Assembly (NCBI RefSeq): GCF_024699925.1
Contig: NZ_JAJOMX010000001.1
Span: forward strand, 1,526,001-1,590,000
Origin: Mesorhizobium sp. J428
GTDB lineage: Bacteria > Pseudomonadota > Alphaproteobacteria > Rhizobiales > Rhizobiaceae
Length of the DNA stretch: 64,000 nt
Direction: 5' to 3'
Of this stretch, positions 1 through 64,000 are shown in pieces. A program made the position numbers and the translations under genes. Within the stretch, counting starts at the first letter, position 1, and each line of letters opens with the position of its first letter. Under the pieces are notes generated by a model. The model did not search any database. It worked only from the letters and a program-made list of their open reading frames with translations, and was not told the DNA's origin.

Positions 1-1
1 C

Positions 2-279
2 GAAGTGGACAGCCTCGGCCTCGACGCGCTCGACCGGCGCTACCTCAGCATGATCGCCCGCAATTTCGGCGGCGGGCCGGTCGGCGTCGAGACGATCGCG
101 GCGGGCCTCTCCGAGCCGCGCGATGCGATCGAGGACATCATCGAGCCGACCTCATCCAGCAGGGCTTCCTGCAGCGCACGCCGCGCGGGCGGGTGCTGAC
201 CGCGATCGCCTGGCGGCATCTGGGGCTGGAGGCGCCGCGGGAGACGTTTGTCCAGTCGACGCTGTTCGAGGACGAGTGA
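2..279 (+). CDS. ruvB: RuvB Holliday-junction helicase, 3' end, with a frameshift
   Basis: This is the C-terminal part of RuvB, the AAA+ motor that drives branch migration with RuvA at Holliday junctions; the 5' part lies outside the window. The visible part is the winged-helix DNA-binding domain, recognisable by the run [20 protein letters not shown] and, after a frame change, [12 protein letters not shown], ending at TGA 277-279. The reading frame shifts by -1 at about 149: the codon after IIEP should be Tyr (TAC) but only AC is present, so the expected EPYLIQQG is broken. Restoring one T repairs the protein perfectly. A genuine ruvB mutation is possible, but a base-calling error at CCGTACC is likelier, since four other frameshifts in the window sit at GTAC. 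The next gene starts inside the stop codon. Confidence 0.9.
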
Positions 280-689
280 TGGGGTTTCGACGGATCCTGT
301 TGCTGAGCGCAACCGGACTTGCGATCGCCGTCCTATCAGCAGTTATCTGGATGACCGCCCGTCCGGAGCTTCTCGCAAACTCTCTCACTCGGCGGATAAT
401 TTCTCAGTCGACCGTCTGGGGAACGCCAGTGCCGTTGACGCCCGAGCCGCTTCAGAACAACGCCGATCGACAGAGCGTCGAACGTTCGATTATGAAGGCC
501 GGATTCGAGCGGGCGACAGAGACAACTGCCTGGCGCTATCGCAGCGAGCTCGAGCTCGGAAAGGACGTCTACGTTCGCGAAGCCGATCGCTTTCCCTGCC
601 AGATCAAGCACTACGTCGTCGTAGCCTTCGACTCCGCTGACACCTTGTCGGAAGCAACCGGCTTCGAGCACGAGCACGGCTGCCTGTAG
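279..689 (+). CDS. Small membrane-anchored protein of unknown function
   Basis: The 136-aa protein starts at an ATG that overlaps the ruvB stop codon (TGATG), so it is probably translationally coupled to ruvB. Residues 4-24 form one hydrophobic segment (LLLSATGLAIAVLSAVIW), either a membrane anchor or an uncleaved signal. The remaining about 110 residues would lie in the periplasm and contain two cysteines (one in FPCQIKHY, one in HEHGCL at the C-terminus) that could pair. I do not recognise a family. Acidic and aromatic residues near the end (FDSADTLSEATGFEHEHG) suggest a compact soluble domain. Codon use matches the neighbours, so it looks like a real gene. Confidence 0.65.
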   Translation: MGFRRILLLSATGLAIAVLSAVIWMTARPELLANSLTRRIISQSTVWGTPVPLTPEPLQNNADRQSVERSIMKAGFERATETTAWRYRSELELGKDVYVREADRFPCQIKHYVVVAFDSADTLSEATGFEHEHGCL

Positions 690-741
690 CGGTATATGTC
701 CTCGCTGCTGCCAGTCAAACTTGAACCAGGAACAGACCGCC

Positions 742-2001
742 TCAGCCGCCGCGGCCGAGGCCGCGGATCATGTCCATCACGTCCGGCTCGGCCTTGCGGC
801 CGTCGAATTCCTCGACGATGCCGAAGGCGCCGCCGTAGCCCCACATCGACCAGGCGTAGCCGCGCTTCTCGGCCAGCGAGATCATGTCGTGCAGGTAGGC
901 CGCGCGGTAGCGGGCAGGCATGATGGTCTGGGTGCCGTATTCCTGACGGATCATGCCGAACTCGCCGAGGATGATTTCGGCGGGCGGCACGCCGTTCTTC
1001 GCGGCCCATCGCTCGACAAGGTCGAAGGGCTGCGCAAGCGCGGCCGCGAGCTTGTCCGGCGTGTCGAGGGCGGCGATCTGCTCGTCGAGATAGGCGAGCA
1101 TGCCGGGCCGGCGCGCCCAGGGCGCGTCGCGGCGGATGGCGGCGCGGACATTTTCGATCGCCGCGTCGAGATCGGCCTTCGGCACGGCGTCGAGCGGATA
1201 GGGAAGCCCGGTGACGTGGGGGATGAAGTCGCCCGCCCAGGTCGCGCCCTGATGCGTCAGGAGAAACGGCGCGTAGGAGTGGAAGCTCCAGATCACATTG
1301 GCGTCGGGCACGATCTTCGGGTCGAGCGCGGAAAGGCCCTCGGCCGTGCCCCAGCAGCTTCCCGACAGGACGAGCGTCAGGCGGGTGGCCGACGCCCGCG
1401 CGGCGGCGAAGATGCGCGTCAGCCGGTCCTCCCAGTCCCGCTGCTCCGCGCCCTGGCAGGCAAGCGTCGGCTCGTTCATCAGCTCGAAGGCAAGACGCGA
1501 CGGGTCTTCCTTCGCCAGCAGGCGGCCCATCTGGCGGACCAGCTCGACATAGCGGTCGAACAGGGCCGGATCCTGCATTACCTGGCCCATGCCGATGGAG
1601 CGGTTGGAGCCGGCCGGCATCAGGTGCAGGTCGACGATCACCTTGAGGCCGGCGGCGTTGGCCATGCGGGCAGAAGAGAGCACCGAGGCGAACAGGTCGT
1701 CCCGCAGCCCCTCCGTCTCAGGCGACAGGAACGGCGAGGGATCGACCGGCATGCGCACGAAGTCGAGGCCCGCCGCCTTCAGCGCCGCGAGGTCGGCCTC
1801 GGTGACGGACTTGCGCCATTCCGGAAAGGGCAGGATCGCGTCGCGCTCGCTCCAGCGGCTCTCGTCGGGCCAGGTCGTCCAGATGTCGAGGTTGATGCCG
1901 CGATGGGCCTCGAAGGTGGCAGCGGCGGCGGGCACGGCAAATGCCAGCGCCACGGCCGCCGCCGTCAGCGCCCGCTTGATCGTCCGAACGAGAAATGGCA
2001 T
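742..2001 (-). CDS. Secreted glycoside hydrolase family 5 (cellulase-like)
   Basis: This is a 419-aa exported glycosidase with a cleavable signal peptide (about residues 1-28, ending PAAAA). Family GH5 retaining enzymes use two glutamates: the acid/base is seen at E177 in the run FELMNEP and the nucleophile at E347 in ILGEFG. A conserved His-Ser-Tyr (HSYAPF, about 240) and an aromatic tryptophan near the end (SMWGYGG) fit the (beta/alpha)8 active site. The enzyme probably cleaves a beta-glucan or mannan, or its own polysaccharide, in the periplasm or outside; the substrate cannot be read from sequence. It is transcribed divergently from ybgC and converges on the small membrane protein gene, so it is a single-gene unit. 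Confidence 0.85.
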   Translation of the reverse strand: MPFLVRTIKRALTAAAVALAFAVPAAAATFEAHRGINLDIWTTWPDESRWSERDAILPFPEWRKSVTEADLAALKAAGLDFVRMPVDPSPFLSPETEGLRDDLFASVLSSARMANAAGLKVIVDLHLMPAGSNRSIGMGQVMQDPALFDRYVELVRQMGRLLAKEDPSRLAFELMNEPTLACQGAEQRDWEDRLTRIFAAARASATRLTLVLSGSCWGTAEGLSALDPKIVPDANVIWSFHSYAPFLLTHQGATWAGDFIPHVTGLPYPLDAVPKADLDAAIENVRAAIRRDAPWARRPGMLAYLDEQIAALDTPDKLAAALAQPFDLVERWAAKNGVPPAEIILGEFGMIRQEYGTQTIMPARYRAAYLHDMISLAEKRGYAWSMWGYGGAFGIVEEFDGRKAEPDVMDMIRGLGRGG

Positions 2002-2059
2002 CCGGTCCGCCTCCGGTTCGCTCCGTCTTTGTCAGGCGGCGCAGGGAAAGGAAAGTCGA

Positions 2060-2530
2060 ATGGCCGATCATGGTGAATCGGGCGCGCCCGACGCAATCCC
2101 CCTCGCAGGGGTGCTGACGTCCACGGGCCACCGCCACGTGGTGCGGGTCTATTATGCCGACACGGATTTCTCCGGCGTGGTCTACCATGCGCGCTATCTC
2201 GAATTCTTCGAGCGCGGCCGCTCCGATTTCCTGCGGCTGGCCGGCGTGCACCACACCGAGCTCGCCGACGGCAAGCACGGCGAGAAGCTGGTCTGGGTGG
2301 TGCGCCGCATGGAGATCGACTTCAAGGGCTCGGCCAGGATCGACGACGTGCTGACGATCGACACGATCACCGAAAACGTCTCCGGCGCGCGCATCTTCAT
2401 GGCGCAGAAACTGTCGCGCGACGGCCAGGTGCTGGTCGAGGCCAAGGTCGAGGCGGCGATCGTCTCGGAGAGCGGCCGGCCGCGGCGGTTTCCGAAGGAA
2501 TGGGTCGAGGCGTTCATGCCGCAGGGCTGA
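2060..2530 (+). CDS. ybgC: YbgC-type acyl-CoA thioesterase
   Basis: The 156-aa hotdog-fold thioesterase is the usual first gene of the Tol-Pal cluster and hydrolyses acyl-CoA or acyl-ACP thioesters linked to envelope lipid metabolism. The signature is the catalytic Asp in VYYADTDFSGVVYHARYLEF, which is the YbgC/4-hydroxybenzoyl-CoA thioesterase active-site motif. I chose the ATG at 2060 because it follows a purine-rich ribosome site (GGGAAAGGAAAG) and gives a normal family length with a short polar N-terminal extension. Normally tolQ follows closely; here it is 4.4 kb away, separated by an accessory island. Confidence 0.93.
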   Translation: MADHGESGAPDAIPLAGVLTSTGHRHVVRVYYADTDFSGVVYHARYLEFFERGRSDFLRLAGVHHTELADGKHGEKLVWVVRRMEIDFKGSARIDDVLTIDTITENVSGARIFMAQKLSRDGQVLVEAKVEAAIVSESGRPRRFPKEWVEAFMPQG

Positions 2531-2611
2531 GGGCCTGCGTTCGGGCGTGCGAAGGCGTCGCCCGTGCAGGGTTTGCGCGGGCGGAAACAGGGCAGGCTAC
2601 GCTGGAGTTGC

Positions 2612-3070
2612 TCAGGACGTGTCGCGCAGCTCGACCGGCACGGCGGCGGCGAGTGCAAGCCTCTCGATGAATGCGTCGAGGCCGTGGATCGCGTTGCCCT
2701 CATTGCCAGCCTCGTCGGAGGCCAGCCCACGGTGCAGGAACGACAGGCGGCACAGATGTGCCGCGACGGCCTGCATGTAGTGCCCGAATGCCCTGAGTGA
2801 ATCGGCAATGTCCTCGGCATCGAAGGGATTGCTGCCGAAGCCGGCCGGCATTGGGACGGGCGTCCAGGTCCCGCGTGCGGAGTTCCGGAGCGTGCCTTCG
2901 ACATAGGCCCTGAGTAGCTCATTCGCCTGCCAGGCGGCCCACAGCACGCACCAGCGGACCCAGAACGACCGGCCGGCGGCCTGTTCGGCCATGTCGGCGA
3001 TCGAGAAGAGGCGCATGACGATCCTCGCCTTTAACGCCTGTTCCCTCCCCGCCTTCGCCCTCCAGCCCAT
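2612..3070 (-). CDS. Hypothetical protein at the edge of the tol island
   Basis: This 152-aa protein is on the opposite strand to ybgC and tolQ. The sequence is mainly alpha-helical with a Trp-rich stretch (SFWVRWCVLWAAWQANELL) and no signal peptide. I do not recognise a family. Two starts are possible: ATG at 3070, preceded by GGGGAG, and ATG at 3016, preceded by GAGGA; the upstream one is used. High GC codon use resembles the core genome rather than the AT-richer reverse transcriptase next to it, so it may mark the boundary of the island. Confidence 0.5.
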   Translation of the reverse strand: MGWRAKAGREQALKARIVMRLFSIADMAEQAAGRSFWVRWCVLWAAWQANELLRAYVEGTLRNSARGTWTPVPMPAGFGSNPFDAEDIADSLRAFGHYMQAVAAHLCRLSFLHRGLASDEAGNEGNAIHGLDAFIERLALAAAVPVELRDTS

Positions 3071-3372
3071 CGCCGGCTCCCCGTTTCACCGGCCGTAGTG
3101 TGGGGCATGTTTGGAAGGCGTGGATGAAAAGATTTCGGACGCTAACGGGAACAAGGGGTTAGGTGAGAACGGGCGGAAATCGATGCATCGCGGAGAGGCG
3201 CTGTGCCGCTCGCGGGGGAGGTAGACGCAGGATGACAGGGATGGGGTGGATTGCGGAAGGTCCGCTTCTGGGAGCGTAGTCGCGCAAGCGGCCGTTCAGA
3301 CAGCCGCCGCGCTTCGGCAGCGGACGGCACGTATCTCCTTCCCTCGCGCCAGGGCGATCCTCGAAGCAGGCA
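3071..3372. other. Intergenic stretch between the hypothetical gene and the reverse transcriptase
   Basis: About 300 bp with no convincing gene. It is the 3' flank of the reverse transcriptase. I looked here for a group II intron domain V hairpin on the minus strand and saw none. No clear terminator is visible. Confidence 0.4.
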
Positions 3373-4656
3373 CTAGGCCATCTCGGACTTGGCCTCCTTT
3401 AATCGCCAGACCAGCGGATTGCGCTCCTGCCGGGCGAGCTCCTCGATACCCAGTAGGGACGCCGCATCCTTGATGTCACGTTGCCTCTTGATGTCTCGAT
3501 ACTCGCCGAGGAAGGCCCCTACCAAGCCAGCCATTTTTGCATCGATTCGGCCAAACAGTGCATCATCGTTACAGAAGCGGTAGTGCTTGCCCCACCCGCG
3601 AATTATGCTGTCTGTCCGATTGAGGGTCGCTACGAGTGAATGTTTTCGCGGGATGGCCTCACCTCTTTTTGTCTCCCGCATACCCTTAGCGCTTTCGTTG
3701 AAGCGCTTCTTTACATTCAACTCCAGTTTCGAAATCGCCTTCGATGAGGGACGGATAAAGCCATTATTAAACTCGATTCCAAGCCAGTCGAACTTGTTCG
3801 AAACTCTAAGTGGTGCCGTCGAAGACTTTTCCTCGGAGAGGGTCATCCCGAACTCGGCTAGGATGGTGATGGCCAGCCGCATACGAGCTTTGGCGGCCGC
3901 TCCTGAAGGCGCGAGAATGATAAAGTCGTCGATATACCGAACGCACACGCAGTCGCCTTCGTTCATGCGACGATCAAAGTCGTGAAGCAGGATGTTGCCC
4001 AGCAGAGGCGACAAAGAATTGCCCTGGGCGACCCCAATAGCCTCTATGGGGAAGGCCTGTGCTTTCTCCTTAAGCTCGGCCATATTTGATAGTTCGAGCC
4101 TAATTGCATCCTTAAACAGCGCCACGAACGTTGGATCTTCTGTGACTTTCGCAATAATGTCTGTCACGAGAGGTTTAGGTATCTTGGTGAAGAAGGCGCG
4201 TATGTCGGCAAACGCTACGTGGGTGCCGCCATTGCCGATTGCTGTGAGCACAGCTTGGACAGCGGCGGGGACCGCTGCAAGCCCATTCTTCTGCTTCTTG
4301 ATACCGCCGAAGCTGTTGGGATTGTGAAAATACGGCTTGAGTCCGGGAACCGTCTCCAGCGCCTCAAGTACCGCGCGCTGGACGATACGCGAACGTAGCG
4401 GGGCCAGCACGAGCGGACGGAACTTGGCGCTTTTGCTACCGTCTGCGTTCTTCTTGGCTACTGGAATTCCCTTGGCTTCGGGAAATCGGAAGCTGCCGGC
4501 AGACAGCTGACCACTTAGAACGTTGATGTTCTTCTGTGGATCGGCCGCGAACTCATCAACCTCAGCGCGGACGTCGAGCGAAGTGGAGGTCTGCGCATTC
4601 TCTTGGATGACGCGCCATGCTTTGTGCAGCGTTGCCTTGCTCTGCACCAATTTCAT
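3373..4656 (-). CDS. Reverse transcriptase, group II-like, without an intron
   Basis: This 427-aa RNA-directed DNA polymerase carries the diagnostic blocks: KFRPLVLAPLRSRIVQRAV (about 78-96), the first catalytic Asp in FADIRAFFTKIP (D151), AQGNSLSPLLGNILL (210-224) and YIDDF (241-245, catalytic D243 and D244). A thumb/X-like segment WLGIEF...LNRTDSIIRGWGKHYRFCN follows (291-363), as in group II intron proteins, but there is no HNH endonuclease domain and no intron RNA is visible. It also lacks the SQ-type motif of diversity-generating elements. I use ATG 4656 (MKLVQSKATLHKAW); a TTG at 4677 would add seven residues. Base composition is visibly more AT-rich than the flanks, suggesting transfer. 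It lies beside a PIN-like gene and a duplicated 127-bp non-coding block, in an arrangement like defence-associated RTs with an upstream RNA. The exact RT class is unknown. Confidence 0.88.
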   Translation of the reverse strand: MKLVQSKATLHKAWRVIQENAQTSTSLDVRAEVDEFAADPQKNINVLSGQLSAGSFRFPEAKGIPVAKKNADGSKSAKFRPLVLAPLRSRIVQRAVLEALETVPGLKPYFHNPNSFGGIKKQKNGLAAVPAAVQAVLTAIGNGGTHVAFADIRAFFTKIPKPLVTDIIAKVTEDPTFVALFKDAIRLELSNMAELKEKAQAFPIEAIGVAQGNSLSPLLGNILLHDFDRRMNEGDCVCVRYIDDFIILAPSGAAAKARMRLAITILAEFGMTLSEEKSSTAPLRVSNKFDWLGIEFNNGFIRPSSKAISKLELNVKKRFNESAKGMRETKRGEAIPRKHSLVATLNRTDSIIRGWGKHYRFCNDDALFGRIDAKMAGLVGAFLGEYRDIKRQRDIKDAASLLGIEELARQERNPLVWRLKEAKSEMA

Positions 4657-4722
4657 GAGAGGCGATGGCGATCTCAAAAGTCCTTAGGGTCCTGTTTGTG
4701 AGCCCTACCCGTCCGACAGGCG

Positions 4723-4849
4723 CTGACCACTGCAGAGGTACGTTGCCGCCCATTCTGCGCGGATGAGACCGTGACCTGCGCCACCGCCTCGCCGCCGCAC
4801 TCCACCTCGAACGCCCTGGATAATCCAGCCGCCGACATGAAGGCGAATG
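4723..4849. repeat. 127-bp direct repeat, copy 1
   Basis: Nearly identical to 5102-5228, in the same orientation and offset by 379 bp. 126 of 127 bases match; the single difference is A at 4823 versus T at 5202. It begins CTGACCACTGCAGAGG and ends GAAGGCGAATG. It sits just upstream of the reverse transcriptase start on the minus strand. Confidence 0.95.
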
Positions 4850-5101
4850 CCAACCCGATGAACCAGCGCGTCAGGCGACGCGGACGGCTCCCGGCCCGTG
4901 CTGACTTGGCACGTTTTTGCTTGCAGCGCGCATAAGTTGCACCTCCTACCTGACCTTAGCCTTTTTGGGACTTGGGGCAAGGGCGCCGCTCGCTCGCGCG
5001 GCGGGACCGCCCGGCCCGTGAAATAAATGGGTCCAGCCGCCAAACAGGAACCTGAAACAGAGAGGGTTACGGCTAGCTTCATCTCATCGGAACGGTCGGG
5101 T

Positions 5102-5228
5102 CTGACCACTGCAGAGGTACGTTGCCGCCCATTCTGCGCGGATGAGACCGTGACCTGCGCCACCGCCTCGCCGCCGCACTCCACCTCGAACGCCCTGGAT
5201 ATTCCAGCCGCCGACATGAAGGCGAATG
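5102..5228. repeat. 127-bp direct repeat, copy 2
   Basis: Second copy of the block at 4723-4849, separated from it by 252 bp. The boundaries are abrupt: flanking bases on both sides differ between copies, as expected for a recent duplication or copy event rather than for diverged homology. Confidence 0.95.
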
Positions 5229-5531
5229 TTCAGATGCAAATTATGCACAAGCCGCAGATGTTCTTCAAGTGTTCTCTCGAAGACATCAGCCATTATTCAC
5301 ACCCAGAAGCTAACTCAGCCTGGACACGCTACTTGGCGTTTCACTCGGGGACCCCACGCCCTCTGCGCCTTTGTCGTCCCAGCACGGTTGACCCGCTTGG
5401 GGGCGCCAACGACCCTCGGTATGACAGGTAAGCGGTCGTTCCTGGACGTTGGCTCTCTCTACGTTAGCCGAACATTTCTCAGCAGCGGGGTTGGGAGATA
5501 GGCCATTCAGTTAGCCGCTGCACCCCGCGGG

Positions 5532-6503
5532 TCAAAGCTCATCAAGGGAGGTTAGGAGCCGTGTACCATAAGTCTTGCCGAGCCGGGCCTGTAGGGCAAG
5601 ATTGACGAACGTCTTCTCCCCGATGACGATATCGGCGAGCGGCAAGACTGTGGCAAAGGCCGACATGTCGCGTAGGTCGTTCTCCGCGATCGGCCTTATC
5701 TGATCCTCGAGTCTGACAGCGAGTTCCCTCTCCGTAGCGAGGATCGGTACGTCAGCAGGGATACTACGGACCAACGAAGGTTCAATGTCGCGTACATCAT
5801 TCCAGTTCAGCCCAAGCCGTCGGCCAGTTGCAAGAATGAAGTCAAGCTCATCGACAATCAAGCGCGCGGCGTAAGCGCGTTTGCGCAACGCCAACGTTTC
5901 GGAGGCGACGATAGCCCGGCGTGCTTCGATCCCGGCGACGAGATCGGCCGAGCCAGCACTGAATCGCCTAACACCTTCGCGCCTCACATCCTCATCACTG
6001 GCGGTTAGATAGTCGAAAAGCGCCCTTGCGGGGTCTGAGCGCATGTATTCGAGGACCGCGTCTGATAGCGCGATGCCGAACACCCCGGGCGAATAATCGG
6101 CGGCCGCTTCGAACCATAGATTGGACAGGAACCAGTGCGACTCTGGCGATGCTCGCCTGATCGCAAATTTGTCGGCCAGATATGCTGCGAGCGTCTCATC
6201 CAATATACGACGGCGGCCGCGAAAGACCCGGCCCCCGCTGATCGTCACTTGGACTCGCGCCATATTGGCCCGGCGGACCGGGTCATTAATCTTCAAGGTT
6301 TCGTAAATATTTGCGAAGCTTAGTGGGACGATAAAGCGCTGCTGCTGAAGCGCTTCGACCACTTTTACCAGCCTTACGTGATCCTGCGGATAGCTGGTCT
6401 TGTCCCAAGCGCCACGTGCCATCGACACCCATGCATTTTGATCGAGATATAGAATTTTTTCCACGGTTTCAGAAGTATCGCTAGCAATAGGCTTCGGCAA
6501 CAA
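5532..6503 (-). CDS. PIN-like nuclease domain protein
   Basis: This 323-aa protein begins with a beta-strand and acidic residue typical of PIN-fold ribonucleases (KILYLDQNAWVSMARG, D21). It has an internal acidic position (PLSFANIYETL, E68) and a C-terminal cluster ENDLRDMSAF with PLADIV and GEK (about 274-297), matching the three or four metal-binding acids of that fold. The C-terminus LGKTYGTRLL resembles standalone PIN-like proteins of accessory regions. No antitoxin partner lies next to it, so a classical VapC role is unlikely. The reading start is uncertain (TTG 6503 used). It is upstream of and co-oriented with the reverse transcriptase, 875 bp apart. Assignment to the PIN fold is from motif pattern only. 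Confidence 0.6.
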   Translation of the reverse strand: MLPKPIASDTSETVEKILYLDQNAWVSMARGAWDKTSYPQDHVRLVKVVEALQQQRFIVPLSFANIYETLKINDPVRRANMARVQVTISGGRVFRGRRRILDETLAAYLADKFAIRRASPESHWFLSNLWFEAAADYSPGVFGIALSDAVLEYMRSDPARALFDYLTASDEDVRREGVRRFSAGSADLVAGIEARRAIVASETLALRKRAYAARLIVDELDFILATGRRLGLNWNDVRDIEPSLVRSIPADVPILATERELAVRLEDQIRPIAENDLRDMSAFATVLPLADIVIGEKTFVNLALQARLGKTYGTRLLTSLDEL

Positions 6504-6935
6504 TGGCGTCGCTTCCTGTCGGAGACTTTCATGCTGTAACGGACCTGCTTCAGGCGGACAGTCTGCTGCTTCGCCGGTGCATCACTCGTCCCTCCGCTCT
6601 ACGGTTGTAGTGTTCCTCGCACCACGCGGGTCGGGCACCTCCATCTCACTTCCACACCCTGCCGATGATCCACCGGATCATCGGCTCGCCGCTCGCGGCG
6701 ACCGGGCGTTCACGCCTCCTTAACCATAACGGTCCATTAAGAACCAAAGGGAAATCGTAGTGAATCCACTGCGCCTTCCTTTGACCAAAATTGCTCACGA
6801 AAAGGCGCCATCTGGCGCATTCGGGGCATTTCCGGCGGTCGGGGGACGAAAGACCCGGCAACCGGTGCGGAACGATTTGGGACGGTGCGCGTGGGCTAGC
6901 CGCTGCAAGGCCCGTCTTTCTGGGACAGTCACTTC
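6504..6935 (+). promoter_or_regulatory. tolQ upstream region
   Basis: 432 bp without a gene between the PIN-like gene and tolQ. It probably carries the tol operon promoter. A TTAACCAT element at 6720-6727, followed by CATTAAG about 10 bp later, resembles half-sites of the alphaproteobacterial cell-cycle regulator CtrA. The same octamer occurs upstream of pal. No further gene or repeat is seen. Confidence 0.45.
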
Positions 6936-7649
6936 ATGGAAACTTTGCCTCTCGCAACCACCGGCGGCGAACTCTCGATCTGGGAACTCTTCTGGCAGGC
7001 CGGCTGGGTCGTCAAACTGGTGATGATCGGCCTGCTCGCCGCCTCGATCTGGACCTGGGCCATCATCATCGACAAGACCATCGCCTACGGCCGCATGCGC
7101 GCGGCGCTGAACCGCTTCGAGCAGGTGTTCTGGTCGGGTCAGTCGCTGGAGGAGCTCTACCGCACCCTCTCCGACCGCAAGACGACCGGCATGGGCTCGA
7201 TCTTCGTCGCCGCGATGCGCGAGTGGAAGAAGAGCTTCGAGAAGGGCGCGCGCACGCCGATGGGCCTGCAGATGCGCATCGACAAGGCGATGGACCTGGC
7301 GCTGTCGCGCGAGATGGAGCGGCTGGAAAGCCGCCTCGGCTTCCTCGCCTCGGTCGGCTCGGCCGGCCCGTTCATCGGCCTGTTCGGCACGGTCGTCGGC
7401 ATCATGACCTCGTTCCAGGCGATCGCCGGCTCGAAGTCGACCTCGCTCGCGGTCGTCGCGCCCGGCATCGCCGAGGCGCTTCTGGCCACCGCCATCGGCC
7501 TGCTGGCCGCCATTCCGGCCGTCATCGCCTACAACAAGCTGACGGCCGACGCCGGCAAGATCGGCGCGCGCATGGAAGGGTTCGCGGACGAGTTCTCCGC
7601 CATACTCTCGCGACAGATCGATGAGAAGGTCGGCCAGAAGGCGGCCTGA
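6936..7649 (+). CDS. tolQ: TolQ inner-membrane proton-channel subunit
   Basis: The 237-aa TolQ forms, with TolR, the proton-driven motor that energises TolA for outer-membrane constriction and Pal recycling at division. There are three transmembrane segments: about 22-45 ([20 protein letters not shown]), 140-165 ([20 protein letters not shown]) and 180-205 ([20 protein letters not shown]). The conserved ion-path Thr/Pro pattern [10 protein letters not shown] and [11 protein letters not shown] is intact. It is followed 24 bp later by tolR. Confidence 0.96.
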
Positions 7650-7673
7650 CGCAACGGCTGACAGGAGACGACC

Positions 7674-8126
<453 letters not shown>

Positions 8127-8135
8127 TCCCCACCG

Positions 8136-9254
8136 ATGAAGGCAGGGCTGTCCACATCGCTGGTCATGCATGCGGCGCTGATCGCATTCGGCCTCGTCAC
8201 GCTGTCGGCCCCGCCGGCACATGACGTCGGCGACGTGCAGGCCGTGCCGGTGGACCTGATTCCGATGGAGGAGCTGACCCAGCTCCAGCAGGGCGACAAG
8301 ACCGCGAAACAGGCCGAGAAGCCGGCGCCGAAGCAGACCGAGCGTCCGCACACCGTGCCGGACGCCAAGACGATCGGCAACAACGACATCGACCTCGACG
8401 ACGTGCCGAAGCCCGAGGCCTCGCCGCGCAAGATCGACACGGCCTCCGCGCCCAAGCCGGAACCGGCCCCGAAGCCCGAGCCGAAGCCTGTCGAAGCGAA
8501 GCCCGAGCCGAAGCCAGAGCCCAAGCCCGCCGAGGCGAAGCCGGAACCGAAGCCCGCGCCGCAGCCTGTCGAGGCAAAGCCGGAGCCCAAGCCTGCGCCG
8601 CAGCCGGAGAAGGTCGCGGAACTGCCGCAGCCGAAGCCCGAACCGACGCCGACGCCCGCTCCGGCACCCGAGACGACCGCCTCCACCGAGACGGCCCCGG
8701 CCATGGAGTTTCCCGACCAGCTGCCGCGGCCGGAGGCCCGTCCGCAGCCGCTGGCGCGCGAAGTCGCGAAGGCGGAAGAGAAGAAGCCGACCAAGCCGAC
8801 ACAGGACAAGACCGCCTCCACCGACCAGGACCTGGAATCGATCCTCGACCAGGCAAAGGCGCTGGTGACCAAGGAAAAGCCCGCCGGCGGCGGCGCGAAG
8901 CGCTCGGAACAGACCGCGTCCCTCGGCGCCGACCGGCCGAGCAGCGCGCAGAAGCTGTCGGCGAGCGAGATGGACGCGCTGCGCCAGCGCCTCGCCAGCT
9001 GCTGGAGCATCCCGGCCGGCGTCGACGACGCCGAGCTGTTGAAGGTGTCGGTGCGCTTCCGCCTCGACCGGGCGGGCGAGCTCGAGGCGCGTCCGGAAGT
9101 CATCCGCGGCGGCGCCTCCTCGGGTCCGGGCCGGACCGCCGCCGAATCCGCCGTGCGCGCCGTCTCCAAATGCGCGCCCTTCAACCTCCCCGCCGACAAA
9201 TACGAGACGTGGGCCGAAGTCGTCGTGAACTTCGATCCCAGCGACATGTTCTGA
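8136..9254 (+). CDS. tolA: TolA energy-transducing periplasmic bridge
   Basis: TolA links the TolQR motor to Pal and TolB. The 372-aa protein has an N-terminal membrane segment ([15 protein letters not shown], about 8-24), then a long Pro/Lys/Glu-rich domain (about 105-185) built of repeating [17 protein letters not shown] units that should form an extended spacer. The C-terminal globular domain (about 280-372) contains the paired cysteines typical of TolA ([13 protein letters not shown] and [11 protein letters not shown]). The repeats are rich in direct DNA repetition, which makes length variation between strains likely. Confidence 0.93.
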
Positions 9255-9277
9255 TCGGACAGCAGAAGCGAGAGAAG

Positions 9278-10597
9278 ATGAACTCTATCCTCAAGCCACT
9301 GATCGTTGCGATGGCGCTTGCCGCCGCCACCCTGCCCGCCATGGTGACGGGCGCCAGCGCGCAGCTCGAGATCGACGTCAACAAGGGCACGATCGAGCCG
9401 CTGCCGATCGCAGTGACGGACTTCCTGTCCGCGGACGCGCTCGGCGCCGAGATCTCCGGCATCGTCGCCGCCGACCTGCGGCGTTCGGGCCTGTTCGCGC
9501 CGATCGACAAGGCCGCCTTCATCGAGAAGATCTCCAACCCGGACGCGGCCCCGCGCTTCGAGGACTGGAAGGTGATCAACGCCCAGGCGCTGGTGACCGG
9601 CCGCGTCACCGAGGAGGCGGACGGGCGCCTGCGCGCCGAGTTCCGGCTGTGGGACACGTTCGGCGGCCAGCAGCTCGCCGGCGAGCAGTTCTTCGCCACC
9701 AAGAGCAATTCGCGCCGCGTGGCGCACATCATCGCCGACGCGATCTACGAGCGGCTGACCGGCGAAAAGGGCTATTTCGACACCCGCGTTGTGTTCGTCG
9801 ACGAGTCCGGCCCGCGCAATGCGCGCAAGAAGCGGCTGGCGATCATGGACCAGGACGGCGCCAACCTGCGCTACCTGTCCGACGGCCGCGAGATCGAGCT
9901 GACGCCGCGCTTCTCGCCGATCCGGCAGGAAATCACCTACATGTCCTATCCGAACTCAGGAGCGCAGCCGAGCGTCTACCTGCTGCAGATCGAGACGGGG
10001 CAGCGCGAGGCGCTGGGCGGCTCGAACGGGATGAGCTTCTCGCCGCGCTTCTCGCCCGACGGCCAGCGCGTGATCCTGAGCCTCGAGATGAACGGCGTGT
10101 CGAACCTGTTCACCATGGACCTGCGCAACCGCCAGATGACGCGGCTGACGACCTCGAACGCGATCGACACCTCGCCGTCCTATTCGCCCGACGGATCGCA
10201 GATCGTCTTCACCTCCGACCGCGCGGGCTCCGAGCAGCTCTACGTGATGGGCTCCGACGGCTCGAACCCGAACCGCATCTCCTTCGGCGGCGGCAAGTAT
10301 TCGACCCCGGTCTGGTCGCCGCGCGGCGACCTGATCGCCTTCACCAAGCAGACCGGCGGCGAGTTCCAGATCGGCGTGATGCGCCCCGACGGCTCGGGCG
10401 AGCGCATCCTGTCGAGCGGCAACCTGCAGGAAGGCCCGACCTGGGCGCCGAACGGCCGCGTCGTGATGTTCTTCCGCCAGGCGGCGGGCTCAGGCGGGCC
10501 GAAGCTCTTCTCCGTCGACCTGACCGGCCGCAACGAACAGCAGATCCCGACGCCGAACTTCGCCTCGGATCCCGCCTGGTCGCCGCTGCGCGAGTAG
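9278..10597 (+). CDS. tolB: TolB periplasmic beta-propeller
   Basis: The 439-aa protein starts at ATG 9278, after a GAGAGAAG ribosome site, and has a signal peptide ([17 protein letters not shown]). An N-terminal domain precedes a six-bladed propeller of WD40-like TolB repeats, visible as repeated SPDG/FSPDGQR and [15 protein letters not shown] motifs. TolB exchanges between Pal and TolA during envelope constriction. The gap to tolA is 23 bp. Confidence 0.96.
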
Positions 10598-10701
10598 CGG
10601 CAAGGCTGAAAAGCCGCGGTTTCGCCGCATTGCGGCCACCGCGGCGCGCCAATCCCGTCATACCAGCATCGAGCCGATCGAGGGGGCCGGGTGACGTTTC
10701 A

Positions 10702-10731
10702 TTAACCATGTTCGTTGAGCGGCGGTTAACC
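10702..10731 (+). promoter_or_regulatory. Paired TTAACC elements upstream of pal (CtrA-like)
   Basis: In the 191-bp gap between tolB and pal there are two TTAACC elements, TTAACCAT at 10702-10709 and TTAACC at 10726-10731. They resemble CtrA half-sites, though the spacing is larger than the classic TTAA-N7-TTAA. The first octamer is shared with the tolQ upstream region. This suggests that pal has its own cell-cycle-linked promoter. Confidence 0.35.
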
Positions 10732-10788
10732 CAGATGTGGTTACTCAGGGATCAACGAAAACAGTAAAATTGCGAAGGAGCCGCGCGG

Positions 10789-11295
10789 ATGCGCCGTATC
10801 GCAGCACTCACCACGAACCCCGTCGCCATCGCGCTGATCGCGGCTCTCGCCGTTACCGGCTGCGCCTCGAAGAAGGCGCCGAACTCTGCCGCCGACCTCG
10901 GCCTCAACGCCGGCAACAATGCCGCTCCCGGCTCCTCGCAGGACTTCACGCTGAACGTCGGCGACCGCATCTTCTTCGACACCGATTCCTCGGTGATCCG
11001 CGCCGACGCGCAGCAGACGCTGGCCAAGCAGGCGCAGTGGCTGAACCGCTACTCCAACTACAAGATCACGGTCGAAGGCCATGCCGACGAGCGCGGCACG
11101 CGCGAATACAACATCGCGCTCGGCGCCCGCCGCGCCGCCGCCACCCGCGACTACCTCGCGGCCCAGGGCGTGTCGGCGAGCCGCATGCGCACCATCTCCT
11201 ACGGCAAGGAAAAGCCGGTGGCGCTGTGCGACGACGCCTCGTGCCAGACGCAGAACCGCCGCGCCGTGACCGTTCTGGGCGGCCAGGGAAGCTGA
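10789..11295 (+). CDS. pal: Pal peptidoglycan-associated lipoprotein
   Basis: The 168-aa outer-membrane lipoprotein has a lipobox LAVTGC (lipidated Cys25) and an OmpA-like peptidoglycan-binding domain with the diagnostic GHADERGTREYNIALGARR stretch. It anchors the outer membrane to the cell wall and is moved by Tol to the division site. A GAAGGAG ribosome site precedes ATG 10789. Confidence 0.97.
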   Translation: MRRIAALTTNPVAIALIAALAVTGCASKKAPNSAADLGLNAGNNAAPGSSQDFTLNVGDRIFFDTDSSVIRADAQQTLAKQAQWLNRYSNYKITVEGHADERGTREYNIALGARRAAATRDYLAAQGVSASRMRTISYGKEKPVALCDDASCQTQNRRAVTVLGGQGS

Positions 11296-11471
11296 CTTCC
11301 GCGCAACACCGGCGCAAATTCCCGACTGGCGGCCCTCGTGGCCGCTTTTCGCATTCAAGCGGGCACTGTAAACAAAATTTGGCCGAACTCTGCCGGCCAT
11401 TTATCCGCCGAACGAAGGGGAGCGCTCGCGTTCTCCTTCACAAGTCCAGACACGCCCAGGTCAGACCGCCC

Positions 11472-12479
11472 ATGAGATTGCTTTCCCTTGTCCTTGGCGC
11501 GCTTGCGCTGCCGCTTGCGGCCCTGACGCCGGCCGATGCGGCCGACGACGACGCAACCGCCACCGAGATCGTCGACGATTCGCCCTTCGATGTGTTCCCG
11601 GCCGCCGTCAGCAGCCTCCTGCCGCTGCGCTCCAGCGAGACGCCTGCCGAGCCGGTCTACCAGCTCGCCCAGGCGAGCGACCCGCGCGTGGTCGGCCTCG
11701 AGGAGCAGATCCGCCAGCTCAACGGCCGGGTCGAGGAGATGAACTTCCAGATCCTCCAGATGCAGGAGCAGATGCGCAAGATGCAGGAGGACGTCGACTT
11801 CCGCCTGCAGGAGCTGGAGCAGAAGAAGTCCGACGCCGGCAATACGGCCCCGTCAGCCGAGCCGCGCAAGAGTGTCGCCGAGGTCCAGGAAGGCGCCCTG
11901 CCGCCGCCGTCACAGCCGTCGCCTTCGATCACGCAGGCGCCCGCCGCCGGCCCCGGCGCGCCGGAGAAGCCGCTCGGCTCGATCGTCTTCGACAAGGACG
12001 GCAATGTGGTCGGCGGCACGCTCGACCCGGACGCGGTAAACGAGGCGCAGGCCAACACCGACGGCGCCACCGTCGCCGCCGTCTCGCCCTCCTCCAGCGA
12101 TCCTCAGGAGCTCTACCGCAACTCCTACGAGGCGATCCTGTCCGGCGACTACGGCACGGCGGAAGCGGGCTTCCGCCAGCACATCGAAAGGTTCCCTTCC
12201 GACTCGCAGACCGCCGACGCCCGCTACTGGCTGGGCGAGTCCCTGCTCGGCCAGCAGCGCTACCGCGACGCGGCCGAGGTGTTCGTCGACGCCAACCGCT
12301 CCTTCCCCAATGCCCGCAAGTCGCCCGACATGCTGCTCAAACTCGGCGTATCGCTTTCCGCGCTCAACCAGCGCGACGTCGCCTGCGCCACCTTCACCAA
12401 GATCAACCAGCGCTATCCGAACAGCTCGAGCTCCTTCAAGGAGCGGGTGAAGCAGGAACGCGCGCTCGCCGGGTGCTGA
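11472..12479 (+). CDS. cpoB: CpoB (YbgF) Tol-Pal coordinator, TPR protein
   Basis: The 335-aa periplasmic protein has a signal peptide (LVLGALALPLAALTPADA). A coiled coil follows (about 70-115; EQIRQLNGRVEEMNFQILQM), a Pro-rich linker, and C-terminal tetratricopeptide repeats (GDYGTAEAGFRQHIERFP, YWLGESLLGQQRYRDAAEVF, LLKLGVSLSALNQRDVA). CpoB couples Tol activity to septal peptidoglycan synthesis. ATG 11472 is chosen because the signal peptide begins there, although the frame stays open upstream. Its stop overlaps the tilS start. Confidence 0.93.
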   Translation: MRLLSLVLGALALPLAALTPADAADDDATATEIVDDSPFDVFPAAVSSLLPLRSSETPAEPVYQLAQASDPRVVGLEEQIRQLNGRVEEMNFQILQMQEQMRKMQEDVDFRLQELEQKKSDAGNTAPSAEPRKSVAEVQEGALPPPSQPSPSITQAPAAGPGAPEKPLGSIVFDKDGNVVGGTLDPDAVNEAQANTDGATVAAVSPSSSDPQELYRNSYEAILSGDYGTAEAGFRQHIERFPSDSQTADARYWLGESLLGQQRYRDAAEVFVDANRSFPNARKSPDMLLKLGVSLSALNQRDVACATFTKINQRYPNSSSSFKERVKQERALAGC

Positions 12480-13837
12480 CCGCCGCTTCCGGACAAGATC
12501 CGGCCGGCCTCGCCCCGGACCGCCTGTTCGCAGGCATCGACTTCACAACATCGCCAGCCGTCGTGGTCGCCGTTTCCGGCGGCGGGGATTCGATTGCGCT
12601 GCTGCATCTCCTGTCGCGGCATCTCGTCCGCACGCGCATCGTCGCGGTGACCGTCGACCATGCGTTGCGGCCAGATTCGGCGCGGGAGGCCGAGGATGTC
12701 GGCGCGTTCTGCGCGACGCTCGGCGTAAGCCACCTGATCCGCGCATGGCACGGCGACAAGCCCGCCACCGGCCTGTCGGCAGCGGCAAGGGACGCGCGCT
12801 ACCGCCTGCTGGCGGAGGCGGCGGACGATGTCGGCGCGACGCTGCTTCTCACCGGCCACACCGAGGACGACCAGGCCGAGACGGTGGCGATGCGCGCCGA
12901 GCGCGGCGAGGGCCGCGGGCTCGCCGGCATGGCGCCCGACACACTGCTCGACGGCCGGCTGTGGCTGGTGCGGCCGCTGCTGGCGACGCGCCGGGCAGCA
13001 CTCAGGGACTATCTGCGCGCCGAGGGCATCGGCTGGGTCGACGACCCGACCAACGAGGATGCGGCCTATGAGCGCGTGCGCGCACGGCGCAGGCTTGCAG
13101 ACCCGGCCGCGTTCGCGCGGGCGATCGAGACGGCGCGAGAGGGCGCGCGGGAACGCGAGCGGCTGGGCGAAGCGGCCGCGGCGCTGATCGCGACCTGCGC
13201 CCTCCCCGCCCCCGGCCTGGTCCGCCTCGCGGCCAATGTTTTCCGCGCCGCGCCGCGTGACGCGGCGACCTATGCGCTCAGGCTGCTGCTGGCGACGGCC
13301 GGCGGCGGCGGGCATCTGCCGGACGACCCCAGGACGGCCGCCCTGCTCGACCGCTTCGGCGAACCTGCCTTCCGCGCCTCGCTGGCGCGCGCGACGGTCG
13401 AGCGGCGGGGCGACGCGATTTTCCTCTATCGCGAGGCGCGCGGCCTGCCGGAACCAGGGCCCGCCCTCAACGGACAGATCTGGGACGGACGGTTCCGGCT
13501 CGGCAATGTCGAGGGCGAGACGATCGGACCGGCCGGACGCTTCGGCGGCGGGCGCGCGGACGAGGCGTCAGGCGTGCCGCCGGCGCTGGCCCGCGCCGCG
13601 GCGGCGGCCCGCCCGGCCCTCTTCCGCAGCGCGGAATGCCTCGGACCGCTCGACGGGCGATCGGATGCGGATTCATCCCCCTTACCCACCCAGCCGTTCG
13701 CGGTGCCGCTGGCAGCCCCCTTCGCGCGTATCCTGCCCGCCTTCGACCTCGCGCCCGCGCGGGCGCTGATGAAGCTCGTCGGCGGCGAATTGCCGCCCCC
13801 GCCGCCTTATGCCGGCCACACTGCACCGGAAGCTTAA
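12473..13837 (+). CDS. tilS: tRNA(Ile)-lysidine synthetase TilS
   Basis: TilS converts C34 of the AUA-reading tRNA-Ile to lysidine. The 454-aa protein shows the PP-loop ATP motif SGGGDS (residues 35-40), VDHALRPDSAREA, GHTEDDQAET and the RPLL segment. The start is GTG 12473, which overlaps the cpoB stop codon, so translation is probably coupled. The C-terminal region is divergent, as usual in alphaproteobacteria. Confidence 0.94.
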   Translation: MLTAASGQDPAGLAPDRLFAGIDFTTSPAVVVAVSGGGDSIALLHLLSRHLVRTRIVAVTVDHALRPDSAREAEDVGAFCATLGVSHLIRAWHGDKPATGLSAAARDARYRLLAEAADDVGATLLLTGHTEDDQAETVAMRAERGEGRGLAGMAPDTLLDGRLWLVRPLLATRRAALRDYLRAEGIGWVDDPTNEDAAYERVRARRRLADPAAFARAIETAREGARERERLGEAAAALIATCALPAPGLVRLAANVFRAAPRDAATYALRLLLATAGGGGHLPDDPRTAALLDRFGEPAFRASLARATVERRGDAIFLYREARGLPEPGPALNGQIWDGRFRLGNVEGETIGPAGRFGGGRADEASGVPPALARAAAAARPALFRSAECLGPLDGRSDADSSPLPTQPFAVPLAAPFARILPAFDLAPARALMKLVGGELPPPPPYAGHTAPEA

Positions 13838-13942
13838 CCCAATGGTAGCGGCGTGCTTGGCAAGGTGTGCGGGTCTACCTATGTTAGGCAGCAACACCCA
13901 CTCTGACGGGCGTCGGCCTCTGCGACGCCAGCGGGACAAGAG

Positions 13943-15883
<1,941 letters not shown>

Positions 15884-15902
15884 AGGCTGCGGAACAGACA
15901 TC

Positions 15903-15934
15903 GAAAGGGCGCCCACCGGCGCCCTTTCCTGTTT
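15903..15934 (+). terminator. Rho-independent terminator after ftsH
   Basis: A perfect 11-bp stem GAAAGGGCGCC / GGCGCCCTTTC with a CACC loop is followed by CTGTTTT. It closes the Tol-Pal-tilS-ftsH block. Confidence 0.9.
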
Positions 15935-16276
15935 TGTCACCGGCTGCGAGCCGCAGCCGGGCCGCCGCGCCGATCCTGCGCCGGCGCGGCCGTTCGCCTC
16001 GCCAGCCGCGTGCAGGGCCTTCCGGCGCGAGAGCAAGGACGCCCCGCTCCCCCGTGCTCGCCGCCAGGCAGCGGTGGCCGCTCGGCGGCCCGCACAGCGC
16101 TCCCACAGCCTCCCGCCCTGCGACCAGCGCTTGCTTAACGGCCCTGCGGCCACCCCTGCGGCGGCCGGGGTCCATCGACCTCGGCGCACGTTGCGAAAAT
16201 GCGCGATTTGCGTCTTGTTTCGGCGGCGCTGCTTAGCTATGTGTCTGCCGCGCCTTCTGGCGCGACCACGCGATCC
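15935..16276. other. GC-rich spacer between ftsH terminator and tRNA-Ser
   Basis: About 340 bp of very GC-rich DNA. All six frames are open over long stretches but none has a recognisable protein or good start. The last 70 bp are more AT-rich and probably hold the tRNA promoter. Confidence 0.4.
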
Positions 16277-16366
16277 GGAGAGGTGGCAGAGTGGTCGAAT
16301 GCACCGCACTCGAAATGCGGCATGGGTGCAAGCCCATCGGGGGTTCGAATCCCTCCCTCTCCGCCA
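16277..16366 (+). tRNA. tRNA-Ser (anticodon CGA)
   Basis: A 90-nt class II tRNA with acceptor GGAGAGG paired to CCTCTCC, discriminator G and an encoded CCA end. The anticodon stem CCGCA/TGCGG closes the loop CTCGAAA with anticodon CGA, reading UCG serine codons. A long variable arm (CATGGGTGCAAGCCCATC) and T arm GGGGGTTCGAATCCCTC are present. Confidence 0.97.
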
Positions 16367-16522
16367 TTCGCCGCCGATTGCCGCGCACTCCAGGAAATAG
16401 CTTCACCGGCGCTATATTGCCGGCAATCGAAGCGGGTGTAGGTGGCCTTCGCGTGGGGCGATCCGGGGCGGACAGGGGTGATCGTGGAGCGCGAAGGGTG
16501 GACGGCCGCCTAGACGTTCTGG

Positions 16523-17323
16523 CTACAGCTGAAGAACCAGAGGACAGTGATCCGAGACTTCCGGGTCGTGAATGACGTCGAACGACTTCACGGCCTCTTC
16601 GCGATTCACGAGCATATAGTCCGCGAACCGACCCGGCTTCCCGTATTGGGCGCTTCGGGTGGTTTCGATGCCGCGCCCTGTCACCAGTTCGTACAGTCCG
16701 GCATTGGCGAGGATCGCGAGCGTTTCGCTGCCTGGTTCGACGTTGAAGTCACCGCAGACCACCACCACGTCACCCGGCTCTGAAATCTGCCGGGAAAGAT
16801 CGAGCAACCTTCGTGCCTGCGCAGCACGTTCGGGGGTGTCCAACTTGCCGTTCAGATCGCGCAGTCCGTGCATATGCGTGATGCTGACGGCCCGCTCGGC
16901 AGCGTAGTCATAGACCCTGACGCCATGGGCGCTGCGGGATCGCGGATGATCGCCGTAGCCAACCGGCGAAAAGCCCTTGTGAACAAAGCCCTGAATCTGG
17001 CCGACGATGGGGAAGGATCGCCGCACGAACGTGGCCAGCCCCCATTGCGACGGGACCGGTTGGTCCCCGTCCCAGAGAACGCCCTGCGCCGCAGGACAGA
17101 AGATTGCGACGTGACCGGGCAAGGCATTCGATACATCGCGAAAGAAGTTGGCGCGCTGGGGCAGCACGTGATCGCCATCACGATAGGTCAGCCAGTCCTT
17201 CTCGGACTCAGGGCTGTGAATGACTTCCTGAAGGCACAGGACGTCGGGATCGCTGATTTCGACATAGGGCAACAGCTTTCCGTGCAGCTTTCCACCCCAG
17301 CCGTTCAGGCACATTATTTTCAC
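16523..17323 (-). CDS. Endonuclease/exonuclease/phosphatase (EEP) family protein
   Basis: This 266-aa cytoplasmic phosphoesterase has the family's metal and catalytic sites: the metal-binding Glu in VLCLQEVIHS (E33), GDFNVEPGSET, and SDHCPLVL with the catalytic Asp-His. A conserved His occurs in THMHGLRD. The substrate (DNA, phosphoinositide or nucleotide) cannot be told. GTG 17323 (VKIMCLNGWGG) is taken as the start because the EEP fold begins there; an upstream start at 17404 would add 27 unlikely residues. It is a single gene downstream of the tRNA on the opposite strand. Confidence 0.85.
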   Translation of the reverse strand: MKIMCLNGWGGKLHGKLLPYVEISDPDVLCLQEVIHSPESEKDWLTYRDGDHVLPQRANFFRDVSNALPGHVAIFCPAAQGVLWDGDQPVPSQWGLATFVRRSFPIVGQIQGFVHKGFSPVGYGDHPRSRSAHGVRVYDYAAERAVSITHMHGLRDLNGKLDTPERAAQARRLLDLSRQISEPGDVVVVCGDFNVEPGSETLAILANAGLYELVTGRGIETTRSAQYGKPGRFADYMLVNREEAVKSFDVIHDPEVSDHCPLVLQL

Positions 17324-17556
17324 GGATCTGTCCCTCGGAGTCTCGCGAACCCGACTTTCACGGCATTGGAGAACGCCCGCAAGTCGTTCGGACCCTTGCT
17401 GCAAATCTCGGGAATGTCCGGCTTTTCAATGGCGGTGAGAGAGCATGCCCCTGGATCCGATCAAGCGTTTCGAGGCCTACCGACCATGCATCCGCCTTGT
17501 CGGCTCGGCAATACTTAGCAAAGCGGCAAACTTTTCCTTGTGCGTCGGATGCCGCG

Positions 17557-17573
17557 ATGTTAGTTAGCAACAT
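17557..17573 (+). promoter_or_regulatory. Inverted repeat at the ArsR start (possible operator)
   Basis: ATGTT-AGTTAGC-AACAT is a short palindrome directly upstream of, and overlapping, the proposed ATG of the ArsR-type regulator. The position fits autorepression. Confidence 0.35.
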
Positions 17574-17913
17574 GACTAAGCATCAGCCGGAACTTTCGCT
17601 GCTCTTCCATGCTCTGGCCGATCCCACCCGCCGGTCGATCCTGACCCGGCTGGGCGAAAGGCCGGCGCGGGTCACGGACCTGTCCGGACCGACGGGCCTG
17701 CGCCTGCCTACCGTGATGCGGCACCTTTCGGTGCTGGAGGAGGCGGGGCTGATCGCCACGTCCAAGGACGGGCGGGTGCGCACCTGCGCCATCGTGCCGG
17801 AGGCGCTGAATCCGGTGCGGACATGGCTCGACGAGCAGCGGGCGATCTGGGAAGGCCGGCTCGACCGGCTGGAAGCACTTGCGATCAAGGCAATGAAGGA
17901 GCGCACGGAATGA
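17572..17913 (+). CDS. ArsR-family transcriptional regulator
   Basis: The 113-aa winged-helix repressor has FHALADPTRRSILTRL (dimer and helix 1), the recognition helix in LRLPTVMRHLSVLEEAGLI and the wing ATSKDGRVRTCAI. It lacks the metal-binding cysteines of ArsR/SmtB, as is usual in the subgroup paired with AHSA1 proteins. Its stop overlaps the start of the next gene (ATGA), so the two form an operon. ATG 17572 is used; ATG 17557 is the alternative. Confidence 0.88.
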   Translation: MTKHQPELSLLFHALADPTRRSILTRLGERPARVTDLSGPTGLRLPTVMRHLSVLEEAGLIATSKDGRVRTCAIVPEALNPVRTWLDEQRAIWEGRLDRLEALAIKAMKERTE

Positions 17914-18833
17914 CATCGAAACCGAACCCGCAGCGCATGCCTGCGGCCCGCGACCAGGCGGACGGCCGCTTTGCGACGCTGACCTTCGAGCGGGACGTGG
18001 CCGCGCCCTTGTCGGCGCTGTGGCAGGTCTGGACGGCGCCAGCCGCGCGGGCGGTCTGGTCCTCTCCCTCGCCTTCGGTCGTGGTGGAGTTCCTCGAGGC
18101 CGACACCAGGGTGGGCGGGCGCGAAGTCTCGCTCTGCAAGGTCGCAGGCGAGCCCGACACGCGCTGCGAATGCGGCTGGCTCGCCTTGCAGCCGGCACGG
18201 CGCAGCGTGAACTACGAGGTGATCTCCTCAGAAGGCGTGACGCAATCGGCGGCGCTGGTGACGGCGGATTTCTCCGGCACCGACGAGCGCAGCCGGGTGG
18301 TCGTGACGGTGCAGCTTTCCTCGCTGGCCCAGGATATGGAGGCCGGCTACCGGCAGGGATTCGACGCGGGGCTGGACAATCTCGGCGGCGTCGCCGAGCG
18401 CACCATGGTGCTCCAGCGCGTCATACGGGCGCCGCGCTCGATCGTTTGGAACACCTGGGTGAACGCCAAGACGCTGCCGCAATGGTGGGGTCCGGACGGG
18501 TTTTCCTGCCGGACGAAGCGGATCGACCTGCGCACGGGCGGCGAATGGGTGTTCGACATGATCGGGCCCGACGGCACGGTGTTCCCGAACCACCACCGCT
18601 ACATCGAAATCCGCCCCGAGGAGAGGCTCGCCTACACGCTGCTGTGGGGCGAGAACGGACCGAAGCATGCCGATGCATGGGCCTCGTTCGAGACCGAGGG
18701 CGAAGCGACGAAGGTGACGCTGGGCATGGTGATGAGCACGAAGGCCGAGTTCGAGGCGGCAAAGGGTTTCGGCGCGATCGAACTGGGCCTGCAGACGCTG
18801 GGCAAGCTGGAGCGTCTCGTCACATCGCAATAG
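17910..18833 (+). CDS. Tandem SRPBCC (AHSA1-like) protein
   Basis: The 307-aa protein has two START/SRPBCC domains in tandem. The first (about 20-155) starts LTFERDVAAPLSALWQVWTA. The second (about 165-307) starts LQRVIRAPRSIVWNTWVNAK, followed by LPQWWGPDGF, the typical AHSA1 signature. Such proteins bind hydrophobic ligands and are nearly always coupled to the ArsR subgroup found immediately upstream. The first copy is more diverged and lacks the WWGP motif (AVWSSPSPSVVVEF instead). The ligand is unknown. Confidence 0.85.
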   Translation: MTSKPNPQRMPAARDQADGRFATLTFERDVAAPLSALWQVWTAPAARAVWSSPSPSVVVEFLEADTRVGGREVSLCKVAGEPDTRCECGWLALQPARRSVNYEVISSEGVTQSAALVTADFSGTDERSRVVVTVQLSSLAQDMEAGYRQGFDAGLDNLGGVAERTMVLQRVIRAPRSIVWNTWVNAKTLPQWWGPDGFSCRTKRIDLRTGGEWVFDMIGPDGTVFPNHHRYIEIRPEERLAYTLLWGENGPKHADAWASFETEGEATKVTLGMVMSTKAEFEAAKGFGAIELGLQTLGKLERLVTSQ

Positions 18834-18896
18834 ACGCCGCAGCTCGGCAACCGATCTCCAACGCGGTTATGAGGCCGCGTTGGCTGAGCAGTCGGG

Positions 18897-19850
18897 CTAC
18901 TTGCTGCTGAACGCCAGGCGGCAGGGGCCGATCGCCGTGTCGACCGAAGCCAGCCATCGGCGCGCGGCGGGGATGTTCCTGACGTGGGCGTCGAGGAAGG
19001 CGAGGGTGAGCTGGCGCAGGGCCGCCTGCTGGGCGGGGACCTGGGGCTGGACGCCGTTGTCGGCGAAGCCGCCGAGGTAATGGTCGGCCTCGTCCAGGAC
19101 GGCGAGGTATTTGTCGCCAGCGGGGGCGAGGTCGTAGGGTTCCGACTTCCAGTGCCAGTCGCCGCCCTTGGCGCCGCGGTCGAGCGTGCCGGTGACGGTG
19201 AGGACGGGACCGTCCATGCGGTCCCACGAGCCGTCGCGCAGACCCTGCTGGTCGCGTCCCTGGCCGCTGAGCAGCATGGCCGCGGCGAAGCGGTCGTCTC
19301 GGAAGCGGCGCGCCTGGCCGTCCGGCAGGTCGATCTCCGCGCCGGCAAGGAGTTGCGCGGTGTAGGCGCCGAAGGAATGGCCGGCGATGGCGCCACGGAC
19401 CGGCCGGTCCGGCCGGCCGCTCGTGACCTCGAACACGCTGTCGAGACTGTCCATCACGCGACCGGCGACGGCCGCCCTGTCCAGCCAGCGCTCCGGTGCG
19501 TGCAGGATCTCGTGCATACGCGACCGGATGTCGGTCATCTGCCACCAGCGGGAGAGATCGGCGTCCGGGTCGAGGCCGAGCGCCGGCTCGGCGCGCGCCA
19601 CGCGCCCGATCGCATCGGAAAAGGTCGGCTGGATCACCAGATAGCCGTGGCGGGCCCAGTGGTGCGCGAGAGCGGCATATTCGCGGCCGTTCGAGCCAAG
19701 GCCGTGGCAGAACAGGACGAAGCCCAGCGGCGCGCGGCCGGACGGCCAGCGGCAGGTGAGGCCCGGCCCAATGCCGGGCGCGCCGGCGATCACATCGTCG
19801 GCCTCGCGAACGTCTCCCGCGGGGATGTCGCTGACGTAGACGCCGCTCAT
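18897..19850 (-). CDS. Alpha/beta hydrolase (dienelactone hydrolase-like)
   Basis: This 317-aa enzyme has an oxyanion segment FVLFCHGLGSNGREY, nucleophile elbow AGHSFGAYTA (Ser in GHSFG) and a C-terminal catalytic His in DEADHYLGG. The family resembles plant chlorophyllase/PAF-acetylhydrolase-like hydrolases. It has no signal peptide. It is the last gene of the peptide-transporter operon and its start overlaps the stop of the DppF-like ATPase (ATGA), so it may act on the imported compound, for example by hydrolysing an ester or amide. Confidence 0.8.
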   Translation of the reverse strand: MSGVYVSDIPAGDVREADDVIAGAPGIGPGLTCRWPSGRAPLGFVLFCHGLGSNGREYAALAHHWARHGYLVIQPTFSDAIGRVARAEPALGLDPDADLSRWWQMTDIRSRMHEILHAPERWLDRAAVAGRVMDSLDSVFEVTSGRPDRPVRGAIAGHSFGAYTAQLLAGAEIDLPDGQARRFRDDRFAAAMLLSGQGRDQQGLRDGSWDRMDGPVLTVTGTLDRGAKGGDWHWKSEPYDLAPAGDKYLAVLDEADHYLGGFADNGVQPQVPAQQAALRQLTLAFLDAHVRNIPAARRWLASVDTAIGPCRLAFSSK

Positions 19851-20869
19851 GCCGGCATGCCCTGGCTTGCGGTGGTGCCTGGCATCGCGGAGCGGTCGAG
19901 AAGGAAGCAGGCCGCCGTGCCGCCGCCGTCGACAGGATAGGCCGGCGGCATATCCTCGGCGCAGCGCGGCATCACGAAGGGACATCGGTTGCGGTAGGGA
20001 CAGCCCTGCGTCGCCACGCGCGGAGCCTCCTTCACCGGCGCTGCCCGGCGCGTCGCCCTTCGCCTGCGCTGGGCCTCGGGATCGAGCAGCGGCACCGCGT
20101 CGAGCAGCGCCTTTGTGTAGGGGTGGGCGGGAGAGCGGTAGACCCGGTCCGACGGACCTTCCTCGACGATGTGCCCGAGATACATCACCGCGATCCGGTC
20201 CGAGATGTGGTGGACCAGCGCCAGATCGTGGGCGATCAGCAGATAGGCGATGCCGAGCGCATCGCGGCGCTCGTAGAGCAGGTTGATGATCTGGTTCTGG
20301 GTGGAGACATCCAGCGCGCTGACCGGCTCGTCGAGCACGATGAGCTTCGGCGTCAGCGCCAGCGCGGAGGCGATGGCGATGCGCTGGCGCTGACCGCCGG
20401 AGAACTGGTGCGGATGGCGCTCGAGATGCTCCTCGGACAGCGACACCAGCCTGAGCAACTCGATGGCGCGGGCCCGCCGCTCGGCCCTGCTCATCGTCGT
20501 GTGGACGCGCAGCGGCTCGGTGACGATATCCTCGACGGTCATCGACGGGTTGAGCGAGGAATAGGGATCCTGGAACACCGCCTGGATCTGCCCGCGCACG
20601 GCGGGCGGATAGCGCGTTTTCATCGAGGTGAGCTCGACGTCGCCGAAGCGGATCGATCCGCCATTGGCCGGAACGAGGCCGAGCACCGTATTGGCGATGG
20701 AGGACTTGCCGGAGCCGGACTCGCCGACGAGGCCGAGAGTCTCGCCGGCGCGGATCGACAGGTTCGCGCCCTTGACGGCCTGGAACGCCCTGCCCTTGAA
20801 CCCGAGCAGGGAACGCCGCCAATAGGTGACGTCGAGGTCGCGGATTTCCAGCAGCGCTTCCTCGCTCAC
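19847..20869 (-). CDS. Oligopeptide ABC transporter ATP-binding protein (DppF/OppF-like)
   Basis: The 340-aa ATPase has Walker A GESGSGKSS, Q-loop FQDPYSSLNPS, signature FSGGQRQRIAIA and Walker B LIVLDEPVSALD. The Opp-type C-terminal Cys-rich domain (TQGCPYRNRCPFVMPRCAE) may bind an iron-sulfur cluster. The start is GTG 20869, overlapping the preceding stop (GTGA). It partners the fused permease/ATPase. Confidence 0.93.
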   Translation of the reverse strand: MSEEALLEIRDLDVTYWRRSLLGFKGRAFQAVKGANLSIRAGETLGLVGESGSGKSSIANTVLGLVPANGGSIRFGDVELTSMKTRYPPAVRGQIQAVFQDPYSSLNPSMTVEDIVTEPLRVHTTMSRAERRARAIELLRLVSLSEEHLERHPHQFSGGQRQRIAIASALALTPKLIVLDEPVSALDVSTQNQIINLLYERRDALGIAYLLIAHDLALVHHISDRIAVMYLGHIVEEGPSDRVYRSPAHPYTKALLDAVPLLDPEAQRRRRATRRAAPVKEAPRVATQGCPYRNRCPFVMPRCAEDMPPAYPVDGGGTAACFLLDRSAMPGTTASQGMPA

Positions 20870-22797
20870 GACGCGGCCTCCAGGACGAGCTCCTCGGCGC
20901 GGATGCAGCGGACCAGCCGGTCGGCGCCCGTAAGCGGGATATGCCGGTCGCAGGCGGCGATCCTGAAGTCGCACCGGTTTGAGAAGCGGCAGCCCACCGG
21001 CCAGGCGCCGGGGCGCGGCACGCTGCCGCGAATGGTGGGCAGCGGCGGATTGCGGTCGGAGGCGTGCGGCATCGCCGTCAGGAGGCCGCGCGTATAGGGG
21101 TGGCGCGGCCTGGCGAACAGCCGGCCGACCTCGGCCATCTCGACCATCTCGCCGGCATACATGACGCTGATGCGGTCGCAGATGTCGGCGGCGACGGCGA
21201 GGTCGTGCGTGACGAAGAGGATCGCCATGCCGAACTCCTCCTGCAGGTCGCGGAAGAGATCGAGGATTTCCTGCTGCACGGTTACGTCGAGCGCGGTGGT
21301 GGGCTCGTCGGCGATCAGCAGCGAGGGGTTGCAGCTCAGCGCCCGGGCGATCGCGATGCGCTGCGCCATGCCGCCGGAAAGCTCGTGCGGGAAGGCGCGT
21401 GCACGCTCCTGCGGCCGCGGGATGCCGACGCGGTGGATCAGCGCGACCGTCTGCTCCCACGCCTCCTTCTGCGACAGTCCCTTCTTGGCGCGCAGTACCT
21501 CGGCGATTTGGCTGCCGACAGTGAAGGCCGGGTTGAGGCTGGTCGTCGGGTCCTGGAACACCATCGCGACCTCGTTGCCGCGGACCTCCTCCATCTGGCG
21601 CGGCGGCAGCGCGCGCAGGTCCCTGCCGTTCAGGACGATCGAGCCGCGCGTCGTGCGCAGCGCAACGCTCGTCAGCCCGAGGATGGCCAGCCCGGTCAGG
21701 GTCTTGCCGCTGCCGGATTCGCCGACGAGTCCCAGCGTCTCGCCCTTCGCGATGGAGAGGGAGAGGTTGGAGATGAGCGGCAGCCCCTCTCCGTCGGCCG
21801 AAGACAGCGCCACCTGAAGACCCTCGACACGCAGCACCTCGTTGGCGCGCGGGGGCGGAAGCGGACTGTCCGGCACGGAGGCGGCGACCGCCGCCTCGAC
21901 GCGCGGCGACGCGGCCCGGGGCTTCGCCGCCACCGCGACGCCGCGGCCGATCGAATCACGGATCACGTCGCCGATCAGGTTGACCGACAGCACCGTCGCG
22001 ATGATGGCGATGCCGGGCGGAATGGCGAGGAACCAGTGCAGGTCCATGTACGCGGCGGCGGTGCTGAGCATCGTGCCCCAGCTCGCGTCCGGCGGCTGCA
22101 CGCCGAGCCCGATGAAGGAGAGCCCGGCCTCGGCCAGCAGCACGGCGCCGACGGTCAGCGTGATCTGCACGATCAGCGGCGGGGCGATGTTCGGGAAGAT
22201 GTGACGCAGAAGGATGCGGCCGTCCGATGCGCCGATGACGCGCGCCGAGCGTACATAGACCTCTTCGCGCTCGGCCAGCACCACGCCGCGCGCGAGCCGC
22301 AGGAAGGACGTCGAGAACAGGATGCCGAGCGCCACCATCGCCTTGTGCAGCCCCGTGCCGAGGAGGGCGAGGATGACGATCGCGACCATGATGCCGGGGA
22401 TCGAGACGATCGCCTCGACGATGCGCATGACGATCCAGTCCCACCAGCCGCCGCGGTAGCCGATGAAGAGGCCGAGCGGCACGCCGATGAGCACGGCGAT
22501 CGAGGTGCCCTCGGCGGCGGCGATGACCGCGATCCGGCAGCCATAGATGAGGCGCGACAAGACATCGCGACCGAGGTCGTCCGTGCCGAGCCAGTGCTGC
22601 GCCGAGGGGCCCTGCAACGACTGGATCAGGTTCTGCTTGAGCGGATCGTAAGGGACGATCACATCGGCGAAGATCGCAAGGAACACGAGCAAGGCGAGGA
22701 TCGCGCCCGCGACTGCGATGATGGCAAAGGAGCCGCCAGCCAGCCGTCGCGACCGCCGCGGACGCGTCGCCGGGGTTTGGGTGGACAGGGTGCTCAA
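20866..22797 (-). CDS. Fused DppC-like permease and DppD-like ATPase
   Basis: This 643-aa protein joins two normally separate importer subunits. Residues 1-285 are a DppC permease with an N-terminal membrane segment, the QHWLGTDDLGRDVLSRL motif and an EAA loop (about 183-203, IGASDGRILLRHIFPN). Residues 286-318 are an Ala/Pro-rich linker. Residues 319-643 are a DppD ATPase with Walker A GESGSGKT (359-366), FQDPTTSLNPAF, LSGGMAQRIAIA, DEPTTALD and a C-terminal Cys motif (GCRFSNRCDFRIAACDRH). There is no stop or frame break between them. The start overlaps the DppB stop (ATGA). Confidence 0.93.
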   Translation of the reverse strand: MSTLSTQTPATRPRRSRRLAGGSFAIIAVAGAILALLVFLAIFADVIVPYDPLKQNLIQSLQGPSAQHWLGTDDLGRDVLSRLIYGCRIAVIAAAEGTSIAVLIGVPLGLFIGYRGGWWDWIVMRIVEAIVSIPGIMVAIVILALLGTGLHKAMVALGILFSTSFLRLARGVVLAEREEVYVRSARVIGASDGRILLRHIFPNIAPPLIVQITLTVGAVLLAEAGLSFIGLGVQPPDASWGTMLSTAAAYMDLHWFLAIPPGIAIIATVLSVNLIGDVIRDSIGRGVAVAAKPRAASPRVEAAVAASVPDSPLPPPRANEVLRVEGLQVALSSADGEGLPLISNLSLSIAKGETLGLVGESGSGKTLTGLAILGLTSVALRTTRGSIVLNGRDLRALPPRQMEEVRGNEVAMVFQDPTTSLNPAFTVGSQIAEVLRAKKGLSQKEAWEQTVALIHRVGIPRPQERARAFPHELSGGMAQRIAIARALSCNPSLLIADEPTTALDVTVQQEILDLFRDLQEEFGMAILFVTHDLAVAADICDRISVMYAGEMVEMAEVGRLFARPRHPYTRGLLTAMPHASDRNPPLPTIRGSVPRPGAWPVGCRFSNRCDFRIAACDRHIPLTGADRLVRCIRAEELVLEAAS

Positions 22798-23738
22798 GAC
22801 GGACGGGCCTTGGGATTGAGGAAGCCGTAGACGATGTCAGTGGCGAGCTGAACCAGCACGACGAGGCCGACCATGACCAGGACGAGCCCCTGGATCATCG
22901 GGATGTCCTGCTGGCGCACCGCCGTGATGGCGAGCGTGCCGAGGCCGTTGATGGCGAAGACCTGCTCCACGATCAGCGCGCCGCCGAGCAGCACGGTGAT
23001 CTGGAAGGACAGAATGGCGACGACCGGCACCATGGCATTGGTGAGCGCGTGCCGCAGGATCACCCGCCGCGACGACAGGCCCTGTGCGCGGGCCGCGCGG
23101 ATGTAGTCCTGCTGCAGCACGCCGACCATCGCCGAACGGACCTGGCGCGCGATGGCCGCGCTGGACGACAGACCCAGCGCCAGCGCCGGCAGGGTCACGC
23201 TGCGCAGCCATTCCCAGGGCGAGGTTGAGATCGGCGTGAAGCCCGTCGCAGGAAAGAGGCGCAGGTTCACCGCGAAGATCGCGACGAGCAGGAGGCCGAA
23301 CCAGAAGTTCGGGATCGCCTGTCCGATGGTCGCCCCGACCGTGGCCAGCCTGTCGACCCACGAGCGGGGCCTCAGTGCCGCGGCCACCCCCGCCGCGATG
23401 CCGACCATGACGGCGATCAGGGCGGAGACGGCGGTCAGCGAGAGCGTCACGGGAAGCCGCTGCATCACGGCCGACGAGACGCTGACGCTGTTGAAGAAGG
23501 AGGTGCCCAGGTCGCCCTGGACGGCGCGGCCCAGCCACTGGAAATAGCGCACGACCACGGGCTCGTTGAGCCCGAGCCGCTCGCGCACCATCTCATACTG
23601 CTCCTGGGTGCCGGTGTCGCCGATGATCAGATCCACCGGATCGCTCGGCAGCATGGACGTGAACGAGAACGTCAGCACCGAGACGATGAACAGGAGCGGC
23701 ACCAGCGCAGCCAGCCGCTGTAGAACGAGTCTGAACAC
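22794..23738 (-). CDS. Peptide ABC transporter permease (DppB-like)
   Basis: The 314-aa inner-membrane permease has an N-terminal membrane segment (LAALVPLLFIVSVLTFSF), the family motif SDPVDLIIGDTGTQEQYE, six predicted spans and the EAA-type loop RAARAQGLSSRRVILRHAL. It pairs with the permease half of the fused protein downstream. Confidence 0.93.
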   Translation of the reverse strand: MFRLVLQRLAALVPLLFIVSVLTFSFTSMLPSDPVDLIIGDTGTQEQYEMVRERLGLNEPVVVRYFQWLGRAVQGDLGTSFFNSVSVSSAVMQRLPVTLSLTAVSALIAVMVGIAAGVAAALRPRSWVDRLATVGATIGQAIPNFWFGLLLVAIFAVNLRLFPATGFTPISTSPWEWLRSVTLPALALGLSSSAAIARQVRSAMVGVLQQDYIRAARAQGLSSRRVILRHALTNAMVPVVAILSFQITVLLGGALIVEQVFAINGLGTLAITAVRQQDIPMIQGLVLVMVGLVVLVQLATDIVYGFLNPKARPS

Positions 23739-23750
23739 GAAGCCTCTTTG

Positions 23751-25265
23751 TCAGTTGGCTTTGAGGCCGCGCAGATTGATCGAATCCTCGCCGTAGCGAT
23801 AGACCACTGTCGGATTGCTCGCGGTCTTTTCGCTGACGCCGATCAGGATCGGCGCATTGGTGACGAAGATCAGGAAGGCCTCCTCCGCGAGCTGCTGCGC
23901 CATCTTCCGGTAGACCGGCGCCCGCACGTCGGTCTCGACGGAGCTCAGCCCTTCCTTGGCGAGCGTCAGCAGCGTGTCGCTGGGCTTGGCCTTGAACGGG
24001 TTGTAGGCCGCATCCTCGTAGATGTAGCGCAACGCGAGGAACTTCGGATCGGTGATCGTGTTCCAGACGAGGTTGGTGGCCGGGAAGTTCGTCGTCCGGC
24101 TGACGCGGGCGAGCGTGCCCGGCTCCTGCGGCACGATGTTCATCGTGATGCCGATTTCCTTGAAGAAGCCGGCCAGCGCCTCGAGCCGCGACTGGTAGAT
24201 CGGGATGGACGGCATGTCGAAGGTGAACCCGTCGGGGAACTTCGACTGCGCCATCAGCTCCTTGGCCTTCTCGACATTGTAATCATAGACCCCTTCCAGC
24301 GAAGGCTCGTAGGCCCAGTCGCCCTTGCCATAGGGCTGGAACGACTTCGCCGCGAGGCCGAACTGGATCGCCTTGTTGAAGCCCTCGCGGTCGATCGCCA
24401 GCGCCATCGCCTTGCGCACCAGCGGATCGGCAAAGGCCGGAACGACCGTGCCTTCGCGGTCGGAGATGATGACATGGTAGTTCAGGCCGCCATTGTTGCG
24501 GATGAGCTTCAGGTCGGGCGTGCGGTCGATGATCGCCGCCTGCGGGTTGGACAGCCAGTTGCCGGCGTCGATCTGGCCGGTCTTCAGCGCGTTGAGGCGC
24601 GCGGTGTCGTCCGGAATCTCCCAGACCTCGTAGCGCGCAAGGCCGATCTTGTCCTTGTCCCAGTAGGTCGGGTTCGGCAGGTAGATGCGCACTTCGCCTT
24701 CGCGCGATTCTTCCTTCTTGTAGACGTAGGGACCGGTGCCGACCGGATTGCGGTCGAGGGCCGGATCGGCGATCGCGGCCGGCGCGATCATCATGCCGCC
24801 CGTGTAGCAGAGACTGTCGATGATGGCCGGATCGAACTCCTTGAGCCTGATCTTCAGCGTATGCTCGTCGGCCGCTGAGGCGGCCTCGACGGTCTTGAGA
24901 CCTTCGATGATGCCGAGCTTCACACCCCGGTTTATGTTTGCCGCAGCGGCTTCGGCGTTGAACGGCTCGCCGTTCGAGAACGTGACGCCTTCGCGGAGCG
25001 TGATCGTGACGTCGAGTCCGTCTACCTTGTAGCCAGTGGCCAGAAGCGGCTGGACCTCGCCTTTGGGGCCCTTTTCGAACAGGGATTCATAGACGGGCCG
25101 CAGGAAGGGCACGCCGCTGCCGCTCTGCTGCTGCGGGTCCATGGTGATGAGCTTCACCTGCTCCGCATATTTGAATATACCACTGCCCTGTGCCCAGGCC
25201 GGCGTTCCGGCGAGCCCCAGCGCGACTGCGGCGACAAGCGCCGACCCTGCGATCCACTTCCTCAT
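23751..25265 (-). CDS. Peptide/nickel-type ABC substrate-binding protein
   Basis: The 504-aa periplasmic solute-binding protein (family SBP_bac_5) has a signal peptide (GSALVAAVALGLAGTPAWAQ). Family landmarks include FLRPVYESLFE, TITLREGVTFSNGEPFNAE and PVGTGPYVYKKEE. ATG 25265 is chosen because the signal peptide begins there. The ligand is unknown; peptides, opines or glycosides are common for this family in rhizobia. It is the first transport gene of the operon, 12 bp before the permease. Confidence 0.9.
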   Translation of the reverse strand: MRKWIAGSALVAAVALGLAGTPAWAQGSGIFKYAEQVKLITMDPQQQSGSGVPFLRPVYESLFEKGPKGEVQPLLATGYKVDGLDVTITLREGVTFSNGEPFNAEAAAANINRGVKLGIIEGLKTVEAASAADEHTLKIRLKEFDPAIIDSLCYTGGMMIAPAAIADPALDRNPVGTGPYVYKKEESREGEVRIYLPNPTYWDKDKIGLARYEVWEIPDDTARLNALKTGQIDAGNWLSNPQAAIIDRTPDLKLIRNNGGLNYHVIISDREGTVVPAFADPLVRKAMALAIDREGFNKAIQFGLAAKSFQPYGKGDWAYEPSLEGVYDYNVEKAKELMAQSKFPDGFTFDMPSIPIYQSRLEALAGFFKEIGITMNIVPQEPGTLARVSRTTNFPATNLVWNTITDPKFLALRYIYEDAAYNPFKAKPSDTLLTLAKEGLSSVETDVRAPVYRKMAQQLAEEAFLIFVTNAPILIGVSEKTASNPTVVYRYGEDSINLRGLKAN

Positions 25266-25366
25266 CCTGGCCCTCCCAGCCTGCAAGGCGCCACGCCTGG
25301 CGGCGCCCGTTTCAAAGCCTAGGCCCGACTTCACATTAGGGGCACTTATTTCTTCTAAACCGATCC

Positions 25367-26302
25367 TTAATCCTGGCTTAAGGCGGGTTGGGTAACCCGC
25401 GCCCATTCCGCCTCCATCCGGCGCAGTTCCTGAAGGAAGTAATCGTAGAGCTGTTGGGCCGGCCGCGAGAGCGGCCGCTGCGCCGGCACGATCATCGCCA
25501 CATCCACCTGCATCTCCGGAGAAGCGATCGGATTGACGGTGACGCGCCCTCGCCCCAGCTCCTGCAGGCCGATCCAGAACGGCAGGATGGACGACCAGTC
25601 GGTCTGGCTGACGAATTCGAACCCTGCCGACATGCTGTCGATGGATATCTTCCGCTCGACGACGATCTGGCCGCTGATGATGGCGTCTTCGATCTTCGGG
25701 CGCAGGCTGTTGGCCGCCGACGGGACGAAGAGCTTCAGCGGCGCGAGATTGTCGAGGCGGACCGGGCGCATCGACGTCAGTCCGCGGCGGACGCCGGAGA
25801 TCAGCGACACGGGGAAACGGCCTATGTGCGTCGCGGCCAGACCGAGCTGCTTGCGGGCGAACTGCCCGACATAGAAATCGAGCCCGCCGGCCGAGGTTTC
25901 CGACAGCAGCAGGTCCGCCGTTCCGCTGGCGATGTCGATGTCGATGCGGGGGAACTCGCGTGTGAAGCGCGCCAGCGCCTGCGGCAGGATCGAGCGGGCA
26001 ATGCCCGGCGCGAAGCCCGCGGAGACCGAGCCGCTCAGGCCGGCCTTGAAATCCTGCAGCTCGATCTCAGCTTCGGAAACGGCCTTCAGCACCGCCAGGC
26101 ACCTGTCGTAGAAGCGGCTGCCCGCCGCCGTCGGCCTGACGCCGCGCGAGGTCCGCTCGAACAGGCGCGTGCCCAGGCGCGCCTCGAGCGCGCTCATCTG
26201 CTGGCTCACGCCCGGCGCAGTGCAGTTCAGCCGCTCGGCGGCGCCGCTGAGCGAACCCGTCTCGCAGGCGGCGACGAAATAGCGGATCTGCCTCAGGTCC
26301 AT
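25367..26302 (-). CDS. LysR-family transcriptional regulator
   Basis: The 311-aa regulator has an N-terminal winged HTH (RQIRYFVAACETGSLSGAAERL, then CTAPGVSQQMSALEARLGTRLFERT) and a C-terminal effector-binding domain. It lies upstream of the peptide transporter genes on the same strand and is divergent from the CoA transferase, so it probably controls one or both through the 26303-26607 region. Confidence 0.92.
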   Translation of the reverse strand: MDLRQIRYFVAACETGSLSGAAERLNCTAPGVSQQMSALEARLGTRLFERTSRGVRPTAAGSRFYDRCLAVLKAVSEAEIELQDFKAGLSGSVSAGFAPGIARSILPQALARFTREFPRIDIDIASGTADLLLSETSAGGLDFYVGQFARKQLGLAATHIGRFPVSLISGVRRGLTSMRPVRLDNLAPLKLFVPSAANSLRPKIEDAIISGQIVVERKISIDSMSAGFEFVSQTDWSSILPFWIGLQELGRGRVTVNPIASPEMQVDVAMIVPAQRPLSRPAQQLYDYFLQELRRMEAEWARVTQPALSQD

Positions 26303-26607
26303 CGCTGCATCCGGTATTAGTAAAACATAACGCTACCGTCAGCATATTTAACTACTGCTGACAGCGCCAGCCGCCTTATGTTCCGACGGCGTGACGCGCC
26401 AGGATAGCGCGACAGACGCGGAGAGCGACACGTCCGAGGTCCACGGCAGCATGATCCCACAGCAACGTCAGATCCTCGCCGGCCACCGGAGATCGATGCG
26501 CGCGGACGGATACTCGGCCTGCGCACGCCTCGTGCCACGGGGCAGGACCGCCCGCAGGACATGCCCGATCGCATCGGGAAACGTGCATGAAAGCCGGGGA
26601 GAAGACG
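26303..26607. promoter_or_regulatory. Divergent promoter region, LysR / CoA transferase
   Basis: 305 bp without a gene. The LysR-proximal end is AT-rich (AGTAAAACATAACG, then AGCATATTTAACTACTGCT), as expected for its promoter and a LysR site. The rest is GC-rich with no recognisable element. Confidence 0.4.
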
Positions 26608-27792
26608 ATGCTGCCGCTTGAAGGATATCGGGTGATCGACCTGACCCATGTGCTGGCCGGCCCGTGCGCGACGCATCACCTGCGCTGCCTCGGCGCCGAG
26701 GTCATCAAGGTGGAGCGTCCGGGCAGCGGCGACGCCATGCGCGCGCTCGCCCTGCAGCCGGAGCTCGACGGGCTCCCGCCCGGCTTCCGCGCGCTCAATG
26801 CCGGCAAGAAGTCGGTGGCGGTCGACCTGGCCGACCCGGCCGGACGCCGGGCGATCCTCGATCTCGCCAGAAGCGGGGACATCTTCGTCGAGAATTTCCG
26901 CCCCGGCGTCGCGAAGCGGCTCGGCCTCGGCCCGGAGGACATCAGGAAGGTGCGGCCGGACGTCATCTACTGCTCCATCTCGGGCTGGGGCCAGACCGGC
27001 GAGAACGCCAGCCGGGGCGCCTACGACCATGTCGTCCAGGCCGCCACCGGGATGATGATGATGCAGGGCGGCGGGGAGGACCTGGAGCCGATGAAGGTCG
27101 GCTTCCCTGTGATCGACATCGCCACCGGGATCAGCGCCGCGGAGGCAATCCTGGCCGCGGTCGTGCGTCGGCTGCGCGGCGACAACGGCCCGATCACCAT
27201 CGACGTCTCGATGATCGATTCGGCGCTCTCGCTGATGTCCGGCCCCGCCGCCCAGGTTCTGGCCAGCGGCCTGCCGCCGGGCCGGGTGGGCAATCGCGGC
27301 TTTGTCGGCAGCCCGGGCGCCGAGACCTTCGCCACCTCGGACGGGCATATCTCGGTCGCCGCCAACACGATGGGTCAGTTCGAGGCGCTGTGCCGGCTGC
27401 TCGGTCGTCCAGAACTCGCCGGCCCGCCCTACATACCCGCGGGCCTCGCCAGCGCAGCCTTCCTGGCGAATGCGGCGACCGACGAACTGCGCGGCGAACT
27501 GCGCGCCGCCTTCGCTGTCGCCAGCGCGGCGGAGCTGGAAACCCGGCTCAACGCGGCGAACGTTCCGGCCGCGCGCGTGCGCGACCTGCAGGAATTCCTG
27601 CGCGACCTCTATCCGAGGACGCCGGGCATCCCGGTCGACGGCGAGCCGCTCGCCTTCGGCCCCGCCTTCCGCCAGGAAGGAGCGGAGCGCCCGTCGCTGC
27701 CGCCCGCGCCGCGGCTGGGACAGGATGCGGACATGCTGACCGCATCCGCCAGATCTCAGGCGAGGTCGCCGGGCGACATCTCCCGGACCTGA
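26608..27792 (+). CDS. CaiB/BaiF-family CoA transferase
   Basis: This 394-aa family III CoA transferase moves CoA between carboxylic acids through an aspartyl-CoA intermediate. The nucleophile is D170 in FPVIDIATGISAAEAI. The N-terminal LDL-type start (GYRVIDLTHVLAGPCATHHL) and ENFRPGVAKRLGL are also typical. ATG 26608 is preceded by GGGGAGAAG at good spacing and is preferred to ATG 26587. The C-terminus after RLGQDAD is unusual for the family, which may mean a late frame error. The substrate is unknown. Confidence 0.9.
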   Translation: MLPLEGYRVIDLTHVLAGPCATHHLRCLGAEVIKVERPGSGDAMRALALQPELDGLPPGFRALNAGKKSVAVDLADPAGRRAILDLARSGDIFVENFRPGVAKRLGLGPEDIRKVRPDVIYCSISGWGQTGENASRGAYDHVVQAATGMMMMQGGGEDLEPMKVGFPVIDIATGISAAEAILAAVVRRLRGDNGPITIDVSMIDSALSLMSGPAAQVLASGLPPGRVGNRGFVGSPGAETFATSDGHISVAANTMGQFEALCRLLGRPELAGPPYIPAGLASAAFLANAATDELRGELRAAFAVASAAELETRLNAANVPAARVRDLQEFLRDLYPRTPGIPVDGEPLAFGPAFRQEGAERPSLPPAPRLGQDADMLTASARSQARSPGDISRT

Positions 27793-27898
27793 AACACCGG
27801 ACGCGCCCGCTCTCTGTTGAATATCCGTGCTGAGGTGCTGGTGCGCTCCGGCTGAAACGCCGGTTCGTTCCGACCTGGATGACGGCTCGCGTTGGACT

Positions 27899-28003
27899 TA
27901 GTCCGGGCGCAATGTGACCCTGTTCAGGACCGGCGGGCCATCCTATCTCGACATCCTCACCAGCCGCCTTTCGCGGCTGGAAAAGGAAACCGGCCGGCCT
28001 TAA
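27899..28003 (+). pseudogene. Possible C-terminal gene remnant
   Basis: An open frame ending TAA at 28001 reads VTLFRTGGPSYLDILTSRL then SRLEKETGRP, which looks like the natural end of an enzyme, but the frame stops upstream at 27899 and has no start. It may be the decayed tail of a gene lost between the CoA transferase and the aldehyde dehydrogenase. The 27793-27898 flank shows nothing else. Confidence 0.25.
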
Positions 28004-28044
28004 AGCTTCGGGCCGTCGCGGCACACAACACGCAGGATTGAGAG

Positions 28045-29481
28045 ATGATCGAAAAGCGCCAGTTCTACATCGACGGACAATGGATCGACTCGAGCGGCGG
28101 GACGGCGCTGGACGTCATCGATCCTTCGACCGAGGAGGCTTGCGCCACGATCGTGCTCGGAACCACCGCCGACACCGACAAGGCCGTCGCCGCCGCCAAG
28201 GCGGCATTTGCGTCGTGGAGCGCGACCGAGCCGTCCGAGCGGCTGGCGCTGGTGAAGCGCATCCTCGAGATCTATCAGCGCCGCGCGGACGACATGGCGG
28301 CCGCGATCAGCCTGGAAATGGGCGCGCCGATCGACCTGGCGCGGACCGAGCAGGTTGGAGCCGGCACCTGGCATATCCAGAACTTCATCGACGCCTTCGA
28401 GGAGTTCGAGTTCCTGCGTCCGGCCGGCAACCGTTCGCCGCAGTCGATGGTGGCCTATGAGCCGGTTGGCGTCGCAGCGCTCATCACGCCGTGGAACTGG
28501 CCGATGAACCAGGTCGCGCTGAAGGTGATCCCGGCGTTGCTCGCGGGCTGCACCATGGTGCTGAAGCCCTCCGAGATCGCACCGCTGTCGTCGATGCTGT
28601 TCGCTGAGATCGTTGACGAGGCAGGCGCCCCGGCAGGCGTGTTCAACCTGGTCAACGGCGACGGCGCGGGCGTGGGAACGCGGCTGTCGACGCATCCGGA
28701 TGTCGACATGGTCTCCTTCACCGGCTCGACCCGTGCGGGCATCGCCATCACCAAGGCGGCTGCGGACAGCCTGAAGAAGGTCTGCCTCGAACTCGGCGGC
28801 AAGGGCGCGAACCTCGTCTTCGCCGATGCCGGCGCCAAGGCGGTCGAGCGCGGCGTGAAGCGCTGCTTCAACAATTCCGGCCAGTCCTGCAACGCACCGA
28901 CCCGCATGCTGGTCGAGCGTCCGTTCTACGACGAGGCGGTGGAGATCGCCCGCAGGATGGCCGACGCGACGCAGGTGGCCTCCGCGCACCAGGCCGGCCC
29001 GCACATCGGCCCGGTCGTCTCCGCGACGCAGTTCGAGAAAATCCAGGAGCTGATTGCCGCCGGCATCGACGAAGGCGCGCGTCTCGTCTCGGGCGGTCTC
29101 GGCCGCCCGAGCGACCTGAACCGCGGCTATTTCGTGCGGCCGACGGTCTTCGCCGACGTGGTTCCGGGCATGCGGATCGAGAAGGAAGAGATCTTCGGGC
29201 CTGTGCTGTCGATCCTGCCGTTCGACAGCGAGGAAGAAGCCGTCTCGATCGCCAACGACACGCAGTATGGCCTGACCAACTACGTGCAGACCGGCGACAA
29301 CGACCGCGCCAACCGCCTCGCGCGACGCCTGCGCGCCGGCATGGTCGAGATGAACGGCATGTCGCGCGGCCCGCAAGCCTTCTTCGGCGGCGTCAAGGCA
29401 TCGGGCCGGGCGCGCGAAGGCGGCCACTGGGGCATCGAGGAGTTCCTCGACTCCAAGGCTGTCTCCGGCTGGAACGCCTGA
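28045..29481 (+). CDS. NAD(P)-dependent aldehyde dehydrogenase
   Basis: The 478-aa enzyme oxidises an aldehyde to the acid. Catalytic residues are all present: N151 in TPWNWP, E249 in LELGGKG and the nucleophile C282 in NSGQSCNAPTR. The length and sequence fit the group often annotated as aldehyde dehydrogenase family with broad substrates. Alone in its transcription unit; a GC hairpin follows. The physiological aldehyde is not evident. Confidence 0.92.
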   Translation: MIEKRQFYIDGQWIDSSGGTALDVIDPSTEEACATIVLGTTADTDKAVAAAKAAFASWSATEPSERLALVKRILEIYQRRADDMAAAISLEMGAPIDLARTEQVGAGTWHIQNFIDAFEEFEFLRPAGNRSPQSMVAYEPVGVAALITPWNWPMNQVALKVIPALLAGCTMVLKPSEIAPLSSMLFAEIVDEAGAPAGVFNLVNGDGAGVGTRLSTHPDVDMVSFTGSTRAGIAITKAAADSLKKVCLELGGKGANLVFADAGAKAVERGVKRCFNNSGQSCNAPTRMLVERPFYDEAVEIARRMADATQVASAHQAGPHIGPVVSATQFEKIQELIAAGIDEGARLVSGGLGRPSDLNRGYFVRPTVFADVVPGMRIEKEEIFGPVLSILPFDSEEEAVSIANDTQYGLTNYVQTGDNDRANRLARRLRAGMVEMNGMSRGPQAFFGGVKASGRAREGGHWGIEEFLDSKAVSGWNA

Positions 29482-29498
29482 TCCAGGCGTGAACCCTC

Positions 29499-29523
29499 TC
29501 CGCGCCGGCTCGTCCGGCGCGGA
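29499..29523 (+). terminator. GC hairpin downstream of the aldehyde dehydrogenase
   Basis: A perfect 10-bp stem TCCGCGCCGG / CCGGCGCGGA with a CTCGT loop lies 17 bp after the stop codon. There is no T-tract, so it may be a weak terminator or an mRNA 3' stabiliser. Confidence 0.5.
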
Positions 29524-29947
29524 ACCTCAACGACATCCGACAAGCGCAGATAGAGCGGACCGTTTGCCGCTCGGCTAGAAATCCCGCTTCAGCGGACAGC
29601 GCTTGCGCCGCCGCCCCCCGCGCATTTGGCGGCCGCGGTGACCAGGCAGTCCGCGCCAGCGCCGCCGTGTAGGGCGCGCCGTTCCCCATGGCCTCATCTC
29701 GCCGCAACTACGGGAGTAGCCTCACCGATAGTGTCCGGGCTTGCGAAAGCCATGGCTTGTCCTTAGGTTTCCGGGAGCGCTCCGCGTGCACCGTAATTCT
29801 ACTGTATTGAACGGGCGGGAGGGCCAAATAGTCTGACGACGCCGGCCAACGGCCAAGGGCGAATGCCTCGGGAGGAGACATGTCGGATTTTATGGGCGCT
29901 CGGCGTCCGCGAGCGCTATTGTATCGGCCAATGGGCGTGTCGTATCG
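29524..29947. promoter_or_regulatory. Upstream region of the Liv operon
   Basis: About 420 bp with no convincing gene. It holds the presumptive promoter of the livGFJHM operon; the AT-richer part at 29790-29850 is the likely site. A short frame begins at ATG 29881 after GGGAGGAGAC but has no recognisable product. Confidence 0.35.
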
Positions 29948-30703
29948 ATGAGCGGGGACACAATCCTCGAGGCGTCCGGCCTGACCAAGGAATTCAAGGG
30001 CTTCGTCGCCGTCAACAATGTCGATCTGAAGGTGAGGCGCGGCTCGATCCATGCGCTGATCGGACCGAACGGCGCCGGTAAGACGACCTGTTTCAACCTG
30101 CTGACGAAGTTCCTGCAGCCGACCCGCGGCTCGATCCACTATAACGGCCAGGACATCACCGCCATGCAGCCGGCCGACATCGCGCGGCTGGGGCTCGTCC
30201 GCTCCTTCCAGATCTCGGCGGTCTTCCCCAAGATGACTGCGCTGGAGAACGTGCGCATCGCCCTGCAGCGGCGGCGCGGCGACAGTTTCGACTTCTGGCG
30301 CTCGGAAAAGGCGCTGACGGAGTTCGACGACGAGGCGCTCGCGCTGCTGGCCGATGTCGGCCTGACCGACTTCTCCGGGACGCTTGCGGGCGAACTCCCC
30401 TATGGGCGCAAGCGGGCGCTCGAGATCGCCACCACGCTGGCGCTCAATCCGGAAATGCTGCTGCTCGACGAGCCGATGGCCGGCATGACACAGGAAGACA
30501 TCGACCGGATTTCCGCACTCATCCGCCGGATCGCGGCGAACCGCACCATCTTCATGGTCGAGCACAATCTGTCGGTGGTGGCCTCCCTGTCGGACCGCAT
30601 CACCGTTTTGGCGCGCGGCGAGGTCCTGGCAGAGGGCGACTACGCCACCGTGTCCAAGGACCAGCGAGTCATCGAGGCCTATATCGGAGCGGGACATGCC
30701 TGA
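29948..30703 (+). CDS. livG: Branched-chain amino acid/amide ABC ATPase LivG
   Basis: The 251-aa ATPase has Walker A GPNGAGKTT, QISAVFPKMTALENV after the Q-loop, a shortened signature ELPYGRKRALEIA typical of LivG, Walker B MLLLDEPMAGM and H-loop VEHNLSVV. It energises a HAAT-type importer with the four genes that follow. Its end overlaps the livF start. Confidence 0.93.
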   Translation: MSGDTILEASGLTKEFKGFVAVNNVDLKVRRGSIHALIGPNGAGKTTCFNLLTKFLQPTRGSIHYNGQDITAMQPADIARLGLVRSFQISAVFPKMTALENVRIALQRRRGDSFDFWRSEKALTEFDDEALALLADVGLTDFSGTLAGELPYGRKRALEIATTLALNPEMLLLDEPMAGMTQEDIDRISALIRRIAANRTIFMVEHNLSVVASLSDRITVLARGEVLAEGDYATVSKDQRVIEAYIGAGHA

Positions 30704-31442
30704 AGCAGTGCTCGCCAGCAAACCGTCGTCCGTCGCGCCAGCCAGGCCGCTGCTGAAGGTGCATGGACTGCAAGGCTGGTATTCCGAAAGCCACATCCTG
30801 CACGGCATCGATTTCGAAGTGGGCGAAGGCGAGGTGGTGACCCTGCTCGGTCGCAACGGCGCCGGGAAGACGACCACGCTCAAGGCCGTCATGGGCATTC
30901 TCGCCAAGCGGTCGGGCTCGGTGATGTTCGACGGCCACGAGACGATCAAGCTGCCGGCGCGCGCGATCGCGCGGCTTGGCATCGCGCTCTGCCCCGAGGA
31001 GCGCGCCATCTTCTCGTCGCTGTCCGTCGAGGAGAACCTGATGCTGCCACCGCAGGTGCGGCCGGGCGGACTGACCGTCGAGCAGGTCTTCGAACTGTTT
31101 CCCAACATCAAGGAGCGGCTGTCGAGCCAGGGCACGAAACTGTCCGGCGGCGAGCAGCAGATGCTGGCGATCGGCCGCATACTGCGCACCGGCGCAAAGC
31201 TGCTGCTCCTCGACGAGCCGACGGAAGGGCTGGCGCCCGTCATCGTCCAGCAGATCGGCCACACGATCGCCCGGCTGAAGCAGCAGGGGTTCACAATCGT
31301 CCTGGTCGAACAGAATTTCCGCTTCGCCGCATCGGTTGCAGACCGGCACTACGTGGTGGAACAGGGGCGCGTGATCGACACGATCCCCAACGACGAACTC
31401 GACGCCAACATCGACAAGCTGCACCGATATCTCGGCGTCTGA
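30696..31442 (+). CDS. livF: Branched-chain amino acid/amide ABC ATPase LivF
   Basis: The 248-aa ATPase has Walker A GRNGAGKTT, ALCPEERAIFSSLSVEENL, signature LSGGEQQMLAIGR, Walker B LLLLDEPTEGLAP and H-loop LVEQNFRFA. It starts within livG (8-bp overlap) and is followed by the binding-protein gene. Confidence 0.93.
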   Translation: MPEAVLASKPSSVAPARPLLKVHGLQGWYSESHILHGIDFEVGEGEVVTLLGRNGAGKTTTLKAVMGILAKRSGSVMFDGHETIKLPARAIARLGIALCPEERAIFSSLSVEENLMLPPQVRPGGLTVEQVFELFPNIKERLSSQGTKLSGGEQQMLAIGRILRTGAKLLLLDEPTEGLAPVIVQQIGHTIARLKQQGFTIVLVEQNFRFAASVADRHYVVEQGRVIDTIPNDELDANIDKLHRYLGV

Positions 31443-31491
31443 GCGGGAGAAGTTACCGGCACGACCTGCCGAAACAGGAGGAGAAGACGAA

Positions 31492-32685
31492 ATGAAGAAG
31501 ACAGGATTCATTCTGGCATCGCTTGCAGGCCTGCTCATGGCCGGCACCGCGTATGCGCAGACCAAGATCAAGATCGGCGTCATGAACGACCGCTCGGGCA
31601 TCTACGCCGACATCACCGGCGAAGGCTCGGCGGTCGCCGCGCAGATGGCGGCCGACGATTTCGGCACTGACAAGGGCATCACCGTCGAGGTCATTTCGGC
31701 CGATCACCAGAACAAGCCGGATGTCGGCTCCAACATCGCCCGCCAATGGTACGACACCGAAGGCGTCGACGTGATCGCCGACGTGCCGACCTCCTCGGTG
31801 GCACTCGCCATCAACGACATCACCAAGGAAAAGAACAAAATCTTCCTGAATTCGGGTGCTGCGTCGTCCGACCTCACCGGCTCGAAATGCTCGCCGAACA
31901 CCGTTCATTGGACGTACGACACCTGGGCGCTCGCCAACGGCACCGGCGGCGCGATGGTGGCGGCCGGCGGCAAGACCTGGTTCTTCGTCACCGCCGACTA
32001 CGCCTTCGGCCACGCGCTCGAACGCGACACATCGGCGGTGGTCAAGGCCAATGGCGGTGAGGTGATCGGCGCCGTTCGCACGCCGTTCCCCGGCACCGAC
32101 TTCTCGTCCTTTCTGCTCCAGGCACAGACGTCGGGGGCTCAGGTCATCGGTCTGGCCAATGCCGGCGGCGACACGATCAACTCGATCAAGCAGGCGTCGG
32201 AATTCGGCATCACCCAGGGCGGCCAGGCGCTTGCCGGCCTGCTGATGTTCGTCAACGACGTGCATGCGCTCGGCCTCGATGTGGCACAGGGACTGGTGCT
32301 GACCGAGAGTTTCTACTGGGATCTGAACGACCAGACCCGCGAATGGTCGGCCAAGTTCGAGGAGAAGACCGGCAAAAAGCCGTCGATGATCCAGGCCGGC
32401 GTCTACGGCGCCGTGTTGCATTATCTCAAGGCCGTTGAGGCCGCCGGTTCGAAGGATCCGGCAGCGGTCATGGCCAAGATGAAGGAGATGCCCACCGACG
32501 ATCCGCTGTTCGGCAAGGGCGTGGTGCGCGCCGATGGCCGCAAGGTCCACGACATGTACCTCTTCCGCGTCAAGAAGCCGGAAGATTCGAAGGGCGAATG
32601 GGATCTCTATGAGACCGTCGCGACCATTCCCGCGGACAAGGCGTTCCGGCCGCTCGCCGACGGCGGCTGCCCGCTCGTCAAGTAG
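31492..32685 (+). CDS. Liv-type periplasmic substrate-binding protein
   Basis: The 397-aa binding protein has a signal peptide (LASLAGLLMAGTAYAQ) and the family beginning KIKIGVMNDRSGIYADITGEG. The aromatic/amide subgroup of type I folds is suggested by DVIADVPTSSVALAIND. An AGGAGGAG ribosome site precedes ATG 31492. The ligand is not known; members of this subgroup bind branched-chain amino acids, amides or aromatic acids. It lies between the ATPase and permease genes. Confidence 0.9.
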   Translation: MKKTGFILASLAGLLMAGTAYAQTKIKIGVMNDRSGIYADITGEGSAVAAQMAADDFGTDKGITVEVISADHQNKPDVGSNIARQWYDTEGVDVIADVPTSSVALAINDITKEKNKIFLNSGAASSDLTGSKCSPNTVHWTYDTWALANGTGGAMVAAGGKTWFFVTADYAFGHALERDTSAVVKANGGEVIGAVRTPFPGTDFSSFLLQAQTSGAQVIGLANAGGDTINSIKQASEFGITQGGQALAGLLMFVNDVHALGLDVAQGLVLTESFYWDLNDQTREWSAKFEEKTGKKPSMIQAGVYGAVLHYLKAVEAAGSKDPAAVMAKMKEMPTDDPLFGKGVVRADGRKVHDMYLFRVKKPEDSKGEWDLYETVATIPADKAFRPLADGGCPLVK

Positions 32686-32752
32686 CTGAATGATCAACCG
32701 GGCGCGCCGAGCGATCGGGGCGCCCGGCATACGTCGCAACGGGGTCGACCGC

Positions 32753-33639
32753 ATGTTCGAACTGCTCGGTATTCCGCCGCAGGCCTTGTTCGGCCAGCTT
32801 CTGCTCGGCCTGATCAACGGCTCTTTCTACGCGTTGCTCAGCCTCGGGCTCGCAATCATCTTCGGCCTTCTCAACATCATCAATTTCACCCATGGCGCCC
32901 AGACATGATGGGCGCCTTCGTCGCCTGGATGCTCTTGAACTATCTCGGCATCCCCTACTGGGCAGCCCTGCTGTTCGTGCCGATCCTCGTCGGCGCTTTC
33001 GGCGTCGTGCTCGAGCGCGTGCTGATCTCGCGGCTCTACCATCTCGATCATCTCTACGGCCTGCTGCTGACCTTCGGCCTGGCATTGATCATCACCGGCA
33101 TCTTCCGCAACCAGTACGGCATTTCCGGATTGCCCTACGCCATGCCGAAACAGCTTTCAGGCGGCCAGAATCTCGGGTTCATGTTCCTGCCCAACTATCG
33201 AGGCTGGGTCATCCTCGTGTCGCTGGTGGTGTGCCTCGCCACCTGGTTCGTGATCGAGAAGACGCGGCTCGGCGGCTATCTGAGGGCTGCCACAGAGAAC
33301 CCCACCATGGTCGGCGCCTTCGGCATCAACGTGCCGCGCCTGATCACTTTGACCTACGGCTTCGGCGTCGGGCTTGCCGCGCTCGCCGGCGTGCTCGCCG
33401 CGCCGATCTACTCCGTCAATCCGAACATGGGGGCGGACGTGATCATCGTCGTCTTCGCCGTGGTCGTCATCGGCGGCATGGGCTCGATCCTCGGCTCGAT
33501 CCTCACCGGCTTCGGCCTCGGCCTGATCGAAGGCCTGACCCGCGTCTTCTACCCGGAAGGCTCGGCCGTCGTCATCTTCGTCATCATGGCCATCGTGTTG
33601 CTGGTGAAGCCGGCCGGTCTTTTCGGAAGGGAAGCCTGA
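32753..33639 (+). CDS. livH: LivH permease, interrupted by a frameshift
   Basis: This is an inner-membrane permease of the Liv importer. The N-terminal part (MFELLGIPPQALFGQLLLGL, then IFGLLNIINFTHGAQ) and the remainder (MMGAFVAWMLLNYLGIPYWA onward) lie in different frames. At 32902/32903 the expected codon TAC, in the near-invariant family motif THGxxYMxGA, is reduced to AC. One T restores a normal 295-aa protein. The rest shows the family EAA-like loop LRAATENPTMVGAFGINV. A true knockout would disable the importer, but a base-calling error at CAGTACATG is likelier. Its stop overlaps livM (TGATG). Confidence 0.9.
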
Positions 33640-34622
33640 TGGCTACGGACAGTCAGATGATCGATGTCGCGCAGGTCGGCCGGCCCGGCGCGATCGGCAT
33701 GCCGGCGCTGCACAAGGCGATCTTCGTCGGGCTGCTGATCCTGGGGCTCGCCGCGCCGCACGTGCTCTATCCTGTCTTCGTTATGAAGGTGCTGTGCTTC
33801 GCGCTGTTCGCCTGCGCCTTCAACCTGCTGCTGGGGTTCGGCGGGCTGCTCTCGTTCGGCCATGCCGCCTATTTCGGCAGCGCCAGCTACATATCCGCCC
33901 ATGCCGCCAAGGTCTGGGGCCTGACGCCGGAACTCGCGATCCTGTCCGGCACGCTGGCCGCAGCCGTGCTCGGCCTTGCCATAGGCTCGCTCGCCATCCG
34001 CCGGCAGGGAATCTATTTCGCCATGGTCACGCTGGCCTTCGCCCAGATGGTCTTCTTCTTCTCCGCACAGGCTCCCTTCACCGGCGGCGAGGATGGCATC
34101 CAGTCCGTGCCGCGAGGCCACCTGCTCGGGATGATTTCGATGGCTCCCGACCGCAACCTCTATTTCTTCGTGCTCGGCGTTGTCTTCGTCGGGTTGCTCA
34201 TCATCTATCGCATCATCCATTCGCCCTTCGGCCAGGTGCTGAAGGGGATCCGGGACAACGAGCCGCGCATGATCTCGCTCGGCTACCGCACAAGCCGCTA
34301 CAAGCTGGCGGTATTCGTTCTGTCCGCCGCACTCGCCGGCACGGCAGGCGCGACCAAGGCGATCGTGTTCCAGCTCGCTTCGCTGACGGACGTCTACTGG
34401 ACAATGTCGGGCGAGGTCGTGCTGATGACCCTTCTCGGCGGCATGGGGACGGTGTTCGGTCCGATCCTGGGCGCCGCAATTATCGTCACCATGCAGAACT
34501 ACCTCGCCACCTTCGGCGACTGGGTGACGATCGGCCAGGGCATCATCTTCGTCGTCGCAGTCATGCTGTTCCGCGAAGGCATCGTCGGCGTGATTGCCAA
34601 GCTGATCCGCCGGCCCCTCTAG
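33639..34622 (+). CDS. livM: LivM permease
   Basis: The 327-aa second permease of the Liv importer has about eight to nine hydrophobic spans, the family motifs LLGFGGLLSFGHAAYFG and RQGIYFAMVTLAFAQM, and the coupling loop LKGIRDNEPRMISLGY. ATG 33639 overlaps the livH stop. Confidence 0.94.
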   Translation: MATDSQMIDVAQVGRPGAIGMPALHKAIFVGLLILGLAAPHVLYPVFVMKVLCFALFACAFNLLLGFGGLLSFGHAAYFGSASYISAHAAKVWGLTPELAILSGTLAAAVLGLAIGSLAIRRQGIYFAMVTLAFAQMVFFFSAQAPFTGGEDGIQSVPRGHLLGMISMAPDRNLYFFVLGVVFVGLLIIYRIIHSPFGQVLKGIRDNEPRMISLGYRTSRYKLAVFVLSAALAGTAGATKAIVFQLASLTDVYWTMSGEVVLMTLLGGMGTVFGPILGAAIIVTMQNYLATFGDWVTIGQGIIFVVAVMLFREGIVGVIAKLIRRPL

Positions 34623-34694
34623 GGACACACTCCCGCGATTTCGTCTTGGCGGCAACGCCGCGGCGCGCAAGTATCGGTCCGTGGAGGCGAGCCG

Positions 34695-35621
34695 ATGACG
34701 AGATTCAGGGTCGGGCTGGCGCTGGGCGGCGGGGCGGCGCGCGGCTGGTCGCATATCGGGGTGCTGGAGACATTGGTCGGGGCCGGCATCGAGCCGACGG
34801 TCATCGCCGGGACCTCGATCGGGGCGCTGGTGGGCGCGGCCCATGCCTGCGGACGTCTCGGCGAGCTGAAGGCATGGGCGCAGGCGGTGGACTGGCGCAC
34901 GATCGCGAGCCTGCTCGACGTCAAGGTCGCCAATGGCGGGCTGATCGACGGCGCGCGGGTGCAGCGCCTGCTGCGCGACCTCGGCATCGACACACCCATC
35001 GAGGACCTGCCGGTGAAATATGCCGCGGTGGCGACGGATCTCGCCGACGGGCGCGAGATCTGGCTCGAGACCGGCCCGGTCGACGCGGCGATCCGCGCCT
35101 CGATCGGGCTGCCGGGCATCTTCAGCCCGACGCTGGCCGACGGCAAATGGCTGGTCGACGGCGGCCTGGTCAATCAGGTGCCGGTGTCGACCGCGCGGGC
35201 GCTCGGCGCCGACTTCATCATCGCCGTGGGGCTGAGCGACGGCATGCTCGCCAAGCGCGCGGCGGGACTCTCGCCGGCCGCCGCGGAAGAGGCCTCGGCG
35301 GCGCAGCGCGGCCGGCTGATGGAAATGGTCGCGCAGATGCCCGGCCCGTTCCGCGAGCAGGCAGTGCGGATATTGCCGCAGCTTCTGGCGAGCGGGCCGA
35401 AATCGCCCGGTTATTTCGACGTGCTGGCGAACGCGCTGAACATCATGCAGGACCGCATCACCCGCTCGCGGCTGGCGGGCGAGCCGCCGCATGCGATGAT
35501 CTCGCCGCAGGTCGCCCATATCAGGCTGATGGACTTCCACCGCGCCGGCGAAGCGATCGAGGCCGGCCGCATCGCGGCGGAGAAGGCGCTGGACGGGCTG
35601 AAGGCGCAGCTGGGCGGCTGA
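34695..35621 (+). CDS. Patatin-like phospholipase, RssA family
   Basis: The 308-aa lipid acyl hydrolase has an oxyanion hole GGGAARGWSHIG, nucleophile elbow GTSIGALVGA and catalytic Asp in the DGG motif (WLVDGGLVNQVPV). It has no signal peptide and is probably cytoplasmic or membrane-associated. It follows livM by 72 bp and converges on the TetR gene; no link to the transporter is evident. Confidence 0.9.
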   Translation: MTRFRVGLALGGGAARGWSHIGVLETLVGAGIEPTVIAGTSIGALVGAAHACGRLGELKAWAQAVDWRTIASLLDVKVANGGLIDGARVQRLLRDLGIDTPIEDLPVKYAAVATDLADGREIWLETGPVDAAIRASIGLPGIFSPTLADGKWLVDGGLVNQVPVSTARALGADFIIAVGLSDGMLAKRAAGLSPAAAEEASAAQRGRLMEMVAQMPGPFREQAVRILPQLLASGPKSPGYFDVLANALNIMQDRITRSRLAGEPPHAMISPQVAHIRLMDFHRAGEAIEAGRIAAEKALDGLKAQLGG

Positions 35622-35637
35622 CGGCGGCCGGGGCCGA

Positions 35638-36267
35638 TCAGCCTTCCTCGATCGCAGCGCGCACAAGCGCGGCCGCCGCCCAGCGGACGACATCCTCCGT
35701 GGAGCCGGCATCCAGGCCCCACATGTCCTTGAGCACCACCAGCGCCTCGACGCCGAAGATCAGCGACAGCGCCTGCGCCAGCCGCTCGACCTTCGCCGCC
35801 GGCAGGCTGCCGCGCAGCGGAACGAGCGCCTCGCGCAACAGATCCACGCGATGGCCGCGCCGGAACGGCGGTTCGCTCGGCGCCGCACCCGCCTTGCGCT
35901 GCGCCCACTCGTCGAGCGCCAGTTTCAGCGCCGCGCGGAACGTCGCCTCGAAGGCGTCGATGCGCGGCAGCGACGTGCCGAACAGGTCGGCGACGCGCGC
36001 CTGCGGATCGGTCGAGCCGGACTGCCAGGCGAGGATCGGCCCGAGCGCCTCGTCGACCACCGCCTCGACGAGCGCGGCCTGGCTGGGGAAATAGCGATAG
36101 GCCGTCGCCCGCGACACCTCGGCCGCCTCCGCAACCTCGCTGACCGAGGGCGTGACACCGGCCTGCATCAGCCGGGTCGCGGTTTCCAGCATGAGGCGAC
36201 GGGTCCGCGCGCGCGGCCCGCGCTCGGCTTCTTCCACAAGTTCGGTCGATTGACGTGAGACGTTCAT
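35638..36267 (-). CDS. TetR-family transcriptional regulator
   Basis: The 209-aa repressor has an N-terminal HTH (TPSVSEVAEAAEVSRATAYR, then YFPSQAALVEAVV) and a C-terminal ligand domain. It is divergent from the Tm-1-like gene, and an inverted repeat lies in the shared promoter, so it probably represses that cluster and itself. Confidence 0.9.
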   Translation of the reverse strand: MNVSRQSTELVEEAERGPRARTRRLMLETATRLMQAGVTPSVSEVAEAAEVSRATAYRYFPSQAALVEAVVDEALGPILAWQSGSTDPQARVADLFGTSLPRIDAFEATFRAALKLALDEWAQRKAGAAPSEPPFRRGHRVDLLREALVPLRGSLPAAKVERLAQALSLIFGVEALVVLKDMWGLDAGSTEDVVRWAAAALVRAAIEEG

Positions 36268-36290
36268 GTCAATATGATACTCGCGTCTCA
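36256..36290. promoter_or_regulatory. Inverted repeat operator, TetR / Tm-1-like promoter
   Basis: TGAGACG at 36256-36262 and CGTCTCA at 36284-36290 are perfect inverted half-sites with 21 bp between them, overlapping the TetR start codon. The position and symmetry fit a TetR-family operator. Confidence 0.55.
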
Positions 36291-36369
36291 CATTTCTGCA
36301 ATGGCATGTAACAACGGCGCGACAGAATAGGCCGGACAGGCGGAACGGAGAAGTCCGCGGGGAGGAAAA

Positions 36370-37563
36370 TTGAAACGCGTCCATGTCGTCGGCACATACG
36401 ATACGAAAGGCGAGGAGCTTGCCTATCTGGCGGGCCTGATCCGCGCGCAGGGACTTGCCGTGACCGAGGTCGACGTCGGCACGAGGGAACCAGCGGCGGG
36501 TGTCGACGTGACAGCTGCCGAGGTGGCGGCCTTCCATCCCCAGGGCGCGGCGGCCGTGCTCGGCCTCGGCGACCGCGGCACGGCGGTGGCGGCGATGGGC
36601 GAGGCCTTCGCGCGTTTCCTGGCTTCGCGTGACGATGTGGCTGCGGTGATCGGGCTTGGCGGCGGCGGCGGCACCTCGATCGTCACCGCCGGCATGCGCG
36701 CCCTGCCCTACGGCGTGCCGAAACTGATGGTCTCGACGCTCGCCTCCGGCGACGTGTCGCCCTATGTCGACGTGTCGGACATCGCCTTCATGCCGTCGGT
36801 GACGGACATGGCGGGGCTGAACGGCCTTTCGCGCGTCATCCTGCACAATGCCGCGCAGGCGATCGCCGGCATGGCCCGCATGCCGGCCGTCGCAGGCGAA
36901 GGCAAGCCGTCGCTCGGGCTCACCATGTTCGGCGTCACCACGACCTGCGTCATGGCGATCGTGGACAGGCTGAAGGCCGACTACGACTGCATGGTGTTCC
37001 ACGCCACCGGCACCGGCGGGCGGACGATGGAGAAGCTGGCCGACTCCGGCCTGCTGGCCGGCGTGCTCGACATCACGACGACAGAAGTCTGCGACCTGCT
37101 GTTCGGCGGCGTGCTGCCCGCGACGCAGGACCGCTTCGGCGCGATCGCGCGCACCCGATTGCCCTATGTCGGCTCCGTCGGCGCGCTCGACATGGTGAAC
37201 TTCTGGGCCGTCGACACGGTACCCCAGGCCTTCAAGGGGCGGAACCTTTACAAGCACAATCCCAACGTCACGCTGATGCGGACCACCGCCGAGGAATGCC
37301 GCCAGATCGGCGAATGGATCGGCGGACGGCTCAACGCCTGCGAGGGCGAGGTGCGCTTCCTGATCCCGGAGAAGGGCGTGTCGGCGCTGGACATCGAAGG
37401 CGGCGCATTCTTCGATCCGCAGGCAGACGCGGCGCTGTTCGACGCGATCGAGCGGACGGTGGTGCAGACCGAGCAGCGCCGGATCATCCGCCTGCCGCTG
37501 CACATCAACGACCCCGCCTTTGCGCAGGCCGCCGCAGAGACGTTCCTGTCCATTTCCAACTGA
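36370..37563 (+). CDS. Tm-1-like ATP-binding domain protein (UPF0261)
   Basis: This 397-aa protein corresponds to the N-terminal half of the plant Tm-1 resistance protein. Glycine-rich segments [19 protein letters not shown] and [13 protein letters not shown] form the nucleotide-binding fold, and [14 protein letters not shown] is the family start. The start is TTG 36370, preceded by GGGGAGGA. The next gene, 10 bp later, encodes the partner TIM-barrel domain. The biochemical role in bacteria is not established. Confidence 0.9.
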
Positions 37564-37573
37564 CGAGACAACG

Positions 37574-38416
37574 ATGCCCGCCATTCCCCGCAAGACGATC
37601 CTTGAAAAGTTCAGGACGATGATCGCGCAAGGCCGGCCGATCGTCGGCGGCGGCGCGGGCACGGGCCTGTCGGCCAAGGCCGAGGAGGCCGGCGGGATCG
37701 ACCTGATCATCATCTACAATTCCGGCCGCTACCGCATGGCCGGCCGCGGCTCGGCCGCCGGGCTGCTCGCCTACGGCAACGCCAACGAGATCGTGAAGGA
37801 GATGGCGGTCGAGGTTCTGCCCGTGGTGAAGCAGACCCCGGTGCTGGCCGGCGTCAACGGCACCGATCCGTTCATCCTGATGCCGCGGTTCCTGGCGGAG
37901 CTGAAGGCGATGGGCTTCTCGGGCGTGCAGAACTTCCCGACCATCGGCCTGTTCGACGGCTCGATGCGACAGAGCTTCGAGGAGACCGGCATGGGCTACG
38001 GCCTCGAGGTCGACATGATCGCGGCGGCGCATGAACTCGACCTTCTGACGACGCCCTATGTGTTCAATCAGGACGAGGCGGTGGCGATGACCAAGGCCGG
38101 CGCAGACATCGTCGTGGCGCATATGGGCGTGACCACCGGCGGTTCGATCGGCGCGTCGTCGGCGAAGACGCTCGACCAGTGCGTGACGGAGATCGACGCC
38201 ATCGCGGCGGCGGCGCGCGGCGTGCGCAGGGACGTGATCGTGCTCTGCCACGGCGGGCCGATCTCGATGCCGGACGATGCGCGCTACATCCTCGACCATT
38301 GCGAGGAGATCCACGGCTTCTACGGCGCGAGCTCGATGGAGCGGCTGCCGGCGGAGATTGCCATCCGCAACCAGACGGCCGAATTCAAGACGTTGCCGCT
38401 GAGGCGGCGCGCATAG
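37574..38416 (+). CDS. PEP hydrolase-like TIM-barrel protein
   Basis: The 280-aa TIM-barrel (family PF09370, named phosphoenolpyruvate hydrolase-like) is recognisable by [39 protein letters not shown] and the C-terminal [13 protein letters not shown]. It corresponds to the C-terminal half of Tm-1-type fusion proteins. Together with the preceding gene it forms a split Tm-1 pair. The actual reaction is unproven. Confidence 0.88.
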
Positions 38417-38442
38417 ACCATGCATTCAGGGAGGAGTTCAGG

Positions 38443-38862
38443 ATGCTGAAGGGTGCGGACGGATATTTCGTCTATCCGAAGGATGTCGACGCCTTCGGCT
38501 TCGACTGGGGCAGGCTGGCGCTGACGGTGGCGCCGGAGGTGAACGGCGCGCAGCGCTTCTCGGGCGGCGTCGTCGACCTGCCAAGCGGCCAGGGCCATTC
38601 GCGCCACAACCACCCCGGGGCCGAGGAGATCATCTTCGTGATCTCGGGCACCGGCGAGCAAATGGTCGAGGACGAGAACGGCAATCCGGTGACGCGCAAG
38701 GTCGGGCCGGGCTGCACGGTCTACGTGCCGGAGAGCCGGTTCCACTCGACGCTCAACACCGGCGACGGGCCGATGCAGCTGTTCGTGGTCTATTCGCCGG
38801 CCGGTCCGGAGCTCGGGCTGCGCGAGCTGCCGGATTTCAGGGTCATCAAGGCGGGGACGTAG
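38443..38862 (+). CDS. Cupin-domain protein
   Basis: This 139-aa single-domain cupin has metal-ligand motif 1 (GHSRHNHPGAEEIIFVISG) and motif 2 (PESRFHSTLNTGDGP). A GGGAGGAG ribosome site precedes ATG 38443. It is the third gene of the TetR-controlled cluster and may be an isomerase or dioxygenase acting with the two preceding proteins. The substrate is unknown. Confidence 0.85.
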   Translation: MLKGADGYFVYPKDVDAFGFDWGRLALTVAPEVNGAQRFSGGVVDLPSGQGHSRHNHPGAEEIIFVISGTGEQMVEDENGNPVTRKVGPGCTVYVPESRFHSTLNTGDGPMQLFVVYSPAGPELGLRELPDFRVIKAGT

Positions 38863-38875
38863 GGCGGACGGAACA

Positions 38876-39040
38876 CCCCCTCACCCGGCCTCCGCTGCGC
38901 TCGGCCACCCTCTCCCCAAGGGGAGAGGAGGTTCGCCAGCGCCTTCGCCATCTGGAGGGAGAGTGGCCACGACGGCCACAGACCTCCTCTCCCCTTCGGG
39001 GAGAGGGTGGACTGCGCGAAGCGCAGGACGGGTGAGGGGG
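38876..39040. repeat. Rhizobial intergenic palindromic repeat, copy A
   Basis: The element begins CCCCCTCACCCGGCCTCCGC and ends with the inverted GACGGGTGAGGGGG. Internal inverted blocks CTCTCCCC...GGGGAGAG occur twice. It is a large cruciform-forming repeat of the kind found in many copies between genes of Rhizobiales. It may act as a bidirectional terminator between the cupin and the convergent monooxygenase gene. A related copy lies at 45720-45849. Confidence 0.8.
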
Positions 39041-39056
39041 ACTGGCGCCAGCGCGC

Positions 39057-40079
39057 CTACCGCCACCCCAGCGCCGGCGCGACGTGTTTCAGGATCGCGT
39101 CGATGACGTGGGCGTTGTAGTCGACGCCGAGCTGGTTCGGCACGGTGAGAAGCAGCGTGTCGGCTTCGGCGATCGCCTCGTCCTCCACGAGCAGCTTCAC
39201 CAGTTTCTCGGGCTCGCCCGTGTATCCCCGGCCGAACACAGCGCGCGTATCGGCCTCGATATAGCCGAACTGGTCCTGCTCGGGCCGGCCGCTGCCGAAA
39301 TAGGCGCGGTCCATGTCGTTGACCAGCGCGAAGATCGAGCGGCTGACGGAGACGCGCGGCTCGCGCGTGTGGCCCGCCTCCTTCCAGGCCTCGCGATAGG
39401 CGCGGATCTGCGCCGCCTGCTGGACGTGGAACGGCTCGCCGGTCTCGTCGAACTTGAGCGTCGAGCTCTGCAGGTTCATGCCGAGCTTCGCCGCCCAGAC
39501 GGCGGTGGCGTTGGTCGCCGCACCCCACCAGATCCGGTCGAGAAGACCTTCGGAGTGCGGCTCAAGGCGCAGCAGGCCGGGAGGGTTGGGGAACATCGGG
39601 CTGGGATTGGGCTGCGCGAAGCCTTTACCCTGCAGGACGTTCAGCAGCACCTCGGTGTGCTGGCGCGCCATGTCGGCATCGCTCTGCCCTTCGGCCGGCC
39701 CGTAGCCGAAATAGCGCCAGCCGTCGATGACCTGCTCCGGCGAGCCGCGGCTGATGCCGAGCTGGAGGCGGCCGCCGGCGATGAGGTCGGCGGCACCAGC
39801 GTCCTCGGCCATGTAAAGCGGGTTCTCGTAGCGCATGTCGATGACGGCGGTGCCGAGCTCGATGCGGCTCGTCTTGGCGCCGGCGGCCGCGAGCAACGGA
39901 AAGGGCGAGGCGAGCTGGCGGGCAAAATGGTGGACGCGGAAATAGGCGCCGTCCGCGCCAAGCTCTTCCGCCGCGACCGCTAGGTCGATCGACTGCAGAA
40001 GCGCGTCGGATGCCGAGCGGGTTCCGGACTGAGGCGAAGGCGACCAGTGGCCGAAGGAAAGGAAGCCGATCTTCTTCAC
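39057..40079 (-). CDS. Luciferase-like (LLM) flavin-dependent monooxygenase
   Basis: This 340-aa bacterial-luciferase-fold oxidoreductase uses reduced flavin. Family features are IGFLSFGHWSP at the start, HHFARQLASPFPLLAAAGAK, ELGTAVIDMRYENPLYMAED and GGRLQLGISRGSPEQV. The start is GTG 40079 after AGGAG. It is the last gene of the biuret/allophanate operon. A link to that pathway, for example opening or dealkylation of an N-containing substrate, is only suggested by position. Confidence 0.85.
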   Translation of the reverse strand: MKKIGFLSFGHWSPSPQSGTRSASDALLQSIDLAVAAEELGADGAYFRVHHFARQLASPFPLLAAAGAKTSRIELGTAVIDMRYENPLYMAEDAGAADLIAGGRLQLGISRGSPEQVIDGWRYFGYGPAEGQSDADMARQHTEVLLNVLQGKGFAQPNPSPMFPNPPGLLRLEPHSEGLLDRIWWGAATNATAVWAAKLGMNLQSSTLKFDETGEPFHVQQAAQIRAYREAWKEAGHTREPRVSVSRSIFALVNDMDRAYFGSGRPEQDQFGYIEADTRAVFGRGYTGEPEKLVKLLVEDEAIAEADTLLLTVPNQLGVDYNAHVIDAILKHVAPALGWR

Positions 40080-40230
40080 GTGAATCTCCTGCTGATGCGT
40101 CGCGCGCGGGCGCTTCAATGGAGAAGGTGAACCCGGTCGGCGAGGAATCTGTGTGTCGCCCGCCCATGTCGGTCGTCTCGCCGCCACGCGCAAGGGGGCA
40201 CGCGTCCACCCTGCGACGACGGTGTGTCGC

Positions 40231-40611
40231 TCAGCCGGCCTCGTCCATCATGCTGACATGGGCGGCGGCGACCCGCCAGCCGTCGGGGGTGCGGATCCAG
40301 GTCTGCATCTGGCGGCCGACCTGGCCGGGAAAATCGGGACGGCGAAACAGCGTCGAGGCGATCGCGGTGTCGCGGCCATAGGTGGTGATCAGCGTGCGCG
40401 ACAGGGTGCGCTCGAAGGGCTGCTGGACCGAGCGGAAGGCGCGCACCTCGTCGATGCCGCATTGCACCTCGGCGACGCCGTAGCGCACCGTCGCGCAGGT
40501 GTGCAGGAACATGGCGTCGAGCGTGGCGGTGTCGTTGGCGAGCAGCGCTGCCTCATAGGCATGGAAGACCGCGCTGATCTCGGCCAGCGTGTCGGGATCG
40601 TCGACGATCAT
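40231..40611 (-). CDS. AtzH/HpxZ-like protein (NTF2-like fold)
   Basis: This 126-aa protein belongs to the DUF3225/AtzH-HpxZ family, identified by EISAVFHAYEAALLANDTAT, VRYGVAEVQCGIDEVRAFR, TYGRDTAIASTLFRR and GRQMQTWIRTPDGWRVAAAH. AtzH in cyanuric acid degraders is a decarboxylating amidohydrolase that prevents dead-end carboxylated ureas; HpxZ is in oxalurate catabolism. ATG 40611 matches the family length; a TTG at 40668 would add 19 residues. It lies directly downstream of the second cysteine hydrolase, supporting a role in urea-oligomer breakdown. Confidence 0.82.
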   Translation of the reverse strand: MIVDDPDTLAEISAVFHAYEAALLANDTATLDAMFLHTCATVRYGVAEVQCGIDEVRAFRSVQQPFERTLSRTLITTYGRDTAIASTLFRRPDFPGQVGRQMQTWIRTPDGWRVAAAHVSMMDEAG

Positions 40612-40683
40612 GGTCAGCCGGCCCTGGACGAGACCATGCGCGCGACGGCCCCGGCTGTGCTGCGCCAAGAGCGGAACCTCTGC

Positions 40684-41367
40684 TCAGCCATCGACCAGCG
40701 CCCCCTCGAAGGCGGCTTCCAGCGCAGAGAGCGGCGTCACCCAGCCGACGATGCCGCCCTGGGCGACGATCATCTCGATCGCTCCCGCCTTGAACTGCGG
40801 GAAATAGCTCTCGGTCGCGTCCTCGATCAGCAGGCACTCATAGCCGCGGTCGTTCGCCTCGCGCATCGAGGTCTGGACGCAGACCTCGGTCGTCACCCCG
40901 GCGAAGACGAGTTGGGTGATGCCCTTTTCCGTCAGCGTCTCGTGCAGGCCGGTCGCCCAGAACATGCCCTTGCCCGGCTTGTCGACGGCGATCTCGCCCG
41001 GCAGCGGTGCGAGTTCCGGCAGGATCTGGTTGCCCGGCTCGCCGGCGATCAGGATCCGCCCCATCGCGCCCTCGTCGCCGATCCTCAGCCCCGGCTTGCC
41101 ACGTAGCCGCTTGGCGGGCGGGCAATCGGACAGGTCCGGCTTGTGCGCCTCGCGGGTGTGGACGATCGGCAGCCGGTGCTTGCGGAACAGGCCGATCAGC
41201 ACAGCGACGGTGGGCACGATCGCGGTCAGCCGCGCCACGTCGTTGCCGAGCGTATCGCCGAAGCCGCCCGGCTCGATGAAGTCGCGCTGCATGTCGATCA
41301 CGACGAGCGCGACCCTGGTGGGGTCGAGGGTGAAATCGTAAGGGCGGGAGGGGACAGTGAACGCCAT
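40684..41367 (-). CDS. Cysteine hydrolase, isochorismatase family (triuret/biuret-type)
   Basis: This 227-aa amidohydrolase is a diverged paralogue of the biuret hydrolase encoded 1.5 kb upstream. The catalytic triad is D25 (VIDMQRDF), K130 (VDKPGKGMF) and C163 ([16 protein letters not shown]). It keeps the [14 protein letters not shown] segment but lacks the [10 protein letters not shown] residues of the biuret hydrolase ([12 protein letters not shown] here), so its substrate should differ. Triuret hydrolases are known relatives of biuret hydrolase, which makes triuret or another ureide a reasonable guess. Confidence 0.85.
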
Positions 41368-41368
41368 C

Positions 41369-42916
41369 TCAGTGCCCCGCCATGTGCTGGCCGATGGTGT
41401 TGCGGTCGGTCTCGCCGATCGGCGCGACGTAGCCGATGGTGCCGCCCGACATCACCGCGACGCGGTCGGAGAGTTCGAGGATCTCGTCGAGGTCCTCGCT
41501 GACCAGCAGCACCGCGGCACCCCGGTTGCGTTGCTCCATGATCTGGCCGCGGATTTCGGCCACGGAGGCGAAGTCGAGGCCGAAGCAGGGATTGGCGACG
41601 ATCAGCACGTCGACGTCGCCGGAGAGCTCGCGCGCCAGCACTGCGCGCTGGACGTTGCCGCCGGACAGCGCTTCGATCGGCGAGTCAGGCGAGGTCGTCT
41701 TGACGCGGTATTTGGCGATCAGGTCCTCCGCCTTCTTCTTCATCGGCCCGGGCGACAGCCACCAGCCGAGGCTGGCGATCGGCGGCTTGTCGAAGGAGCG
41801 GAAGGCGATGTTCTCCGCCACGCTCATCCGCGGCGCGGTCGCGTTCTTCAGCGGCTCCTCCGGCAGGCCGAACACCTTGAAGCGGTCGAAATCCTTGCGC
41901 TTCGGCTCGAACGGCTTGCCGTTGATGAAGATGCCGCCATCGACCAGTTCCTTCTGGCCGGCGAGCACCTCGACCAGAGCGCTCTGGCCGTTGCCGGACA
42001 CGCCGGCGACGCCGACGATCTCGCCGGCATTGACCTTGAGGTTCAGTGCGTTGACGACGCGCCTGCCCTCGACGTCCTCGGCGACGAGGCCAGCGAGGTC
42101 GAGCACGGTGTGCGTGTCATTGCGCGACGCCCGCTGGGCGCGCTCGCGCACCTCGGTGTCGCCGATCATCATCCGGCTCATCTCGGCGACGGTCGCGGCC
42201 TGCGCATCGCCCGTGCCGGTGAGCTTGCCGCGGCGCAGGACCGAGAAGGAATCACAGAACGCCTTCACCTCGCGGAACTTGTGACTGATCATCAGGACGG
42301 TCACTTCGCCCCGACGTGCCATCTCGCCGAGCAGCCCCAGCACCTCGTCCGCCTCGCCGGGTGTCAGCACCGAGGTCGGCTCGTCGAGAATCATGAAGCG
42401 CTGTTCGAGATAGAGCAGCTTCAGGATCTCCAGCTTCTGCTTCTCGCCGGCCGACAGCGAGGAGACCTGCTCGTTGAGGCGCACGCGGAAGGGCATGCGG
42501 TCCATGAACTCCTCCAGCCGCGGTTTTTCCTTCTTCCAGTCGAAGATGGCGGGCGCGTCGGCGCGGGAAATGACGAGGTTCTCGGCCGCGGTGAGGCAGG
42601 GAACCAGCGTGAATTGCTGGTAGACCATGCCGATGCCGAGGTCGCGCGCGTCGCGCGGGCTCCTGATCGACTTTTCCTGACCGTCGAGCAGAACCGAGCC
42701 GCGCGTGGCGTTGTAGAAGCCCATGATGCACTTCACCAGCGTCGACTTGCCGGCGCCGTTCTCGCCGAGCAGCGCGTGGAAGGAGCCGGCCTTGACGTCG
42801 ATCGAAACGTCATCGAGCGCGGTGAAGGCACCGAACACCTTGGTCATGCCGATCGTCTGCAGCGCCGGGCCGGCCTGCAGCGGTATCGCACCGGCGATCG
42901 TGGCGGGTGCGTTCAT
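41369..42916 (-). CDS. BMP-type ABC importer ATPase with two nucleotide-binding domains
   Basis: This 515-aa double ATPase is of the nucleoside/BMP transporter class. NBD1 (about 20-260) has [23 protein letters not shown] and [15 protein letters not shown]2 (about 270-510) has [26 protein letters not shown] and an atypical Walker B region [12 protein letters not shown]. As in this family, the second site is probably impaired in catalysis. Its start overlaps the biuret hydrolase stop (ATGA), which ties the transporter and the enzyme into one transcript. Confidence 0.93.
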
Positions 42917-43635
42917 GGCAGCGCCTCCAGGAAGGCGGCCGAGGTCGCCACCGCACCGAAGACGCCGCCCTGCATCTTGATCATGTCGATGGCTGCGAGA
43001 TGGTTCGACACCTTCGTCGCCGCGCAGCAGTCCTCGAGCAGCAGGCACTCGTAGCCGCGATCGTTGGCGTCGCGCATTGTGGTGTGGACGCAGACGTCGG
43101 TGGTGACGCCGGTGAAGACGATGTTGCGGATGTTCTTCATCCGCAGCACCAGTTCGAAATCGGTGGCGATGAAGGTGCCCTTGCCGGGCTTGTCGATGAT
43201 CATCTCGCCGGGTTCGGGCGCGAGTTCGGGGATGATCTCCCAGCCCGGCTCGCCGCGCACGAGGATGCGCCCGCACGGCCCCTGGTCGCCGATGCCGGCG
43301 CCGATGCGCTGCGAGCGCCAGCGCTTGTTGGCGGGCAGGTCGGAGAGATCCGGCTTGTGGCCCTCGCGGGTGTGGATGATCGGATAGCCCTTGGCCCGCA
43401 TCGCCTTCAGCACCGACTGGATCGGCTTGATGGGCGCGCGGGTGAGCGAGATGTCGTAGCCCATCACGTCGACATAGCCGCCAGGCGCGCAGAAATCGGT
43501 CTGCATGTCGATGACGACCAGCGCCGTGTTGTGCGGGCCGAGGTCGCCGTCGAACGGCCAGGGATAGGGGTCGGACGCGACCGTGACGGCATTCGGTACG
43601 CGGGCGGCTTCGATGCGTTCGTCGACAAGGCTCAT
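42913..43635 (-). CDS. biuH: Biuret hydrolase
   Basis: The 240-aa cysteine hydrolase converts biuret to allophanate and ammonia. It closely resembles the characterised rhizobial Biu[54 protein letters not shown] and [20 protein letters not shown] are in family order. The catalytic triad is D43, K149 and C182. It is embedded between permease and ATPase genes of an importer and shares an operon with allophanate hydrolase, the next enzyme of the pathway. Confidence 0.9.
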
Positions 43636-43642
43636 CTGGTCC

Positions 43643-44563
43643 TCACTTGGCGAGAGACAGTTCGCCCGGCACCTCGCGCGCCGCGCTCTTCGACCGCGCG
43701 GAGGCGATCATGATGAAAAGGGTCAGGATGTAGGGGGCCGCATTGAAGAAGTAATAGCCCTGGCTGATGCCGATCGACTGCAAGGCCGGGCCGAGCGCAC
43801 CGGCGGCGCCGAAGAGCAGCGCGGCGTAGACGCAGCGGATCGGGTCCCAGCGGGCGAAGATGACCAGCGCCACCGCCATCAGGCCCTGGCCGGAGGACAG
43901 GCCCTCGTTCCAGCTGCCCGGATAATAGAGCGACAGGAACGCGCCGCCGACGCCGGCGAGGAAACCGCCGGCAGCCGTGGCGAGCAGGCGGACCAGATCG
44001 ATCGACACGCCCATGGCGCGCGCCGAGGCGGCGCTGTCGCCGGTCATGCGCACGATCAGGCCCCAGCGCGTGTTGGCGAGCGCCCACCACATGAAGACGG
44101 CGAGCGCGATGCCGACGAAGAACAGCGGATTGACCTGCAGCGCCTGCGCGATCGACGGGTTGGACGACCACCAGCCGAGCGGGATCGCCTCCAGCCGCGG
44201 CGCAGTGGGCTGGATGTACGGCTTGCCGAAGAAGAAGGCGAGGCCGGTGCCGAAGGACATGAAGGCGATGCCGACGGCGATGTCGTTCACCTTGGGCAGT
44301 TTGCAGATGTAGCCGTGCATGGCGCCAAGCACGAGGCCGGCGAGCCCCGCGAACAGCACGCCGAGCCACGGGCTGCCGGTGGTGTAGGACCCGGCATAGG
44401 CGACCATCGCGCCAAGCACGAGATTGCCTTCGAGGCCGAGATTGATGCGGCCGGACTTCTCGGTGAGGCACTCGCCGAGCGCCACGAACATGAACGGCGT
44501 CGAGACGCGGATCGCGCCGCCGATCATGGCGATGAGGACGATGAACAGGCCCGAGTCGCTCAT
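43643..44563 (-). CDS. BMP-type ABC importer permease 2
   Basis: The 306-aa permease (BPD_transp_2 family) has about eight hydrophobic spans and family motifs [20 protein letters not shown] and GMSIDLVR-like loop [16 protein letters not shown]. Its start overlaps the end of permease 1, so the pair forms the membrane channel of the importer. Confidence 0.92.
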
Positions 44564-45669
44564 GTGCGGTCTCCGGTTTTCCTGGGCTGGAGGAAGGGGA
44601 TGCGACCGTAGAAGGTCTCCGAGACGAGCAGCACGACGAAGATCATGCCCTGGAGGACGAGCACGGTGGCATCGGGCATCGCCATACGGCGCTGCACGAG
44701 GCCGCCTGCGGCATCAAGCGCGCCGAACATGATCGCGACCGGCACGATGGCGAGCGGGTTCTGCCGCGCGAGGAAGGCGACGAGGATGCCGGTGAAGCCG
44801 TAGCCGGCGACGAGCGAGGCATTGGCCTGACCGTGGATGGCGGCGACCTCGTAAAAGCCGGCGAGACCGGCGCAGGCGCCCGCGATGGCGCAGCAGGCAA
44901 CGACGAGGAAGCCGACCGGGAGGCCTTGCGCCTGTGCCGCCCGCACATTGCCGCCGGTCATGCGGGCGGCGAAGCCGAACGTGGTGCGGCTCATCAGGAT
45001 GTAGAGGATGATAGCGAGGATCAGGCCGGCAGCGAGGCCCCAGTGGACGGAGGTGCCGGGAATGGAGCCGATCCGGTAGGCGTCGCCAATCGGCATCGTG
45101 GACGGCTTGTTGGCCGAGGCCGGATCGCGCAGCAGGCCCTCGACGAAGAAGTTCATGATCGCGATCGCGATGTAGCCGAGCAGCAGCGAGGAGATCGTCT
45201 CGTTGACGCCGCGATAGTGGCGCAGCCATCCGGCGAGGCCGATCCACACACCGCCGACCGCCATGGCGGCGAGCGCCATGATCGGCAGGCCGATGAAGGC
45301 CGGCCATCCGAAGGTGACGAGCGGGATCGCGATCGCGGCGGATGCAAAACCGCCGAGCACCAGCGCCCCCTCCGCACCGAGCAGCGTGAGCCCGATGCGC
45401 GCGGGGATGGCGAAGGCAAGACCTGTGAGGATGAGCGGCGCGGCGCGCTGCAGCGAATTCTGGATCGAGAAGGCGGAACCGAAGCCGCCGGTCCAGACGA
45501 GCGAGAAGAAGGTGACCGGGCTCTTTCCGAGCGCGACGAGGAACAGCGAGAACAGGATCGCGGAGACGACCAGTGCGCCGACCGGGATCAGGATCGCCTC
45601 GATCGAGGCGATGGCGCGTGGCGAGAGACCGGCGGATGCAACGGGTGCGGGAGAGACGACGGCGGTCAT
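44560..45669 (-). CDS. BMP-type ABC importer permease 1
   Basis: This 369-aa permease has several membrane spans, the segment RIGLTLLGAEGALVLGGFAS (equivalent to the NxGxEG motif of this class) and coupling region RMTGGNVRAAQAQGLPVGFL. The partner of permease 2 overlaps its 3' end. The palindromic repeat B separates it from the binding-protein gene. Confidence 0.92.
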   Translation of the reverse strand: MTAVVSPAPVASAGLSPRAIASIEAILIPVGALVVSAILFSLFLVALGKSPVTFFSLVWTGGFGSAFSIQNSLQRAAPLILTGLAFAIPARIGLTLLGAEGALVLGGFASAAIAIPLVTFGWPAFIGLPIMALAAMAVGGVWIGLAGWLRHYRGVNETISSLLLGYIAIAIMNFFVEGLLRDPASANKPSTMPIGDAYRIGSIPGTSVHWGLAAGLILAIILYILMSRTTFGFAARMTGGNVRAAQAQGLPVGFLVVACCAIAGACAGLAGFYEVAAIHGQANASLVAGYGFTGILVAFLARQNPLAIVPVAIMFGALDAAGGLVQRRMAMPDATVLVLQGMIFVVLLVSETFYGRIPFLQPRKTGDRT

Positions 45670-45719
45670 GGGAGGGCTCCGGGCGCGGGGGGCTGGCTGC
45701 TGGGTTGTCGCTCAAGAAG

Positions 45720-45849
45720 CCCCCTCACCGCCTCGCTTCGCTCGGCGCCTCTCTCCCACTGCGTGGGGGCGAGGAGACGCAGCTTCGGCGATCGGCGACT
45801 CCTCTCCCCCGGGCAGGGGGAGAGGTGGCCCGTAGGGCCGGTGAGGGGG
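45720..45849. repeat. Rhizobial intergenic palindromic repeat, copy B
   Basis: The element begins CCCCCTCACCGCCTCGCTTC and ends GGCCGGTGAGGGGG, with an internal CTCTCCC...GGGAGAG inversion. It is related to copy A at 38876-39040 in ends and inner arms but differs in the loop. It sits inside the importer operon between the binding protein and permease genes, where it could shape mRNA stability so that the binding protein is made in excess. Confidence 0.8.
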
Positions 45850-45874
45850 TGCTTGGACAACGCCACCCAGTTGA

Positions 45875-46981
45875 TCACGTCGTGGAACCCACGACGCCCT
45901 CCAGCAGGTAGCTCATGCCGTCGAGTTCGGGATCATAGTTGTCCTTGGTGCCTTCGATGACCACCTTGCCGGTGTTGTCCTTGAGCGGGCCGACATAGAT
46001 CGGCTTCTGCGCCTTCAGGCCTTCGATGGCCGCGTCCGCCGCCTTGATCGCCTCGGGCGTCGCGCCGGCACCGAAGGCGGTGTTGCGGATCATGTCGTTG
46101 TGGTAGCCGCCGACCGTGAAGTTGGGCGGCGTCTCGCCCTTCGCCAGCGCGTCGGCGTAGAGCTTGTAGATCGTCTCCCACTTGTATTCGGCGCCGGTGA
46201 TGAAGCCCTTCGGCGCGAGCGGCGCCTGGCTGGCATTGTGGCCGCAGCTCTTCACGCCGCGCCCCTCGGCCGTCTCGATCACCACCTTCGGGCCGTCGAC
46301 GTGGCAGGTGATGACGTCGCAGCCGGCATCGATGAGAGCGTTGGCGGCTTCTGCCTCGCGCACGGGCAGCGACCATTCACCGGTGAAGATCACCTGCACG
46401 GTGGCGTTGGGATTGACGCTTTTCGCGCCAAGCAGCACCGAGTTGACGTTGGAGAGAACCGACGGGATCGGCTTGGCGGCGACGAAGCCGATCTTGTTGG
46501 ACTTGGTGGAAAGGCCCGCGGCGACGCCGTCGACGTAATGCGCCTGGTTGAGATAGCAGAAGTAGGAACCGGCGTTGGCCGGATCGGTGTCCTTGTTCCA
46601 GAGCGGCGCCGCGTGGCGGAACTGGACGTTGGGATATTTCTTGGCGGCCTCGACCACGAACGGCTTGTAATAGCCGAAGGAGGTGGCGAGGATCAGGTTC
46701 GCGCCGTCGAGATTGATCATGGATTCCATGGACTTGGAGACGGCGTCGGTCTCCGGGACGTTCTCCTCCTCGACGACGGTGACGCCCGGCACCTGCTTGA
46801 GGATGTCCATGGCGACCGCATGGGCCTGGTTCCAGCCGAAGTCGTCGCGCGGGCCGACATAGACGGCACCGAGGATGACGGGGGCCTGGGCGCGGGCGAG
46901 GCCGAAGGGAAGCGCGGAGGCGGCAAGACCGGCGGCGCCGGCCTTGAGCAGGGAACGACGATTGAGCGAGAAACTGTTCAT
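45875..46981 (-). CDS. BMP-family substrate-binding protein with Tat signal
   Basis: This 368-aa periplasmic binding protein is of the BMP/PnrA type. It has a twin-arginine leader (NRRSLLKAGAAGLAASALPF) and is thus exported folded. The family pattern includes AVYVGPRDDFGWNQAH, FRHAAPLWNKDTDPANAGSY and VDGVAAGLSTKSNKIGFVAA. The ligand in this operon is predicted to be biuret, triuret or a related ureide. ATP-binding and permease genes lie downstream. Confidence 0.9.
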   Translation of the reverse strand: MNSFSLNRRSLLKAGAAGLAASALPFGLARAQAPVILGAVYVGPRDDFGWNQAHAVAMDILKQVPGVTVVEEENVPETDAVSKSMESMINLDGANLILATSFGYYKPFVVEAAKKYPNVQFRHAAPLWNKDTDPANAGSYFCYLNQAHYVDGVAAGLSTKSNKIGFVAAKPIPSVLSNVNSVLLGAKSVNPNATVQVIFTGEWSLPVREAEAANALIDAGCDVITCHVDGPKVVIETAEGRGVKSCGHNASQAPLAPKGFITGAEYKWETIYKLYADALAKGETPPNFTVGGYHNDMIRNTAFGAGATPEAIKAADAAIEGLKAQKPIYVGPLKDNTGKVVIEGTKDNYDPELDGMSYLLEGVVGSTT

Positions 46982-47093
46982 GCGAGGCTCCAGCGGCTAG
47001 GGGTTGAGTGCGGCCGCCGGCGGCGGCCCTTCTGTCTAAGGAAAGAAGGCAAAGCCCGTGCCATCTTCCGGATGGTGGATCGGCCGGTCGCCG

Positions 47094-48893
47094 TCATGCG
47101 GCGGCCTCCGTGTTCGAGGATGCCGGCCGGGCGAGATAGGCTCGCCAGCCGCCGAATTCAGTGATGTCCGCAGCACCCGCGAGACCTGCGGCTTCGCAGA
47201 GGAAGCCCTTGACCGTCGTGCCGTCTTCCAGCTCGACCGTGCCGATGCCGAGCGGGGCCGGAATGCCGGCGATGAAATCGCCGAAGCGCTCTTGCGGCAG
47301 CGCCCAGACCTCTAACTTGATCGCGGCTCCCCGCGCCTGACGCACCAGGCCGGGGCGAAAGGGAGGGCCGCCGGCAAGGGCGTGCAGACGATAGGCTGGC
47401 GCGGTGCTGCAGGCGCGGATGAAGCGCCCTCCCCGCTCGGTCAGCTCGCGGTTGAGCGGCAAGCCTGACATGTGCGCGCCGCAGACGGCGAGCGCGATCT
47501 CGCCGGTCGCAGGCGCTGGGACGAGCGGCGGCGGAGCGGGACGCACCCAGTCGGTCGCGCCCATCGCGCCCGCTTCTATGGAAGTCGCGATCGAGGCGCA
47601 GAGGGCGTCGCGGCCGGCCGCAGCGAGGAGGGTGACGCTGCCGGGCCGGCCGTCCGCCCGCGCCCCCACGGGAACCGCGATGCCGCACATGTCGAGCAGG
47701 TTGACGAAATTGGTGTAGGTGCCGAGCCGTGCGTTCGGACCGATCGGATCGGCCGCGATCTCGTCCAGCGTGACGAAGCTCGGGATGGTCGGCACGCAGA
47801 GCGCATCGACGCCTGCCAGCACCGCCTCGCAGTCGCGACGCAGCGCCTTCAGCCGGTAGAAGCCCTCGAAGGCATCGACAGCGGAGAGCTTCAGGCCCGG
47901 TTCGAGGATCGCGCGGGTGGTCGGATGCAGCGTCTCCGGCGTTTCGGTCAGCCGTGGCCCGACCGCTGCCACGCGCTCGGCAAGCCAGGCGCCTTCGTAG
48001 AGCATCCGGGCGACGTCGTAGAACGGCGTGAAGTCGAGTTCCCGGATGGTGGCTCCGTTCGTCCGCAGGCGCTCCACCGTGGCGCGGAAGCTGGCCGCCT
48101 GTGCGACATCGCCGAACGTTTCGAGCGACGCCTCGTCCGGCACGCCGATACGAAAGGCCGAAGCGTCGAACAGGCCGCCCGCCGGAATGGCGCGTGACCA
48201 GGCATCCGCCGGATCGTGCCCAGAGGCGACCGTGTGGATCTCCCACGCATCGGCGACCGTGAGCGCGAAGACGGAGATGGTGTCGAGCGTGCGACACGCC
48301 GGCACGACCCCCGTTGCCGAATATGCACCGAGCGTCGGCTTGAGCCCGACGATGGAATTGAGAGCCGCCGGCACGCGGCCGGACCCGGCCGTGTCGGTGC
48401 CGAGCGAGAAGCAGGCGATGCCGCGCGCCACCGCGACCGCCGAGCCGGAGGAGGAACCGCCCGGCACGATGGCCGGATCGATGGCGTTGCGCGGCACGGG
48501 ATAAGGCGTGCGCACGCCGACGAGTCCGGTAGCGAATTGGTCGAGGTTCGTCTTGCCGAGAACGATTGCGCCTGCCTCGCGCAGGCGGGCCACCACGAAC
48601 GCATCCCGATCGGCAAGATAGGCGAAATCGGGACAGGCAGCCGTGGTCGGCATGCCGGCCACGTCGATATTGTCCTTCACGACGAAGGGAATTCCCCAGA
48701 GCGGCCGCCCGTCGGGCGCGCCGAGCGCATCGGCCGCGGCCAGCGCGCTGTCGCGGGCCTCGTGGATGAAGATGCCGGGATCGGTGGCTATCGCGAGCCG
48801 CCAGAACGCCTCGGTGACAACGTCGCGGGGCTTTAGGCCCTCCGCGTAGGCTCGCCGCAACGCATCAAGCGTGAAAGGCAGCTCATCGATCAT
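47094..48893 (-). CDS. atzF: Allophanate hydrolase
   Basis: The 599-aa enzyme hydrolyses allophanate to ammonia and CO2, the last step of biuret and cyanurate breakdown. The N-terminal amidase domain has the Ser-cisSer-Lys machinery: K73 in FVVKDNID, the GGSSSGSA run (145-152) and nucleophile S171 in GTDTAGSGRVPA. The C-terminal domain (about 445-599) has the AtzF-specific start VCGAHMSGLPLNREL. ATG 48893 (MIDELPFTL) fits the family start. First gene of the operon and divergent from a LysR regulator. Confidence 0.9.
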   Translation of the reverse strand: MIDELPFTLDALRRAYAEGLKPRDVVTEAFWRLAIATDPGIFIHEARDSALAAADALGAPDGRPLWGIPFVVKDNIDVAGMPTTAACPDFAYLADRDAFVVARLREAGAIVLGKTNLDQFATGLVGVRTPYPVPRNAIDPAIVPGGSSSGSAVAVARGIACFSLGTDTAGSGRVPAALNSIVGLKPTLGAYSATGVVPACRTLDTISVFALTVADAWEIHTVASGHDPADAWSRAIPAGGLFDASAFRIGVPDEASLETFGDVAQAASFRATVERLRTNGATIRELDFTPFYDVARMLYEGAWLAERVAAVGPRLTETPETLHPTTRAILEPGLKLSAVDAFEGFYRLKALRRDCEAVLAGVDALCVPTIPSFVTLDEIAADPIGPNARLGTYTNFVNLLDMCGIAVPVGARADGRPGSVTLLAAAGRDALCASIATSIEAGAMGATDWVRPAPPPLVPAPATGEIALAVCGAHMSGLPLNRELTERGGRFIRACSTAPAYRLHALAGGPPFRPGLVRQARGAAIKLEVWALPQERFGDFIAGIPAPLGIGTVELEDGTTVKGFLCEAAGLAGAADITEFGGWRAYLARPASSNTEAAA

Positions 48894-48995
48894 CGATCGT
48901 TCTTGACGCCCCGTGGAGGCATCGTCCCGCGCCCCCTTGCCCGCCAAGAATGCAGTTTTTTGCGTTGGCGAAAAATGCTATGAATTCACCATCGC

Positions 48996-49012
48996 GGTGC
49001 AAAAAATGCACC
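48996..49012. promoter_or_regulatory. Palindrome in the LysR/atzF intergenic region
   Basis: GGTGCA-AAAAA-TGCACC is a perfect interrupted palindrome 22 bp before the LysR start. A related TGCAGTTTTTTGCG lies about 45 bp upstream. The form fits a LysR-type binding site controlling the divergent biuret operon. Confidence 0.5.
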
Positions 49013-49033
49013 ACCCTCCTTTGGAACCACGAT

Positions 49034-49945
49034 ATGCGTCATCTGCAGAATTTCCGGCTGATCGAGGCGGTCGCCCGCGCCGGCTCCATGCGCCGTGCCG
49101 CCGAGGACATGAACATCACCGCTTCGGCTCTGGTGCGCCGCATCAACGGCTTCGAGCAGGAGTTCGGCACGGAGCTGTTCGAGCGGCTGCCGGGCGGTGT
49201 GCGGCTGAACCCGGCGGGAGAACTGGTGCTGCACCACTATCGCGCGACCCTGTCCGACCTGTCACGCGTGCAGGGCCAGGTCGCGGACCTGACCGGCGAG
49301 CGGCGCGGTCATGTCTCCATCGCCTGCTCGCAGGCGCTGCTGCCCTATTTCCTGCCGCAGCAGATCGCGCGCTACCGCGGCGAGCACCCGGGCGTGACCT
49401 TCTCGGTGAACATCCGCGACCGCGCCCAGGCGGAACAGGAGCTGGCCTCCTATTCGAGCGACCTCGCACTGGTGTTCGAGCCGGTCTACCTGGTCGACTT
49501 CCAGGTGATCGAGACGATCCCGCAGGCGGTCAACGTCGTGATGCGCGCCGACCACCCGCTGGCGGAGAAATCCGAGATCAGGCTGCGCGACTGCCTCGAC
49601 ACGCCGCATATCGCGCCCTCGGCAAAATACGGCGTGCGGCACCTGCTCGATTTCGCCGCGCGGCGCGGCTCGCGCCGGGTCGATCCGCTGGTCGAGACGG
49701 AGAGCTTCGAACTGATACGCCACTATGTGCTGCAGGAGCGGGTGATCGGCTTCCAGATCCCGATCGGCCTCACCGGCTTCGGCGACCCGCAGCTGGTGTT
49801 CCGGCCGATCTCCGAACGCGACCTGCCGCCCGGCAACCTGATCCTCGGGCAGATGCGCGGGCGCACCTTGCCGGTCGCCTCGGCGCGCTTCGCCATGCAG
49901 GTGGCGACCGCGCTCAAGACCTACAGCGGCGAGGAGACGCGCTGA
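49034..49945 (+). CDS. LysR-family regulator of the biuret operon
   Basis: The 303-aa regulator has an HTH ([20 protein letters not shown], then [20 protein letters not shown]) and an effector domain. It is divergent from atzF with a palindromic site in between, which makes it the likely activator of the biuret/allophanate operon. ATG 49034 gives the standard family start; the frame is open upstream. It converges on mtnA. Confidence 0.88.
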
Positions 49946-49951
49946 CGCCGG

Positions 49952-51050
49952 TCAGCGGGCGTGTTCGGGAAAGAGTTCGGCAAGCCCCTCGGCCGAGGCC
50001 TTTGTCACGCCTCGTTCGGTGATGAGCCCAGTGACGAGCCGCGCGGGCGTCACGTCGAAGGCCGGATTGGCAGCGGGCGTCGCTTCCGGGGAAATGCGCA
50101 CGGAGCGGACCGAGCCATCCTCGGCGCGGCCGGTGACGAGCGAAACCTCGTCGGGCGAACGCTCCTCGATCGGGATCTCCTTGACGCCGTCGTTTACGGT
50201 CCAGTCGATGGTGGGCGACGGCAGCGCGACGTAGAACGGCACGCCGTTGTCCTTCGCCGCCAGCGCCTTGAGATAGGTGCCCGATCTTGTTGCAGACATC
50301 GCCCTGCGCCGTCGGACGATCGGTGCCGACGATCACCATGTCGACCTCGCCATGTTGCATCAGGTGGCCGCCGGCATTGTCGACGATCAGCGTGTGCGGC
50401 ACGCCGTGGCCGGCGAGTTCCCAGGCGGTGAGGAAGGCGCCCTGGTTGCGCGGACGCGTTTCGTCCACGTAGACGTGGACCGGGATGCCGGCCTCGGCGG
50501 CGAGGTAGATCGGCGCGGTGGCGGTGCCGTAGTCGACGGTGGCGAGCCAGCCGGCATTGCAGTGGGTGAGGATGTTGACCTTCTCCCCCGGCTTCTTGCG
50601 CGCCGCGATCTCGCGGATGATCTCCAGCCCGTTGCGGCCGATGGCGCGGTTGAGCTCGACGTCCTCGTCGGCGATCTCAGCCGCCTTCGCATAGGCCGCG
50701 TCGGCGCGCTCCGCCGCCGGCAGCGGCTTCAGATAGGCCCGCATCGCGTCCAGCGCCCAGCGCAGGTTGATCGCGGTCGGCCGCGTCTCGTTGAGCCGCT
50801 CCCAGGCCTCGTCGAGCGAGGCATCGGACGGATCGGCGCGCATCTGGAGTGCGACGCCATAGGCGGCCGCGACGCCGATCAGCGGCGCGCCGCGCACCCA
50901 CATGTCGCGGATCGCCACCGCGATGTCGGTCATCGACTGCGCGTTCACCACGACGAATTCGTGCGGCAGCTTGCGCTGGTCGATCAGGTCGACCGACCAG
51001 CCATCCTCGTTGAGCCAGATCGTCCGGTAATGGCGTTCGCCGACTTTCAC
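49952..51050 (-). CDS. mtnA: Methylthioribose-1-phosphate isomerase, with a frameshift
   Basis: MtnA isomerises 5-methylthioribose-1-P to 5-methylthioribulose-1-P (and can act on the 5-deoxyribose analogue). It starts at GTG 51050, which overlaps the mtnK stop. Seen motifs are [32 protein letters not shown] with the catalytic Cys, and [16 protein letters not shown] with the catalytic Asp. The frame then breaks at 50279-50282 by one extra base; the continuation [19 protein letters not shown] to SPTIDW is the expected sequence. Corrected length is 365 aa. As with the other frameshifts, an error in the sequence is more likely than a pseudogene. Confidence 0.92.
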
Positions 51051-52315
51051 GCAACTGCTCCTTCGTCGAGGCGGACCGCCAGCTCGTTGATTTCCGCCAG
51101 CGAGCGGATGCTGCGGCGGTTGACCGCCAGATGCCGACCGAGCTTCAGCGCGCGCGTCTCGCACTCGCCGCGAAGGCCCTGGTCGGCGATCTCCTCGAAA
51201 TCGGCATTGTGGGCGAGGCCGAGGATACGCCTGTGCATCTCGACGCCGGCGAAGCCCAGCATGTCGGTGAAGACATCACCCAGAACGCGCTGCAAGGCCT
51301 GTTCGGCCCCGAGCGGATCGCCCCGGTCCTCGAAGACCGAGGAGGCATAAAGCATGCCCTTGCGCTCGGTGCGCCACAGCCGGGAGAACTCGGTATGGAA
51401 GACCTGCCACGTCTCGGTGATGACGGTGAGCAGCCACGCCCGCATCCCGTCGCGCGGCTTGTCGCCCTCGTGGCCGCGGGCGGCGAAGAAGGCCATCCAG
51501 TAGTTGGCCAGCAGCATGCCAACGTCGAAGGCGATCGGTCCGTAGAAGGCGAATTCGGGGTCGATGACGCGGGTGTCGGCATCGGTGACCATGACCGAGC
51601 CGGAGTGCAGGTCGCCGTGCAGCAGGGTCTCGGCCCTGGCGGCGAAGAGGTGCTTCAGCGCCTGCGCCTCGACCTTGAGGTCGCGGTCGGCGCGCAGCTC
51701 CGCCACGATGCCGTCGAGCTCGGGGCTGGTGTGGCGGTTGAGGGGCGCCTCGAAATACGGATCGGTGAAGACGAGGTTCTCGGTGATGTCGCACAGCTCG
51801 ACATTGTCGGCGAACAGCGCGAGGTCGGCCTTGCGCTCGCGGGCGGTCATGGAGAAATCGGAGCCGCGGAACAGCGTGCGGGCCATGAACAGGCCGAGGT
51901 CCTCGGCGATGCGCGGCGGCATGCGGCCCTCGATCAGGGCGCGGCGCAGGATGACGTGGGGGCTGAGGAACTCCATGACGATGAGCGCCTGTGTCTCGTC
52001 GTAGTGGAAGACCTCCGGAACGGCGCCCTTGCCGGCCCGGGCCTCCTGCCTGGTCAGCGCATGATATTCGAAGAAGGAGCGCTTGAGCGGCAGCGGCCAG
52101 CTCTCGCCGACGAGGCGGACATAGGGCAGCGCCTGCTTGACGATGATCGAGCCGCGCTCGCCGTCGACGATGAAGACGAGATTGAGATTGCCGTCGCCGA
52201 CCTCGCGCGAGCGCCACGACGCGGGCGGCCCGATGCGGCTGGTCAAGGCGTCGATGCCGCCGAGGCGGGTCGGCAGCGTGTCTATCGTCAACGCCTGATA
52301 GGGCGCATCCGTCAT
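51047..52315 (-). CDS. mtnK: Methylthioribose kinase
   Basis: MtnK phosphorylates 5-methylthioribose at C1, the step before MtnA. The 422-aa aminoglycoside-phosphotransferase-fold protein has [37 protein letters not shown] (catalytic loop) and [17 protein letters not shown] (metal-binding DFG-equivalent). ATG 52315 is preceded by GGGGAGA. The operon is mtnK-mtnA. It is divergent from a ribose-type importer and shares the putative SorC operator at 52375-52388. Confidence 0.92.
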
Positions 52316-52374
52316 GATCCGTCTCCCCTGATCCTCCCATATGGAGGAGAGCGGGGGCGACGCTAGGAGCCAGA

Positions 52375-52388
52375 CTGGCAATTGTCAA
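52375..52388. promoter_or_regulatory. Putative SorC-regulator operator, mtnK / importer promoter
   Basis: CTGGCAATTGTCAA lies between the divergent mtnK and ABC ATPase genes. Thirteen bases are identical to the site upstream of the SorC regulator at 61799-61812 (TTGGCAATTGTCAA). The core is a near-palindrome (TTGRCAATTGYCAA). Confidence 0.65.
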
Positions 52389-52441
52389 TCCAGTTGACAT
52401 TTGACGGCATGGTTCGTAGCGTCATGATCCGGGAGGATCAA

Positions 52442-53953
52442 TTGCAGGGCACACCGGTCTTTGTCGTCAAAGGCTTGATGAAGTCGTTCGGCCCCAACAG
52501 GGTGCTGAAGGGCGTCGACCTTGTCTTGCATCCGGGCGAGGTGACCGTGCTGATGGGCGCCAACGGCGCCGGCAAGTCGACGCTGGTCAAGATCGTCAGC
52601 GGCATCCATGCCTCCGGCGGCGGCACGATGGAGCTGGCGGGCACGCCCTTTGCCCCTTCCACACCGGCCGAGGCCATGCGCGCCGGGGTCGTAACCGTGC
52701 ACCAGGCGATCAATGACGGCGTGGTGCCGGCGCTCGACGTCGCCTCCAACCTCACCCTCGACCGGCTGAGCGGCAAGGGCGCGCCGCTGCTCCTGAACCC
52801 GCGCCGCATCCGCCGCGAGGCGCAGGCCGTAGCCGACCGCATGGGCCTGTCGATTGATCTGACGAAAGAGGTCGCGGACCTGACGCTGGCCGACCGCCAG
52901 CTCGTCGCGATCGCCCGCGCCATGGCGCACCAGCCGAAGGTTCTGATCCTCGACGAGCCGACCTCGTCGCTGTCGTCGAGCGAGGCCGACCGGCTGTTCG
53001 CGCTGCTCGACCGGCTGCGCGCCGACGGCGTCGCCATCCTCTACATCTCGCACCGCATGTCCGACATCCGCCGCCTCGCCGACCGCATCGTCAGCCTGCG
53101 CGACGGCGCGATCGCCGGCCGGTTCGAGGACAAGCCGCTCGACTACTCCGGCGCGGTGGACGCCATGCTCGGCCGCAAGGCCGGCCACGGCACGATCGAG
53201 GCGCGGCAGGCCGGAACGCCGGTGCTCCGTGCCGAGGACCTGCGCATCGCTCCCGCCTCCCAGCCGTTCCGGCTGGAGCTCGGCGAGGGCGAGATCGTCG
53301 CCATCACCGGCCTCGTCGGCGTCGGCAAGACCGTGCTGGCCGAGACGCTGTTCGGCCTGCGCCAGCCGCTCGCCGGTCGAATGGAGCTCGACGGCAAGCC
53401 CTACGCGCCGGCCAGGCCGCTGGAGGCGATCTCCCGCGGCGTGTTCCTGGTGGCGAAGGACCGCGCCGACAGCGGCATCGTGCCGGACTTCAACCTCGCC
53501 AGGAACGTCAGCCTGCCCTTCCTCGCCCGGCTGTCCAGCTTGTCGATCGTGCGGCGCGGCGAGGAGCGGCGGCGCGCCCAGGACCAGATTTCGCAGCTCG
53601 GCATCGTCTGCCGCAGCGAAAAGGACGAGATGTCCGCGCTCTCCGGCGGCAATCAGCAGAAGGCGATGGTGGCCCGCTGGCTCGCCGAGCCGTCGCGCCT
53701 GCTCGTGCTGGACGAGCCGTTCCAGGGCGTCGACATCGCGGCCCGCCACGACATCGCCTCGAAGCTGCGCGCGACGGCGCACAACCGCGCCACGGTCCTC
53801 TTCGTCACCGAGCTGGACGAGGCACTGGAGACGGCGGACCGTATCCTGGTCATGTCGGAACACACGATCGTCGGCGAGCACATGAACCATGGCGTCGACA
53901 TGGACCGGCTCCTCGCAGAGGTCGCCGGGCGCGGCCTGCGCGGAGCCGCCTGA
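52442..53953 (+). CDS. Ribose-type ABC importer ATPase with two NBDs
   Basis: This 503-aa sugar-class double ATPase has NBD1 [23 protein letters not shown] and LILDEPTSSLSS, and NBD2 GLVGVGKTV, LSGGNQQKAMVARW and LVLDEPFQGVDIAA. TTG 52442 follows GGGAGGA at ideal spacing and is preferred; ATG 52424 lacks a ribosome site. With the permease and binding protein it forms a pentose-type importer that, from its neighbours, may carry methylthioribose or 5-deoxyribose. Confidence 0.9.
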   Translation: MQGTPVFVVKGLMKSFGPNRVLKGVDLVLHPGEVTVLMGANGAGKSTLVKIVSGIHASGGGTMELAGTPFAPSTPAEAMRAGVVTVHQAINDGVVPALDVASNLTLDRLSGKGAPLLLNPRRIRREAQAVADRMGLSIDLTKEVADLTLADRQLVAIARAMAHQPKVLILDEPTSSLSSSEADRLFALLDRLRADGVAILYISHRMSDIRRLADRIVSLRDGAIAGRFEDKPLDYSGAVDAMLGRKAGHGTIEARQAGTPVLRAEDLRIAPASQPFRLELGEGEIVAITGLVGVGKTVLAETLFGLRQPLAGRMELDGKPYAPARPLEAISRGVFLVAKDRADSGIVPDFNLARNVSLPFLARLSSLSIVRRGEERRRAQDQISQLGIVCRSEKDEMSALSGGNQQKAMVARWLAEPSRLLVLDEPFQGVDIAARHDIASKLRATAHNRATVLFVTELDEALETADRILVMSEHTIVGEHMNHGVDMDRLLAEVAGRGLRGAA

Positions 53954-53975
53954 TGAAGATATCGGAGACTGCCCC

Positions 53976-54972
53976 TTGACCCTGCGCGACCTCGCCATCC
54001 GGGTACGGCTTCCTGGCGCTGCTGGCCGGGCTGGTGATCTTCTTCTCGTTCTCGACGAGCGGCTTCACCTCGCCGCAGGCGGCCGTCTTCATCCTGCAGT
54101 CCGTGTCGCTGACCGGCATCCTGGCGCTCGGCGTGACCGCGACGCTGGTCGTCGGCGGCTTCGATCTCTCGATCGGCTCGATCGCCACCAGCGCGATGAT
54201 GGCGGCGGCCTATGTCATGGTGGTGCTGGAGCAGAACGCGCTGGTGGCCGTGCTCGTCTGCCTCGCCATCGGCGCGCTGGTCGGGCTGATCAACGGCATC
54301 ATCATCTGCTACCTGCGCGTGCCCGACCTCCTGGCAACGCTGGGCATGATGTTCCTGCTGATTGGCCTGCAGCGCATCCCGACCGAAGGCCGCTCGATCG
54401 CGGCCGGGATGACGATGCCGGACGGCTCCACGGCGACCGGCCAGTTCGACCCGGCCTTCCTAGCGCTCGGCCGCCACCGCTTCGACTTCATCCTGCCGAA
54501 CCTGGTGCCGGCGTCGGTCGTGGTGCTGATCGTGCTTGCGGTGCTGATCTGGTTCTTCCTCGAATACACCCGCTTTGGCCGGCTGATGTATGCGGTGGGA
54601 TCCAACGCACGCGCCGCGGAGTTCGCCGGCGCCCCGGTGAAGGCCTACAAGATCTGGGCCTACATCATCTCCGGCGTCTTCGCTTCCATCGGCGGAATCC
54701 TGCTCGCAGCGCGGCTGGGACGCGGCGATATCGCCTCGGGGAACAATCTTCTCCTCGACGCGGTGGCGGCGGCACTGATCGGCTACGCGGTGCTCGGAGC
54801 TTCGAAGCCGAATGCTTTCGGCACGGCCGTCGGGGCGCTATTCGTCGGCGTGCTGCTGCAGGGCCTCACCATGATGAACGTGCCCTACTACACGCAGGAT
54901 TTCATCAAGGGCGCGGTGCTGGTCGTCGCGCTCGTATTCACCTTCTCGCTGTCGGGTCGGACCGCCCGGTAG
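53976..54972 (+). CDS. Ribose-type ABC permease, with a frameshift near the start
   Basis: The permease (BPD_transp_2, RbsC-like) has FSTSGFTSPQAAVFILQSVS, VGGFDLSIGSIATSAMMAA and YAVGSNARAAEFAGAPVKAY. The first codons (TTG 53976, reading TLRDLAIR) and the rest (YGFLALLAGL onward) are in different frames; one extra G at 54001-54003 in GGGTACGG is responsible. Corrected length is 331 aa. An ATG at 53953, overlapping the ATPase stop, would be the natural start but would need a second missing base near 53972. Multiple spans are present; the sugar preference is unknown. Confidence 0.88.
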
Positions 54973-55009
54973 CCGTCGTTCAAACCAGGTCTCAGGTGGA
55001 GGAAACATA

Positions 55010-56061
55010 ATGATCACCCGCAGGACATTCTCCAAGTTCGGACTGGCGCTCGCCGCCGGCTCGGCCCTTCTCGGCATGCCCGCGTTTGCGCAGGACAGGC
55101 CGGCACCCTTCGACAAGCCCGGCGACGTGAAGATCGCGCTGGTGCGGTACTTTCGACCGGCGACTTCTTCCAGGCCTATCTCGCCGGCGTCGAGTCCCAG
55201 GCCAAGGCACTTGGCGTGCAGCTGCAAGTGTTCGACAGCCGCCAGGACGCCGCCCTCCAGGCGGACATGGTCGACCAGGCGATCGCGCTCGGCGTGCAGG
55301 GCATCATCATCCAGCACGGACTGACGGAATCGATGAAGGAAGCCGCCCAGCGCGCGGTCGACGCCGGCATCAAGGTCGTCGCCTTCGACGTCAACGTCGA
55401 GAACGAGAAGATCCCGCAGATCGAGCAGTCGGACCGCGACCTCGCCCGCCTGGCGCTGGAGCAGGCGATCAAGGACAATGGCGAAAGCTGGAAGGCGGGC
55501 TATGTCTACGTCGCCGGCATCGCGCCTCTCGACCGCCGCAACGAGACCTGGGTCGAGTTCAAGAAGAAGTATCCGGGCATCAACGAGGTGGCCATGTTCG
55601 GCACGCTCGACAACCCGATCGCCAACTCCGTCGCCAACCAGGCCCGCTCGGTCGTCTCGGCCAATCCGGACATCACCGTCATGTTCGCCCCCTATGACGA
55701 GTTCGCCAAGGGCGTGAAGATCGCGGTCGACGAGGCCGGCCTGTCCTCCTCGGTGAAGATCTACTCGGCCGACATCTCGACCGCCGACATTTCGGCGATG
55801 CGCGAAGCCGGCAGCGCCTGGGCCGCGACCGCGGCGACCAACCCGGCCGTAGTCGGCCAAGTCTCGGTGCGCGCGCTGGCGCAGCTTCTGGCGGGCGAGG
55901 ACCCGGGCAAGAGCGTGATCGTCCCGCCGACCCTGATCACCCAGAAGGACCTGAACGACAACGACATCAAGAACATGGAAGAGCTGTCGGCCAAGCTGCC
56001 GCAGTTCGCCCATGCCGACGTCGCCATGCCGGCCTGGATGCCGAACCCGAACGCGAAGTGA
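55010..56061 (+). CDS. Ribose-type periplasmic binding protein, with a frameshift
   Basis: This is a type I periplasmic sugar-binding protein with signal MITRRTFSKFGLALAAGSAL (possible twin-arginine leader, RRTFSKFG) ending LGMPAFAQ. The part up to KIALVRY and the part from TGDFFQAYLAGVESQAKALG lie in different frames; one base is missing right after GTAC at 55147-55150, where a Tyr-Leu-Ser-Thr is expected. The corrected protein is 350 aa. Ligand-pocket features include AFDVNVENEKIPQIEQSDRD and MFAPYDEFAKGVKIAVDEAG. A strong terminator follows. Confidence 0.9.
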
Positions 56062-56082
56062 TCGGTCTGCACTGCTGATCAG

Positions 56083-56115
56083 GGACCTGGCAGCGATGCC
56101 AGGTCCTTTTCTTTT
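56083..56115 (+). terminator. Rho-independent terminator after the importer operon
   Basis: A perfect 10-bp stem GGACCTGGCA / TGCCAGGTCC with a GCGA loop is followed by TTTTCTTTT. It closes the ATPase-permease-binding protein operon. Confidence 0.95.
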
Positions 56116-56198
56116 GCGTGACTGACGTCACAGTCGCGCACGAGGGCGTGGGATAATACCGCCGGACCGGTCACACGCGTCCGGCGCCGAAGGCTGGA

Positions 56199-57905
56199 AT
56201 GTCGATGCCCATGACTGACGACCTTTCAGATATCATCGACCGGATCTACGACGTTGCCGTCGATCCGATCCGGTTCGAGGAAATGCTGGACAGCTGGGAG
56301 CCGCGGCTGTCGCGCCAACGGCGGATTGCGGAAAGACGGGGCTGGGCGGTCGTCGTCGACGAAGTCGAGCAACATATCCGGCGCGCCGACACGCTGCTGA
56401 ACCAGTTCATCCGCGACGATCCAAGCCGCCGGGGACCGCTCGACACGCAGGTGAGCGCCTTTCTCGTCGGCCCCGACATGACGATCGTCGATGCCAACAG
56501 CATCGCCGCGACTGCGCTGTCTGCCTCGCCGGCCGAAAGGCTGGATTGCCTGCCGCTCGACGCCGCCGATACGGAGCGGCTTCGGAGCGTGGTGCGACGT
56601 ACCCTGCGCGACGGCGAGGCCAAGCCGTCCCTGCTGCGCTTCAACCTGACGGGACACGAGCGTTCGATCGTCTTTCACGTCTCGCCCCGTGCGACTCCCG
56701 ACGGTCTGCTGGCGTTGATCAGGGCGACTGAGCTCGGTTGGCCGGAGCATCTGACTCATGCAATGCGCGAGGCATTCGCACTCTCGGCCGCCGAGATCGA
56801 GATCGTGCGCGCGCTGGCGGAAGGCCGGTCGCTGAAGGTCATTGCGGACCTGCGCGGGAGGTCGCTGGCTACCGTTCGCACCCAGGTCGCGGCGATCCTT
56901 GCGAAGACCGACACGCATTCGCAGACCGAACTGGTGCGGATCACGCTGGGGCTGATGGATGTGATCGGCCCGCCGACGACGGAGACGAAGGGCGGGGAGC
57001 CGCCGCAGCTCGCGGAAATACCGTTCCACACGATGAACATGCCGGATGGGCGGCGGTATGACTGGATCGAGTTCGGCGCACCCGGCGGTCGCCCTCTCCT
57101 CTTCCTGCCCCTCGACTATGGCTTCATCCGCTGGCCGGCGAGTGCCGAGGCGGCTGCCGCCGAGCGCAACATCCGCGTCGTCGTTCCAGTGCGCGCCGGG
57201 TATGGCCGCTCCGCGCCGCAGCCGAAAGTCGCCAATTACACAGACGCCACCGCCGCCGACCTGGAGCGCCTCCTGAAACAGGTCAACATCCGCCAATGCA
57301 CCGTGCTCGCGCTCGGCTCAGACATCCGCTTCGCCGTGGCGCTCGCCAATGCCGCGCCAGGACTTGTCCGAGGAATTTTCGGATGCTCGGCTGACCTGCC
57401 GGTGACCGACATCAAGCAATATGAGCGGATGCACAAGTGGCATCGCTTCACCCAGGCCAATGCCCGCTATGCCCCCAGGCTGATGCATTTCATCCTGAAG
57501 GCAGGTTTTGCCCTGGCGCGAAGAATGGGCAAGGACGCATTCTTCCGCCGCATCAATGCCGGGTCCCCGGCCGATCTCGCGGCCTTCGACGATCCAGAGA
57601 TCCGTGAGGCGATCCTGGTCGGATCGACGGTATCCCTGAGTCCGGATCATTCGGCACACGAGGCCGTGGCGCGCGAATGTATCGACAGCGAGATCGACTG
57701 GTCGGATCGCCTTCGCACCTGCACGGTCCCGATCCGCCTGCTTCAAGGCGCGGACGATCCCCAGGCCCATCCAGACACAGTGCGCGAGTGGCAACAGTCT
57801 TTTCCTAACCTCGACATCGAGATCGTCGAGGACGCCGGCCAGCTTCTGTTCTTCCAGCATTGGCGCCGGGTTCTGGCAGAGCTCGAGTGCTACCTGCCCC
57901 ATTGA
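56199..57905 (+). CDS. LuxR-HTH protein fused to a degenerate alpha/beta hydrolase
   Basis: This 568-aa protein has an unusual layout. Residues about 80-178 look like a PAS-type sensor (VSAFLVGPDMTIVDANSIAA). Residues about 192-240 are a LuxR/GerE helix-turn-helix (FALSAAEIEIVRALAEGRSL, then KVIADLRGRSLATVRTQVAA). Residues about 275-568 form an alpha/beta-hydrolase fold. The hydrolase site is altered: the nucleophile elbow reads ALGSDIRF (S374) instead of GxSxG, and the position of the catalytic His is Gln548 (EDAGQLLFF). The fold is therefore probably a ligand sensor, not an enzyme. It lies between the two halves of the methylthioribose-type locus. Confidence 0.85.
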   Translation: MSMPMTDDLSDIIDRIYDVAVDPIRFEEMLDSWEPRLSRQRRIAERRGWAVVVDEVEQHIRRADTLLNQFIRDDPSRRGPLDTQVSAFLVGPDMTIVDANSIAATALSASPAERLDCLPLDAADTERLRSVVRRTLRDGEAKPSLLRFNLTGHERSIVFHVSPRATPDGLLALIRATELGWPEHLTHAMREAFALSAAEIEIVRALAEGRSLKVIADLRGRSLATVRTQVAAILAKTDTHSQTELVRITLGLMDVIGPPTTETKGGEPPQLAEIPFHTMNMPDGRRYDWIEFGAPGGRPLLFLPLDYGFIRWPASAEAAAAERNIRVVVPVRAGYGRSAPQPKVANYTDATAADLERLLKQVNIRQCTVLALGSDIRFAVALANAAPGLVRGIFGCSADLPVTDIKQYERMHKWHRFTQANARYAPRLMHFILKAGFALARRMGKDAFFRRINAGSPADLAAFDDPEIREAILVGSTVSLSPDHSAHEAVARECIDSEIDWSDRLRTCTVPIRLLQGADDPQAHPDTVREWQQSFPNLDIEIVEDAGQLLFFQHWRRVLAELECYLPH

Positions 57906-57908
57906 TCG

Positions 57909-58531
57909 TCAAACGAACGTCATCGAGACAGCCATGACGATCAGGATCGCCCCCGTAACGACCTCGATCTGACGCGACGACCGACCTACCAGCGAAAGCA
58001 CTGCCGGGCGGGACAAGAGCACGGCCAGGAGCCCGAACCAGGACAGCGCCATCAGGAAGACGCTGGCCGGCAGGAAGGATGGCATCGTGCCGCCATCCAT
58101 GGCCCCGCGTGCCGTCAGCGCGACGCTGGAGAAGAACGCAAAGGTCAGGGGATTGGTAACTGCTGTCACCAGCCCGATCAGGAAGTGGCGACCGCAGGGC
58201 TCCGATGCCGTGATTTTGTCTATGCGAGGCAGGAGAGCCTTTCGCAGCGCTCTGAACCCGACAGTCAGAAGGACGAGCGTGCAGACAACACGTCCGACTT
58301 CGGCGACGAAGTCGGACTGCGGCAGCAGTTCGCTTGCCTGCAATGCGAGAAACAGGAGAAGTGCGGCACCGCTTGCCACGCCGATAGAGCTGAGGATGCC
58401 TGCGCTGCGCGAACCGGTGAGGCTGGCGCTCAGAACGACCGCGAAACTTGGCCCAGTACTGCCAGCATCGCCGCGTAACTCAGCCCGAATTCGGAAAGTC
58501 CAGCCGGAAGCCAGCCAGCCAATGTCGACAT
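57909..58531 (-). CDS. LysE-family exporter, with a frameshift
   Basis: This amino acid/metabolite exporter would be 207 aa. It starts at ATG 58531 after GAGGA (STLAGWLPAGLSEFGLSYAA), and the frame breaks at 58455/58456. The expected family motif ML-AVPGPSFAVVL requires one extra C after GTA (GTACCTGGG); only GTACTGGG is present. The downstream part contains SGAALLLFLALQASELL and LIGLVTAVTNPLTFAFFSSV with several membrane spans. The GTAC position suggests a base-calling error. Its substrate is unknown. Confidence 0.85.
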
Positions 58532-58722
58532 GTCTTGTCCTCGCCGCATCATTCGACGGACGAACATGTCGGGCACTCCGCGCCGCTGCATCATGCAATT
58601 GATGTATCGGCCACTAAGGCAATCCGGGCGCCGCTTGGCGGCTCGCTGCCCGGACTGCATTATCCTTCATGCACGTCGCAACCGTCTATTGACGCGCCGT
58701 AAGCGCATGAACTGTGAAGTAT

Positions 58723-60777
58723 CTAACGCAGCGTCGCGGCGATATTCCCCCCATCGACCGTCGTCACGTCCGCCGTCGTCCGCTCCGCCAGCGCGTGGTG
58801 CAGGAAGGCCTGCGCCACGTGGTCGGCGGTCACTTCCTGGCCGAGCAGGTTGCCGGACATGTAGTCCTTCTCCGACAGGCCGCGGGCGGTGGAGCGGCTG
58901 GCGATCATCGCGTCGGTGAGCAGGCCCGAGCGGATGCGGTCGGCGTTGACGGCGTTGGAACGCACGCCAATCGAGCCGTAGTCCAGCGCATACTGGCGCG
59001 ACAGGAACAACGTCGCCGCCTTGGGCAGGCCATAGGCGCCGAACTTCGGGCCGGGATTGATCGCCTGCTTGGACGTGTTGAAGAGCAGGCAGCCACCCGT
59101 GCCCTGCTGCTTGAAGATGCGCACCGCGTTCTGCGCCACGGACTGGTGGGCGAAGAAGTTGAGCTCGAAGCTCTTGCGCAACAGCGCGTCGTCGATGTCG
59201 CCGATCGCGCCCTCGAAGGCGGCACCCGCATTGGAGACGATGATGTCGACGCCGCCATAGGTGGCGACCGCCTTGTCGAAGGCGGCGCGGACCTCGGCCG
59301 GCTTGGTCACATCCGCGCCGACGCCGATGGAAGCATTGCCGGCAGCCTTGGCGACCTCCTTGGCCTTTGCTTCGTCGAGGTCCACCACGACCACATGTGC
59401 GCCATTGGCCGCGAAGAGCTTTGCGGTCGCCGCGCCGATCGCGCCGGCCCCACCGGTGACCAGCATCACTTGCCCCGTCAGCGGTTTCGGCTTGTTGCCG
59501 GCCAGCTTGGCCTGTTCCAGCGACCAGTATTCGAGCTCGAACAGGTCGGACTTGGCGAGCGGACGGAAATCGCCGATCGCCTCCGCGCCGCGCACCGCGT
59601 CCATCCACGCCTCGGCGACATCCGAAGCGATCTTCGCATCCTTCAGCGTGCGGCCGTGGCCGAAGATGCCGACGCCCGGAACGAGGCTGAGGCGAGGCAT
59701 CGGATCGAGCATGGTGCGCTTGACGTCGTCGCGGGCATCGTTGGTGCGGAAGTAGTCGGTGTATTCGGCGACATAGGCCGCCACCTTCTCGCGGATCGCC
59801 TTCGGATAATTCGCGTCGCCGGCGGCGGGCGGCGGCAGCACCATCGGGCCGGTCTTGATGCGGATAGAGAGGTCGGGGGTCGACACGCCGCGATCAGCCA
59901 ACCGCTGCAGATCGGCATTGGCGAGGAAGTCGAGGATCGCCGGCGAGGTGCGGAAGTCCGAGATCATGCGGTCGAAGCGCCCTTCGCCGAGATCGACGGC
60001 GACCGCGCCGCGCAGCGAGGAGGCGATGTCCGCCGCGGAAGCGAGCGAGGCCGGCAGTGCGGCTCTCTTCGCGGGCGGCTTGCCGTTCCTGGCAACATAG
60101 TCCTCGGCGACCGTGACCCAGTGGATCATCCGGTCATAGGCCTCCTTCGCGGTCTCGGCGAAGGTGAAGATGCCGTGCTTGTCGAGGATCAGGCCTTCGA
60201 CGGAGGTGTCTTTCTCGAACACCTCGGCCGCCGCCTTGGCGAGGTCGAAGCCCGGCTTGATGTAGGGTACGTAGCCCATTTTCGCGCCGAAGACCTTGGC
60301 GATCGTCTCGACGCTGTCGGTGCCCTGGTCGACGATGGCGAGCACGGCGGTCGAATGGGTGTGGTCGACGAATTTGTGCGGCAGGAAGGCATGCAGCAGC
60401 GTTTCGACAGAAGGATTAGGAGAGGACGGGTCGATCAGGTTGGCGCGCTGCAGCGCGACCATGTCCTCGTCGGACAGCACGTCCTTCGCACGCGCCTTGA
60501 GCAGGGGCGCCATCTTCACTGCCGGCAGGCCGGCCGGCTCGATGACCGCCATGTCCCAGCCGGAGCCCTTGACGTGCAGCACGTCGTAGGTGTCGCCCAC
60601 CAGATCGGTCGCGGTGGCCTTCACCGACGTGTTGCCGCCGCCGTGGAGCACCAGCTTCGGCTCGCCGCCGAGCAGCCGGGTCGTGTAGACACGCAGCGCC
60701 AGATCGCGCCCGACGCCCTTGGCGGCATATTCGCCGACGAGACGCTCGGCTTCCTGGTCGTTCCAGAGGTTCTTCAT
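58723..60777 (-). CDS. Bifunctional class II aldolase / short-chain dehydrogenase (RhaD-like)
   Basis: This 684-aa fusion has the layout of rhizobial rhamnose RhaD. The N-terminal class II aldolase (about 1-235) has LHGGGNTSVK and zinc ligands H139, H141 (DHTHS) and H201 (DKHGIF). The C-terminal SDR (about 435-684) has NAD-binding TGGAGAIG (441-448) and catalytic S569, Y582 and K586 (YGLPK). By family analogy it splits a ketose-1-phosphate into DHAP and an aldehyde and then oxidises the aldehyde. ATG 60777 is used. It is downstream of the SorC regulator in one operon that shares an operator with mtnK. The product of MtnA would be a fitting substrate; rhamnulose-type sugars are the alternative. 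Confidence 0.92.
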   Translation of the reverse strand: MKNLWNDQEAERLVGEYAAKGVGRDLALRVYTTRLLGGEPKLVLHGGGNTSVKATATDLVGDTYDVLHVKGSGWDMAVIEPAGLPAVKMAPLLKARAKDVLSDEDMVALQRANLIDPSSPNPSVETLLHAFLPHKFVDHTHSTAVLAIVDQGTDSVETIAKVFGAKMGYVPYIKPGFDLAKAAAEVFEKDTSVEGLILDKHGIFTFAETAKEAYDRMIHWVTVAEDYVARNGKPPAKRAALPASLASAADIASSLRGAVAVDLGEGRFDRMISDFRTSPAILDFLANADLQRLADRGVSTPDLSIRIKTGPMVLPPPAAGDANYPKAIREKVAAYVAEYTDYFRTNDARDDVKRTMLDPMPRLSLVPGVGIFGHGRTLKDAKIASDVAEAWMDAVRGAEAIGDFRPLAKSDLFELEYWSLEQAKLAGNKPKPLTGQVMLVTGGAGAIGAATAKLFAANGAHVVVVDLDEAKAKEVAKAAGNASIGVGADVTKPAEVRAAFDKAVATYGGVDIIVSNAGAAFEGAIGDIDDALLRKSFELNFFAHQSVAQNAVRIFKQQGTGGCLLFNTSKQAINPGPKFGAYGLPKAATLFLSRQYALDYGSIGVRSNAVNADRIRSGLLTDAMIASRSTARGLSEKDYMSGNLLGQEVTADHVAQAFLHHALAERTTADVTTVDGGNIAATLR

Positions 60778-60811
60778 TGCAGTCTTCCGTATTGCGATGA
60801 GTGATGACCGG

Positions 60812-61753
60812 TCAGCCGTCCGCAAGCAGGCCTCGCGCTATCGCCGCGGTCGCGACGAGGTGGGTGCAGAAGCCGCCGGCGAGCGCTGCGCGCAGCGGCG
60901 CGAGCTTGCTTTCCTCCTGCACGACCGTCAGCCTGCGGGGAATCTTCTTGAGGCTTTCGAGATCGGCGGAGATGACGCGGCGGTTGTAGTCGCAGTCGAG
61001 CAGGCGGCCGGACCGGTCGATGATCTGGCCGGCGATTACCCCCTCCCCGCCCTGCGTCCGCAGCCGCGCCAGCTCGTTCGCCGTCAACGCGCCGCACTTC
61101 ACGACATGGCTGTCCTCGTCGAGCGTGCCGACCGAATAGAGCGACAGGTCGCAGCCGGCGACGCTGTCGAGCTGCTCGCGGATCACCGGCTCGCTGCGTA
61201 GCGCGTCGGCGAGCTCGGGCGTGGAGAGCACCAGGGGGGCATAGAAATTGAGGCCGCGCGCATTAAGCCGCCGCGCGATCTCCATCGTGCACTGGTCGGG
61301 CCGGTAGGAATAGGGCGCGCCGAGATTGCCGCAGAGCTGGACGACGGTGACGCCTTCGAGATCGGCGAAGGACATGACGTCGGCAATCGCATAAACGGTG
61401 CGGCCCCAGGCGATGCCGACACGCTGGCCGCGCCCTACCATTTCGAGGAAGACGCTCGCCGCAAGCGAAGGGATCTCGGCCTCGGCTTCCCGGGCGGCCA
61501 GATCCTCGCCGGCGATCCAAACGGCTTCCAGGCCGAACCTGTCCTCGACCTCGCGGGCGAGCTGCTCGCCGCGGAAGAGATGCGTGGCGGTGGAGATGTT
61601 GACGATGCCCGTCTCGCGGGCGCGACGGAGATAAAGCGCCACGGAGGCGCGCGAGATGTTCAGCCGCTGCGCCACCTCGTCCTGGCGCAGGCCATGCGTA
61701 TAGTAGAGCCAGGCCGCCTTGTGCACGATCCTGTCAGCTTGCGCCTTCGCCAT
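60812..61753 (-). CDS. SorC-family sugar-responsive regulator
   Basis: The 313-aa regulator has an N-terminal HTH (DEVAQRLNISRASVALYLRR, preceded by KAAWLYYTHGLRQ) and a large sugar-phosphate-binding domain of the SorC/DeoR type (GNLGAPYSYRPDQCTMEIAR; GQIIDRSGRLLDCDYNRRVI). It is the first gene of an operon with the aldolase/dehydrogenase. The upstream palindrome at 61799-61812 is also found before mtnK, so it probably controls both units. Confidence 0.9.
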   Translation of the reverse strand: MAKAQADRIVHKAAWLYYTHGLRQDEVAQRLNISRASVALYLRRARETGIVNISTATHLFRGEQLAREVEDRFGLEAVWIAGEDLAAREAEAEIPSLAASVFLEMVGRGQRVGIAWGRTVYAIADVMSFADLEGVTVVQLCGNLGAPYSYRPDQCTMEIARRLNARGLNFYAPLVLSTPELADALRSEPVIREQLDSVAGCDLSLYSVGTLDEDSHVVKCGALTANELARLRTQGGEGVIAGQIIDRSGRLLDCDYNRRVISADLESLKKIPRRLTVVQEESKLAPLRAALAGGFCTHLVATAAIARGLLADG

Positions 61754-61798
61754 TGCTCCTCACCATGCTCCAACGCATGGCGACATATTTCACACGGA

Positions 61799-61812
61799 TT
61801 GGCAATTGTCAA
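61799..61812. promoter_or_regulatory. Putative SorC-regulator operator, own promoter
   Basis: TTGGCAATTGTCAA, a near-perfect palindrome 46 bp before the SorC start codon. Thirteen bases match the site at 52375-52388. Confidence 0.65.
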
Positions 61813-61855
61813 AGAAATGGCGTGACCAAGCCTACGGCAAAGGTGAGTGCATAGC

Positions 61856-64000
61856 CTAGTCGAGGTCGAGCGACGCCAGCATCAGGCCGGGCTCCTGCGG
61901 ATGATGCTCGACATGGAAGCCGACCTCGCGGCACATCGACAGCATGCGCGTGTTGTCGGCGAGGATGATGCCTTCGATCCGCCGGATGCCGTCGGCACGG
62001 GCGTAGTCGATCAGGTGCCGAAGCAGCGCCCAGCCGAGCCCGTGTCCCTGCAGGTCGGTCCGCACGAGAAGCGCGTATTCTGCCTTCACATGATCCGGAT
62101 CGGCGGACAGGCGGCCGATGGCCGCGAGTTCGCCGGTCTCCTGCAAGGCCACGAAGGCGATCTCGCGGTCGTAGTCGAGCTGCGTCAGCCGCTTCAGCAT
62201 CTCGTCCGGAAACGCCTTGCGCTGCGCGAGGAAGCGGAAACGGATGTCGTCGGCGGACACTTTCGCCAGGAAATCGGGATAGAGCCGGACGTCGGCCGGC
62301 TTGATCGGGCGGACGTGGAAATCGGCCCTGTCGCTCGAGACGGTCGTTTCCCAGCCGGCCGGATAGGGGCGGATCACGAGCGAACGCTCCGGCCCCTCCT
62401 CCTCGACGCGCGCCGGATCGATCTCGACGCGGGCGTCGAGCGCGATGGCGCCGTCGGCATTGGCGAGCAGCGGGTTGATGTCGACGCCGTCGATGCAGGG
62501 GAAATCGATGATGAGCTGCGACAGGCCGTTGAGCGCCGCCACGATCGCCGCGCGATCGGCCGGCTTGCGGTCGCGGTAGCCGGCAAGCAGGCGGCCGATG
62601 CGGGTGCGGTCGATCAGGTCGCCCGCCAGCACGTCGTCCATCGGCGGCAGGCCGACCGCCGTGTCCTCCATGACCTCGACGGCAACGCCGCCGGCGCCGA
62701 ACAGGATCACCGGTCCGAAGATCGGATCGCGGCTCATGCCGAGGATCAGCTCGTGCGCCTGCTTGCGCACGACCATCGGCTGCACCGCGAAGCCGTCGAT
62801 GGAAGCGCCCGGCTTCACCTTCGCCACGCGCTTCTCGATGGTGCGGGCGGCCTCCGCAGCCGCCTCCGCCGTGTCGAGCGACAGCACCACGCCGCCGACG
62901 TCGGACTTGTGGGTGATCTCCTTTGACAAAAGCTTCACCGCCACCTGGCCGCCTCCGGCGAGCAGCCGCTCCGCGGTGGCCTGCACCTCGGCCGAGGTCC
63001 GGACGACCAACACTTCCGGCGCGTCGATGCCGTAGGCGCGGATGACGCTCTTCGCCTCCGGCTCGGTCAGCATGCGCCGGCCCTCCCGCGTGGCCTCGCG
63101 CAGGATGCCGCGCACCAGCTTGCGGTTGCCGTCCACGTCCTCGCTGCCGGCCGACGGCACGCGGCCAAGCGCCGTCTGCGCCTTCGACCAGTCCGCCAGA
63201 TAGGCGGCCGCCCGCGCAGTGTCGGCCGGCGTCTCGAAGCTCGCGAGGCCGGCGTCCTGAAGTGCGCGCCGGCCGATGCGCGCCGTGTGCTCGCCGAGCC
63301 AGCAGGTCAGCACCGGCTTGCCGCCGATATGGCCCTTGTCGGCCAGCTCGGCGACGGCGGTGGCCGCCTCGATCGGCGAGGCGAGACCGGTCGGGCAGTT
63401 GAACACCATCACCGCGTCGACACCGGGATCCGCCGCTACGGCCGAGACGGCGGTGCGGTAGCGTTCCGGCGGGGCATCGCCGATAATGTCGACCGGGTTG
63501 CCCTTCGACCAGGTCGGCGGCAGCGCTGCATCGAGCGCCTTAATGGTTTCGGGAGAAAGCTCGGCAAGCTCGATGCGGCAGTTCACCAGTTCATCCACGG
63601 CGAGCACGCCGGCGCCGCCGCCATTGGTGACGATGCCGATGCGGGCACGGTCCAGCGGCGGGAACCGGGAGGTGATCTCGGCCGCGTCGATCAGCTCGGC
63701 GAGGCCGTCGACCCGAAGGATGCCGGCGCGCCGCAGTGCCGCGTCCACCACGCGGTCGGCGCCCGACAGCGCGCCGGTATGGGTGGCGGCCGCCTTGGCC
63801 GCGGCGGCATGGCGGCCCGACTTGATGGCGATCACCGGCTTGATGCGGGCGGCGGCACGCGCGGCCGACATGAACTTGCGCGGGTTGGTGACCGATTCGA
63901 GATACATCACGATGGCCTTGGTGGCCGGATCGCCGGCGAGCAGATCCAGCCAGTCGCCGACATCGACGTCAGCCATGTCGCCAAGCGAGACGATGTGGGA
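61856..64000 (-). CDS. ADP-forming acyl-CoA synthetase fused to a GNAT acetyltransferase (partial)
   Basis: The 5' end lies beyond the window; about 714 residues are seen. The visible alpha-type CoA-ligase part (HIVSLGDMADVDVGDWLDLL, ATHTGALSGADRV) is followed by the beta-type ATP-grasp part (LTEPEAKSVIRAYGIDAPEV; LLSKEITHKSDVGGVVLSLD; PIFGPVILFGAGGVAVEVME) and a C-terminal GNAT domain (about the last 165 residues) with the acetyl-CoA motif RTDLQGHGLGWALLRHLI. This layout is that of protein lysine acetyltransferases of the Pat/YfiQ type, where the ligase part is often regulatory. The substrates are not known. Confidence 0.9.
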   Translation of the reverse strand, partial: SHIVSLGDMADVDVGDWLDLLAGDPATKAIVMYLESVTNPRKFMSAARAAARIKPVIAIKSGRHAAAAKAAATHTGALSGADRVVDAALRRAGILRVDGLAELIDAAEITSRFPPLDRARIGIVTNGGGAGVLAVDELVNCRIELAELSPETIKALDAALPPTWSKGNPVDIIGDAPPERYRTAVSAVAADPGVDAVMVFNCPTGLASPIEAATAVAELADKGHIGGKPVLTCWLGEHTARIGRRALQDAGLASFETPADTARAAAYLADWSKAQTALGRVPSAGSEDVDGNRKLVRGILREATREGRRMLTEPEAKSVIRAYGIDAPEVLVVRTSAEVQATAERLLAGGGQVAVKLLSKEITHKSDVGGVVLSLDTAEAAAEAARTIEKRVAKVKPGASIDGFAVQPMVVRKQAHELILGMSRDPIFGPVILFGAGGVAVEVMEDTAVGLPPMDDVLAGDLIDRTRIGRLLAGYRDRKPADRAAIVAALNGLSQLIIDFPCIDGVDINPLLANADGAIALDARVEIDPARVEEEGPERSLVIRPYPAGWETTVSSDRADFHVRPIKPADVRLYPDFLAKVSADDIRFRFLAQRKAFPDEMLKRLTQLDYDREIAFVALQETGELAAIGRLSADPDHVKAEYALLVRTDLQGHGLGWALLRHLIDYARADGIRRIEGIILADNTRMLSMCREVGFHVEHHPQEPGLMLASLDLD

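Follow-up and report, generated by a model that had tools for sequence, protein, structure and literature searches.

A reverse transcriptase (RT) with a non-coding leader and a PIN-like gene lies between ybgC and tolQ in Mesorhizobium sp. J428. Is it a defence system, the remnant of an intron or a retroelement of another kind? We analysed it within a 64,000-nucleotide stretch of the genome (the window), whose positions are used throughout.

The ybgC-tolQ junction is a defence hotspot

The island between ybgC and tolQ was confirmed as real and occupies a variable interval at 2531..6935. The first-pass annotation had proposed a variable defence slot within a core cluster, and the related genomes agreed with this: at the same junction the sibling genomes carry CBASS, PARIS-like, GHKL or TIR-like genes, or almost nothing. 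Cargo was present in 5/7 genus genomes, J428 included (one of the five is split over two contig ends), one junction was nearly empty and one was cut by a contig end. The junction is a defence hotspot in the genus. On the ybgC side, 2611..3190 holds an interspersed multicopy repeat with a 152-aa ORF on the minus strand. All features described below are on the minus strand.

The RT is of the G2L4 type

The RT gene (3373..4677) encodes 434 aa from the listed TTG at 4677, although a downstream ATG (MKLVQS) is an equally possible start. It matches RVT_1 at 8e-22. Its closest solved structure is a G2L4 RT (PDB 9d5x/9d4s, E 1e-52) and the next best is a group II intron RT (E 1e-13). The active site reads RYIDDF, with YIDD and not YADD, as in G2L4 RTs; among 15 loci with the repeat pair described below, 13 have YIDD, L059 has FIDD and L064 has YVDD. 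L059 also has an RNase H domain fused to its RT (6e-25). G2L4 RTs are characterised by a 9-aa RT3a insertion with two conserved arginines, according to the accessible part of PMC12337344. The RT3a stretch of the window RT aligns but is 2 aa shorter than in 9d5x, it has K and E at the arginine positions, with E opposite R191 of 9d5x; in both enzymes RT3a is longer than in the group II intron RT. By its sequence and structure matches, the enzyme is a G2L4 (group II intron-like 4) RT.

The matches name general, group II, Drt/UG, retron, CRISPR, LINE-1 and G2L4 RTs, and none is named as a DGR RT (NCBIfam, PHROG, PDB and the best 25 of 55 from PADLOC; the models include no DGR model by name). The NCBIfam Drt models gave 10.9-47.2 bits, all under their cut-offs of 200-450. 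PADLOC models had no cut-off attached in the comparison used; among the matches listed, RT_UG17, UG4 and Drt models matched more weakly than the general RT model. The group II model TIGR04416 reached 148 bits, below its cut-off of 300. No Rfam intron matched the window at gathering score, and 4650-5540 had no Rfam match to group II intron RNA at E up to 5. We rejected the filing of the RT as a group II intron, DRT or retron enzyme on these Rfam, NCBIfam and PADLOC results. The first-pass annotation was right that the RT lacks a group II intron RNA, and its suggestion of an unrecognised defence RT gives way to a G2L4 RT accompanied by cis elements of its own.

The PIN-fold gene looks like a separate cargo

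The second gene (5532..6503) encodes a protein whose predicted structure matches a PIN-like fold, as had been suspected from the sequence. In the model, the PIN-like core is split in two by a large helical part. The fold resembles that of PIN/VapC-type proteins; the helical insert sets it apart, as does the lack of a matching Pfam, NCBIfam or PADLOC family among the matches listed. A viral scan for the protein gave no match.

The first-pass annotation had joined RT, non-coding RNA and PIN protein into one defence system, for which their common strand, adjacency and place inside the hotspot speak. However, the PIN gene was found in 0/20 other G2L4 loci and a G2L4 RT in 0/8 other PIN loci (loci of 4-17 kb), and the G2L4 unit is complete without the PIN gene. 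In a class sample of 385 genomes, two had a G2L4 RT and two had the PIN gene, with both only in the window genome. Since the PIN gene never accompanied another G2L4 RT in this sample, we consider a single system highly improbable; judged by their distribution, the RT and the PIN gene look like two separate cargos of one hotspot. What stands of the earlier interpretation is the RT without intron RNA, the leader, the slot and the PIN-like fold, but not the pairing of RT and PIN.

A repeat pair accompanies G2L4 RTs

The leader, to which the first-pass annotation had drawn attention, proved important: it contains a direct repeat of 127 bp. Copy A (5102..5228) is apparently non-coding and template-like. 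Copy B (4723..4849), with one mismatch to copy A, is the coding-side repeat, within a small hydrophobic frame just upstream of the RT. The whole unit spans at most about 1.95 kb (3373..5322), with the upstream end set by homology to one Devosia locus and the downstream end by the RT stop.

The pair was present at a similar position in 15/15 assessable G2L4 loci, the window included, where assessable means a full-length RT and enough upstream DNA. Its copies are 103-138 bp long and 96.9-100% identical, the spacer between them is 218-258 nt, and 24-69 nt separate the end of copy B from the RT start. One clade accounts for seven of the 15 loci. The repeats fall into eight families that share no DNA similarity with one another at E 1e-3. 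Left out of the count are L052, L055, L067 and L069, whose upstream DNA is 79-219 bp long (in L052 copy B alone is visible), as well as two Devosia loci, L053 and L054; in these the RT is missing roughly its first 76 codons, and copy A is the only copy present. Control windows of the same loci contained no such pair (0/78), and the only one of 58 tiles of the window with a pair was the element itself. A decayed group II intron with chance repeats would explain why the RT is group II-related by its TIGR04416 match. That match is below cut-off, however, no intron RNA was found, and the repeats occur in every assessable locus and are kept alike, so we give this explanation next to no credence.

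The leader DNA matched nothing in plasmids and a single place in its own genome, and a viral scan for the leader motif gave no match. The window RT found nothing close in plasmids and phages; another G2L4 RT gave a match on one P. aeruginosa plasmid, at 31%. Rescans with the RTs of L064, L051 and L057 gave no additional G2L4 locus, and genus searches found the unit in 1/7, 2/37 and 1/14 genomes, each already known.

Copies A and B evolve in concert within a locus, and the repeat diverges beyond recognition between families. Between L062 and L066, 39 sites differ with both copies agreeing and none in one copy only. Across seven comparisons, in which loci were reused, no A- or B-specific difference was common to two loci. 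The copies and spacer were more conserved than the RT gene in 8/8 locus pairs; for L051 and L065 the identities are 100% for the copies, 96.6% for the spacer and 78.4% for the RT. The window leader is 88.4-96.3% identical to two Devosia loci, and the RT DNA 80.5-81.2%. Six of the 15 loci have no A/B mismatch at all, and 3/14 mismatches fall at an A in copy A. Of the inner mismatches, 9/10 lie in the 5' half, a weak bias (some are adjacent) such as 3'-to-5' copying would leave.

Copy B is coding in the testable clade

The small ORF region (4674..4933) has an ATG at 4933 in one frame and an A5 run at 4914-4918; the hydrophobic frame that passes through copy B is not this one and ends at 4674. 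In all 15 loci copy B is crossed by an open frame that has a hydrophobic stretch, weak in the window (1.44) and L056 (1.17). In the seven-locus clade, the copy-B frame had a pN/pS of 0.55 and no stops; the other frames had pN/pS of 1.01 and 1.29, and stops occurred in 70 and 44 of their codon pairs. The frame was fixed for this test, having been chosen for its hydrophobic stretch; an earlier test with unanchored frames was uninformative. By these substitution patterns, copy B is protein-coding under purifying selection in this clade, the one testable.

L058, L059 and L070 have no ATG, GTG or TTG start for the hydrophobic frame upstream of copy B, and the window has only a TTG just before copy B. 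Either translation in the window would depend on a frameshift, or the small ORF is dead there.

Complementary flanks, predicted promoters and folding

The 3' flank of copy A (x, 5093..5101) is complementary to the 3' flank of copy B (x', 4707..4715). Over the eight families, the observed sum of complementarity was reached in 1/20,000 permutations; the scores were lowest in the window and L056. Because copy B ends so near the RT, x' lies close to the RT start.

By eye, we read a predicted promoter P1 of copy A at 5240..5268 (TTGAAG-N17-CATAAT). The motif TTGAA, picked after looking, occurs 34-42 nt upstream of copy A in 9/15 loci from 5/8 families and is absent in 6/15. In 7/8 locus pairs the 60-nt stretch with P1 (42.9-66.1%) is less well conserved than the RT gene. 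A weak predicted promoter P2 (TTGCCC...CTAAGGT), also read by eye, lies with a Shine-Dalgarno-like AGGAGG at 4942..4980, and a CAAAAA...TA block recurs in other repeat families. Folding was favourable for copy A together with its 5' flank (z -3.4) but not for stretches with part of copy B and its 3' flank (z -0.6 to +0.7), although the segments compared differ in extent. A stable leader fold as an RNA gene was considered with this mixed outcome.

The complementary 3' flanks could also serve RNA regulation. RNA of copy A would tune RT translation by pairing through x with x', which precedes the RT start; both copies would be RT-binding RNA, homogenised passively by RecA, and the RT would be a known repair enzyme. 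The position of x' fits this, recombination between repeats is ordinary, and a repair role has been published (PMC12337344, accessible part). Yet RNA-only roles do not predict the protein-level selection on copy B in the tested clade, and direct repeats so near would recombine away, whereas both are kept in 15/15 loci with a full-length RT. We regard this explanation as rather unlikely.

By analogy with retron defence, the RT might instead make cDNA of copy-A RNA, antisense to the copy-B part of the mRNA, which would silence a toxic membrane peptide until phage interference with the cDNA or RT frees it. Such a retro-antitoxin would account for the open hydrophobic frame in all 15 loci, the promoter-like motif in 9/15, the match that antisense cDNA requires between A and B, and the place in a defence hotspot. 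A 130-nt antisense tolerates mismatches, however; selection by itself would therefore be unlikely to hold the copies at 96.9-100% identity while they took up dozens of substitutions in common. Moreover, several of ten other G2L4 loci viewed by eye lie among apparently ordinary genes. We consider a retro-antitoxin unlikely.

Template copying as a possible mechanism

The repeat pair in every assessable locus, the concerted copies and the complementary flanks suggest that G2L4 RTs are part of a compact retroelement. The selection on copy B, the stronger conservation of copies and spacer than of the RT gene, and the RNase H fusion in L059 also speak for it. From the sequence comparisons, we put at about 0.5 the probability that leader and RT form such an element, of at most about 1.95 kb, in which RNA of copy A is copied onto copy B. 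The order would be predicted P1, non-coding repeat A, spacer with predicted P2, small ORF with repeat B, and G2L4 RT. Copy A would be transcribed from P1 and its RNA copied by the RT, with x' annealed to x as the primer; the resulting antisense-A cDNA would then pair with B and replace the B strand. A G2L4 RT can anneal short complementary 3' ends and perform snap-back synthesis (PMC12337344, accessible part). Copy A would be a faithful RNA-borne master for the C-terminal portion of a small protein that is exported or anchored in the membrane, copied in the direction known from DGRs, without hypermutation. The protein is presumably an effector, perhaps a membrane-acting peptide.

Several observations weigh against this compact retroelement. 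RecA gene conversion would homogenise the repeats too, both promoters are predicted and the P1 region is poorly conserved, three loci have no start for the hydrophobic frame ahead of copy B and the window has only a TTG, and the hydrophobic stretch is weak in the window and L056. The P. aeruginosa G2L4 RT is published as a repair enzyme, and the coding test covers the seven loci of one clade. We would give slightly less than an even chance to the broader proposal that G2L4 RTs, rather than being solitary domesticated repair enzymes, drive a third kind of template-copying retroelement in prokaryotes, alongside DGRs and retrons: a cassette of about 2 kb passing between genomes in which A is written faithfully onto B of a small membrane protein by x:x' priming.

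With a maintained repeat pair, one copy coding and one not, the family gains a candidate RNA template, protein and target. If the proposal is true, the hypermutating DGRs would have a faithful counterpart that copies a template into a gene, which might offer a writer of segments of about 130 bp. It would also raise the question of whether the repair activity is a by-product of template copying.

Comparison with known systems

The P. aeruginosa G2L4 RT (PDB 9d5x/9d4s) belongs to the same RT family, with the YIDD active site and a free-standing gene. It has a role in double-strand break repair and is described as a free-standing repair enzyme, with paired repeats, copy A, small ORF and complementary flanks unmentioned in the accessible part of PMC12337344. 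The repeats are likewise unmentioned in the accessible parts of PMC4244168 and PMC4424553 and in a word search of PMC13015716; Simon and Zimmerly 2008, Kojima and Kanehisa 2008 and the 2022 Cell paper might mention them.

DRT/UG systems such as DRT2 share with the window an RT that has a non-coding leader and lies in a defence hotspot; they differ in that their models match the RT more weakly than the general RT model, among the matches listed, and that its best solved relatives are G2L4 RTs. Retrons have complementary a1:a2 segments, which x:x' recalls only by analogy. They too place a non-coding RNA upstream of the RT, but their RT is of a different family, no msr/msd was recognised in the window, and the template here is duplicated and protein-coding.

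In layout the unit resembles DGRs: a non-coding template-like repeat, a near-copy in a coding gene, an adjoining RT and a pairing element just 3' of the coding repeat. The pair is present in all 15 assessable loci, and its coding copy is shown for the seven-locus clade. However, none of the RT matches listed names a DGR type, and the target is a tiny hydrophobic ORF. The flank of copy B pairs with that of copy A, whereas the DGR flank forms a local hairpin (PMC3240598, accessible part). A hypermutating DGR was rejected, as the repeats are nearly identical and their mismatches not concentrated at A. In two loci taken for DGRs, the repeat pairs are 90.3% and 85.1% identical.

The RT and its paired repeat

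The closest solved structures to the reverse transcriptase (RT, 3373..4677, minus strand) are the G2L4 (group II intron-like 4) RTs 9d5x and 9d4s (E 1e-52), and the next one is a group II intron RT at 1e-13. The RT contains YIDD, and a curated group II intron model scored it 148 against a cut-off of 300. A search for intron RNA found none in the window at gathering score. The RT of L051, an annotated P. aeruginosa plasmid locus, matches 9d5x at 2e-119, so this locus represents the characterised G2L4 family. Another relative (L059:6179-7921) is a G2L4-type RT whose C-terminal part is an RNase H domain (PF00075, 6e-25). The genome of the window also has a second, retron-like RT (L083, G000:C1:295032-295661), whose C-terminal part looks TIR-domain-like by eye.

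The leader of the RT in the window carries a 127-bp sequence twice, with one mismatch between copy A (5102-5228, minus strand) and copy B (4723-4849, minus strand). For each G2L4-type RT we compared the upstream DNA (up to 1100 bp) against itself, and we counted loci that had 990 bp or more of this DNA and a full-length RT. Fifteen qualified: the window, four other genomes of the same order (L056-L059), four genomes from other orders within the class (L060, L062-L064), the plasmid locus L051 and five viral-collection contigs (L038, L065, L066, L068, L070). All 15 have the pair, 103-138 bp long and 96.9-100% identical. Relative to the RT start, copy A lies at -581 to -352 and copy B at -201 to -24, with 328-392 bp from start to start. 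Six loci were left out of the count: four offered 79-219 bp of upstream DNA, and two Devosia loci have an N-truncated RT and retain copy A only. In these two (L053, L054) the copy A region is joined directly to RT codon ~76/77 at differing junctions, without copy B or the RT N-terminus but with the frame still open. They carry two distinct internal deletions with nearly identical right ends.

As a control, we asked for pairs of at least 80 bp and at least 90% identity. None of 78 other 1100-bp windows from the same loci had one, and the single positive among 58 tiles of the 64-kb window was the G2L4 element itself. Three further RT loci from the same genomes (L072, L078, L083) had no pair, nor did L071, a weak match. 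The pairs at two loci that we take to be DGRs by their layout measure 113 bp at 90.3% (L039) and 114 bp at 85.1% (L087).

Concerted evolution of the copies

The repeats fall into eight families without mutual DNA similarity (blastn, E 1e-3): one clade of seven loci, one pair and six singles. In seven comparisons within the clade, which reuse loci and are not independent, both copies agreed at 3, 17, 17, 39, 38, 43 and 3 sites differing between loci, while 2, 1, 0, 0, 1, 0 and 3 sites differed in one copy only. No A-specific or B-specific difference was common to two loci in these comparisons. Copies A and B within a locus evolve together.

The copies and their spacer are better conserved than the RT gene in 8/8 locus pairs. 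The 60 nt directly upstream of A, the expected site of the by-eye promoter P1, are 42.9-66.1% identical in seven pairs and 81.4% in one, which speaks against a tidy upstream edge of the unit; beyond them there is no conservation. Homology to the window extends to 5322 in one Devosia locus only, and downstream homology to three close relatives stops at the RT stop. TTGAA occurs 34-42 nt upstream of A in 9/15 loci and 5/8 families; its background in 24-nt windows is 2.2%, and the binomial value for families (3e-7) is optimistic since the motif was picked after viewing the windows.

Complementary flanks and a possible mechanism

Within each family, the 20 nt that follow A on its 3' side are complementary to the 20 nt that follow B, with G-U pairs and one mismatch permitted. 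The score summed over eight representatives was 199 against a permuted mean of 137 and was reached in 1/20,000 permutations, perhaps the identity permutation itself; 30-nt and 40-nt flanks gave the same count. Such a predicted pairing of primer and template would be needed by a target-primed or fold-back reaction. DGR homing requires a structure immediately 3' to the coding repeat, according to excerpts of PMC3240598; there it is a local hairpin, whereas at G2L4 loci the B flank is complementary to the A flank.

A/B identity that persists along 130 nt despite dozens of shared substitutions needs the copies to be homogenised actively, whether by the RT or by recombination. Gene conversion by RecA is possible. 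We favour the RT, because a G2L4 RT anneals short complementary 3' ends and performs snap-back synthesis (excerpts of PMC12337344), which fits priming of the B flank x' (4707..4715) on the A flank x (5093..5101); because one relative carries RNase H; and because 9/10 inner A/B mismatches fall in the 5' half (one-sided 0.011, cases not all independent). In that case x' would prime on x for synthesis by the G2L4 RT. Unlike DGRs, the G2L4 repeats are without an adenine signature (3/14 mismatches fall on an adenine in copy A). Possibly, cDNA derived from A serves as antisense to the small-ORF mRNA.

Copy B is coding in the testable clade

Reading B in its hydrophobic frame gives a pN/pS of 0.55 and no stop across 21 locus pairs of the seven-locus clade; in the other two frames pN/pS is 1.01 and 1.29, and 70 and 44 codon pairs contain a stop. 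Substitutions in the B frame number 220, 206 and 345 by codon position. Copy B is thus protein-coding, at least in this testable clade. One open frame with a hydrophobic stretch runs through B in 15/15 loci (17-residue means peak at 1.17-2.64, with the lowest maxima in L056 and the window).

The small ORF opens with MQKRA in L051, L064 and L065; at this block L060 has TTG, and in the window the block is present but lacks a start codon. In the window, an ATG behind AGGAGG is in a different frame from the hydrophobic one, whose sole start ahead of B is a TTG adjacent to B. L058, L059 and L070 have no start ahead of B in the hydrophobic frame. An A5 run (AAAAAC) lies at 4914-4918 in the window, and L060, L051, L064, L065 and most members of the L057 clade have it at the corresponding position; near it, start codon and hydrophobic frame disagree in some loci. 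Since AAAAAC recurs near the small-ORF start in several families, a programmed frameshift at the run is possible.

Relation to described elements

Paired repeats are not mentioned in 12 of the 13 word matches in PMC12337344, nor in excerpts of PMC4244168 and PMC4424553, and the word 'repeat' is absent from PMC13015716. As far as the accessible literature goes, the composite element is undescribed and outside known families. The novelty lies in the layout, and the element would be a variant of a described class if it is read as a non-mutagenic DGR.

The ybgC-tolQ junction

The first-pass annotation proposed a variable defence slot between ybgC (end 2530) and tolQ (start 6936), where 4.4 kb of lower GC lie in the window. 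This is borne out in seven genomes of the genus (own included), whose junctions differ in content. A PARIS-like AriAB protein (1e-56) is encoded at the junction in G535 and a GHKL/HATPase_c_3 protein at that in G129. The G537 junction encodes a protein that matches TIR weakly (E 2.5e-4, under the Pfam cut-off), and the G536 junction is almost empty (~0.3 kb). In G030, CBASS genes are split over two contig ends, with QueC by ybgC, and the cyclase (8e-118), 2TM effector (2e-65), OGG and TGT by tolQ. The G538 junction is interrupted by a contig end.

Elsewhere, the P. aeruginosa unit L051 has a TIR gene, a recombinase and an integrase in its vicinity. By eye, L066 resembles a Mu-like prophage and several other G2L4 loci sit between apparent housekeeping genes. 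Distant homologues (36-40%) of the PIN-fold protein (5532..6503, minus strand) are found on rhizobial plasmids (L040, L041), near patatin-ThiF-E2 genes and near SIR2 and AAA genes.

On the ybgC side, 2611-3190 is a multicopy interspersed repeat of ~580 bp carrying a 152-aa ORF, with further places in G000, G535, G537 and others; a 5.8-kb query had 18 matches in its own genome, mostly to this repeat. Related DNA (64-86%) adjoins ybgC in L031, L032, L033 and L036.
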